Positions 1-35,004 of a stretch of 35,004 bases of DNA are shown here, piece after piece. The translations under genes and the position numbers were made by a program. The notes below the pieces were generated by a model. It saw only the letters and a list, made by a program, of their open reading frames with translations, was not told the origin of the DNA and made no database searches. The DNA comes from Candidatus Iainarchaeum sp. (GTDB lineage Archaea > Micrarchaeota > Micrarchaeia > Anstonellales > Bilamarchaeaceae): NCBI GenBank assembly GCA_028713495.1, contig JAQTOF010000005.1, positions 1-35,004 on the forward strand, in the 5' to 3' direction. Each line of letters starts with the position of its first letter. Within the stretch, counting starts at the first letter, position 1.

Positions 1-702
1 CCGATCTCTCCCGTTCTCATCTATATCCAGCCTATCGCCGAGGAACTTCTGGCTCAGGCCGCCTATGAGCACCAACACCTCGCTCAGCCCCTCCTTGGTC
101 TTGGCGCTTATGGGTATTATGGCAATCTGCTTGGTGAAGTCCCGCACCTTGTCGAATCTTTCGCTGTCGAAGCCATACTCTGATATCTTGCCCATCATGC
201 CGTATATCTTCTCGTCGAACCTTTCCTGGACATGCTGCGGTTGGAGTGCCAATGACTCCAGGAAAGAGGTCGTCTTATTGCTCCTCCATCCGCTCAGCGC
301 ATCCACCTTGTTGGCAGCTATCACGAACGGCGTCTTGTATTGCTGCAGTATCTTGATGCTCTCTATGGTCTGCGGCTGGAACCCCTGGTTTATGTCGACC
401 ACGAGTATGGCTAGGTCTGCCAGGCTCCCTCCCCTGTCTCTCAGGTTGGTGAAAGCCTCATGGCCTGGGGTATCTATGAAAAGCAGGCCAGGTATGGTCA
501 TCTGGAGCCTCATCTTCTGGGAGAGGTCCTTTGCCAGGGCGTCTATCTCTTTCTTGGGCACATAACTGGCGCCGATCATCTGGGTTATGCCACCGGCCTC
601 CTTTTTGGCTACACTGGTGCCCCTGATGCTGTCAAGAAGCGTGGTTTTGCCATGGTCCACATGGCCGAGTATGCAGATTATCGGAGAACGTTTGAATGAC
701 AT
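1..702 (-). CDS. infB: Translation initiation factor aIF5B (IF-2 homologue), N-terminal part, cut by window edge
   Basis: Ribosome-associated GTPase that helps place initiator tRNA and join subunits. The first 234 codons are visible and read off the window. The G domain is intact: G1 GHVDHGKT at about residues 13-20, G3 DTPGHEAF, G4 NKVD and G5 SAK. There is no long N-terminal extension before the G domain, as in archaeal aIF5B and unlike bacterial IF-2. The ATG at 702-700 is the only in-frame ATG before an upstream in-frame TAG (741-739). A weak TATA-like stretch on this strand (about 741-750) would give a leader of roughly 20 nt; no strong ribosome binding site is seen. It is divergent from the 740-codon gene at 826. 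The family call is secure; only the C-terminal domains are missing. Confidence 0.95.
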
Positions 703-796
703 AAGAATACGCCTCGGTCTCAGTACTGCTTTCCGTCCCTAATCCTTTAATCATTTCGTTTCCCAAAAGCCCCCTGAAAATCCATAAACAACAACA

Positions 797-804
797 TTTA
801 TAAA
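797..804 (+). promoter_or_regulatory. TATA box for the gene at 826
   Basis: TTTATAAA centred at 800.5, 25.5 nt before the ATG at 826. This spacing predicts a leaderless mRNA starting at that ATG. The box is palindromic. Confidence 0.6.
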
Positions 805-825
805 CACTTCCGCGCACAATAAGTA

Positions 826-3048
826 ATGTGTGGTAATATGGCTAAATTAATGACTGATACTATAACAGGAGCTGGCGTTGCACCTGAAACCTCCAAAACA
901 CCTGAGAAGAACGGCGGCATGTTTGAAGGCCTCAGGAAGCGCAAGGAAGCTAAGAGGGTATTATCGTTGGTGACCTCTGCTATCTCACAGCCGAACGGTC
1001 AAAGCGCTGCGAGCCTGAAAGAAGCGACAGAGATTTTCAAGACCCTTGAGGTGGAATACCAGGATAAGGCGCTCCTGAAGATCAAGACGCTGCTCGAGTC
1101 CAGCACAAATTATCCTTTTGAGAACGGGAACCCGCGCAAGCTGCATATAATCTCTGACTTCCTCACGGCCATAGCTCCTTCTCTTCCGAAAGATGAATCA
1201 GGAAACCTGGCCCGAGGGCCCCAAGAGTCATTAATACCGCTTCTGGCTAATGTCGCTGATTATTACGATCCTGAAGGCAAGTGCAAAGAACATCCAGAGG
1301 TCGTCCTGGCATGCACCCAGGCACTTTGGGGGCTCGAATACGGTTTCTATGATTTCTGGAAAACCCAGGCAACCAACCCTGTCACGCAGGAGTTCGTGGT
1401 CACCCAAATGCTTGAGATGCCCCATGTTGAAGGCCAGGACCCTAAAGCCCATGGATGGTACCTGCTCAAAGACACCCTTGCTCAGATCGCCCCTGCACTC
1501 GCTGCATCCTCCTCACCGAAAAAGATTGAGTTCCTTGACAGCATCATGGAAGACAAGGACCCCACAATCATGAAGCTGGTGGCTGGACTTCGCGTTCCGA
1601 TGTCTATGGATGACATACCTAAGAAGCTTCTTGACTTTGAGACCCCCGGTATAAAGCAATTCTGGCATGAAAGGATCCGTGATAGCCGTGCTGTTGCACC
1701 GCTGACTCAGGAGGCTGCAATCGGCATAATGCTCGAGGCAAAGACAGAAGATGGAAAGCTGCCTGGTTGGTCCCTTCTCAGAGAGAACCTGAAGCATATC
1801 ATCATCCCGATGGCAGACCACCCATCTGAGAAGAAAGTCGCATTCCTAGTCAAAGCGGCAAAGAGCGATACCCCCTCCATCGCTGAAGCTGCATTCAGAG
1901 CAACCGCTTCCATGAAACCGATACCTGGCGAGATGATCACAATCGCAAAGGAGAGGAAGCAGAAAGCAGAAGCTGACAGGGCAGCTAAAGTCGAGGCACC
2001 GAAAGAAATTCGTGAGGCATTGCTCAGTGCCCTCCGTTCGGCGCTGGCGGCAAGAGAATCAGCCAAACAGGCCGCAGTCGAAGCGATATCAATCTGTAAC
2101 GACACAGAGGCAACTCCACAACCTACAGCAAAGGCAAAGCGCAAGGAAGCTCTGGAAACCCTGGCTGCCATAAGAAAGGAGGACCAAGAGGCCAGAAGCC
2201 GTGTAACGCAAGTGCTCACGGCCACAGCGGAATTCCTTGATATTGTGGAACGCAGGAGAAATATCGCGAAAGGCGGAAAAGACGAGCTTATCTCAATGGA
2301 CGAGCTTCTTGGGATGTACGCCAGCGACCACGGCATCAGGTTCGGCTACATGGCGCCTTTCATCAAGCGCAGGCATGAGAAAGCCATGAAGGACGCGCTT
2401 GAAGGGAACTCAGACCAGCAATCGCGTGCAATCCTGATACTCCAACTCTTCGAGAGGCACAACCTCATAGTGGGCGGGACTAAAGCTCACAACCAGACTG
2501 TCGTTGATGCCCTTCTTGAGAAAGGGCCTGATGGTTGGAAAGGCGTGCTTAAGGATCAGTTCCCTGGCCTTGCGCCTTTGATAATCTCGAGCCAGTCTTC
2601 CAAGAAGGTGCCTTTCCTGGCATCGCTGGTCCAAAGCGGCAATCCGATCATTGTATCACGCGCACTGGATGCATCGCTTGTCTTAGAGCAGACCCCTGAA
2701 GAAATAGTTGCGACTGCCGAGAGCATGAAAGACGACGTCAAACTGAATGCTATCGTAGCGGACTTCCTTGACACTGTGCAGCTGCTAGGGAAGGTAGACC
2801 TAGGCAACGGCGAGCAGTTCGAGGCAGCAGAGGCCCTCGTGAAGAAAGTCAGACAGGGTAAACCAGGATTCATAGTAGCCCTGCACAGACTCGGGTTTGA
2901 GATGAGGGATGTCTTCATGGAGCCTTCAGGTTCCACTCATGAAGAGCAACTCAGCCAGAGGCAATCGGCTGGAAAGATACTCGTCATGCTCGATGGGATT
3001 GGAATAAAAGTACCAGGGACCCAGATCGCGCCAGTTGAAAAACAGTGA
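826..3048 (+). CDS. Unrecognised large helical-repeat protein with three repeat modules and a central coiled coil
   Basis: I do not recognise the family. The 740-residue product has no signal peptide or membrane segment and is rich in A, E, K and L, so it is probably a soluble cytosolic helical protein. A module recurs three times, anchored at W211, W315 and W571: a (T/N)Q helix, an MLE/LLE step, G-W followed by a basic leucine-rich helix, a Pro, then S-x-K-K-x-x-F-L and a final helix before a Pro. Residues about 374-487 are charged and Ala-rich and look like a coiled coil or helical spacer between modules 2 and 3. HEAT/ARM-like alpha-solenoid architecture is an inference. The start at 826 fits the TATA spacing (leaderless); ATG 838 is an alternative. 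The stop lies next to the start of the following small gene, so the two are probably co-transcribed. Confidence 0.8.
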   Translation: MCGNMAKLMTDTITGAGVAPETSKTPEKNGGMFEGLRKRKEAKRVLSLVTSAISQPNGQSAASLKEATEIFKTLEVEYQDKALLKIKTLLESSTNYPFENGNPRKLHIISDFLTAIAPSLPKDESGNLARGPQESLIPLLANVADYYDPEGKCKEHPEVVLACTQALWGLEYGFYDFWKTQATNPVTQEFVVTQMLEMPHVEGQDPKAHGWYLLKDTLAQIAPALAASSSPKKIEFLDSIMEDKDPTIMKLVAGLRVPMSMDDIPKKLLDFETPGIKQFWHERIRDSRAVAPLTQEAAIGIMLEAKTEDGKLPGWSLLRENLKHIIIPMADHPSEKKVAFLVKAAKSDTPSIAEAAFRATASMKPIPGEMITIAKERKQKAEADRAAKVEAPKEIREALLSALRSALAARESAKQAAVEAISICNDTEATPQPTAKAKRKEALETLAAIRKEDQEARSRVTQVLTATAEFLDIVERRRNIAKGGKDELISMDELLGMYASDHGIRFGYMAPFIKRRHEKAMKDALEGNSDQQSRAILILQLFERHNLIVGGTKAHNQTVVDALLEKGPDGWKGVLKDQFPGLAPLIISSQSSKKVPFLASLVQSGNPIIVSRALDASLVLEQTPEEIVATAESMKDDVKLNAIVADFLDTVQLLGKVDLGNGEQFEAAEALVKKVRQGKPGFIVALHRLGFEMRDVFMEPSGSTHEEQLSQRQSAGKILVMLDGIGIKVPGTQIAPVEKQ

Positions 3049-3059
3049 TGGTGGACGCT

Positions 3060-3332
3060 ATGGACAAACTCTCAGAGATCATACGGATGCTTTCAAGCAA
3101 GAGCGTCGTTGAGCGGAAAAAAGCCATAAAAGAGCTCAAGAAACATATCCATGGCCAGCACAGCAATGTTGCTCGCCTCTCGCTCCACTACGTATCTGAG
3201 CACGATCCTTCCTACACCGTCCGCAATATCGCGAGGCAGGCTTTCTACACGGCAGGCATAAGCCCGCCGCAGAGCGGCGGATGGGAGCGAGTCTTCGTCT
3301 TCGACCAGGGCAACGACAACGATAAGGTATAA
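3060..3332 (+). CDS. Small HEAT-like repeat protein, partner of the preceding gene
   Basis: About 90 residues, mostly helical. The middle contains SSKSVVERKKAIKELKKH and then DPSYTVRNIARQAFY, the D-x-x-x-x-V-R-x-x-A-x-x-A pattern typical of HEAT-type repeats. The tail is short and polar. The reading frame is open from GTG 3045, and ATG 3048 overlaps the upstream stop (TGATG). ATG 3060 is chosen because GGTGG lies five bases before it. The two genes form one unit, which suggests the proteins work together. The function is unknown. The stop codon lies inside the TATA box of the tRNA gene that follows. Confidence 0.7.
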   Translation: MDKLSEIIRMLSSKSVVERKKAIKELKKHIHGQHSNVARLSLHYVSEHDPSYTVRNIARQAFYTAGISPPQSGGWERVFVFDQGNDNDKV

Positions 3333-3335
3333 AAT
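3327..3335 (+). promoter_or_regulatory. TATA box of the tRNA-Val gene
   Basis: GTATAAAAT centred at 3331, overlapping the stop codon of the upstream gene. It predicts transcription starting near 3356, about five bases before the mature tRNA 5' end. Confidence 0.55.
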
Positions 3336-3360
3336 CCGTTGCTGCAACAAAAAGCTGCAA

Positions 3361-3487
3361 GGGCCCGTAGTCGACATCGCTTTTTAGTAAAAAGCTCGGC
3401 AAAAACCGGGTTGCTAATCGCGACGATTTTGGTTAAGACGCCTGCTTGACATGCAGGAGATACGCGGTTCGATTCCGCGCGGGCCCA
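3361..3487 (+). tRNA. tRNA-Val (anticodon GAC) with an intron of about 52 nt in the D arm
   Basis: The acceptor strands GGGCCCG (3361-3367) and CGGGCCC pair perfectly, followed by discriminator A at 3487. The anticodon stem CCTGC/GCAGG encloses TTGACAT, giving anticodon GAC (Val). The T arm is CGCGG-TTCGATT-CCGCG. The D arm is continuous only if about 52 nt are removed. Joining 3361-3373 to 3426-3487 gives a 75-nt tRNA with D stem GTC/GAC and a GG-containing D loop, close to the usual archaeal tRNA-Val layout. The junction is ambiguous by one or two bases because GA is present at both ends (tRNA position about 12-14). GTCG (3370-3373) can pair with CGAC (3421-3424), but the flanking pairs of a bulge-helix-bulge are weak. 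The insert holds a strong hairpin, GCTTTTT-AGT-AAAAAGC (3379-3395). CCA is not encoded. Confidence 0.88.
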
Positions 3488-3493
3488 ATTTTC

Positions 3494-4492
3494 TTATTCC
3501 CACCATTGTCCTATAAAGAATATCTTTGAATCATCCTTTGAGAACGCTGGTGAGTGGCACAAAAAGCCTGGCGGGAAATAACCTGGCGTTACATCCTTAT
3601 TATCAGTTCCATCCGTGTTCATCATGTATATGTCGTATTTTCCCTGATCTCCAGTGGCAGCGACCATATACACGATCTTATCTCCAGAATGAGACCAGCT
3701 CGCAAGCCCCTGGGCATATCCAGTGTCTGTCAATCGTCTTTCTCCGGTCCCATCGAAATTTATGGTAAAAATATCGTAGGAGCCATGTGTGGTGTCCGGG
3801 TCTTCCAGACGTTCGAAAACTATCTTAGTAGCGTCGGGGCTCAAACGGGGATCATAATCCCCTATGGGGAGGTTCGCTGTCCCCCACTGCCCTGCATCTG
3901 CAGGATTGGTGACCTGGGTCGGCTGCGTGCCGTCATCCGTTATCTCCCATATTGCGAATCCTGAAGTAAAAACAATCCTATTACCTGCCCAGTCCACATC
4001 AGCATCATTGGAGCCAGAATCATACAGCTCGTGTTCATTGCTTCCATCAGCGCCGATTACATAAATGTCAAGGTCAGTATCGCGCTTGGAAAGGAAGGCT
4101 ATACGGCTACTATCTGGCGACCATGTTGGATAGAGGTCCCAGAACGAATTGTTGGTTACCTGATGCAAATCGTTTCCATCCGCCCCTATAGTAAATATCT
4201 CCACATTTTCCTCGCTGGTGCCGCCAACCTTTTGGGCGAATACCAACCGATCGCCCTGGCCATTCAATCGCAATGCAGACGCATAAATCTCGTTTGGAGG
4301 GCTATAGAGCAGCTCAACATCCCCTGTGGCAAGATCCAGTGCGTAGATCCCCCATGCATTCTGGTGCGGCACGGTTTTTGCAACCGGTCCAGTGACATTG
4401 GTGGCTGGTGCATTCTGGGTACATCCTACAAAAAGAAAGGAGAGGACGCAAAGCGCCAGCAGGGTATGCCTAATCCCAACAGAGCCAGGCAT
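3494..4492 (-). CDS. Lipoprotein with TolB/WD40-like (PD40) beta-propeller repeats
   Basis: A 332-residue exported protein. The N terminus is a lipoprotein-type signal: a hydrophobic stretch ending in FVGC, with the candidate lipid-modified Cys at residue 24. The rest is made of propeller blades of PD40 type, seen in repeats such as PTWSPDSSRIAFLS, DPRLSPDATKIVFE, ASWSHSGDKIVYM and PAFSKDDSKIFF, each followed by D-I-Y/F-T/V-I/M-N-x-D-G. Such propellers usually bind proteins or glycans at the cell surface; no enzymatic residues are evident. It starts directly after the CTP synthase stop codon with no spacer, so it is probably co-transcribed with pyrG, although no functional link is obvious. 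Its 3' end faces the tRNA-Val gene. Confidence 0.85.
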   Translation of the reverse strand: MPGSVGIRHTLLALCVLSFLFVGCTQNAPATNVTGPVAKTVPHQNAWGIYALDLATGDVELLYSPPNEIYASALRLNGQGDRLVFAQKVGGTSEENVEIFTIGADGNDLHQVTNNSFWDLYPTWSPDSSRIAFLSKRDTDLDIYVIGADGSNEHELYDSGSNDADVDWAGNRIVFTSGFAIWEITDDGTQPTQVTNPADAGQWGTANLPIGDYDPRLSPDATKIVFERLEDPDTTHGSYDIFTINFDGTGERRLTDTGYAQGLASWSHSGDKIVYMVAATGDQGKYDIYMMNTDGTDNKDVTPGYFPPGFLCHSPAFSKDDSKIFFIGQWWE

Positions 4493-6142
4493 CTATTCCG
4501 CTCCATGCACTTCTGCTGCTGATTTGCTGGGCTTCTCACGGTAACTCTTCGCAGCCTTCATGAACTCCACGAATATCGGCCCAGGCGTCTCCAATCTGCT
4601 CTTCAATTCGATATGCGGCTGCGTCGCGACACCGAAAGAACCTTTCCATTCTGTGATCTCGACGATGTTGTTCTTCGTATGGGTTCCGGATATCACAAGC
4701 CCGGCCTCCTGGAGCTTACCGACATACTCAGGATTCACTTCATATCTGTGCCTGTGTCTTTCTGATATCATCTCGGCGCCGTATGCCTTGTAAGCCACAG
4801 TGCCTTTCTTCACCACGCAGTCATAAGCTCCGAGCCTCATCGTCCCGCCCATCCTTGATATCTGCTGCTGCTCAGGCAGGAAATCCACGACGGGATGTGG
4901 CGTCTTCTTGTTGAATTCTGTGGAATTGGCATCTTCCAAACCGCAAACGTTCCTTGCATACTCAACGACCATGAGCTGCAGTCCAAGGCAAAGGCCTACG
5001 AAAGGCACCTTGTTCTCCCTTGCATATCTTATCGCCTTTATCTTGCCTTCGATGCCCCTCTCTCCGAATCCGCCTGGTACCACGACCCCGTCATATGGTG
5101 CAAGCACCTCAGCGACATCATACATCTTCTCAAGATCGCTGGCTTCTATCCAGCTTATCTCCAGGCCCGAGTTGACGGCGGCAGCACCATGCACCAGCGC
5201 TTCCCTCACGCTGATATATGCGTCCTTCACCGCAGTGTATTTCCCTACTATCGCTATCTTCAACGGCTTCTCCTTAGGCTCCATTATCCTGTTCACTTTC
5301 TTCTGCCACTCCTTCAGGTCAGCCACTGCATCCACGTCCAGACCGAGCTTCCTCGCCAACTGCTTGTACACGCCCTGCTTCTCAAGCACCAGCGGAAGCT
5401 CGTATACTGTCGCCAGGTGCGGGTCATCGAACACAGCATCCTCAGGCACATTGCAGTAGGTGCTTATCTTCTTCTTGGATTCCTCGGCCAGCTTCTCCTG
5501 CTCACGCGTGATTATGATGTCAGGCTGGATACCGAGGCTCTGCAACAGCCTCGTCGCCTGCTGCGTCGGTTTTGTCTTCTGCTCGCCCACGCTCAGGCTC
5601 GGCACATAGGTCAGCTGTATGAAAGCCATGTTGTCCTGCTCGAAATGCAATTGCCGCATGGCCTCCAGGAAATACCCGCTTTCCAGGTCTCCTACCGTTC
5701 CTCCGACCTCTATCAACACGATATCAGCGTTGTTCTCCTTGCCGACCTTCTGCACCCATTCCTTTATCTCGCCGGTCAGATGCGGCACGAACTGAACGTC
5801 CCTCCCAAGATATTCGCCTTTCCGTTCCTTCTCTATTATCCGCTGGAACAGCTTGCCGCCTGTTATGGAGCACAGGCCTGGCAGTGATTTATTCAAAAAT
5901 CGCTCATAGGTTCCGAAGTCCATGTCCACTTCGGTCCCGTCATCCAGTACGAAGACCTCACCATGCCTGAACGGATTCATCGTTCCGCAGTCAACATTGA
6001 GATAGCCATCGAACTTTATCGGCACGACGCTAAACCCGCGTGCTTCAAGCAGTTTCGCTACAGAAGAAGTCACTATCCCTTTGCCGAGCCCTGACATTAT
6101 GGAGCCGGCAATCACTATGAACTTTGTCTTTTTTTCTAGCAT
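4493..6142 (-). CDS. pyrG: CTP synthase
   Basis: Makes CTP from UTP, ATP and glutamine in the last step of pyrimidine nucleotide synthesis. The N-terminal synthase domain has the P-loop region SGLGKGI and the conserved HGEVFVLDDGTEVDMDFG stretch. The C-terminal class I glutaminase domain has the nucleophile in GLCLGLQ and the H-x-E pair in PHIEL. Start: an ATG at 6175 is in frame, but the TATA box (TTTTTAAA, 6165-6172) overlaps the codons just after it. The ATG at 6142 lies 26.5 nt from the box centre, so the 549-residue leaderless form starting MLEKKTKF is chosen. The synthase domain departs from the usual wording: GSIMSGLGKG for the common GGVVSSLGKG, and FDGYLNVDCGTMNPF for IDPYLNVDPGTMSPY. 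Confidence 0.95.
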   Translation of the reverse strand: MLEKKTKFIVIAGSIMSGLGKGIVTSSVAKLLEARGFSVVPIKFDGYLNVDCGTMNPFRHGEVFVLDDGTEVDMDFGTYERFLNKSLPGLCSITGGKLFQRIIEKERKGEYLGRDVQFVPHLTGEIKEWVQKVGKENNADIVLIEVGGTVGDLESGYFLEAMRQLHFEQDNMAFIQLTYVPSLSVGEQKTKPTQQATRLLQSLGIQPDIIITREQEKLAEESKKKISTYCNVPEDAVFDDPHLATVYELPLVLEKQGVYKQLARKLGLDVDAVADLKEWQKKVNRIMEPKEKPLKIAIVGKYTAVKDAYISVREALVHGAAAVNSGLEISWIEASDLEKMYDVAEVLAPYDGVVVPGGFGERGIEGKIKAIRYARENKVPFVGLCLGLQLMVVEYARNVCGLEDANSTEFNKKTPHPVVDFLPEQQQISRMGGTMRLGAYDCVVKKGTVAYKAYGAEMISERHRHRYEVNPEYVGKLQEAGLVISGTHTKNNIVEITEWKGSFGVATQPHIELKSRLETPGPIFVEFMKAAKSYREKPSKSAAEVHGAE

Positions 6143-6164
6143 AGGAGATATTTTCGTGCAACTA

Positions 6165-6172
6165 TTTTTAAA
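6165..6172 (-). promoter_or_regulatory. TATA box for pyrG
   Basis: TTTTTAAA on the plus strand (minus TTTAAAAA), centred 26.5 nt from ATG 6142. It decides the start codon, because the upstream ATG at 6175 would not be transcribed from this promoter. Confidence 0.6.
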
Positions 6173-6183
6173 CATTGAACACT

Positions 6184-6873
6184 TCAGATGCGGTTGAGCG
6201 CTTCCTTTATCTTGTCTATGGACATGCTGGTCGCTATCATCGGTATGCGCTCCCGTTCGGATATCTTGACCGCCAGCTTGTCAACCTTGGCCGGATCGAT
6301 GTTGTGCAGCACCACAGCGGATGGCTTTGAAGAGCTCACCCTCACGACCACGAACGGGCTGCGCCCTGTGCTCACCCCTGTGAATATGAACACCCTCTCA
6401 TTGACATTGCCATAGAGGTTCTGGAAATAGGAGAATGGCATGTCTAGTATGACCTTGATGCTGTCTATCAGCGTATAGCCGTATATCTTCTTGGTCTCAA
6501 GCAGATCCGCGTTGGTGAGCGCTTTGCCTTCGATTAGCCCCACGAAATCCTTCAGGGTTATGGACCTGGCGAACTCATGCACCTCGAAATACTCGCTCAC
6601 AGGTTTCTCCTTCTCCCTGAACTTCTGGGATATCTCGCCGCCCTTCATCTGGTCTATGTCGAAAAGGGCGTTCACGAACCGTTTTATCACACCAGTACCA
6701 GGCGATTTCCTCCTGTTGCCCTCGTAATCGCTGATGGTGGAGACGGTTATGCCCAGATGTTTGGCCAGCTCCACCTGTGAGATGTTGAATATCTCGCGCC
6801 ATTTCCTCATGGTCGCGCCAGGATCGTCCGAAAGCGATATCTCGCCGGCAATCTCCATTTTTATTTTTTCCAT
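6184..6873 (-). CDS. Archaeal HTH transcriptional regulator of the COG1709 type
   Basis: A 229-residue protein with an N-terminal Cro/XRE-type helix-turn-helix at about residues 20-75: MRKWREIFNISQVELAKHLG, then a recognition helix in ITVSTISDYEGNRR. The C-terminal two thirds resembles the ligand- or partner-binding region of the archaeal COG1709 regulators, with a conserved GVSTGRSPFVVVRVSSSKP segment. The target is unknown. The start is well supported by GGGAGGAAG immediately before the ATG, with a TATA-like AATAAAAA further upstream (about 6903-6915). Its 3' end lies just upstream of pyrG on the same strand, but pyrG has its own TATA box. It is divergent from the membrane protein at 6987. 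Confidence 0.85.
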   Translation of the reverse strand: MEKIKMEIAGEISLSDDPGATMRKWREIFNISQVELAKHLGITVSTISDYEGNRRKSPGTGVIKRFVNALFDIDQMKGGEISQKFREKEKPVSEYFEVHEFARSITLKDFVGLIEGKALTNADLLETKKIYGYTLIDSIKVILDMPFSYFQNLYGNVNERVFIFTGVSTGRSPFVVVRVSSSKPSAVVLHNIDPAKVDKLAVKISERERIPMIATSMSIDKIKEALNRI

Positions 6874-6956
6874 CTTCCTCCCACCCTACTCTACAGACGA
6901 ACGTTTTTATTCATTCCGACTATCGTCATAGCCTACTTCGGCAGTCCAGACAGCGA

Positions 6957-6964
6957 TTTTTAAA
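6957..6964 (+). promoter_or_regulatory. TATA box for the membrane protein at 6987
   Basis: TTTTTAAA centred at 6960.5, 26.5 nt before the ATG. A leaderless transcript is predicted. Confidence 0.6.
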
Positions 6965-6986
6965 CAATTGCCATCAACAAAAAAGC

Positions 6987-7466
6987 ATGGCTCTCAACAT
7001 CGTAGCTGATTTCTTCAACATAATCAACGTGCCGCTATTCGATGCCATGTCGGTCGTATTAGTAATATCATTCATAATCTGGGAGCTTCCGCGTTCGGTC
7101 AAGATGATCTCTGAGGAGTATACCAAAGGCATCTATCCTGAAACCGGCCGCGTCGTGGACCTCTTCCTATTCCTCTTGGGGCTGTTATCCATAGGTTATT
7201 TCATGCTAGGCAAGAACGCAACGAACATAGTCGCCTTCATCAAGACGCCAGGCATAACCTCGTTTTTCCTGATCCTCATGGTCACCCTGGCATTGCTCAT
7301 CATCCTAGCCTATTTCAAGAGGTTCTTCGGCAGGATGGATAGCCACACTTCAATAACGGTCTTCCTCACGCATTCCTTCCTTGACCTGATGCACTCGTTG
7401 TTCCACCTGGCCCTGGTCATACTGCTTTCGCCTGCGCTCGGCTACATCATTTTCAAGGGGCTCTAG
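6987..7466 (+). CDS. Unrecognised four-helix integral membrane protein
   Basis: 159 residues with four likely membrane helices: about 18-34, 58-78, 85-109 and 128-150. Loop 1 holds a conserved-looking ELPRSVKMISEEYTKGIYPE segment, and the third loop is basic. There is no signal peptide and no catalytic motif that I recognise. The start codon sits 26.5 nt from its TATA box. The next gene (7514) is another small membrane protein on the same strand, but it has its own ribosome binding site and probably its own promoter. Function unknown. Confidence 0.75.
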   Translation: MALNIVADFFNIINVPLFDAMSVVLVISFIIWELPRSVKMISEEYTKGIYPETGRVVDLFLFLLGLLSIGYFMLGKNATNIVAFIKTPGITSFFLILMVTLALLIILAYFKRFFGRMDSHTSITVFLTHSFLDLMHSLFHLALVILLSPALGYIIFKGL

Positions 7467-7513
7467 TTTTTATTAAAAAGCTTTCTATAGTAATTTCTCT
7501 AAGGTGAAACACT

Positions 7514-7753
7514 ATGCCTCCCAAAAGAAAATCGAGCGAAAAGAAATCACGCAGCGTATGCACATGCGGCGACAACTGCACCGAGAAGCACTCACATCTG
7601 CCCGGCCTGCTTTTGGCGACCTTCGGCATCCTCGGCCTTGAAGCGAATTACGGCCTCCTAGGCATGGATGCGCTCCGCGCGTGGCCGCTTTTCCTGGTGC
7701 TGATCGGTATCGTTCTCGCAGTGAAAGTAACGATTTGCAGAAGCAGGTCCTAG
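7514..7753 (+). CDS. Small membrane protein, LiaI/LiaF-like (DUF5668-type) with an N-terminal Cys/His cluster
   Basis: 79 residues. A basic N terminus is followed by a C-x-C-x3-C-x3-H-x-H cluster at about residues 16-26 that could bind a metal. Then come two short hydrophobic helices, LPGLLLATFGILGL and RAWPLFLVLIGIVLAVKV. The order glycine-rich helix, turn, W-P-(L)-hydrophobic helix is that of the DUF5668 domain found in LiaF-like and other small envelope proteins. The Cys/His cluster is not part of that domain as I know it. GGTGA at 7503-7507 is a good ribosome binding site. A T/A-rich box at about 7467-7475 could be its promoter. Its stop shares bases with the purQ stop on the other strand. 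Confidence 0.7.
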   Translation: MPPKRKSSEKKSRSVCTCGDNCTEKHSHLPGLLLATFGILGLEANYGLLGMDALRAWPLFLVLIGIVLAVKVTICRSRS

Positions 7754-8526
7754 TGTCCGTTGCCTTCCAGGTATTCAACCGCATTCCTGAACAGCCTGAG
7801 CCCCATCGCTTCCTTCACTGTGCCCCTGACCCAGTAGGGGCAGTTCTGTATTATGTTGAATGCCTCAGGATGCGGCATCATCCCGAAAAGCCGTCCGGTC
7901 TTGTCGCATATCCCGGCGATGTTCTCGACCGAACCGTTGGGATTGTATGGATAGCCGGCCAGCCCGCCGTTCTCATCGACATACTGGAATACTATCTGGT
8001 TAGCGCCTTTCATCGCATTCAGCGTCGCGTCATCCTTTATCACGAACTTTCCTTCACCATGGCGTACCGGCTCCAATATGTAATCGATGCCTTTGGTGAA
8101 CACGCACGGCGATGCCTTATTGGCCTTCAGTATGACCCACCTGTCCTCGAAATGGCCCGAGTCGTTGCCGATCAGGCTCACCTTCTGGGTGAAATCAGGC
8201 TCTGGCAGGAGCCCCATCTTGACCATCACCTGGAAGCCGTTGCAGATGCCGAGGACAAGCTTGTCAGCCTTCACGAACTGCTCCAGCGGCTCCCTCAGCC
8301 TGAACTTCATCTTGTTCCCGAAGACCTTGCCTGAGCCCAGGTCATCGCCGAAAGAGAAGCCTCCAGGTATCATGAGCATATTATAGTTCTCAAGAAGCTT
8401 GGGGTTCTCAAGCAGTTTGTTGAGATGGAGGATATCAGCCTTGCCACCGCTCTTCTCGATGGCATATTTGCTCTCGTTCTCGCAGTTTATGCCATATCCA
8501 TAGAGCAGAAGGGCCTTGAGCGCCAT
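7750..8526 (-). CDS. purQ: Phosphoribosylformylglycinamidine synthase, glutaminase subunit (PurQ)
   Basis: Supplies ammonia from glutamine to PurL in the fourth step of purine synthesis. The 258-residue class I amidotransferase shows the oxyanion region MIPGGFSFGDDLGSGKVF, the nucleophile Cys in VLGICNGFQVM, and the catalytic H-P-E in MMPHPEAFN near the C terminus. The conserved GNDSGHFEDRWV segment of PurQ is also present. No purL or purS is visible in the window. A TATA box (TTTATAAT on the opposite strand, 8548-8555) lies 25.5 nt from the start codon, which predicts a leaderless mRNA. Confidence 0.94.
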   Translation of the reverse strand: MALKALLLYGYGINCENESKYAIEKSGGKADILHLNKLLENPKLLENYNMLMIPGGFSFGDDLGSGKVFGNKMKFRLREPLEQFVKADKLVLGICNGFQVMVKMGLLPEPDFTQKVSLIGNDSGHFEDRWVILKANKASPCVFTKGIDYILEPVRHGEGKFVIKDDATLNAMKGANQIVFQYVDENGGLAGYPYNPNGSVENIAGICDKTGRLFGMMPHPEAFNIIQNCPYWVRGTVKEAMGLRLFRNAVEYLEGNGH

Positions 8527-8547
8527 GTCCTTTTATTGAAAGGAAAA

Positions 8548-8555
8548 ATTATAAA
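8548..8555 (-). promoter_or_regulatory. TATA box for purQ
   Basis: Plus-strand ATTATAAA, centred 25.5 nt from the purQ ATG. Confidence 0.55.
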
Positions 8556-8568
8556 GCGAGGGAGTATC

Positions 8569-8991
8569 TCAGAACCGTTTCAGCAAGAGGAGTCGGTGCA
8601 GTTTGAAACCGTATTTCTTATACAATAAGATCGCGGCCCGGTTCTTCGGCGCGACAGTGAGCGAAACATTCTTCACGCCTTTTTTCTTCAATGCCTCAAG
8701 GCATCTATCCATGAGTGTTTTACCGACTCCTTTCCCCTGCCATTCTTTCTTCACGAACACCGACCCTATGTATGCGGAGTCCGTGGTGAATGTGATCTTT
8801 CTTTCAGTAAAAATGGCCCCGATGATATCGCCGTCCACCTCGGCGAGGAGGCACGCCTCGCTTATCCGAGTCTTCGTCAGATCCCTGAATACTACCAACG
8901 CCTGCTTCTCACTCGTATCCCCGAATACCTCTGCATCCAGCTTCGCAAGGGCCCTCAAATCCGAGCTGGCGATCTTCCTTATCCTCATCAT
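8569..8991 (-). CDS. GNAT-family N-acetyltransferase (RimI-like)
   Basis: About 140 residues. The acetyl-CoA binding motif A is clear: YIGSVFVKKEWQGKGVGKTL, with the Q-G-K-G-V-G-K loop, followed by VAPKNRAAILLYKKYGFK (motif B). This layout is typical of RimI/Ard1-like acetyltransferases, but the substrate cannot be read from sequence. The ATG at 8991 overlaps the vapC stop (ATGA), with GAGGAAGGT just upstream as ribosome binding site; ATG 8988 is an adjacent alternative. It is the third gene of an overlapping vapB-vapC-GNAT operon, so its expression is tied to that of the toxin pair. Confidence 0.85.
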   Translation of the reverse strand: MMRIRKIASSDLRALAKLDAEVFGDTSEKQALVVFRDLTKTRISEACLLAEVDGDIIGAIFTERKITFTTDSAYIGSVFVKKEWQGKGVGKTLMDRCLEALKKKGVKNVSLTVAPKNRAAILLYKKYGFKLHRLLLLKRF

Positions 8992-9377
8992 ACCTTCCTC
9001 AGGCCCTTTATACCATCGAATTTCGCAGCGTATTTGAAGTCGGATTTGTAGTAAAGGAGGGCGTCGTTCGCCATACATATAGCCGCAGTCAATACGCTAT
9101 CACTCATCCTACCGCCGTCGCCGCGTTCCCTGAGATCGATGGCTATCTTATTAGCGAATTGAGCCGCCTTCTTGTCAAATGGCAGTATAGTCACGCTGCC
9201 AGAGAAAGCGTTCACCACGTCGGTCTTGTTCACGCTCTCCAGCAGGTGCATCAGGGTGATGCTCGTGATACATATCTCTTCCCGGTCTGCGTAATATTTC
9301 AGCTTCTCTATGGTGGCCTTATCGCCTCTGAGGAAGTCCAGGGCGATATCGAAATCCAAACATATTTTCTCCATCAT
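8988..9377 (-). CDS. vapC: PIN-domain ribonuclease toxin, VapC family
   Basis: 129 residues. The PIN-domain acids are in place: LDFDIALDFL near the N terminus, an internal Glu in ITLMHLLESVNK, and the RMSDSVLTAAIC helix with its Asp, followed by a C-terminal D-F-K-Y-A-A-K-F. These form the usual Mg2+-binding site of VapC endoribonucleases, which cleave tRNA or rRNA. The start (ATG 9377, or the adjacent ATG 9374) overlaps the stop codon of the antitoxin gene, the normal vapBC arrangement. Downstream it overlaps the acetyltransferase gene by four bases. Confidence 0.88.
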   Translation of the reverse strand: MMEKICLDFDIALDFLRGDKATIEKLKYYADREEICITSITLMHLLESVNKTDVVNAFSGSVTILPFDKKAAQFANKIAIDLRERGDGGRMSDSVLTAAICMANDALLYYKSDFKYAAKFDGIKGLRKV

Positions 9378-9592
9378 CTCACCCAGACGCGTTCGTTCCT
9401 TATCTGGTATACAGCACGCGAGTCTATGTCATCGTCGTTGATGCTGCTCGCGAAATTTATGATGCTGTTCCCGCCGCCTTTCCTCTCGGCCATAAGATAG
9501 CGCAGAACCTGGCTGAAACTCATGTCCTTGCCTTTTTTGATCTGGTAGAGTTCAGCATACACGTCGTCCATTATAGTTATTACCTTCACCAT
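9374..9592 (-). CDS. vapB: VapB-type antitoxin
   Basis: 72 residues from MVKVITIMDDVY. This matches the archaeal VapB family: a short strand K-V-I-T-I, a helix D-D-V-Y-A-E-L-Y-Q-I-K, then MSFSQVLRYLM. The N-terminal part would form a ribbon-helix-helix or similar DNA-binding dimer, and the Lys/Arg-containing tail would wrap the toxin. In-frame ATGs at 9604 and 9598 would add four or two residues; the chosen start gives the usual family N terminus. No strong TATA box sits at the leaderless distance. A TTTAAA element at about 9702, overlapping a 21-bp palindrome, could drive it with a leader of about 85 nt. Confidence 0.85.
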   Translation of the reverse strand: MVKVITIMDDVYAELYQIKKGKDMSFSQVLRYLMAERKGGGNSIINFASSINDDDIDSRAVYQIRNERVWVR

Positions 9593-9678
9593 AGCCATCC
9601 CCACACTTTTGGTCGCCTTTTACCATCGTTTCTACGTCCATCACCCGATCATAGTTCCACGATCGTCCTGGCAGGGTC

Positions 9679-9699
9679 AATACATTCAGTAAATGTATT
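9679..9699. promoter_or_regulatory. 21-bp palindrome next to a TATA element, between vapBC and ftsZ
   Basis: AATACATT-CAGTA-AATGTATT: eight-base perfect arms around a five-base spacer. The right arm runs into TATTTAAATT (about 9697-9706), a palindromic TATA-like element that could work in either direction. TTCAGTAAAT occurs here and again near 9735. This could be an operator for VapB or another dimeric repressor. The function is inferred from symmetry and position only. Confidence 0.4.
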
Positions 9700-9778
9700 T
9701 AAATTTTTCCCTCGAAAACCCCAAACCTGTTTTCTTCAGTAAATTTTTGTGAGTGAACCTTTTCGAGGTGAAAGCAAA

Positions 9779-9828
9779 TCTATTTTAACGGCCGGGTGGG
9801 GGTTTCTGCACTCTCAAGTTCATGAGAG
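9779..9828 (+). promoter_or_regulatory. ftsZ promoter candidate and leader hairpin
   Basis: TCTATTTTAACG (about 9779-9790), preceded by purine-rich AAAGCAAA, is a TATA candidate that would start transcription near 9810. Directly there, CTCTCA-AGTTCA-TGAGAG (9811-9828) can form a six-base-pair hairpin at the mRNA 5' end. Unlike most promoters in the window, this gives a leader of about 55 nt. Confidence 0.4.
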
Positions 9829-9860
9829 AAAAACAAGCAAGAGCGACCAATAAAAGGTGA
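9822..9860 (+). other. Possible 12-codon upstream ORF in the ftsZ leader
   Basis: ATG 9822 opens a frame for MREKQARATNKR. Its TGA (9858-9860) is the last three bases of the ftsZ ribosome binding site GGTGA (9856-9860). The ATG lies within the leader hairpin. The stop is four bases before the ftsZ ATG. This geometry would allow translational coupling, but a chance ORF of this length is easy to find. Confidence 0.25.
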
Positions 9861-9864
9861 AAAT

Positions 9865-10944
9865 ATGGAAGACTTGGTAAGATCTGTAGTCGGGGAAAAC
9901 ACGCCGCAGGCTGATAAGCCATCTTCGGACGCGATGAGCTCAGAGAGCATCAAGATCGTGACCGTCGGTGTCGGTGGTGCAGGAAACAATACCATCAACA
10001 GGCTGATAAAGTCTGGCGTGAAGGGGACAGAGCTCGTGGCAATAAACACGGACAAGCAGCACCTCAACATCGTCCATGAAAGGGCGAAGAAAGTGCTGAT
10101 AGGCAAATCGGTCACAAAAGGCCTCGGTGCGGGCGGATACCCGGACATCGGCGCCAAGTCATGCGAAGTGGACAGGCCGCTCGTCGAGAGGGAACTCGAA
10201 GGCGCGCACCTGGTCTTCATCTGCGCAGGCATGGGCGGCGGAACCGGTGGCGGTGCTGCACCAATCGTGGCGCAGATCGCCAAGGAGCAGGGCGCTATCG
10301 TAGTGGCGATGGTAACCTACCCATTCGCTCTGGAAAGGGCTAGGAAGAAGAGGGCCGAAGAAGGCATAAAGCTCCTCAAGAAGAGCTGCGACTCGGTCAT
10401 CATCCTGGACAACAACAGGTTGGTCCAGTTGGTGCCGAACCTGCCAATGGCAGAGGCGTTCGCGGTTGCTGACGAGATCCTCTCGAGGGCAATCAGCGGC
10501 CTGGTCTGGACCATCACACAGCCATCGCTCATCAACATCGACTTCGCAGATGTCCGCGCGATCATGGAAGGCGGAGGAGTCGGCTTCATCGCAGTGGGCG
10601 AGGGCAAGGGCAACGACAAAGTCAAAGCGGCTTCAGAGGGCGTCATAAAGAACAGGCTCCTGGACGTGGACTTCGAAGGCGCAAAGGGCGCGCTCATCCA
10701 CATCACGGGCGGCAGCGACCTCACACTCGGCGATGCTATCAAAGCAGGAGAGATGATTACCGAGAAGATGGACGCAGAGGCCAACGTGAAATGGGGTGCA
10801 AGGATCATGCAGAACTACGAGGGCAAGCTCGAGATAGTTGCCATCGTGACTGGCGTGAAAGGCGCTTCCATAGTGGGCTCCTCGATGGTAGAAGAGGAGA
10901 GCACAATGCCGGCTTACTCCCAGGAACTTGAAGTTCTTGGCTGA
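9865..10944 (+). CDS. ftsZ: Cell-division GTPase FtsZ
   Basis: Tubulin-like GTPase that forms the division ring. The 359-residue protein starts with a variable 27-residue tail, then the Rossmann start IKIVTVGVGGAGNNTINRL. The tubulin signature GMGGGTGGGAAP is at about residues 122-132. The T7 synergy loop with N-x-D-F-A-D (about 222-228) completes the GTPase site of the next subunit. The C-terminal domain ends with GARIMQNYEGKLEIVAIVTG. It is a canonical FtsZ rather than a CetZ; FtsZ1 versus FtsZ2 was not decided. The ribosome binding site GGTGA lies four bases before the ATG. A hairpin followed by T-rich sequence lies just after the stop. Confidence 0.97.
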   Translation: MEDLVRSVVGENTPQADKPSSDAMSSESIKIVTVGVGGAGNNTINRLIKSGVKGTELVAINTDKQHLNIVHERAKKVLIGKSVTKGLGAGGYPDIGAKSCEVDRPLVERELEGAHLVFICAGMGGGTGGGAAPIVAQIAKEQGAIVVAMVTYPFALERARKKRAEEGIKLLKKSCDSVIILDNNRLVQLVPNLPMAEAFAVADEILSRAISGLVWTITQPSLINIDFADVRAIMEGGGVGFIAVGEGKGNDKVKAASEGVIKNRLLDVDFEGAKGALIHITGGSDLTLGDAIKAGEMITEKMDAEANVKWGARIMQNYEGKLEIVAIVTGVKGASIVGSSMVEEESTMPAYSQELEVLG

Positions 10945-10955
10945 AGTGTAGTTTC

Positions 10956-10985
10956 AAAAGGGACTTTGATCCCTTTTCTTTTTCT
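10956..10985 (+). terminator. Hairpin plus T-rich terminator after ftsZ
   Basis: AAAAGGGA-CTTTGA-TCCCTTTT (10956-10977) is a perfect eight-base-pair stem with a six-base loop, followed by CTTTTTCTC and a further T-rich run. Archaeal termination mainly uses the T runs; the stem may add stability. Confidence 0.6.
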
Positions 10986-11017
10986 CTTATTTTTCTTCAT
11001 CCCCAGTTTCCACAATA

Positions 11018-11025
11018 TTTTTAAA
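11018..11025 (+). promoter_or_regulatory. TATA box for the gene at 11048
   Basis: TTTTTAAA centred at 11021.5, 26.5 nt before GTG 11048 and 35.5 nt before ATG 11057. The spacing rule seen at other genes favours the GTG start. Confidence 0.5.
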
Positions 11026-11047
11026 CAGTCGTAATCAATCAATTCCT

Positions 11048-11440
11048 GTGTCTTCTATGCCTAAACAGAATCTTTTCGCCCAGTGGAGCGGCTGTGCTAC
11101 GTACGGTCAGACTATCTACCTGGTCAAGGTCATCGCCCCGTCCGGCGCTTCACATAGCGAGATATGCACAGCCATCAACACAGCCCGCGGCTTCAGCCCG
11201 CAGGTGGAAAGAGACAAACAAAAATCCGACGTCAATCCGATCGAGGCACCGCCTCCAGGAGCCAAGTTCCTGGTGACCTTCACTCCGGATAACCGCTACA
11301 CAATCAACGCCTATGCGAAGAAGGAGGTGGTCGTGCCGCTCAAATCCAGCACCATGGTACTCAATGACGGGCACTTCATGTCGCACAGCCATCTTTCCAA
11401 GCACGCCTCCTCTGCCCCGCAGGGCAGGGTTCGCAGGTAA
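11048..11440 (+). CDS. Unrecognised 130-residue protein
   Basis: I do not recognise this protein. It has no signal peptide or membrane segment. The N-terminal half is mixed (NLFAQWSGCATYGQTIYLVK), with two Cys at about residues 17 and 40. The second half is rich in beta-forming residues (AKFLVTFTPDNRYTINAYAK, then VVVPLKSSTMVLNDGHFMSH), followed by a basic, polar tail. The start is GTG 11048 by TATA spacing; ATG 11057 would remove three residues. It lies between ftsZ and the NAD kinase gene, which has its own TATA box, so co-transcription is not required. Confidence 0.65.
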   Translation: MSSMPKQNLFAQWSGCATYGQTIYLVKVIAPSGASHSEICTAINTARGFSPQVERDKQKSDVNPIEAPPPGAKFLVTFTPDNRYTINAYAKKEVVVPLKSSTMVLNDGHFMSHSHLSKHASSAPQGRVRR

Positions 11441-11446
11441 TCGTCA

Positions 11447-11453
11447 TTTTAAA
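11447..11453 (+). promoter_or_regulatory. TATA box for NAD kinase
   Basis: TTTTAAA centred at 11450, 25 nt before ATG 11475. A leaderless transcript is predicted. Confidence 0.6.
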
Positions 11454-11474
11454 CAATCCGGCAGATTGATTCTT

Positions 11475-12191
11475 ATGCGAGTGAAGATTCTAGCCAATCC
11501 CAGGAAGGATTGGGCAAAACAGGTCGCCAAAGAAGCAAAGGCACTTCTCAGAAAATCCGGCCACCGCATCATAACGAAAGGCGCTGACGCCACTATCTGC
11601 ATCGGCGGTGATGGCACCATCCTCTATGCCGGCCATAAGGGAAGGCTGGAAGGGCCGGTCCTTGGCATCGGAGGGAAGACAAGCTACATCTGCCAGCTCA
11701 GGAAAAACAACTGGAAGCGTTCGCTCGTGCGCCTGCTCGAGAAAGGCAAAAAACAAAAAATCATGACGCTCTCCTGTTCCATCGCAGGGAGAAGGTTCAC
11801 GGTCATCAACGACGTGGTGGTGCATGCCACCAATTACCGCGTCGCTACCATGCAGGTCGCCATAGGCAAGAGAACGCGCGAGTTCGAAGGCGATGGCGTA
11901 ATAGTTTCGACTGCATTGGGCTCTGCAGCATACGCATATTCCGCAGGAGCAAGGAAAATGCGTCCAACAGAAAGGAAAATAAGCGTTGTGCCTATATGTC
12001 CTTATAGGCGCGCATTCTCCAGCGCAGTTCTCCCGCAAAACCAGAAGGTGGACATAAAAGTCGGAAGCGACTGCGCTTTCATAATGGACGGCATCTTCAT
12101 CCGTCGTCTCCGCAAGGGCGAACGGGTCGTTGCCAGGAAAGGCGCAGATATGATGTTCTTTGAAGGAGCAGGGAAATGGGTTTTCAAATGA
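11475..12191 (+). CDS. nadK: NAD kinase
   Basis: Phosphorylates NAD to NADP. The 238-residue product has the diagnostic GGDGT motif at residues 44-48 with its catalytic-type Asp. A second hallmark, GDGVIVSTALGSAAYAYSAG, binds the nucleotide; family members usually have ST-P-T-GSTAY here, so this copy is mildly divergent. It is compact compared with most NAD kinases, with a short N-terminal Rossmann half. The frame is open further upstream (to 11313), but those codons overlap the previous gene. The ATG at 11475 fits the TATA spacing and gives a natural MRVKILANP strand. The 3' end overlaps the next gene. Confidence 0.9.
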   Translation: MRVKILANPRKDWAKQVAKEAKALLRKSGHRIITKGADATICIGGDGTILYAGHKGRLEGPVLGIGGKTSYICQLRKNNWKRSLVRLLEKGKKQKIMTLSCSIAGRRFTVINDVVVHATNYRVATMQVAIGKRTREFEGDGVIVSTALGSAAYAYSAGARKMRPTERKISVVPICPYRRAFSSAVLPQNQKVDIKVGSDCAFIMDGIFIRRLRKGERVVARKGADMMFFEGAGKWVFK

Positions 12192-12508
12192 TATCGAAGG
12201 AAGAGATACTCAGACGCGGTTATGTGGATGTCAAGGTCTTCGTTTCAGGACTCAGGCAGAGCCATAGGATGGAGGTCGTCAGGGAGAAGACCAGCCAGGG
12301 CATGGTGCCGTTCCTGGTATCCAAGCACTATATCCCGACAGCAGAGCTCGTACGCCTCGCAGAGGAATTGCAGCTCCCTGTCAAGCACAAGGACATAGCG
12401 GTTTTCCCTAAAGGCAAGATGGCAGGCCATTTCACGGAGAAAGTCAAGAAGGACGAGACCGTGGTCACTGTGGAATCAGACACTGTCGAAGCAGAAGTAG
12501 AAGAGTGA
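12176..12508 (+). CDS. Small unrecognised protein overlapping nadK
   Basis: 110 residues, with a basic and mixed N-terminal region (EEILRRGYVDVKVFVSGLRQ), a central HYIPTAELVRLAEELQLPVK helix and a strongly acidic tail (VESDTVEAEVEE). There is no membrane segment and I do not recognise the family. The ATG at 12176 has GGAG seven bases upstream. The alternative ATG 12188 overlaps the nadK stop as ATGA. Either way the gene is translationally linked to nadK. Its end is two bases from the serA end on the opposite strand. Confidence 0.7.
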   Translation: MGFQMISKEEILRRGYVDVKVFVSGLRQSHRMEVVREKTSQGMVPFLVSKHYIPTAELVRLAEELQLPVKHKDIAVFPKGKMAGHFTEKVKKDETVVTVESDTVEAEVEE

Positions 12509-12509
12509 A

Positions 12510-13394
12510 TCATTTCAATTCTTCTTTCAGTATCCTCACGAGTTCCGTCCCTATCCTGGCCTGGGCCTCTTTTGTGCTGGCCCCGAGATGCGGGGTGAAA
12601 TAGATATTCTCCAGTTCGAGCAATCTCCCTTTGTACGGCTCCTGCTTGTACACATCGATCGCTGCTCCTGCGATCTTCCTGCTCTTGCATCCCTCATAGA
12701 GCGCATCCTCGTCTATGATATCGCCGCGCGCAGTATTCACGATGTAAACGCCGTTCTTCATTTTAGCTATGTTTTCCTTATTTATCATGTTCATGGTCTC
12801 GGGAGTGGTCGGCACATGCAATGATATCACATCAGCCCTTGACAGGAAAGCATCCAGGTTTTCAACGAACTCTATCTTCCCATCGTCATGCCTTGGCGGC
12901 GGATTATACGCGATTGTTTTCATGCCAAGCGCCCTCGCTTTGGCAGCCAGGCTTGCCCCGATCCGTCCATAGCCGATCACCCCGAGCGTCTTGCCACTCA
13001 CTTCGCTGCCAGTGAGGTTTTTCTTGTCCCATAATCCGCCTTTCATCTGGTGATGAGCCTTCTGCACATTCCTGAGCATCGCCATAATCAGCGCCAATGC
13101 CAATTCCGCAACAGCATTGGTGGAAGCGCCAGGCGTGTTCATGACCTTTATGCCTTTTTCCTTGCATGCCTGCTGGTCAACATTATCCAGACCGACCCCG
13201 GCCCTGGCTACTATCTTCAGCTTCCTTGCCCCGGCCAGCAGATCCTTGGTTACCTTGGTGGCGCTCCTCACGATAAGCACATCAGCATCCGCGAGCGCGG
13301 CCTTCACATCAGCCGGTTTATAAGCGACATCGCCAAGCTTCCTTATCTCTGACACTACCTCTTCTTCCATCTGGTCTGCAATGATGATTCGCAT
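12510..13394 (-). CDS. serA: D-3-phosphoglycerate dehydrogenase-like 2-hydroxyacid dehydrogenase, short form
   Basis: NAD-dependent oxidoreductase, probably the first step of serine synthesis. The nucleotide-binding motif is GVIGYGRIGASLAAKA. The catalytic Arg is in VNTARGDIIDE, the Glu in YKQEPYKG, and the His in TPHLGASTKEAQ. The RAGVGLDNVD segment is typical of SerA. The 294-residue protein stops right after the catalytic domain, without the C-terminal ACT or ASB domains of long SerA. A stand-alone ACT protein is encoded in the divergent unit next door. Start: ATG 13394 is 25.5 nt from the TATA-like AATAAATA (13416-13423); ATG 13400 would add two residues. Glyoxylate or another 2-oxoacid is a possible alternative substrate. 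Confidence 0.87.
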   Translation of the reverse strand: MRIIIADQMEEEVVSEIRKLGDVAYKPADVKAALADADVLIVRSATKVTKDLLAGARKLKIVARAGVGLDNVDQQACKEKGIKVMNTPGASTNAVAELALALIMAMLRNVQKAHHQMKGGLWDKKNLTGSEVSGKTLGVIGYGRIGASLAAKARALGMKTIAYNPPPRHDDGKIEFVENLDAFLSRADVISLHVPTTPETMNMINKENIAKMKNGVYIVNTARGDIIDEDALYEGCKSRKIAGAAIDVYKQEPYKGRLLELENIYFTPHLGASTKEAQARIGTELVRILKEELK

Positions 13395-13400
13395 GGCCAT

Positions 13401-13592
13401 TTATCGTCGCTAGATTATTTATTGGTTTGTGGCTCAGGGGTAGTGGTAAAAACTGTTCCCAAACCACAATGTAACGCTAATATTGTGTTTTTGCTCACAA
13501 AGATTATAAATAAAAAGATTTTTTTAACACTAAAAATCCAGAAACATATAAATATACATCCTGCTCTATACCATATCGGTGGGGGTATGGTT
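13401..13592. promoter_or_regulatory. Divergent intergenic region between serA and the ACT-protein unit
   Basis: 192 bp, A/T-rich. It holds the serA TATA element (13416-13423, minus strand). Two plus-strand TATA-like boxes follow: ATTATAAATA (13504-13513) and CATATAAATATA (13545-13556). Between them, TTGTGG (13427-13432) and CCACAA (13464-13469) form an inverted repeat, with an inner GGG/CCC pairing. The downstream box would give a leader of about 15 nt containing GGTGGGGG. Confidence 0.4.
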
Positions 13593-13889
13593 ATGTTTGG
13601 TACCGAAAAGGTGAGGTCCCGGACCAAGAAAAAGTTCATGGGGCTCACATCCGCTCTGGAGATGGCATACGAAGATCCGACACGCTACGGTGTCGTCGTG
13701 GATGCTGCCTCTCAGCTGTGCGACATGCTCAGGCAGGATGAGGTATCACTCACGACACCCGAGAAGCTCAGGGTCATGAAGTCCGTCACCAAGGCCAAGG
13801 TAAGGGCCTTCATGGGCGGAGCATCGGACAACTACAAGACGTTCAAGACGCTGGACACAATCAGTGGTGATCTGGTCCAGCTATTGTAA
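13593..13889 (+). CDS. Unrecognised small basic helical protein upstream of the ACT protein
   Basis: 98 residues from MFGTEKVRSRTKKKFMGLTS; the adjacent ATG 13587 would add two. The N terminus is strongly basic and the rest is predicted helical (SALEMAYEDPTRYGVVVDAA, then LRVMKSVTKAKVRAFMG). There are no Cys pairs, membrane segments or known motifs. GGTGGGGG seven bases before ATG 13593 is the best ribosome binding site. It is followed after 11 bases by the ACT-protein gene, which has a perfect GGTGAT site, so both are likely on one mRNA. A basic DNA- or RNA-binding role is possible but only a guess. Confidence 0.65.
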   Translation: MFGTEKVRSRTKKKFMGLTSALEMAYEDPTRYGVVVDAASQLCDMLRQDEVSLTTPEKLRVMKSVTKAKVRAFMGGASDNYKTFKTLDTISGDLVQLL

Positions 13890-13900
13890 GGTGATATGAC

Positions 13901-14311
13901 ATGAAATCAATAACTATCGTATCAGAAGACAGACTGGGTCTCCTAGCTGACATATCGTACATACTCGGCAAATCCAGCATCAATATCGAGGGTCTTTTCG
14001 TCGATGTGATAGGCGGCAAGGCAGTTATATCCATGGACGTCAAAGACCCGAAGAAGGCATCGGGCGTCCTTGTGATGAACGGCTTCAAGACCACCCATCC
14101 AGAATCCATAATCATAAAGGTCTCGAACCAGTCCATGGACAAGATAACCGAGATGCTGGAAGGCGAGAAAGTGATGGTGAAAGAGCTATCATTGCTCTCC
14201 TCGGACAAGACGGACGGCATCTTCGCGGTCAATGTCGACAAGCCAAGGAAGGCCTACAAGATGCTGACGCCGTTCCTTCTGGGCAAGACACCGAACCCGA
14301 GCTACTACTAA
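13901..14311 (+). CDS. Stand-alone ACT-domain protein (probable amino-acid sensor)
   Basis: 136 residues, with no enzyme domain. Residues 1-65 form a clear ACT domain: MKSITIVSEDRLGLLADISY has the D-R-x-G-L-L turn that binds amino acids, followed by the SSINIEGLFVDVIGGKAVIS strand pair. Residues about 66-136 look like a second, weaker ACT fold. ACT domains bind amino acids and act by dimerisation. The nearby divergent serA lacks its own ACT domain, so this protein could provide serine or other feedback in trans; that is inference from position. The ribosome binding site GGTGAT (13890-13895) is a perfect match. The stop codon shares bases with the purP stop. Confidence 0.85.
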   Translation: MKSITIVSEDRLGLLADISYILGKSSINIEGLFVDVIGGKAVISMDVKDPKKASGVLVMNGFKTTHPESIIIKVSNQSMDKITEMLEGEKVMVKELSLLSSDKTDGIFAVNVDKPRKAYKMLTPFLLGKTPNPSYY

Positions 14312-15396
14312 GTAGTTATCTTTTCCATCTTTTTCATTTTCTCTGCGTCTTTGACTTCCATCGCTATCCTTCTTCCGAAGCTGACGCTTTCCCTGAACAA
14401 ATAGCCTGAATACGGCGTGAACCTTGTCCCAGGGGACCCTGGCATCCTCAAAGACACGTCAAAGCATGCGAACTCCTCTTTGCCCTCTTCAAGGAACGCT
14501 CCCTGCAGGGCGAATGGCCCGATGATGCCATGCTCGTACTCCTTCTGCGCAGCATGCACCATCTTCTCTCCGAGCTCGAACACCTGCTCCAATAACGACT
14601 CGCGCAGTGTGCATGCTATGTGCCCCACTTCAATCGTGGACGGCTGGGCCATCTTCAACAGCTCCAGTTGCACATCAGCCGGCATCCTGAGATAGCCATC
14701 TATATTCGTCTGCCTCCGTGTATCCAGACCGAGCAGCTCCAGCTCCTCATGCACAGGAGAATAGAAGAAATTGAGATTGAAATGCGCGCCGACTATATAT
14801 TCCTCTATGGTGGCCTTGGCCAGTTGCTCCTTGGTGGTTTTCCCGGCCTTCACCAATGATTCGCTCCGTTCCTTGTACTCCTCATAGCTCCTTGCCAGGA
14901 AGAACGCCCGCTCATATGTGCGTTTCGCTTCACTCACCTTGACGATGCAAAGCCTGTCTATCTTCTCAGGCGATGATATCTTCTTCGGAGTCCTTATCCC
15001 TGCCTTGTCCATCAGGTAGTACTGGTTCTTCGGCGCATCCCTTTCCTCAGCCCTGAGCAGATATTTATTGCCGAAGACAGGCACCTTGAAATCCTTCTCT
15101 ATGGCATCATAGCCCACATACACCGCGAATGAGCGATTGGGGACAAACACCGCGTTCCTCTGCATCAGGAAGTCCTGGTTCTCCTTCTTCACGATGTCCT
15201 TGAAGCTCTTCAAAAGCAGCAGCTCATCGACCACGCCTACCTCACGCCCACCGCGTTTCCTGCTCTTATAAGGGCCGAGATAAGTCTTCTCCCTCCCTTT
15301 CTGCGCGACGACCAGGCTATCGAATCCCTCTGCCTTCGCGCCCTCCGAGACATCGAGCGCAGAATGGCTTCCTAATGTAGAAATCGTATGCTTCAT
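14308..15396 (-). CDS. purP: FAICAR synthetase (PurP)
   Basis: ATP- and formate-dependent enzyme making FAICAR from AICAR, the archaeal replacement for the PurH transformylase step. The 362-residue length matches PurP. Recognised segments include STLGSHSALDVSEGAKAEGF at the N terminus and GREVGVVDELLLLKSFKDI. The ATP-grasp part shows EEYIVGAHFNLNFFYSPVHE, GLDTRRQTNIDGYLRMPA and CFDVSLRMPGSPGTRFTPYS. The frame is open back to 15576, but those codons lie inside marC. ATG 15396 is 25.5 nt from a TATA box and gives the family N terminus. Its last bases overlap the ACT-protein stop on the other strand. Confidence 0.95.
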   Translation of the reverse strand: MKHTISTLGSHSALDVSEGAKAEGFDSLVVAQKGREKTYLGPYKSRKRGGREVGVVDELLLLKSFKDIVKKENQDFLMQRNAVFVPNRSFAVYVGYDAIEKDFKVPVFGNKYLLRAEERDAPKNQYYLMDKAGIRTPKKISSPEKIDRLCIVKVSEAKRTYERAFFLARSYEEYKERSESLVKAGKTTKEQLAKATIEEYIVGAHFNLNFFYSPVHEELELLGLDTRRQTNIDGYLRMPADVQLELLKMAQPSTIEVGHIACTLRESLLEQVFELGEKMVHAAQKEYEHGIIGPFALQGAFLEEGKEEFACFDVSLRMPGSPGTRFTPYSGYLFRESVSFGRRIAMEVKDAEKMKKMEKITT

Positions 15397-15417
15397 GATA
15401 ATGATTGCGGCCTGATA

Positions 15418-15425
15418 TTTTAAAA
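15418..15425 (-). promoter_or_regulatory. TATA box for purP
   Basis: TTTTAAAA, centred 25.5 nt from ATG 15396, in the 44-bp gap after the marC stop. It fixes the purP start and shows that purP need not depend on marC transcription. Confidence 0.6.
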
Positions 15426-15440
15426 TTGAACTGAAGCAGC

Positions 15441-16025
15441 CTATCCGACCAGTCCGCTCCTTATGAAGGCGATGCCCATGGCTATCAGGAAAAGGCCGAT
15501 CACCTTGGAAGTCACCATGATCACCCTGTCGCCCAGGACCTTCCTCACCCTGCCGGCGTTCATCAGGATGACCCAAGAGACCAGCAAGGCGCCCAGCAGC
15601 GCCGCGAACACAGGAAGCGTGCTGTACTCCTTGTCCAATATCACCAGGCTTGTCATCAATCCAGGGCCGGTCAGCAGCGGCGTGCCTATCAGCACTGCGG
15701 CCGAATCCAGCCCTTCCCTGCCCTTGCCATTGGATGACAGGTGGAGGTTTATCGAGTTCTCCAGACCAAGCAGGACAAGCACGATGCCTCCTGCTATCTT
15801 GAAATCAGAAAGCGTTATGGAAAGCGCGCTGAGCAGCAGCGGTCCGACAAGCGTGAAGATGAAAGCCAGGCAGCCTGCGATCAGCACTGCCTTCGTCGCG
15901 ACGCTCCGCAGCTCCTTCTCATTGCATCTGCGTGTGAATGCGAGGAAAAGCGGCAGGCTGGCGAAAGGGTCCATGATGGCGAATATGGTGACAAATGAAG
16001 CGATGACCATGCTGATGCTGTCCAT
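15441..16025 (-). CDS. MarC-family integral membrane protein
   Basis: 194 residues with six hydrophobic segments. The MarC signature is clear: FVTIFAIMDPFASLPLFLA in the first helix, then FKIAGGIVLVLLGLENSI and GTPLLTGPGLMTSLVI before the last helices. MarC proteins sit in the cytoplasmic membrane. Their cargo is unsettled, and early links to multiple antibiotic resistance were not borne out. A TATA element (ATTTTAAT on this strand, 16047-16054) lies 25.5 nt upstream of the start. It is divergent from the surface-protein operon at 16106. Confidence 0.9.
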   Translation of the reverse strand: MDSISMVIASFVTIFAIMDPFASLPLFLAFTRRCNEKELRSVATKAVLIAGCLAFIFTLVGPLLLSALSITLSDFKIAGGIVLVLLGLENSINLHLSSNGKGREGLDSAAVLIGTPLLTGPGLMTSLVILDKEYSTLPVFAALLGALLVSWVILMNAGRVRKVLGDRVIMVTSKVIGLFLIAMGIAFIRSGLVG

Positions 16026-16046
16026 GCTTCCCTATCCACAGGTGGG

Positions 16047-16084
16047 ATTAAAATCGTTCGCGGCCGCACGCGATTATTTATATA
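16047..16084. promoter_or_regulatory. Divergent promoter pair for marC and the surface-protein/pheS operon
   Basis: Minus strand: ATTTTAAT (16047-16054), 25.5 nt from the marC ATG. Plus strand: TTTATATA (16077-16084), 25.5 nt from ATG 16106. Both predict leaderless transcripts, and the two boxes are separated by a GC-rich stretch. Confidence 0.6.
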
Positions 16085-16105
16085 CATTATCTGCGAGATA
16101 AAGTC

Positions 16106-16927
16106 ATGCGGAAGGTCCTCATACTGCTCCTACTTTTCACCATGCTCCATGCCGAGTTCCTGATCGAGCGGGTGGATGTCAGCATCAGCGATATAAAGAG
16201 CGATGGCAGCGCGAATGTCCACGAAAGCATCAAGTTCATCATGTACGGCGATTATTCCATGTCGCTCTATGACAGCGGAATCGCAAGCAATGACCTCTCA
16301 TTCTGGTCCACCAGCACCGGCCTGAAGGACGTCAAGTTCCATACCAATCCTGCCACTGTGGACATACGTGACTTCCGTCTGAGGCCCCAACCGCGCACCA
16401 AATGCAATCCCATCCAGGGGACCTGCCATGGCGAGCTTATCCTGGACTATAGCGCCTATCCGAATTACAAGGCCAACGCATCATCTGAGATAGAGCCAGG
16501 CACAGGCCTGTTCACCGTGGAGAAATACAAACCACGCACCCTGAGGTACACGATCAATCCTGCATCCCTTTCTTTCACGACCACCCCGGAGGGCAACATC
16601 ATCCTTGACGACACTGTCTTTCTCACGATAAAACTGCCTGCTGACAGCGTCCTCCTGGATGCCAATCCCCAGCCGTCCGATAGCATCGAGCTGCCGGCCT
16701 ATGTGGATTCGCTCTCATGGACCGATGTCGTCCTGGTAAAATTCTCGCTCATATTCGATGTCGAGGAAGGTATAGACAAGGAGGTCTCGGACTTCTTCGG
16801 AAGCATAATCACGAGCGTAAGCAACACACTGGGCAGCCCGCACGGCATCGCCGTCGTGGTCCTCATAATAATCCTTATAGGTTCCTATGCGTATATCCTG
16901 ATGTCAAGGCGGAGGGGCGAAGACTGA
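16106..16927 (+). CDS. Secreted, C-terminally membrane-anchored surface protein
   Basis: 273 residues. A signal peptide (MRKVLILLLLFTMLHA) is followed by about 225 extracellular residues predicted to be mostly beta strands, with two Cys in TKCNPIQGTCHGEL that may form a disulphide. A single transmembrane helix (about 246-267) and a short basic tail complete it, so the C terminus is inside. The opening VDVSISDIKSDGSANVHESI followed by Y-D-S-G recalls DUF2207-like ectodomains, but I cannot confirm that. It is the first gene of an operon; the pheS start overlaps its stop (TGATG). Confidence 0.8.
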   Translation: MRKVLILLLLFTMLHAEFLIERVDVSISDIKSDGSANVHESIKFIMYGDYSMSLYDSGIASNDLSFWSTSTGLKDVKFHTNPATVDIRDFRLRPQPRTKCNPIQGTCHGELILDYSAYPNYKANASSEIEPGTGLFTVEKYKPRTLRYTINPASLSFTTTPEGNIILDDTVFLTIKLPADSVLLDANPQPSDSIELPAYVDSLSWTDVVLVKFSLIFDVEEGIDKEVSDFFGSIITSVSNTLGSPHGIAVVVLIIILIGSYAYILMSRRRGED

Positions 16928-18276
16928 TGTATAAGGGAGAGATGGACGTCCTCAAGCTCGTGACGAAACGGAAACTCACGTTGGAGCAGATCGCCAAGGA
17001 AGCATCGCTCAACGAAGACAGCGTGCGCCGCATCGTGGAGTCCCTCAAGTCAGCTGGCTATGTGGCTGTGGATATCTCGGAATCCGTCCGCGGCGAACCG
17101 ACCGATGAGCTGGCACGCTACGCCAAGAGCATCTTCCCGGAAGTGTCGGTATTCAGGAAAGCGCTGGCCGGCGCAGCCATCCAAGGGCTTTCGCCAGAGG
17201 AGCGCTCCATCGGCATGCGCTGGGCCAAGGTGAAAGGTTTCATCACCATAGAAGGGGGCAAGCTGGTTCCGGCCAAACAGGAAGGCGAGGTGGCCTCAAC
17301 CGAGCAGGCCTTGAAAGCTGCGTACTCACAGCTCCAGAAGACAGGCGCATGCGACAAGGTCATCATGGAGGAATTATTCGAGCGCAAGCTCGTCACCAGG
17401 CACGCCATCCGCTCAGCCGTGGTTTCCTACAGCGGCAAGCACCTGCCTGCCGACCAGCAAGGATTCGATGTCAACATACCCGCAAAGGATGCAGCGCTCG
17501 GCAAGAACCACCCGATAACCAAGATGAGCAAGAGGATAAGGACAATAATGACCGAGCTCGGGTTCCAGGAGATGGATGGCGGCGTCATAGAAAGCTCGTT
17601 CTGGAACTTCGATGCGCTTTTCCAGCCCCAGGACCACCCGGCAAGGGAGCTCGCGGACACGTTCTACATAGACAAGACGATGCCGCTGCCGCAGGACAAA
17701 GCACTTGTGGAGCGCGTCAAGAAGGCGCATGAGGATGGGTGGAGATACAAATGGGATCCGAAGGAAGCCTCAAAAGCGGTCCTGCGTCCTCACACGACCT
17801 GCCTTTCAGCCCGTTATCTCGCAGCGATGAAGGACAAGAAACCGTGCAAATATTTCTCGATCGGCCGCGTCTTCCGCAATGAAGCGACAGACTACAAGCA
17901 TCTCGCCGAGTTCCACCAGGTGGAGGGCATCATAGGATGGGAGAACGCGAAATTCACGGATCTGCTCGGAGTGCTCAAGGAGTTCTACCGTAAGCTGGGC
18001 TTCGAGAAGATACGGTTCAGGCCCAGTTTCTTCCCCTACACAGAACCCAGCCTCGAGGTGGAAGTCTATTTCGAGCCAAGGAAGCAATGGCTGGAGCTCG
18101 GTGGCGCAGGCATATTCCGGCCTGAGGTGAGCGTACCACTCGCCGATGTATACCCTGTCCTGGCCTGGGGGTTGAGCCTGGAGCGGCCCCTCATGCTCCT
18201 GCTGGAGCTGGAAGACATTCGTGATCTCTACCGGAACGATATCGATTTCCTCACATCAGCAAGGTTGAAGATATGA
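16927..18276 (+). CDS. pheS: Phenylalanyl-tRNA synthetase alpha subunit
   Basis: Charges tRNA-Phe as part of an alpha2-beta2 enzyme. The 449-residue archaeal/eukaryal-type subunit starts with a winged-helix-like region (LTLEQIAKEASLNEDSVRRI). The class II core shows HTTCLSARYL, motif 2 GRVFRNEATDYKHLAEFHQV and motif 3 PVLAWGLSLERPLMLLL. The open frame reaches back to 16717 inside the previous gene; ATG 16927 overlaps that gene's stop and gives the natural start. Its usual partner pheT is not beside it. Instead it lies between envelope-protein genes, overlapping both neighbours by one and four bases. Confidence 0.95.
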   Translation: MYKGEMDVLKLVTKRKLTLEQIAKEASLNEDSVRRIVESLKSAGYVAVDISESVRGEPTDELARYAKSIFPEVSVFRKALAGAAIQGLSPEERSIGMRWAKVKGFITIEGGKLVPAKQEGEVASTEQALKAAYSQLQKTGACDKVIMEELFERKLVTRHAIRSAVVSYSGKHLPADQQGFDVNIPAKDAALGKNHPITKMSKRIRTIMTELGFQEMDGGVIESSFWNFDALFQPQDHPARELADTFYIDKTMPLPQDKALVERVKKAHEDGWRYKWDPKEASKAVLRPHTTCLSARYLAAMKDKKPCKYFSIGRVFRNEATDYKHLAEFHQVEGIIGWENAKFTDLLGVLKEFYRKLGFEKIRFRPSFFPYTEPSLEVEVYFEPRKQWLELGGAGIFRPEVSVPLADVYPVLAWGLSLERPLMLLLELEDIRDLYRNDIDFLTSARLKI

Positions 18277-20180
18277 GATTGAGAACAATCATACTAGGCA
18301 CCATATTCGTGCTGCTGCTGGCAGTGTTCGGCATAGTCGCCTACATGCTGCTGGCAGAGCCTGAAGCAGCCGGTTCCCAGGCCGGGGCCTCTTCGTTCTC
18401 TGTACTGGAGACCGGCACTGCCGGAGATTACGGCTATGCGGTGTTCAATTACCGCGGCAAGGGCAATATCACCCTCATCAGCCTTGACTCAGAACCCAAA
18501 AGGCAAGTCGTCATCATAAATGACAGCCAGGCCATCCAGGCAGAACGCCTGCCAGAGCTCATAGACCAGCTCAGGATCCTGGAGCGCTATGGATACACGG
18601 TAACCGTCACTGATGAGCCCAAGATCGGGAACGAGATCTATATCGTCCCGACCGGCGCGATCCCTGCCTATGCATTGTTCAATCTGCAGCAGAACTCGTC
18701 CAACGGCACCATAATCTACATCGGCGCCAAGGATCTGCTGCTGAGCAATGGCATAAAGGAGACTGGATGGTACAGCTCCCTATCATCGCAGCAGAGGAAA
18801 CGTGTCGTGCAGTACGACGGCACCCTGGACGACTTCATGGACCAGGGCAACGTATCCCTGGCCGATGAGATACTCCACAACACCTGGATGGCCAAGAACA
18901 CCACCACGCGCCAGTTGGACGGCAGCGGCACCGGCAGCTCCACAGTGAAGCTGGGCCCGACCGGCTATGTGCGCCTGATCTATGAATTCCCTGACATCGC
19001 AGGCTTCTATGACTCGTCATATCTCCGTGCTCCGGCCCAATATCTTGTCCCATCACCGCAGTCCATCTATCCATGGCAGAGCTCATCGCTCAAGTTCGAG
19101 CTCACAAGGACCAACGGCACCGCGTTCCTGACCGTGCGGAAGGACGGCAAGGTCATAGAGCACGATCAGTTGCGCAGGGTAACCGATGAGAACGTGTTCA
19201 TGGAGCGGTTCGAATATGAAGAGCCAGGGGATTATGTCATAATCGTAGATGACAACTCAGGCACCCTGGCCAGCGGACTTCTCCATATAAGCGACATCAA
19301 GATAGACCTGCTCCAGCGCCAGGGCTTCACTTATGTCTTCTCGGTCATCGTGGACGGCCAACCGCTCAAGGATGCCGAAGCGCTGGTCTCGCTGGGCAAT
19401 TCCACCCCGCGGAAGTATTATGTGAGCGACGGCACCCTCACAGTGAATGCGAATCTCCCGCGTGGCACCAATACGTTCAACATCGAGCTCGCCGGCGCTT
19501 CCATGCCTGTGGTCATAGAGAACACCCAAGACCCGCTCATCATATTCTATCTCAATTACGGTGTGCCTAGCTTCCTCCTGGTGGTCCTGGTCTATTTCGG
19601 TGCGCGCATGTCCAGGAAACCGGTGTACAGCCTCCGTTTCGGAGACAGTGCCAGCACCATCCGGCAGGAAATGGTCCTTCCGACCGAGAGGGCCATGGAG
19701 AGCTTCAAGAAGATACGCGAAGACATGGACCTTGCCGGTTCGCCAATCACTCCGCAGGAGTTCACGATCTCGCTCAAGCGCTATCTCACCAACGGCGCAG
19801 AGGTCACAGAAGGCAACGTTGAGGAGGTCCTCAAGAAGCTGGTGAAAGCCGGCCGCCTGGAGTGCCACCGCGACTACTATCAGGTCAAGGGCGAAGGCGA
19901 TGTCAAGCGCAATGTCCTGCGCCGCATCATACGGGAGAAGCTCATAGAAAGCGGCACCATGTTCAAGGAGGTCGGCAGCAAGTTCGTGACAAAAGACTTC
20001 GAGATCGGCTTCTTCGGAGATGTCTTCACGGGCAAGGCCATGGTCGTGGTGGACGACAAGGCCGAAGAGAGGCGCATCATAGACGGGCTCAGTGAAACCG
20101 AACGGTCCAGGCTGAAGATAATGCAGTCCAATGATATGCTGACATTCGTCCCAATAGACCGTCTGAGCGATGTGCTATGA
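18273..20180 (+). CDS. Two-pass membrane protein with large ectodomain and intracellular winged-helix-like domain
   Basis: I do not recognise the family. The 635-residue layout is readable. TM1 is at about 6-28. An ectodomain of about 390 residues follows, with eight N-X-S/T sequons; its first part has Rossmann-like strands (NEIYIVPTGAIPAYALFNL) and its later part beta-sandwich-like strands. TM2 is at about 425-446. The cytoplasmic part of about 190 residues includes a winged-helix-like segment near 480-535 (TNGAEVTEGNVEEVLKKLVK, then AGRLECHRDYYQVKG) and a final mixed domain. This topology would let an outside signal reach DNA or a protein partner, but that is inference. The start overlaps the pheS stop (ATGA), and the end overlaps the next gene the same way. 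Confidence 0.82.
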   Translation: MRLRTIILGTIFVLLLAVFGIVAYMLLAEPEAAGSQAGASSFSVLETGTAGDYGYAVFNYRGKGNITLISLDSEPKRQVVIINDSQAIQAERLPELIDQLRILERYGYTVTVTDEPKIGNEIYIVPTGAIPAYALFNLQQNSSNGTIIYIGAKDLLLSNGIKETGWYSSLSSQQRKRVVQYDGTLDDFMDQGNVSLADEILHNTWMAKNTTTRQLDGSGTGSSTVKLGPTGYVRLIYEFPDIAGFYDSSYLRAPAQYLVPSPQSIYPWQSSSLKFELTRTNGTAFLTVRKDGKVIEHDQLRRVTDENVFMERFEYEEPGDYVIIVDDNSGTLASGLLHISDIKIDLLQRQGFTYVFSVIVDGQPLKDAEALVSLGNSTPRKYYVSDGTLTVNANLPRGTNTFNIELAGASMPVVIENTQDPLIIFYLNYGVPSFLLVVLVYFGARMSRKPVYSLRFGDSASTIRQEMVLPTERAMESFKKIREDMDLAGSPITPQEFTISLKRYLTNGAEVTEGNVEEVLKKLVKAGRLECHRDYYQVKGEGDVKRNVLRRIIREKLIESGTMFKEVGSKFVTKDFEIGFFGDVFTGKAMVVVDDKAEERRIIDGLSETERSRLKIMQSNDMLTFVPIDRLSDVL

Positions 20181-21313
20181 GGCTGCTCCTCATCCTATTG
20201 GCTATTTCCTCTGTCCTATTCTCCCAATACAGCGACCCGCCGTTATCGAACGTGAGCGATTATAACCTGGACATGGCAGATTCGCTGGATGGCCACTATA
20301 ACGCATCCATTGCTCAGAACAGCACCTTGACTGTGGCCGACCAAATAGTCTCAGTTTCAATGAGCATGGACATCGCAGGAGTTTCTCTCTTAGTTGACAA
20401 TGCCACCTACCCTTACGATGATCTTCACTTGATAGTGGCCCGGGGCCACATCCTAGGTGATCTGGATGGCAATTGCTCGTACAACTCATCTGCCATCTAT
20501 GAAGTGAATGCCACGTTCGCCTTCGCGAATGTCTCTGAAATCGTTTTCATGGAATCCAATGTGGTGGAGATACCTACTGGGATTCTGGATTCTATGAACT
20601 CCGCATCAGGCAATGACAGCATGGATATCTCCCTGGATGGCGAGGTCCATTTCATCTACCATACAGACAATTGCAGCGGCAGCAGCGATAACATCTCCGT
20701 ATCGATTCCTGTCTCAATCAACCGTTCTTTCACTGTATGCGGGAAGGGCAAACTGTTTTTCCTTGCCGCGCCTGCGCTCCGCGAGCAATGGTTCAGGAAC
20801 AACCGTTTCAATGTCGCTGTCCTTTCCCAGAGCCCGCTCTATGAAGCCAAGATATACGAGGGGAAAAACATCACCAGGAACTTCACACTGAGGAATTTTT
20901 CCATAATCTCGAACAGCTATGGCCTCCAGGAGATAATCTCCAACAAGGCGCTTCCGGACGGTTGGATCGAGAATTCATCCTTTGTCGTAACACCCATACC
21001 GCTTGAGGCAGCTGACCATTCATTTGCCTATGCATACCTGTTCGGCTACAACTATTCCGGTCTTGGCGAGCACGAACTTTCCCTGTTAGTCAAGGACAGC
21101 TTCGGCGGCTCAGAGAAGTATAACGAGACATTGACAAGCGTCATGCTGTCTTACAACGGTTCCACGACGGAGACCGGCTCTCCGATCGATTCCCAGCCTT
21201 CAAGGAAAAGCTTACCGTCCACCCAGGAATCCCTTGTGCGCCTGGATATCAGCCTTGGCCTTGTTGCCATGCTTCTCCTCCTGGCATTCGTGAACTCGTG
21301 GCTATTGAAGTAG
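20177..21313 (+). CDS. Secreted, membrane-anchored, heavily sequon-bearing surface protein
   Basis: 378 residues: signal peptide MRLLLILLAISSVLFS, an ectodomain, and a C-terminal hydrophobic helix (about 357-377) ending in Lys. The ectodomain carries about 19 N-X-S/T sequons (for example NVS, NAS, NST, NAT, NCS, NIT, NFT, NYS), an unusual density. Four Cys could form two disulphides. I do not recognise the family. It resembles the first protein of this operon in architecture. Last gene of the operon; its start overlaps the previous stop (ATGA). The gene ends directly against the TRAM gene on the other strand, with no visible terminator between them. Confidence 0.82.
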   Translation: MRLLLILLAISSVLFSQYSDPPLSNVSDYNLDMADSLDGHYNASIAQNSTLTVADQIVSVSMSMDIAGVSLLVDNATYPYDDLHLIVARGHILGDLDGNCSYNSSAIYEVNATFAFANVSEIVFMESNVVEIPTGILDSMNSASGNDSMDISLDGEVHFIYHTDNCSGSSDNISVSIPVSINRSFTVCGKGKLFFLAAPALREQWFRNNRFNVAVLSQSPLYEAKIYEGKNITRNFTLRNFSIISNSYGLQEIISNKALPDGWIENSSFVVTPIPLEAADHSFAYAYLFGYNYSGLGEHELSLLVKDSFGGSEKYNETLTSVMLSYNGSTTETGSPIDSQPSRKSLPSTQESLVRLDISLGLVAMLLLLAFVNSWLLK

Positions 21314-21607
21314 CTATCCTGTGGGCCCGTCCCGGAATGGTTCGGTCTCGTCTTCCATCTCTTCAGTGGTCTCTTTCTTCCCTGCTGGCCCGGTCTTCTC
21401 TCCTATGGCATAGGTGCGCTTGACATCCACTATCCTTATCCTGCACCTTTCGCCCTTTTTCACGCCCTTCACGAACACGACGAATTCGTCTATCTTGGCG
21501 ATCCCGTCGCCCTGCCCGCTCAGGTTCTCTATGACGACCTCCCTGACATCGCCTGCCGTGACCGGCTTGGGCGCCTCGAATCTCCTTTTCGTAGGCGTCT
21601 CTTCCAT
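21314..21607 (-). CDS. TRAM-domain RNA-binding protein
   Basis: 97 residues. A TRAM domain fills the middle: GDVREVVIENLSGQGDGIAK, then VVFVKGVKKGERCRIRIVDV. TRAM domains are OB-like folds that bind RNA, and small archaeal TRAM proteins act as RNA chaperones. The N terminus is basic, the C-terminal tail acidic and disordered. The frame is open to ATG 21643, but ATG 21607 is preferred: GCTGATCC, close to the GGTGATCC consensus, lies just before it, and a 28-codon ORF ends ten bases upstream. Confidence 0.87.
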   Translation of the reverse strand: MEETPTKRRFEAPKPVTAGDVREVVIENLSGQGDGIAKIDEFVVFVKGVKKGERCRIRIVDVKRTYAIGEKTGPAGKKETTEEMEDETEPFRDGPTG

Positions 21608-21617
21608 AAGGATCAGC

Positions 21618-21704
21618 TCACTTCTCCAGGGGTCCCCTGGCAACTATCACGCCTTCTATCTCAGGCGTCGCATCATGGTTGAAAATTATACCGTTCTCTT
21701 CCAT
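21618..21704 (-). CDS. 28-residue small ORF at the head of the TRAM transcript
   Basis: ATG 21704 opens MEENGIIFNHDATPEIEGVI followed by eight more residues to TGA 21618. It is 25.5 nt from the centre of TTTAAA (21727-21732), exactly the spacing that marks leaderless starts elsewhere in the window, so it is probably the first codon of the mRNA. The TRAM gene follows after ten bases with its own ribosome binding site. The peptide is acidic and has no known motif. It could be a real small protein or a leader ORF controlling TRAM translation. Confidence 0.5.
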   Translation of the reverse strand: MEENGIIFNHDATPEIEGVIVARGPLEK

Positions 21705-21726
21705 GGCAATATATCGCATTCTAGCA

Positions 21727-21732
21727 TTTAAA
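21727..21732. promoter_or_regulatory. Palindromic TATA core that may serve both directions
   Basis: TTTAAA lies 25.5 nt from ATG 21704 on the minus strand and 29.5 nt from ATG 21759 on the plus strand. No other TATA-like element lies at a suitable distance for either gene. Confidence 0.45.
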
Positions 21733-21758
21733 ACCTAGCGCCAGCTTATCCTAATCCG

Positions 21759-22343
21759 ATGTACCGCCTCGTGATATTCGATTTCGACGACACGCTGCTC
21801 ACGCTCGGCGTCAGCTGGACTGCGGTCAAGAAAGATGTCCTCACCCTGGCGAAACAGGAAGGCATAGCCGTGAGCGACCAGCACCTGGTTTCCCTAGGCA
21901 ACTCCCTTTCGAACACCCCAGAGAGGAAAAAAGCCATAGATGAAATCTATCTCAGACACGAAATGGGATGCGTCCAGAAGAAGGCCTACACGGTCTTCCC
22001 AGACATGTTCGATCTTGCCAAGGAGATCAAGGCATCCGGTCGCATGACTGCGATCGCCAGCGGCAACCACTCGTCCACCATAAAACGCATCCTATCCGAT
22101 CTGGACGCGCTCGATTCGTTCGATTATATCTGCGGTCGTGAGTCTGTGGAAAACAACAAACCTGCACCTGACCAGCTGAATATGATCATGGAGCGTTTGG
22201 GAATTGACAAACAAGAAGCATTTTTCGTCGGCGATTCAATGAATGATGAAGCGGCCGCCAAATCAGCGAACATCTCCTATTTCAAGATCCGGCCTGGCAA
22301 CAAATCAGACATAATCAGGCTCAGGAAGCTGTTGTTCATATAA
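21759..22343 (+). CDS. HAD-superfamily hydrolase
   Basis: 194 residues with all four HAD motifs: DFDDTL (motif I nucleophile and acid Asp) near residue 8, a Ser in AIASGNHSSTI (motif II), Lys in NNKPAPDQ (motif III), and GDSMNDEAAAK (motif IV). The helical cap between motifs I and II is of subfamily IA type, as in phosphoglycolate phosphatase-like enzymes. The physiological substrate is unknown. It is divergent from the TRAM unit, and its 3' end overlaps the dtdA end by eight bases on the opposite strand. Confidence 0.88.
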   Translation: MYRLVIFDFDDTLLTLGVSWTAVKKDVLTLAKQEGIAVSDQHLVSLGNSLSNTPERKKAIDEIYLRHEMGCVQKKAYTVFPDMFDLAKEIKASGRMTAIASGNHSSTIKRILSDLDALDSFDYICGRESVENNKPAPDQLNMIMERLGIDKQEAFFVGDSMNDEAAAKSANISYFKIRPGNKSDIIRLRKLLFI

Positions 22344-23106
22344 TCTCAACAGGAAGCCCTGACTTTTCCGCGAACTCCTTTATCTTCTGCCGCTGCGGGG
22401 CGCTCGTCTCATCCTTGATGATGACGACCTTTGTTACCTGCTCCACACCCCTCTCCACAGCCTGCTTGAACATGCCCTCATCCATACCGTCTATGGCATA
22501 TTTCGGCGCGATATGGCCTATCGCGAGATTCGTTTCCAGCACAAGCTTCGTGAACACCTTCGAGTAATGCCCTCCGCCTGCACCGAACACGGTCCCGTAC
22601 GTCTCCTTATTATCCAGGCTCGCCATCACCGCATTGGCCACAGCTTCAGCAGCGCTCTCATCACGCCATTGCTCCTCTCCATTGCCTATCTCCACGAACA
22701 TTATCGGCGTATCGCATGTCGGTCCGTGATGGTCTGCCTCCAAAGATACCGGCCAGCCTATCCCGTCGCCCTGTTTCTTCAGCTCGATGATCAATGCCTT
22801 CAGCCTGGAAGCAGGTGCGATATTCAATGTCTTTGGTTCGCCGCCCAATCCTGCCTCGCCCCAGTTCCCAGGCACATGGGCTGTCAGCATCTTTCCAGGG
22901 GTCTTGCTCTTGTGGGTGCTCAGGACAAGGATCGGCTCCTTGAAATCCGTAGGCACCTCCAGCACTGTCGGCGCCTTTGTGTCGATCATCCTGACGCCGC
23001 CCCTGCGCCATTCGTTCTCGCTGATTTTCTCAAAACCGTGCTTCCCTATCAGCATCTCAGCGATATTCAAGCTGGCGATGTTGTTGGAAGTGAACAGGAT
23101 TATCAT
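22336..23106 (-). CDS. dtdA: D-aminoacyl-tRNA deacylase, archaeal type (DtdA/DTD2)
   Basis: Removes D-amino acids wrongly attached to tRNA. The 256-residue protein matches the archaeal/plant DTD2 (GEK1) family. Recognisable blocks are WPVSLEADHHGPTCDTPIMF, VEIGNGEEQWRDESAAEAVA, and GAGGGHYSKVFTKLVLETN followed by IGHIAPKYAID. The frame is open to 23232 but that part lies inside the upstream gene; ATG 23106 overlaps the kinase stop (ATGA) and starts the expected MIILFTSNNIASLNIAE. It is last in a PAP2-kinase-dtdA operon, and the link to lipid genes looks incidental. Confidence 0.93.
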   Translation of the reverse strand: MIILFTSNNIASLNIAEMLIGKHGFEKISENEWRRGGVRMIDTKAPTVLEVPTDFKEPILVLSTHKSKTPGKMLTAHVPGNWGEAGLGGEPKTLNIAPASRLKALIIELKKQGDGIGWPVSLEADHHGPTCDTPIMFVEIGNGEEQWRDESAAEAVANAVMASLDNKETYGTVFGAGGGHYSKVFTKLVLETNLAIGHIAPKYAIDGMDEGMFKQAVERGVEQVTKVVIIKDETSAPQRQKIKEFAEKSGLPVEII

Positions 23107-23660
23107 AAGGCCACCAGGAAGAACGCCACGCACGCGATCGGTATGGTAAGGTTGTCGTCTATCGCAGGGATGGTCTCTGCGATGGTCGCTACCAAAGCGA
23201 CCGGTATCGCTGTCGGGCCGACAAAATACCATGAGGCGAGGGATGTGAAGAAGAATGCCAGGGTGCCCTCGATCGTTTTCTTGCTGTTGTACGGCAGCCT
23301 GTTCTTCCCGAATCTTGTTCCAACCACTGTGGAAACGCTATCCCCTAGCGCCAGAATAAGCAAAGTCGCAGCGATCTGGCTGGTGTCTGTAAGGAAAGTG
23401 ATAGCTATCAGAGCGCCTGCTGCGTAGCATGCGGATCCCCAGCCAGGCACAGGCGCATCTTTCCTCTCGAACCTTTTCTCCAATCCCTCTATGATCGGCA
23501 CTGGTATCCCGAGCATCCTGAGATTTATCAGCAGGGTGCCGCCTACCAGCACAGCGAAGATGATTGCCATCGCAGCTTCTCTGCCGAAGGCGAGCAGGAT
23601 GGCTATGGCAATGATGCCTACAACAGCATGGAACGACTGCCTCTTGAGCTCAAAATCCAT
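23103..23660 (-). CDS. CTP-dependent lipid/polyprenol kinase-like membrane protein (DGK1/SEC59/VTE5-type)
   Basis: 185 residues and about six membrane helices. The diagnostic stretch LALGDSVSTVVGTRFGKNRL followed by PYNSKKTIEGT is the CTP-binding region shared by yeast Dgk1, dolichol kinase and phytol kinase. The substrate is uncertain. In archaea these proteins are candidates for phosphorylating dolichol or geranylgeraniol-type alcohols. ATG 23660 is chosen (MDFELKRQSFHAVVG) because AGGAGGCG lies just upstream; the frame is open to 23705. It overlaps the PAP2 gene by 11 bases and dtdA by four. Confidence 0.82.
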   Translation of the reverse strand: MDFELKRQSFHAVVGIIAIAILLAFGREAAMAIIFAVLVGGTLLINLRMLGIPVPIIEGLEKRFERKDAPVPGWGSACYAAGALIAITFLTDTSQIAATLLILALGDSVSTVVGTRFGKNRLPYNSKKTIEGTLAFFFTSLASWYFVGPTAIPVALVATIAETIPAIDDNLTIPIACVAFFLVAL

Positions 23661-24141
23661 CCTTTTTCGCCTCCTTGGCCCTGGTTGATTTCCATGCGAT
23701 ATCAACCAAGTAGTAAGACAGCAGAGCGACCGGCAAGGCGCCGACTATATCCTGGAAATAGTGCACGCCTAGGTTTAACCTTGTGAAACAGACAAAAAGC
23801 GCGAACAGCAGATAGAGCGGATATGTCCTCTTGTTCAGGAACGCTATCATCAAAGTGAATGCGGCGGTCGCATGCAGGCTTGGCAAAGCATAATCCTCAG
23901 GGCACCAATCCTGCCCTGCGCACGGCCTCTCCTCAGCCATCGCATACTTCAGCCCTGTGGCCAGAAGCAACGCAAGAGCAAGCGCGAGCATGACCTTCAG
24001 CCTCTTGCTCCATCTCATCTCTCCTATGAACAGGAAAGCCAGGATTACAAAGCCATAGACGAGCGAGTCGTCAAGAATCAGGCCGATGGTCCTGAGAAGC
24101 GGCTCGTTGACTGAAGCAGCCAGGACGGTTATGGCATCCAT
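23650..24141 (-). CDS. PAP2-family membrane phosphatase (probable polyprenyl-pyrophosphate phosphatase)
   Basis: 163 residues, five or six membrane helices. The three PAP2 catalytic motifs are intact: KYAMAEERPC (motif 1), PSLHATAA (motif 2) and TRLNLGVHYFQDIVG (motif 3, with catalytic His and Asp). Enzymes of this shape dephosphorylate lipid phosphates such as undecaprenyl or dolichyl pyrophosphate at the membrane. Together with the neighbouring CTP-dependent kinase and the glycan cluster, recycling of a polyprenyl carrier is a reasonable inference. A TATA box lies 26.5 nt from the start. Confidence 0.9.
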   Translation of the reverse strand: MDAITVLAASVNEPLLRTIGLILDDSLVYGFVILAFLFIGEMRWSKRLKVMLALALALLLATGLKYAMAEERPCAGQDWCPEDYALPSLHATAAFTLMIAFLNKRTYPLYLLFALFVCFTRLNLGVHYFQDIVGALPVALLSYYLVDIAWKSTRAKEAKKDGF

Positions 24142-24163
24142 CGGCCAATCCTCTCTTCATAGA

Positions 24164-24220
24164 TTTATAAAATAGAAGGCGGTCAAGCATTTTGGCCGTT
24201 CCTCCAGTTACGTTTATTAA
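24164..24220. promoter_or_regulatory. Divergent TATA boxes for the PAP2 operon and the lipoprotein gene
   Basis: TTTATAAA (24164-24171) is 26.5 nt from ATG 24141 on the minus strand. TTTATTAA (24213-24220) is 27.5 nt from ATG 24244 on the plus strand. Confidence 0.55.
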
Positions 24221-24243
24221 TACATAGTTACATCTATTACAAC

Positions 24244-25074
24244 ATGAGACTGAGGCACGAACGGCCAGTGACCAAATCAAACGCACGACCCGGTCTGGCA
24301 GCAAATGTACCCATAGCGGCGTCACTCTTATTCACGGCCTCGATAATCGGCTGTGCGAAGAACAGCGAACCAGTGAGCAGTCCTGCTTCGATACCATCAC
24401 AACAAACTGCAGCATCAGATGCCCAACTAACCAAACCAATGGCCAATCCGTTCTCTGGTCTTCAAGGCGACGGCCCATTCTTCGAACCTATCTGCCAAGC
24501 TCCTGAAAAAGAGAATAACGCGTCGCTTTCGTCTTCTACTCCAAAATCATATTCCGAATCGCTCGCTTCCCTTCGTAGTAGTGGTTTTGATGGCGCAGCA
24601 GATGCATTGGAAGGTCGGGCGAATCAGAAAAGCCAGAAGATGAAGATAGATGAGGAACGGGCGGTCAAGATATCAGATTACCTCCTCAACAAGCTTCCAA
24701 ACATGCCGAACGCGAGCGAATTGGAGAAGTTGATGCCGCGATCGGTAGTCGAGTTGGTTGTCGCAGTAGAAGAACGAGGGGTGTCGCAAGTAGAAGCAGA
24801 GAAAATCGCTGATTTCCTACTTCGCTTCACAGGAGCGATGCGTTTCCAGAACCTCAAACAGTTCGATTCCAATCATTCCCATGTCATAGGCAGGGACTGG
24901 GACCAGATCGACTACTCAGGGGAGGGTACAACCTGGCAGCAAAGGAAGAGGCAATGGACCAAGTTCGGAGTGGTCAGCTTCAAGGAAGCGCAATACATAC
25001 GGAACTATTTCGAAAGAGAGAAAGAGCTTGGGTATTTCACCAATATCTACAGGCCAGAAGGGCAGTGGCCCTAA
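24244..25074 (+). CDS. Unrecognised lipoprotein
   Basis: 276 residues. The long, basic N terminus (MRLRHERPVTKSNARPG) precedes a hydrophobic stretch and a lipobox-like IIGC with the candidate lipidated Cys at 37. A Ser/Pro/Ala-rich linker (about 40-100) follows, then a helical charged domain with two similar-looking helices (DEERAVKISDYLLNKLPNMP and SQVEAEKIADFLLRFTGAMR, each with a K-I-x-D-(Y/F)-L-L core). The C terminus is Trp-rich (DWDQIDYSGEGTTWQQRKRQ) and ends in RPEGQWP. I do not know a family with these traits. The stop codon shares bases with the GT2 stop on the other strand. Confidence 0.72.
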   Translation: MRLRHERPVTKSNARPGLAANVPIAASLLFTASIIGCAKNSEPVSSPASIPSQQTAASDAQLTKPMANPFSGLQGDGPFFEPICQAPEKENNASLSSSTPKSYSESLASLRSSGFDGAADALEGRANQKSQKMKIDEERAVKISDYLLNKLPNMPNASELEKLMPRSVVELVVAVEERGVSQVEAEKIADFLLRFTGAMRFQNLKQFDSNHSHVIGRDWDQIDYSGEGTTWQQRKRQWTKFGVVSFKEAQYIRNYFEREKELGYFTNIYRPEGQWP

Positions 25075-25730
25075 AGGCCGATTCGTTTCCTAATCAGGTA
25101 GATTCCGATATCTATACCATGGAATACAGTGAGTTTTGTCTCCCCTTTCCTGGTCCCATAGCTTATCGGGACCTCACAAAGCATCAGCTTCTTCTTGGCG
25201 CACTCGGTATAGAAATTAGCCTCAAGAGAGAAATGTCTCGCGTCTATATCCATCTTCTTGTAGGCGTCTTTCCTGAAAGCCCAGAAGCCTGAGCACACAT
25301 CGCTCACTGGCTTCCAGTAGAGCACATTCGCTATGGTCGTCAGTCCCATATTCCCGAGCCGGTTCGTGGTTCTCATGGCTCCTTTCTCTATATTCCCTTT
25401 GAACCGGCTTCCGACCACCACATCATAGTTTTCCAGGGCCTTCAGCAGCTTAGGTATCTCCTCTGGCGCATAACTCATATCCGAGTCCAGCAGCACTGCT
25501 GCATCGCTGTCTATCTCGGAAAAGGCCTTCTTTATGGCCAGGCCCTTGCCCTTCACATCCAGCGTTATGAGTTTTGCTCCTGCCTTCTCGGCTATCTCAA
25601 CCGTGCCATCAGTACTGCCGCTGTCCACTACGCAGATTTCATAAGAAGAATCGACTTTCCTCACACGTGCTATCATGTCAGCTATGGATTCGGCCTCATT
25701 GAGCGTCGGAAGCAGCACGCACACTTTCAT
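25071..25730 (-). CDS. Family 2 glycosyltransferase (DPM1-like)
   Basis: 219 residues. The GT-A fold is shown by the start VLPTLNEAESI, the nucleotide region CVVDSGSTDGT, the metal-binding D-S-D in VLLDSDMSYAPEEIPKL, and the acceptor region VSDVCSGFWAFRK. The closest well-known relatives are dolichyl-phosphate mannose or glucose synthases. No C-terminal membrane domain is fused. The start overlaps the stop of the GT-C-like membrane protein (ATGA). Dol-P-sugar synthase feeding a GT-C enzyme is a familiar pairing, so this protein may supply the lipid-linked sugar used by its neighbour. Confidence 0.9.
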   Translation of the reverse strand: MKVCVLLPTLNEAESIADMIARVRKVDSSYEICVVDSGSTDGTVEIAEKAGAKLITLDVKGKGLAIKKAFSEIDSDAAVLLDSDMSYAPEEIPKLLKALENYDVVVGSRFKGNIEKGAMRTTNRLGNMGLTTIANVLYWKPVSDVCSGFWAFRKDAYKKMDIDARHFSLEANFYTECAKKKLMLCEVPISYGTRKGETKLTVFHGIDIGIYLIRKRIGL

Positions 25731-27547
25731 CCTGCCACCTTGAATACGATGAACGCGTTGTTGCTCAGCTGCTGTTGCGGCTGGAACCTGCTGTCGATAA
25801 GAAGGCCGTTCAGTTTACCATTCACCTCATCCGGGGTGAAGCTCAACAGGCATGTTTGGTCTATCACTGTGTATTCATATCCATATTTTTTCAGGAAGTC
25901 GTAGTTGCCCTGTACGCTATCGTTTATCGACTGCATCTTGTAGTCTCTCACCTCAGTAACCCAGCCATATCCGAACAGCCCCATTCCATTGATCAGGTCC
26001 TCGTTATCACAGAATCCGAATACCTTGGTGTTCGCAGGCAAGGCCTTGAGACCGGCATAACCAGCCACCTGTTCATTTGAAACGAAGCTTGTCCCAGGAG
26101 GCCATGCCGAGGTCTCAACAACATATTTCGCTGATGCTGCCGTCATTATAAGCCCCAGCACGATCACACCTGCCACGACGCCGCCCCAGTTCTTCCCTGC
26201 TTTGTCAATGAGCCACGCCGTGCCCATGGCAGCCAGCACAGCAACAGGTATAGCCAGGAAAACCCAGAACCTGTGCGGCATCATCTTCAACGGCATGGCA
26301 TTGCCTTCCACGCCTATCATGCAGAAAACGAACCAGACAATCAGCGCAAGGCAAAGCCAGCGCTTATCGCCTTTCAATCCCTTCACTGCAATCGCAAGAC
26401 CCAAAACCATCAGGATCGTCACAACAATCCCCCATCCTGTGGGCTGGTCCATCTTCGAGGCGAATGGCGCATCAAGGAAGTCGTTTATCCCATAAACCAC
26501 ACCGCCGCTGGTATCTGGTGCTGCTTCGGTCACAAAACCGAGATTCAGTCCCATCTGCCCGAGCACACCTTCTGCGCCATACATCGCGAACATCGGAATC
26601 CAGAACAGCAACAAGGCGACCAAAAGCGCAAGCAGCGGAACCATAAATGCGTCCAACAAAGCAGTCGCCTTTCCAGCCGCACCCAATATGGCCGGTAGCC
26701 TTAACACAGCGACGTAAAGAAGGGTCATGACGAATATTATGCCTGCAACGGATGGCTGCGTCATAAAAACAGCTCCTAGCGTGACGACCCCCATGGCCAT
26801 CAGCGCTCGTTTCCCATCTCCCCCCTGTAGATATCTATCAAGGAAATAGAACGCAGGGAAAACAAGGAGCATCGCCAATGTCTGCGCCCATATGAAATGG
26901 CTCATGAATGACGGCAGGCAAGCGAGTATCGCAGTGGCCCAGAGCGCAGTTCTTCCATCAAACCGTTTCTTTGTCCAGCAGTAGAATAGTGGTATGACCA
27001 AACTAACAAGCAACGCATTGAAGAATTTCAGTGTGAACTGCAGCGCGCTCCCATCTACCTGGAAGATCGTGCCAAGCAGCACATCGAAGAACGGTGGATA
27101 CGGCGCCAGATAGTGTATCAGGGTCGTATCCGGCTGGATATATGTGCCGAATATGGAGACATATCGCACTGCAGTAGCATGGTTCCATGGGTCGTCATCC
27201 TCCAGCCATGGATAGTTGAACGCGCCAGTGGCATAGACGTAAAGGTGTATTAAGAAAAGCAGAAGTACAATGATCCAATCCCATTTTACTTCAGGCATCT
27301 TAAGCGAGACCATCTCTTTCCGCACGGCTAGTCCTATCAGTACGAGCGTTATAACTCCATAGACGTACCATATCGCGAGGTTAAAGAATCCAAGCACAGT
27401 GCTCAGCAAAACAAAAGCAGCCAGCCCGCTGGCGATATAGAGAAAGAAAGCCGCAATGCTATCCTCCTCCTTGATGCCTAGCAGTCTCCATAAGGCGAAT
27501 CCAAGGCCAAGACTTATGAGCGCGAAATAGATGAGCTGAAGTATCAT
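25727..27547 (-). CDS. Multi-pass GT-C-like glycosyltransferase
   Basis: 606 residues with roughly a dozen membrane helices and a small C-terminal extracytoplasmic domain of about 110 residues. The first external loop carries YPWLEDDDPWNHATAVRYV, the acidic loop expected in GT-C enzymes that use polyprenyl-phosphate sugars. I see no WWDYG-type motif, so it is not an obvious AglB/STT3 oligosaccharyltransferase. The frame is open to 27625, but ATG 27547 with GGTGGGGG just upstream starts at the first helix (MILQLIYFALISLGLGFAL). The 3' end overlaps the GT2 gene. The sugar and acceptor are unknown. Confidence 0.8.
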   Translation of the reverse strand: MILQLIYFALISLGLGFALWRLLGIKEEDSIAAFFLYIASGLAAFVLLSTVLGFFNLAIWYVYGVITLVLIGLAVRKEMVSLKMPEVKWDWIIVLLLFLIHLYVYATGAFNYPWLEDDDPWNHATAVRYVSIFGTYIQPDTTLIHYLAPYPPFFDVLLGTIFQVDGSALQFTLKFFNALLVSLVIPLFYCWTKKRFDGRTALWATAILACLPSFMSHFIWAQTLAMLLVFPAFYFLDRYLQGGDGKRALMAMGVVTLGAVFMTQPSVAGIIFVMTLLYVAVLRLPAILGAAGKATALLDAFMVPLLALLVALLLFWIPMFAMYGAEGVLGQMGLNLGFVTEAAPDTSGGVVYGINDFLDAPFASKMDQPTGWGIVVTILMVLGLAIAVKGLKGDKRWLCLALIVWFVFCMIGVEGNAMPLKMMPHRFWVFLAIPVAVLAAMGTAWLIDKAGKNWGGVVAGVIVLGLIMTAASAKYVVETSAWPPGTSFVSNEQVAGYAGLKALPANTKVFGFCDNEDLINGMGLFGYGWVTEVRDYKMQSINDSVQGNYDFLKKYGYEYTVIDQTCLLSFTPDEVNGKLNGLLIDSRFQPQQQLSNNAFIVFKVAG

Positions 27548-27587
27548 GTGCCCCCACCCAATTAATCTCCTGTGGTTTTTTAATGCC

Positions 27588-27628
27588 AATTCCACCGGCC
27601 TGTGACCGGTGGTCCCGAGCGCCACGTT
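27588..27628 (+). repeat. 41-bp repeat, copy 1, left of the methyltransferase gene
   Basis: Begins AATTCCACC and ends TCCCGAGCGCCACGTT. It matches copy 2 (28548-28588) at 36 of 41 positions. This copy contains CCACCGG-cctgtga-CCGGTGG, a perfect seven-base hairpin. It lies about 50 bases before the methyltransferase ATG and 41 bases from the GT-C start on the other strand. Confidence 0.75.
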
Positions 27629-27679
27629 GAGTATTATCTTTATATTCGCAGCGTGGTAATATCATTCTGGGTATTATCG

Positions 27680-28507
27680 ATGGATGATCAACTTGAAAAA
27701 AGGATCAAAGACGAGAACCGTATTTTACATGATTTCAGTGCAGACAGCTATGATAACTGGCCACCATATGTGACAAAGCAAAATAATCTTATGTTTTATA
27801 CCGACATTAAACTGATTAGTAAGTTGTTAGGCAAAGAGACCTTAACTGCATTGGAATGTGGGTGTGGGTCTGGTAAACTAACGCTAAATCTCGTGAACAA
27901 CGGTTTTCATGTCGATGCAGTCGATATCTCTTGTAAGATGGTTGATATTAATAGAGAAAAAATGAACCAATTCAATCTTCAAAAAACTCCGATTAACTTT
28001 CATGTTTCTGATGTTGACGAATTCCTAATCAAACCAGGTCATCAGTATGATTTGATCTGCTTCTCGGCAGTATTACACCACATCGGCGACTACCTCAAAA
28101 CTTTGAAATCCGCATGTACGCGCGTAAGTCGAGGTGGTTTTATCTATATCGGGGGAGAGCCCCAGCTACAAAAGGGCAAGACCTGGGTGCACAAATCTAT
28201 TGATTTTCTTTCTGACAAATCAATCATCGGCTATAAGTTCCTGAAGAATCCGGGAAACTCTATCCGCTTCGTTAAGCATGCTGTATTCAAACCAAAAACA
28301 GGTTCAAAAATCAATGTCACTCTGGCCGAATTCCATGCCGTAGATGGGGTTGATGACAAGCAGATCATCCAGCTTCTGAAGGACGAGGGTTTCAAGATTA
28401 TATGTCATGAACCGTTTTTACACCATCCATTTGAAATTTTTGAAATTACAAATCGGCTATATCGTGACGGCCCTAAAAATTTCAAGATAATCGCCCAGAA
28501 AAATTGA
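27680..28507 (+). CDS. Class I SAM-dependent methyltransferase
   Basis: 275 residues from MDDQLEKRIKDENR. Motif I is ALECGCGSGKLTLNLVNNGF, followed by VDAVDISCKMVDI with the SAM-ribose acid, and DLICFSAVLHHIGDY at the motif IV position. These are marks of small-molecule methyltransferases of the UbiE/Methyltransf_11 type; a sugar or lipid acceptor is plausible here. The start follows a TATA-like CTTTATATTC (27638-27647). The gene is much richer in A/T than its neighbours: 27961-28020 has 19 G/C of 60. It is bracketed by a 41-bp direct repeat. Both traits suggest recent acquisition. Confidence 0.88.
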   Translation: MDDQLEKRIKDENRILHDFSADSYDNWPPYVTKQNNLMFYTDIKLISKLLGKETLTALECGCGSGKLTLNLVNNGFHVDAVDISCKMVDINREKMNQFNLQKTPINFHVSDVDEFLIKPGHQYDLICFSAVLHHIGDYLKTLKSACTRVSRGGFIYIGGEPQLQKGKTWVHKSIDFLSDKSIIGYKFLKNPGNSIRFVKHAVFKPKTGSKINVTLAEFHAVDGVDDKQIIQLLKDEGFKIICHEPFLHHPFEIFEITNRLYRDGPKNFKIIAQKN

Positions 28508-28547
28508 CTCCTGCCCGATTAAAGCTTTCAAGTTAAGTTTAACGCCT

Positions 28548-28588
28548 AATTCCACCTGTCTGTGGTCGGTTGTCCCGAGCGCCACGTT
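28548..28588 (+). repeat. 41-bp repeat, copy 2, right of the methyltransferase gene
   Basis: Same boundaries as copy 1, with five substitutions, which weaken the internal hairpin. The last 16 bases (TCCCGAGCGCCACGTT) are identical in both copies. It lies 42 bases before the TTG start of the next gene. ATATTTAATA follows directly. Confidence 0.75.
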
Positions 28589-28630
28589 ACATATTTAATA
28601 TTCCTTGTGCATTCACATACGGTGTCTTGA

Positions 28631-29632
28631 TTGGAAAAGCGCTTTCAGCTCCTACTCAATCTTTTGCTATCAATAGCCCTCTTCGCGGTCATATTCTACC
28701 TGGTCGGCTTCGACAAGATAGCTACAGTCCTGGTCAGCGCCAAGCCAGAGTTCTTTGTTTTTGCCCTCATGGTCTATTTCGTCCTCAATCTGGTCATGGC
28801 CTATAGGGTGAAGATAGTTCTGGAGAGCATCGGAGATACACTCAGCACGTTCGAGGTGTTCAAATCAAGCCTTGCAGGCATGTTGGCGTCTGATTTCACC
28901 CCTGCCCGCATAGGCTACTTCTTCACTGCATTCTCGCTCTCTGCCAGGCACAAGATCCCGTTCGAGAAAACCCTTCTCTCAATATTCGGTCCGCAGCTCT
29001 TTGATTTCATGATAAAGGTGACATCTGCGGCCATACTCCTCTACCTCATAATCTCCATGGCTGGCGGCGACATCCTACTGAACGCCATCGTTCTCGCGGT
29101 TTTCGCAGGCGCCATAATCTCAGCCGCCCTCCTGGTCTTCTATCCGCCGCTCCTCAAACTCCTAGCGCCATTCGAATCGCTCCCACTGGTTCCGCATATC
29201 TTCAATTTCATCAGGAGGATGCACCTTCATTCGCACAAGGTCCTTGCTGTCAAGTGGAAGATCGCAGCTATCACAATCGTATGCTGGCTCATCAAGGGTC
29301 TGGAATGGCTCTTCCTCTCAAAGGCGGTCGGAATACAGCTTTCAGGAGACCTCATCAGCGACCTGCTATTCATGATGGTCTTCCAAGCAGCCCTTACCAT
29401 AATCCAGTTCTTGCCCATACCTACTTTGGCTGGTGCAGGAGCAAGCGAAGCAGGATTTGCAGCCGCTCTTCTTCCATTTGGAGTGCCATTGGAGACTGCT
29501 GTAACCTTTGGTTTCCTCACCAGGATAGTCATGATAGCCGTGGATTCGCTATCCCTTCCGGTGCTTCTTGACTATCTTCATCATCACAGCCTCGAGAGTT
29601 CCTTGGATAAGATATTCAAGCTGGAGCACTGA
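28631..29632 (+). CDS. UPF0104/LPG-synthase-TM-like membrane protein (possible glycolipid flippase)
   Basis: 333 residues with about eight membrane helices. Typical family stretches are FFVFALMVYFVLNLVMAYRV, the conserved loop LAGMLASDFTPARIGYFFTA and, near the end, IPTLAGAGASEAGFAAALLP. In archaea, relatives such as AglD lie in glycan clusters; flipping or transfer of a lipid-linked sugar is proposed but not settled. The start must be TTG 28631 or later, since an in-frame TGA lies at 28628-28630. GGTGT six bases upstream supports the TTG. It follows repeat copy 2. Confidence 0.85.
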   Translation: MEKRFQLLLNLLLSIALFAVIFYLVGFDKIATVLVSAKPEFFVFALMVYFVLNLVMAYRVKIVLESIGDTLSTFEVFKSSLAGMLASDFTPARIGYFFTAFSLSARHKIPFEKTLLSIFGPQLFDFMIKVTSAAILLYLIISMAGGDILLNAIVLAVFAGAIISAALLVFYPPLLKLLAPFESLPLVPHIFNFIRRMHLHSHKVLAVKWKIAAITIVCWLIKGLEWLFLSKAVGIQLSGDLISDLLFMMVFQAALTIIQFLPIPTLAGAGASEAGFAAALLPFGVPLETAVTFGFLTRIVMIAVDSLSLPVLLDYLHHHSLESSLDKIFKLEH

Positions 29633-29640
29633 CTTTTAAG
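29633..29640 (+). promoter_or_regulatory. TATA box for the epimerase gene
   Basis: CTTTTAAG, centred 26.5 nt before ATG 29663, overlapping the end of the upstream gene. Confidence 0.5.
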
Positions 29641-29662
29641 AGGTTGCAGGCTTATTCCCATC

Positions 29663-30574
29663 ATGAAGATCGCCGTAACCGGTGGTGCAGGATTCATAGG
29701 TTCGCATCTCTCCGATGCGCTTCTCTCAGAAGGTCATGAGGTCTATGTCATAGATAACCTCTCCTCTGGCTCAAAGGAGAACGTCCCTGAGAAAGCCGTG
29801 TTCATGAAAAGGGACATCCGCAATGACCTTTCCATGGAGCTCGAAGGGGTGGACGCAGTCTTTCATCTGGCTGCTGATCCCGAAGTCCGTTCCAGCGCCA
29901 CAAACCCGAAAAACTCGTTCGATATCAACGTCAGTGGGACGTTCAGCGTGTTCGAAGCCTGCCGGCAGGCTGATGTCAAAAGCATAATCCTCGCTTCCAC
30001 ATCCACTGTATATGGAGATGCGAAGGTCATTCCCACACCAGAAGATCATCCGTGCATTCCAATCAGCAACTACGGGGCTAGCAAACTAGCCTGCGAGGCA
30101 TATGTCTCTTCCTATGCCGCTTCCTATGGCATGAAAGGGACTTCTCTTCGCCTTGCTAACATCTTCGGTGAAAGGAGCAATCATGGAGTGATATTCGATT
30201 TCTATCATAAATTGAAGAAAAACCCGAATTCGCTAGAGATTTTGGGAGATGGGAAACAGGACAAGTCCTATCTGCACGTTTCGGATTGCATTTCAGCCAT
30301 TTTGACTGCATGGAAGAACCAGAAGGCCCAGTATGACGTGTTCAATGTCGGCAGTAAGGACAAGGTGAATGTGGATTCGCTTGCCCGCTTGGTCTGCGAG
30401 ATAATGGAAGTAGAAGCGAAGTTCAGCTATACCGGTACGAAGCGCGGATGGACTGGTGATGTGCCCCTGATGCTGCTCGACGTATCCAAGCTGGAGAAAC
30501 TTGGGTGGAAGCAGAAAGTTAGTTTTGAAAGTGGAGTGGAGAGATATTTGGAGTGGCTTGCAGGCTTAGCATAG
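29663..30574 (+). CDS. NAD-dependent nucleotide-sugar epimerase/dehydratase (GalE-like SDR)
   Basis: 303 residues of extended-SDR type. The NAD site is VTGGAGFIGSHL. The catalytic triad region shows STSTVYGDAKV and SNYGASKLACEAYV (Y-x-x-x-K). The C-terminal sugar-binding part has RLANIFGERSNHGVIFDF and GDGKQDKSYLHVSDC. The best guess is a UDP-glucose or UDP-N-acetylglucosamine 4-epimerase supplying sugars to the cluster; the exact substrate cannot be read from sequence. The 3' end overlaps the GT4 gene on the opposite strand by nine bases. Confidence 0.9.
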   Translation: MKIAVTGGAGFIGSHLSDALLSEGHEVYVIDNLSSGSKENVPEKAVFMKRDIRNDLSMELEGVDAVFHLAADPEVRSSATNPKNSFDINVSGTFSVFEACRQADVKSIILASTSTVYGDAKVIPTPEDHPCIPISNYGASKLACEAYVSSYAASYGMKGTSLRLANIFGERSNHGVIFDFYHKLKKNPNSLEILGDGKQDKSYLHVSDCISAILTAWKNQKAQYDVFNVGSKDKVNVDSLARLVCEIMEVEAKFSYTGTKRGWTGDVPLMLLDVSKLEKLGWKQKVSFESGVERYLEWLAGLA

Positions 30575-31570
30575 TCGTTTGAACTGTTTTTCGAAGTTCT
30601 CCAACTGTTCTTTCCTATTGAAAGGTTTCGCAGCTTCCCTGAATGCCGCTGAGCGTTTCTTTTTCTCCGTTACACTCAATTGCAGATAGCTTATCATTCG
30701 CTGCGCCAAATCCTCGGCATCGCCTTTGCAGACCATCTCGGCATCCACGTTTTCCACAATCTCCTTCGTTCCGGTCTCCACAGACACTATGGATGGGATG
30801 CCAGCAGCCATGGATTCGAGCGAAGCCCTCGGGAAGGTATCGCCCCTACTAGGATGTATATATAGCCCGGTCCCGGCCAGAATGTCCATGACGTTCGATA
30901 CAATACCCGTATATCTTATACGACTGGTTTTTTTCCTATCAAGCGCATCGATGTTTATCTTGTCTATATTGGTCACGATGTTGAGGGCCAGATCTTTATC
31001 GTGTTCTAATACGATGTTGAACGCTTCCACGGCCACGTCTATCCCCTTACAGGATACGTCGTCATTGCCGATAATCGTTATCTCCTTCGACCCCAAGTTG
31101 GGTGTCATCCTGAAAAGCGCGTTGTATCTATCATCGCCTATAAAAGGATAAACAACCCCGATTGGTTTTCCAGGGTCAATCCGTTCAGCCACCTCCACGC
31201 CATACTTACCGAAAACCAGGTGCGCATCTACTTCTTTCAAAAGCGACCGCAACGCATTCCCTTCAGTACCCCTGAGCTTTCCTGACCATATGTTGTAGAG
31301 CAGTGGGCCGCAGTTTATGTTAATTATCCTGCTTTTCAGGCCAAAGAACCGCTTCTTTATGGCAGGATAGTAGTAGCAGGATTCGCACAATATGGTCTTG
31401 TATCCGCTCGGGATGGCGAGCGAGTTCCTGGCCAGCCGGAATGCTTTCAAAGGGGCGAATTGTTTCTTCATGACACGTTCGTTTATGATAAAGCTGTCAG
31501 CCCCTACTGCCTCCCCGAAAGCGACATGCACGGGATTGGCACCGTTGAGAATGATTAGTGTTTCTGGCAT
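30566..31570 (-). CDS. Family 4-type glycosyltransferase
   Basis: 334 residues from MPETLIILNGANPVHVAFGE. The GT-B C-terminal half is clear: ITIIGNDDVSCKGIDVAVEA, then the donor-binding region GLYIHPSRGDTFPRASLESM followed by AAGIPSIVS, with the E-x7-E type spacing of GT4 enzymes. The N-terminal half is less conserved, which is where the acceptor binds. ATG 31600 is in frame but lies six bases from the TATA box (about 31602-31610). ATG 31570, with AAGGTATCG just before it, fits better. Confidence 0.85.
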   Translation of the reverse strand: MPETLIILNGANPVHVAFGEAVGADSFIINERVMKKQFAPLKAFRLARNSLAIPSGYKTILCESCYYYPAIKKRFFGLKSRIININCGPLLYNIWSGKLRGTEGNALRSLLKEVDAHLVFGKYGVEVAERIDPGKPIGVVYPFIGDDRYNALFRMTPNLGSKEITIIGNDDVSCKGIDVAVEAFNIVLEHDKDLALNIVTNIDKINIDALDRKKTSRIRYTGIVSNVMDILAGTGLYIHPSRGDTFPRASLESMAAGIPSIVSVETGTKEIVENVDAEMVCKGDAEDLAQRMISYLQLSVTEKKKRSAAFREAAKPFNRKEQLENFEKQFKRLC

Positions 31571-31651
31571 TTCGATACCTTTTAGATGTTTCCACCTCAT
31601 GATTTATAATACAAATTTTGGGATAATACAATGAAACAGGATGATTTGTGA

Positions 31652-31780
31652 TCTCGACTCCCTGCATGGTTCGCCGCGTTCTTATCATTCCATGTGGGCA
31701 TCCATCCCGCTATTGATGCAGAAACCATGAAGCATGTCGCTCATATCTTCGAAAACTTCTTCTTCAGGACCGGAAAGTAG
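31652..31780 (+). pseudogene. Possible C-terminal remnant of a DegT/DnrJ-type sugar aminotransferase
   Basis: 42 codons, without a start codon, bounded by TGA at 31649 and TAG at 31778. They encode SFHVGIHPAIDAETMKHVAH followed by IFENFF. The pattern H-P-x-(I/M)-x-x-E-x-(M/V)-x-x-V-x-x-(I/L)-x-x-F-F resembles the last helix of DegT/DnrJ/EryC1 PLP-dependent sugar aminotransferases. The segment is too short for certainty. The rest of the 273-bp gap holds only promoter sequence. Confidence 0.3.
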
Positions 31781-31814
31781 CGCCTTCGGCTGCCTGTGCC
31801 AGCCGCGGGTTAAA

Positions 31815-31825
31815 TATTTATATAT
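31815..31825 (+). promoter_or_regulatory. TATA box for wecB
   Basis: TATTTATATAT, centred about 24 nt before ATG 31844. Confidence 0.55.
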
Positions 31826-31843
31826 CAGCCGTCAATCTAAGTC

Positions 31844-32926
31844 ATGCGTCTTCTCTTCGTCTTCGGTACGCGGCCCGAAATAATAAAAATCGCTCCGGTC
31901 GTGCATGCCGCAAGGAAGGCCGGTCATGAGTGCAGGCTAGTCCACACTGGTCAGCACTACTCGCCTGAGATGAGCGCGGAGATACTCGCCGACACCGGCA
32001 TAAAGGAAGACGCCAACCTCGGATGCTCAGAAGGCTCCGCGGTTTCCCGGCTCGCCACCATGCTATCCGGAATAGAAAATGAACTCAAAAAGCAATACGA
32101 TTGTACCCTTGCAGAGGGAGATACAGACAGCGTCCTCGCGGCCGCCCTCGCATCCCACAAGCACGGCACGCCATTCGCTCATATCGAGGCTGGCCTGCGT
32201 TCGTTCGACAGGTGCATGCCAGAGGAGAACAACCGCGTGCTGACAGACCAGGTGTCGGATTTCCTTTTCGCTCCCACCAAATGGTCCTATGATTACCTAC
32301 TGAGGAGTTCAGAATGCCGCGTGGACCGCGTCTTCCTCACAGGCAACACGATCATGGATGCGATGGAAACGGCCATGAAGAAGGCCGCCAAGAGTGATGT
32401 GCTTTCCAAGAACTCACTCGGGAGAGAGGAATACGCTGTCGTTACAATCCACCGGGCGGAGAACGTGGACAAAAAAGAGCGGCTGGCTGCCATTCTTTCA
32501 TCTCTCGAAGGCATAGACCGCACAATCGTCTTCCCCATGCACCCGCGTACAGAGAAACGGATAAAGGAGTTCGGCCTAGGCAGGCAACTCTCCAACCTGA
32601 AAGTGATAAAGCCGCTCGGTTATATAGATTTCATCGCACTTTGTATGAATGCGTCTTTCATAATCAGCGATTCCGGTGGCATACAAGAGGAATGCACTGC
32701 CTACAAGAAGCCCGTGGTGCTCGTGCGCGACAACACCGAACGGCCCGAGGTCCTCGGCACCTTCGTCCATCTAGCAGGTGCAGATAAGAAAAAGATACAA
32801 AGCGCCATATCGTTCATCCAATCAAACCACGATTCCATCATAGCCGAGCTAAAGCGCATTCCATCTCCCTACGGCGATGGCAAGTCCGGCCATCGCATGG
32901 TAAAGATACTGGAGGGGTATTTCTGA
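31844..32926 (+). CDS. wecB: UDP-N-acetylglucosamine 2-epimerase (non-hydrolysing)
   Basis: Interconverts UDP-GlcNAc and UDP-ManNAc. 360 residues. Family landmarks are FGTRPEIIKIAPVVHAARK at the N terminus, VHTGQHYSPEM, AEGDTDSVLAAALASHKHG, HIEAGLRSFDRCMPEENNR, TIHRAENVDKKERL, and the UDP-binding IISDSGGIQEECTAYKKPVV. The start is leaderless by TATA spacing. The stop is followed with overlap by a GT4 gene, so UDP-ManNAc or a derivative may be the donor that gene uses, though that is inference. Confidence 0.94.
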   Translation: MRLLFVFGTRPEIIKIAPVVHAARKAGHECRLVHTGQHYSPEMSAEILADTGIKEDANLGCSEGSAVSRLATMLSGIENELKKQYDCTLAEGDTDSVLAAALASHKHGTPFAHIEAGLRSFDRCMPEENNRVLTDQVSDFLFAPTKWSYDYLLRSSECRVDRVFLTGNTIMDAMETAMKKAAKSDVLSKNSLGREEYAVVTIHRAENVDKKERLAAILSSLEGIDRTIVFPMHPRTEKRIKEFGLGRQLSNLKVIKPLGYIDFIALCMNASFIISDSGGIQEECTAYKKPVVLVRDNTERPEVLGTFVHLAGADKKKIQSAISFIQSNHDSIIAELKRIPSPYGDGKSGHRMVKILEGYF

Positions 32927-34098
32927 AGCGTATCCTCATCGTGACACAATACATGTTCCCGCACAGCGGCGGCATCTCGTCGCACATCTCATCTTTGAAG
33001 AAAGAACTGGAGAGGCGGGGCTATGGCGTGGACGTCCTTTCGCTCTCATCCCTCAGCTTGCTGGGGCTGCTTCTGGTGCGCGCCCCTTCAGCTTTGCTCA
33101 ACCGCATCGACAGAGGACTCGGATACATCTACCGCTATCCTGCGCTCTGTTTTTTTCTCGGCATATGGTCCTTCTTCGGAAGCATTTTCCGGCGCTACGA
33201 GCTCATCCACTGCCATGATGTCGTAGCCTATTCATCCACCCTACCGGCGCGCAAGCTCCTGCACATGCCGATTGTGCTGACCCTACACGGCTATCTGAAG
33301 AACGAAGCGCTCTCCCAGAAAGAAGCCAAGCCTTACTATGCCCCCGTCTTCGACTTCTTCGAATCCCTCGCAAAAAACGCACCGGTCCAGCTGGCTGCAG
33401 ACACCCGCATCCGTGATTACCTGGTGAACGAGGTCGAGGTCAGGCCCTCGAATGTTCGGGCATACAGGAATTTCGTGGATGCCTCACTGTTTGAGCTTCC
33501 GAAGGCCGGAAAAGAGGAAGCGAGATCAGTCTTCAAGCTCCCAAAGGACAAAAAAATCATCTTCTGCCCGCGCCGCCTAGTCGTGAAGAACGGGGTGATC
33601 AATGCAATCAGAGCAATGGCATATCTCCCCAAAGGCTTCCTCCTTGCCATTGCCGGTATAGGGCCAGAGGAACAGAACCTCCGTGCAGAGGCAAAAGGCA
33701 AGGAAGTTGTTTTCCTAGGTGCGGTACCGAATGAACGCATCTCCCAGCTCTACCGCGCTGCAGACTACACTGTGATTCCATCAGTGACTGTATCTAATGT
33801 AGAAGAAGCCACAAGCATATCCGCCATAGAGAGCATGGCAAGCGGCACGCCGGTGATAGCTTCAGGCATCGGTGGCCTGCGCGAACTGATAACTGATGGG
33901 AAGGATGGCATCCTTGTTCCGCAGGCCGACCCTAAAATGATCGCAAAAGCCATCCTGAAGCTCGAGAAAGATACGGCAGCAGCCGCGAAAATCATAGCCA
34001 GCGCCAAAGAGAAGGTGAAGAAAGAGTTGTCATCGGAATTCGTGGTCGGAGAATTCATCACACTCGATTATTCGAGGGCCGTAAAGGGGGCCAAATGA
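32923..34098 (+). CDS. Family 4 glycosyltransferase, probable CTG start
   Basis: GT-B enzyme of GT4 type. The first canonical start (GTG 32941, giving 385 residues) would remove the first beta strand. Starting at CTG 32923 gives (M)KRILIVTQYMFPHSGGISSH, the normal N terminus of the family, and GGAGGGG (32911-32917) sits five bases before that CTG. C-terminal landmarks are FCPRRLVVKNGVINAIRAM, VVFLGAVPNERISQLYRAAD and EEATSISAIESMASGTPVIA with the E-x7-E pair. It overlaps the wecB stop by four bases and the next GT4 gene by four bases, so all three are one transcriptional unit. Confidence 0.85.
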   Translation: MKRILIVTQYMFPHSGGISSHISSLKKELERRGYGVDVLSLSSLSLLGLLLVRAPSALLNRIDRGLGYIYRYPALCFFLGIWSFFGSIFRRYELIHCHDVVAYSSTLPARKLLHMPIVLTLHGYLKNEALSQKEAKPYYAPVFDFFESLAKNAPVQLAADTRIRDYLVNEVEVRPSNVRAYRNFVDASLFELPKAGKEEARSVFKLPKDKKIIFCPRRLVVKNGVINAIRAMAYLPKGFLLAIAGIGPEEQNLRAEAKGKEVVFLGAVPNERISQLYRAADYTVIPSVTVSNVEEATSISAIESMASGTPVIASGIGGLRELITDGKDGILVPQADPKMIAKAILKLEKDTAAAAKIIASAKEKVKKELSSEFVVGEFITLDYSRAVKGAK

Positions 34099-35004
34099 TG
34101 GAGAAGATGAAGGTTTTCCTCAATCTGATGGGCAGCCATCATTCTGTCTACGCCGAGCTCCTAAAATATCCACCTGAAAACGTTAGCTACAGCTACCCTG
34201 AAACCAAAGGGCTCTACGGCCAGTCCTTCCGCCCCGACTCCCTAAGTAGGAAGGTCCTCAAGGCCATCTACTCGCCTCTTCCGGCGCTCTATTATGTGCG
34301 CGGGGCAGGCCATGCTGACCTTATCCACTCCACGAACAGCCTCATGCTTCTTAATAACAAAAATTGGGTGGTGGACACCGAGCATGTCGGCGGCTTCCTC
34401 CGGTTTCGCTCCGAGCGCTACAGTTCAGTATTTTACAAAAATATTATCTCGAGAATTTTGAGGAGGAATTCATGCAAGGGCATTCTCACATGGAGCGAAG
34501 CCGCAAAAAAGTCTCTCTCAGCCTATTTTGGTGACGCCTCCGCCATAATAAAAAAAACCCGGACAATCTACCCTGCCGTGCATCCATCAGATAAACCTAC
34601 GCAGAAGCCAAAGAAAAAATTTCGTTTTCTTTTCGTCAGTCGTCTGTTCTATGAAAAAGGAGGCCGTGAGATTCTCGAAGCATTCATGAAAACAAAGAAG
34701 AAAATCGACTGTTCGCTGACTTTCATCGGAAACGCTCCAGAAGAGTTCAGGAACAAATACTCCGCCCATGTGGACTTTGTGGAACCTCGGCTCAACCGCA
34801 CACAGATGGCAGAAACGTTTTCCAGACATCACGCGCTTGTTTTTCCGACTTATGCTGACACATTTGGCTTTGTAATACTTGAAGCGATGGCCGCCGGTTT
34901 GCCAGTAATAAGTACGAACGTCTTTTGTGTTCCAGAGCTGATTAAGGATGGTTCCTCAGGCATCGTTCTCGAGGCCCCCGTGAAATGGCACGACGAACAT
35001 TTTC
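34095..35004 (+). CDS. Family 4 glycosyltransferase, 3' end outside window
   Basis: 303 complete codons are visible and the frame is still open at the edge. The start ATG 34095 overlaps the previous stop (ATGATG/TGA). The C-terminal domain shows KFRFLFVSRLFYEKGGREIL, FIGNAPEEF, and the GT4 donor motif TFGFVILEAMAAGLPVISTN. The N-terminal half includes LIHSTNSLML and DTEHVGGFLRF, which may be acceptor-side loops. Donor and acceptor are unknown. Third gene after wecB in an overlapping run. Confidence 0.87.
   Translation, partial: MMEKMKVFLNLMGSHHSVYAELLKYPPENVSYSYPETKGLYGQSFRPDSLSRKVLKAIYSPLPALYYVRGAGHADLIHSTNSLMLLNNKNWVVDTEHVGGFLRFRSERYSSVFYKNIISRILRRNSCKGILTWSEAAKKSLSAYFGDASAIIKKTRTIYPAVHPSDKPTQKPKKKFRFLFVSRLFYEKGGREILEAFMKTKKKIDCSLTFIGNAPEEFRNKYSAHVDFVEPRLNRTQMAETFSRHHALVFPTYADTFGFVILEAMAAGLPVISTNVFCVPELIKDGSSGIVLEAPVKWHDEHF

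Follow-up and report, generated by a model that had tools for sequence, protein, structure and literature searches.

The window analyzed here is a stretch of 35,004 nucleotides (contig C5) of G000, a metagenome-assembled genome (MAG) of Candidatus Iainarchaeum sp. with 1.02 Mb in 78 contigs and 90% completeness. In it, a class I SAM-dependent methyltransferase gene lies between two divergently transcribed genes of a glycan cluster and is bracketed by two direct copies of a short repeat. We compared it with an order-level sample of 84 genomes (G000 and 83 others) and a phylum-level sample of 301 Micrarchaeota genomes (G000 and 300 others), among which G004 is a congener of G000 and G013 a closer relative. 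Only species representatives underlie the E-values and tallies, and transposases and repeat copies may be hidden by MAG incompleteness. The features of the locus are:

25727..27547, minus strand: left-flanking glycosyltransferase-type membrane protein, transcribed away from the insert, without a Pfam match (open reading frame; colinear with G004)
27579..27632, plus strand: repeat copy 1, unit of ~54 bp with a 41-bp core at 27588-27628 (alignment to copy 2 and to the G013 and G022 copies)
27592..27612, plus strand: hairpin of copy 1, CCACCGG, 7-base loop, CCGGTGG (sequence and fold; stem compensation across the family)
27639..27645, plus strand: TTTATAT, putative TATA box for the methyltransferase gene (read from the sequence)
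27680..28507, plus strand: class I SAM-dependent methyltransferase, 275 aa, foreign by composition (Pfam Methyltransf_23, E = 1.9e-15)
28539..28592, plus strand: repeat copy 2, unit of ~54 bp with a 41-bp core at 28548-28588, hairpin decayed (alignment and fold)
28594..28602, plus strand: TTTAATATT, putative TATA box for the flippase-like gene, where homology with G013 begins (blastn match starting at 28594; alignment)
28631..29632, plus strand: right-flanking flippase-like/LPG synthase TM-domain protein (PF03706, E = 3e-31; TIGR00374)

The first-pass annotation had reported that the two cores, spaced 960 bases apart, match at 36 of 41 bases. This holds: the pair is the top 41-base self-match between 24 and 32 kb, where five composition shuffles reached at most 28/41. 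The right end that it gave as an identical stretch of 16 bases is indeed identical, but 17 bases long (GTCCCGAGCGCCACGTT), and has no further occurrence in the window even at three mismatches. Counting the arms common to copies in other species, the repeat unit extends to ~54 bp. Copy 1 folds as had been suggested, with a 7-bp stem, and the hairpin of copy 2 is damaged; the start codons, previously placed some 40-50 bases downstream, are 51 and 42 bases past the ends of copies 1 and 2, respectively. Both arms are present in each window copy and likewise in the lone G013 and G022 copies, so the pair represents two whole short elements rather than two ends of one; an element with copies 1 and 2 as its left and right ends and the methyltransferase gene as its core was rejected for this reason.

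The methyltransferase gene and the corresponding loci in relatives

The methyltransferase gene has a GC content of 0.394 and a GC3 of 0.425, compared to 0.48-0.57 and 0.50-0.75 in 17 neighboring genes, in agreement with the A/T-richness noted earlier. The codon usage comparison proposed at that time places its score 4.0 SD below the mean of the same 17 genes. At E ≤ 1e-15, no relative of the encoded protein was found in the 83 other genomes of the order or the 300 others of the phylum. Viral and plasmid origins were both rejected, as no viral contig has the repeat pattern or encodes a methyltransferase relative, and plasmids gave just three weak tblastn matches. The best reading of the gene is that it is foreign and was probably acquired horizontally.

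In G004, both flanking genes are present and divergent, with a 62-bp gap between them that contains neither the methyltransferase gene nor the repeat. The proteins are 46-53% identical to those of the window and the promoter bases are not alignable; by gene order, the G004 locus is an empty site. In G013, the flippase-like gene is 84% identical, and homology begins at 28594, 6 bases beyond the core of copy 2 (blastn and alignment), with no repeat in the promoter of this ortholog. The G013 alignment reveals no obvious target duplication at the right junction. On the left side there is no empty site aligned at base level: G013 has no counterpart of the left gene and G004 has diverged too far, so that alignment does not locate this edge.

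Missing from the corresponding place in G013 is everything from 25075 to 28593, i.e., two glycosyltransferase-type genes (both genes to the left of copy 1), the methyltransferase gene, and both repeats. It is the G004 comparison only that narrows the insert to the methyltransferase gene and the repeats, and the glycosyltransferase-type genes, one of which is present in G004, would have been gained or lost separately from the methyltransferase gene. A search for a tRNA-derived att site found no tRNA in the window.

Distribution and architecture of the repeat family

A genome-wide search for the 41-mer, as the first-pass annotation had advised, found two copies only in G000 rather than copies upstream of many genes (other matches to the tail need three mismatches), and a widespread genomic repeat was rejected. 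Across the 84 order-level genomes, one full-length copy each is present in G013 and G022 at unrelated loci, and these were also the only convincing matches when 84,980 species genomes were scanned; four bacterial pattern matches (L019, L022, L023, L024) lack the tail and were taken as chance. In G022, the copy is flanked by the stop of a PemK/MazF-like gene and by the start of a primase large subunit gene (L010:1501-1540, G022:C46), and the G013 copy lies between genes encoding proteins of 181 and 1257 aa, neither with a Pfam match, at a point where synteny between G013 and G000 breaks. No Rfam family matches the repeat, whether at the gathering cutoff or at a relaxed one, and a limited literature search found no description of the family.

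A looser hairpin pattern with three mismatches allowed gave 15 sites in 10 of the 301 Micrarchaeota genomes (six of them in G045) and none with the reversed control; more partial matches are present in G014 and G045. Complete elements of ~150 bp with two domains were identified in G004, G024, G026, G045, and G051, and related ones in G014. The left domain reads ATTCCAC, hairpin, and, farther on, GTGGAAT, and the right domain starts with TGTCAA, continues to CCGAGCGAAGCGAGCA-GCC and the hairpin, and closes with TTGACA, with the hairpin CCACYGGTC-TRT-GACCRGTGG common to both domains. In a set of 19 hairpins, 91.8% of the stem cells are paired, and two-sided compensatory cells number 11 vs. 3.9 in shuffles, a supportive rather than conclusive result, as the structure was inferred from the same sequences and related copies were counted separately.

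The family of two-domain elements is spread over several Micrarchaeota families, with loci in G045 (C77, C81, C36, C86, C34, and C19; L076, L078-L082) and G004 (C29; L069), and further ones in G014 (C2, C42, C45, C56, C73, and C75), G024 (C70), G026 (C117), and G051 (C11).

Single-hairpin forms are also found in G045 (C19 and C34), in which the left arm is joined to the right end ...GGTGGGCGCATGCTTATTGAC. The window copies have the left arm and the hairpin of the left domain in common with the complete elements, and their tail weakly resembles the right end of the latter (shuffle p = 0.0025 for the G013 copy and 0.05-0.2 for the others). We therefore think that the window repeat is more probably a shortened, "terminal-only" member of a dispersed family of two-domain palindromes, and we read the window copies as a probable older single-hairpin lineage of it.

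The right ends of the complete elements (TTGAC) are the same letters that follow a TnpB remnant in G045, and the family presumably derives from IS200/IS605-type transposons. At this G045 locus (L126:1-700, G045:C6), a C-terminal TnpB remnant is followed by a hairpin, TTATTGAC, and then directly a larger palindromic element ending in the same letters. Y1 transposases gave 14 matches in G045 and none in G000, G004, G022, and G026. As direct parents, Y1 elements were rejected, since the examined flanks of 20 Y1 loci do not contain the family hairpin, and the Y1 element of G014 ends in GTGGGGTCATA, unlike the family elements.

Likeness to known mobile elements

The palindrome-associated transposable elements (PATEs) of Haloquadratum walsbyi are non-coding and have near-terminal palindromes like those of IS605-type transposons; repeat-mediated deletion of their core leaves a 52-bp "terminal-only" form that is possibly still mobile (PMC3119063). 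The Micrarchaeota elements are likewise short and non-coding, with mutually similar near-terminal palindromes, single-palindrome forms beside complete ones, and, at the ends of the complete elements, a short conserved oligonucleotide (TTGAC in this family). Both the window unit (~54 bp) and the complete elements (~150 bp) are too short for a transposase, the 15 sites in 10 genomes lie at different loci, and the elements of G004, G024, G026, G045, and G051 have similar near-terminal palindromes without terminal inverted repeats. Each window copy has a single, partly decayed palindrome, as expected for terminal-only forms, and in anatomy and size they appear to be a close match to these. As for similarity to IS605-type ends, TTATTGAC behind the TnpB remnant points toward it, and the Y1 loci without the family hairpin and the differing G014 Y1 end point away. 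The window differs from PATEs in sequence and phylum, in that two shortened copies with decayed hairpins flank a foreign gene, and in that kinship with IS200/IS605 ends is not demonstrated.

Bracketing of cargo by two transposase-free element copies is also known from TIME-COMPs, composites bounded by MITEs; for directly oriented MITESen1 cases the authors suggest that a circle joins a resident copy (PMC13367494). Those elements are bacterial, of Tn3 type, and 244-256 bp long, and they have inverted repeats and target duplications of 5 bp; these traits are not seen here.

Candidate routes of gene gain

We consider it probable that the locus is a foreign gene placed between two divergent promoters and bounded by two shortened PATE-like repeats. 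The methyltransferase gene would have been inserted between the two divergently transcribed genes of the glycan cluster, with direct, single-hairpin repeats of ~54 bp at its borders. Either DNA carrying the gene and one repeat copy may have recombined at a resident copy, or the repeat pair and the gene may have moved as one composite unit; both routes would leave the order repeat-gene-repeat between two promoters. Recombination at a resident repeat or composite movement is the most likely course, the two being not separable here, and the repeats presumably took part in the insertion. As copy 1 matches copy 2 at 32 of 37 positions and the G013 copy at 33 of 37, the window copies are no more alike than copy 1 and the G013 copy. 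A recent duplication on insertion would thus seem a poorer fit than a resident and an incoming copy. It is doubtful, in our estimate, that two shortened, transposase-free palindromic elements form a composite that captures and moves an unrelated gene in this DPANN archaeon, with a Y1 transposase acting in trans and TTTA-rich gaps between promoters as targets.

The first-pass annotation had proposed a cassette inserted by way of a recombination site. The insertion part agrees with the foreign composition, the absence of relatives from 300 genomes, the uninterrupted gene pair in G004, and the start of G013 homology just past copy 2; the recombination-site part fared less well, as the analysis found no dedicated recombination system, and an empty site with one repeat copy, which it had advised looking for in other strains, was not seen among the relatives compared (the G004 site has no repeat). 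Gene gain in DPANN archaea with genomes of ~1 Mb is poorly known. In a family of short palindromic repeats common to several Micrarchaeota, one pair bounding a glycan-cluster gene that was acquired after the separation from close relatives provides a concrete route that can be tested.

Alternatively, the repeats may have inserted separately around a methyltransferase gene that had arrived by ordinary recombination, homologous or illegitimate, and the bracket would be a coincidence. Copies 1 and 2 are not each other's closest relatives, and the region seems generally plastic, judging from the genes missing in G013 and an extra ATPase gene there; even so, the sole two copies in a 1-Mb genome are only 960 bases apart, in the same orientation, and on either side of a foreign gene, and we regard such a coincidence as fairly unlikely.

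Another alternative, raised by the first-pass annotation, is a shared regulatory element, in which the 41-mer, just ahead of the TATA boxes, would serve as an operator or as a site for an activator and the methyltransferase and flippase-like genes would be co-controlled. Each of the four full copies is indeed followed within a few bases by a TATA-like sequence and has the orientation of the downstream gene, and their outer parts, AATTCCAC and GTCCCGAGCGCCA, are kept between species while the hairpin decays. However, there are just two copies in G000 and one each in G013 and G022, before unrelated genes, the promoter of the orthologous flippase-like gene in G013 is without it, and the family includes large palindromic members at many loci in G045 and G014. 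The distribution of the copies thus does not bear out this proposal, which is disfavored and which we judge to be quite unlikely. TATA-adjacent positions may simply be where insertions survive in compact archaeal genomes.

Least probable by far is an integron-like arrangement, with the repeats as attC-type sites and the methyltransferase gene as a cassette. The layout of direct, hairpin-forming, recombination-like sites around a gene is shared with integron cassettes, integrons are reported from archaeal MAGs of nine phyla (PMC9668308, the main text of which does not mention Micrarchaeota), and the outer arms partly pair (TAACG/CGTTA in copy 2). Nevertheless, the two core boxes of attC, RYYYAAC (R'') and GTTRRRY (R'), do not occur together in either copy: copy 1 has GTTGAGT on the right but TTTAATG, without AAC, on the left, and copy 2 has TTTAAC on the left but ends in GTTACAT rather than GTTRRRY. 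Further, the primary sequence is kept between species, the hairpin is off-center, there is no array, and no integrase was found among the window genes scanned. The repeats do not fit a MITE of a DDE-type insertion sequence, as the 54-bp unit ends without a terminal inverted repeat (the outer arms have weak complementarity of 5-6 bp only) and no target duplication is evident.

The glycan cluster as a whole looks like an insertion hot spot. In G013, an AAA_14/DUF4143 ATPase gene lies between the flippase-like and epimerase genes (L065:2010-3500, G013:C68), where the window has a 30-bp gap.
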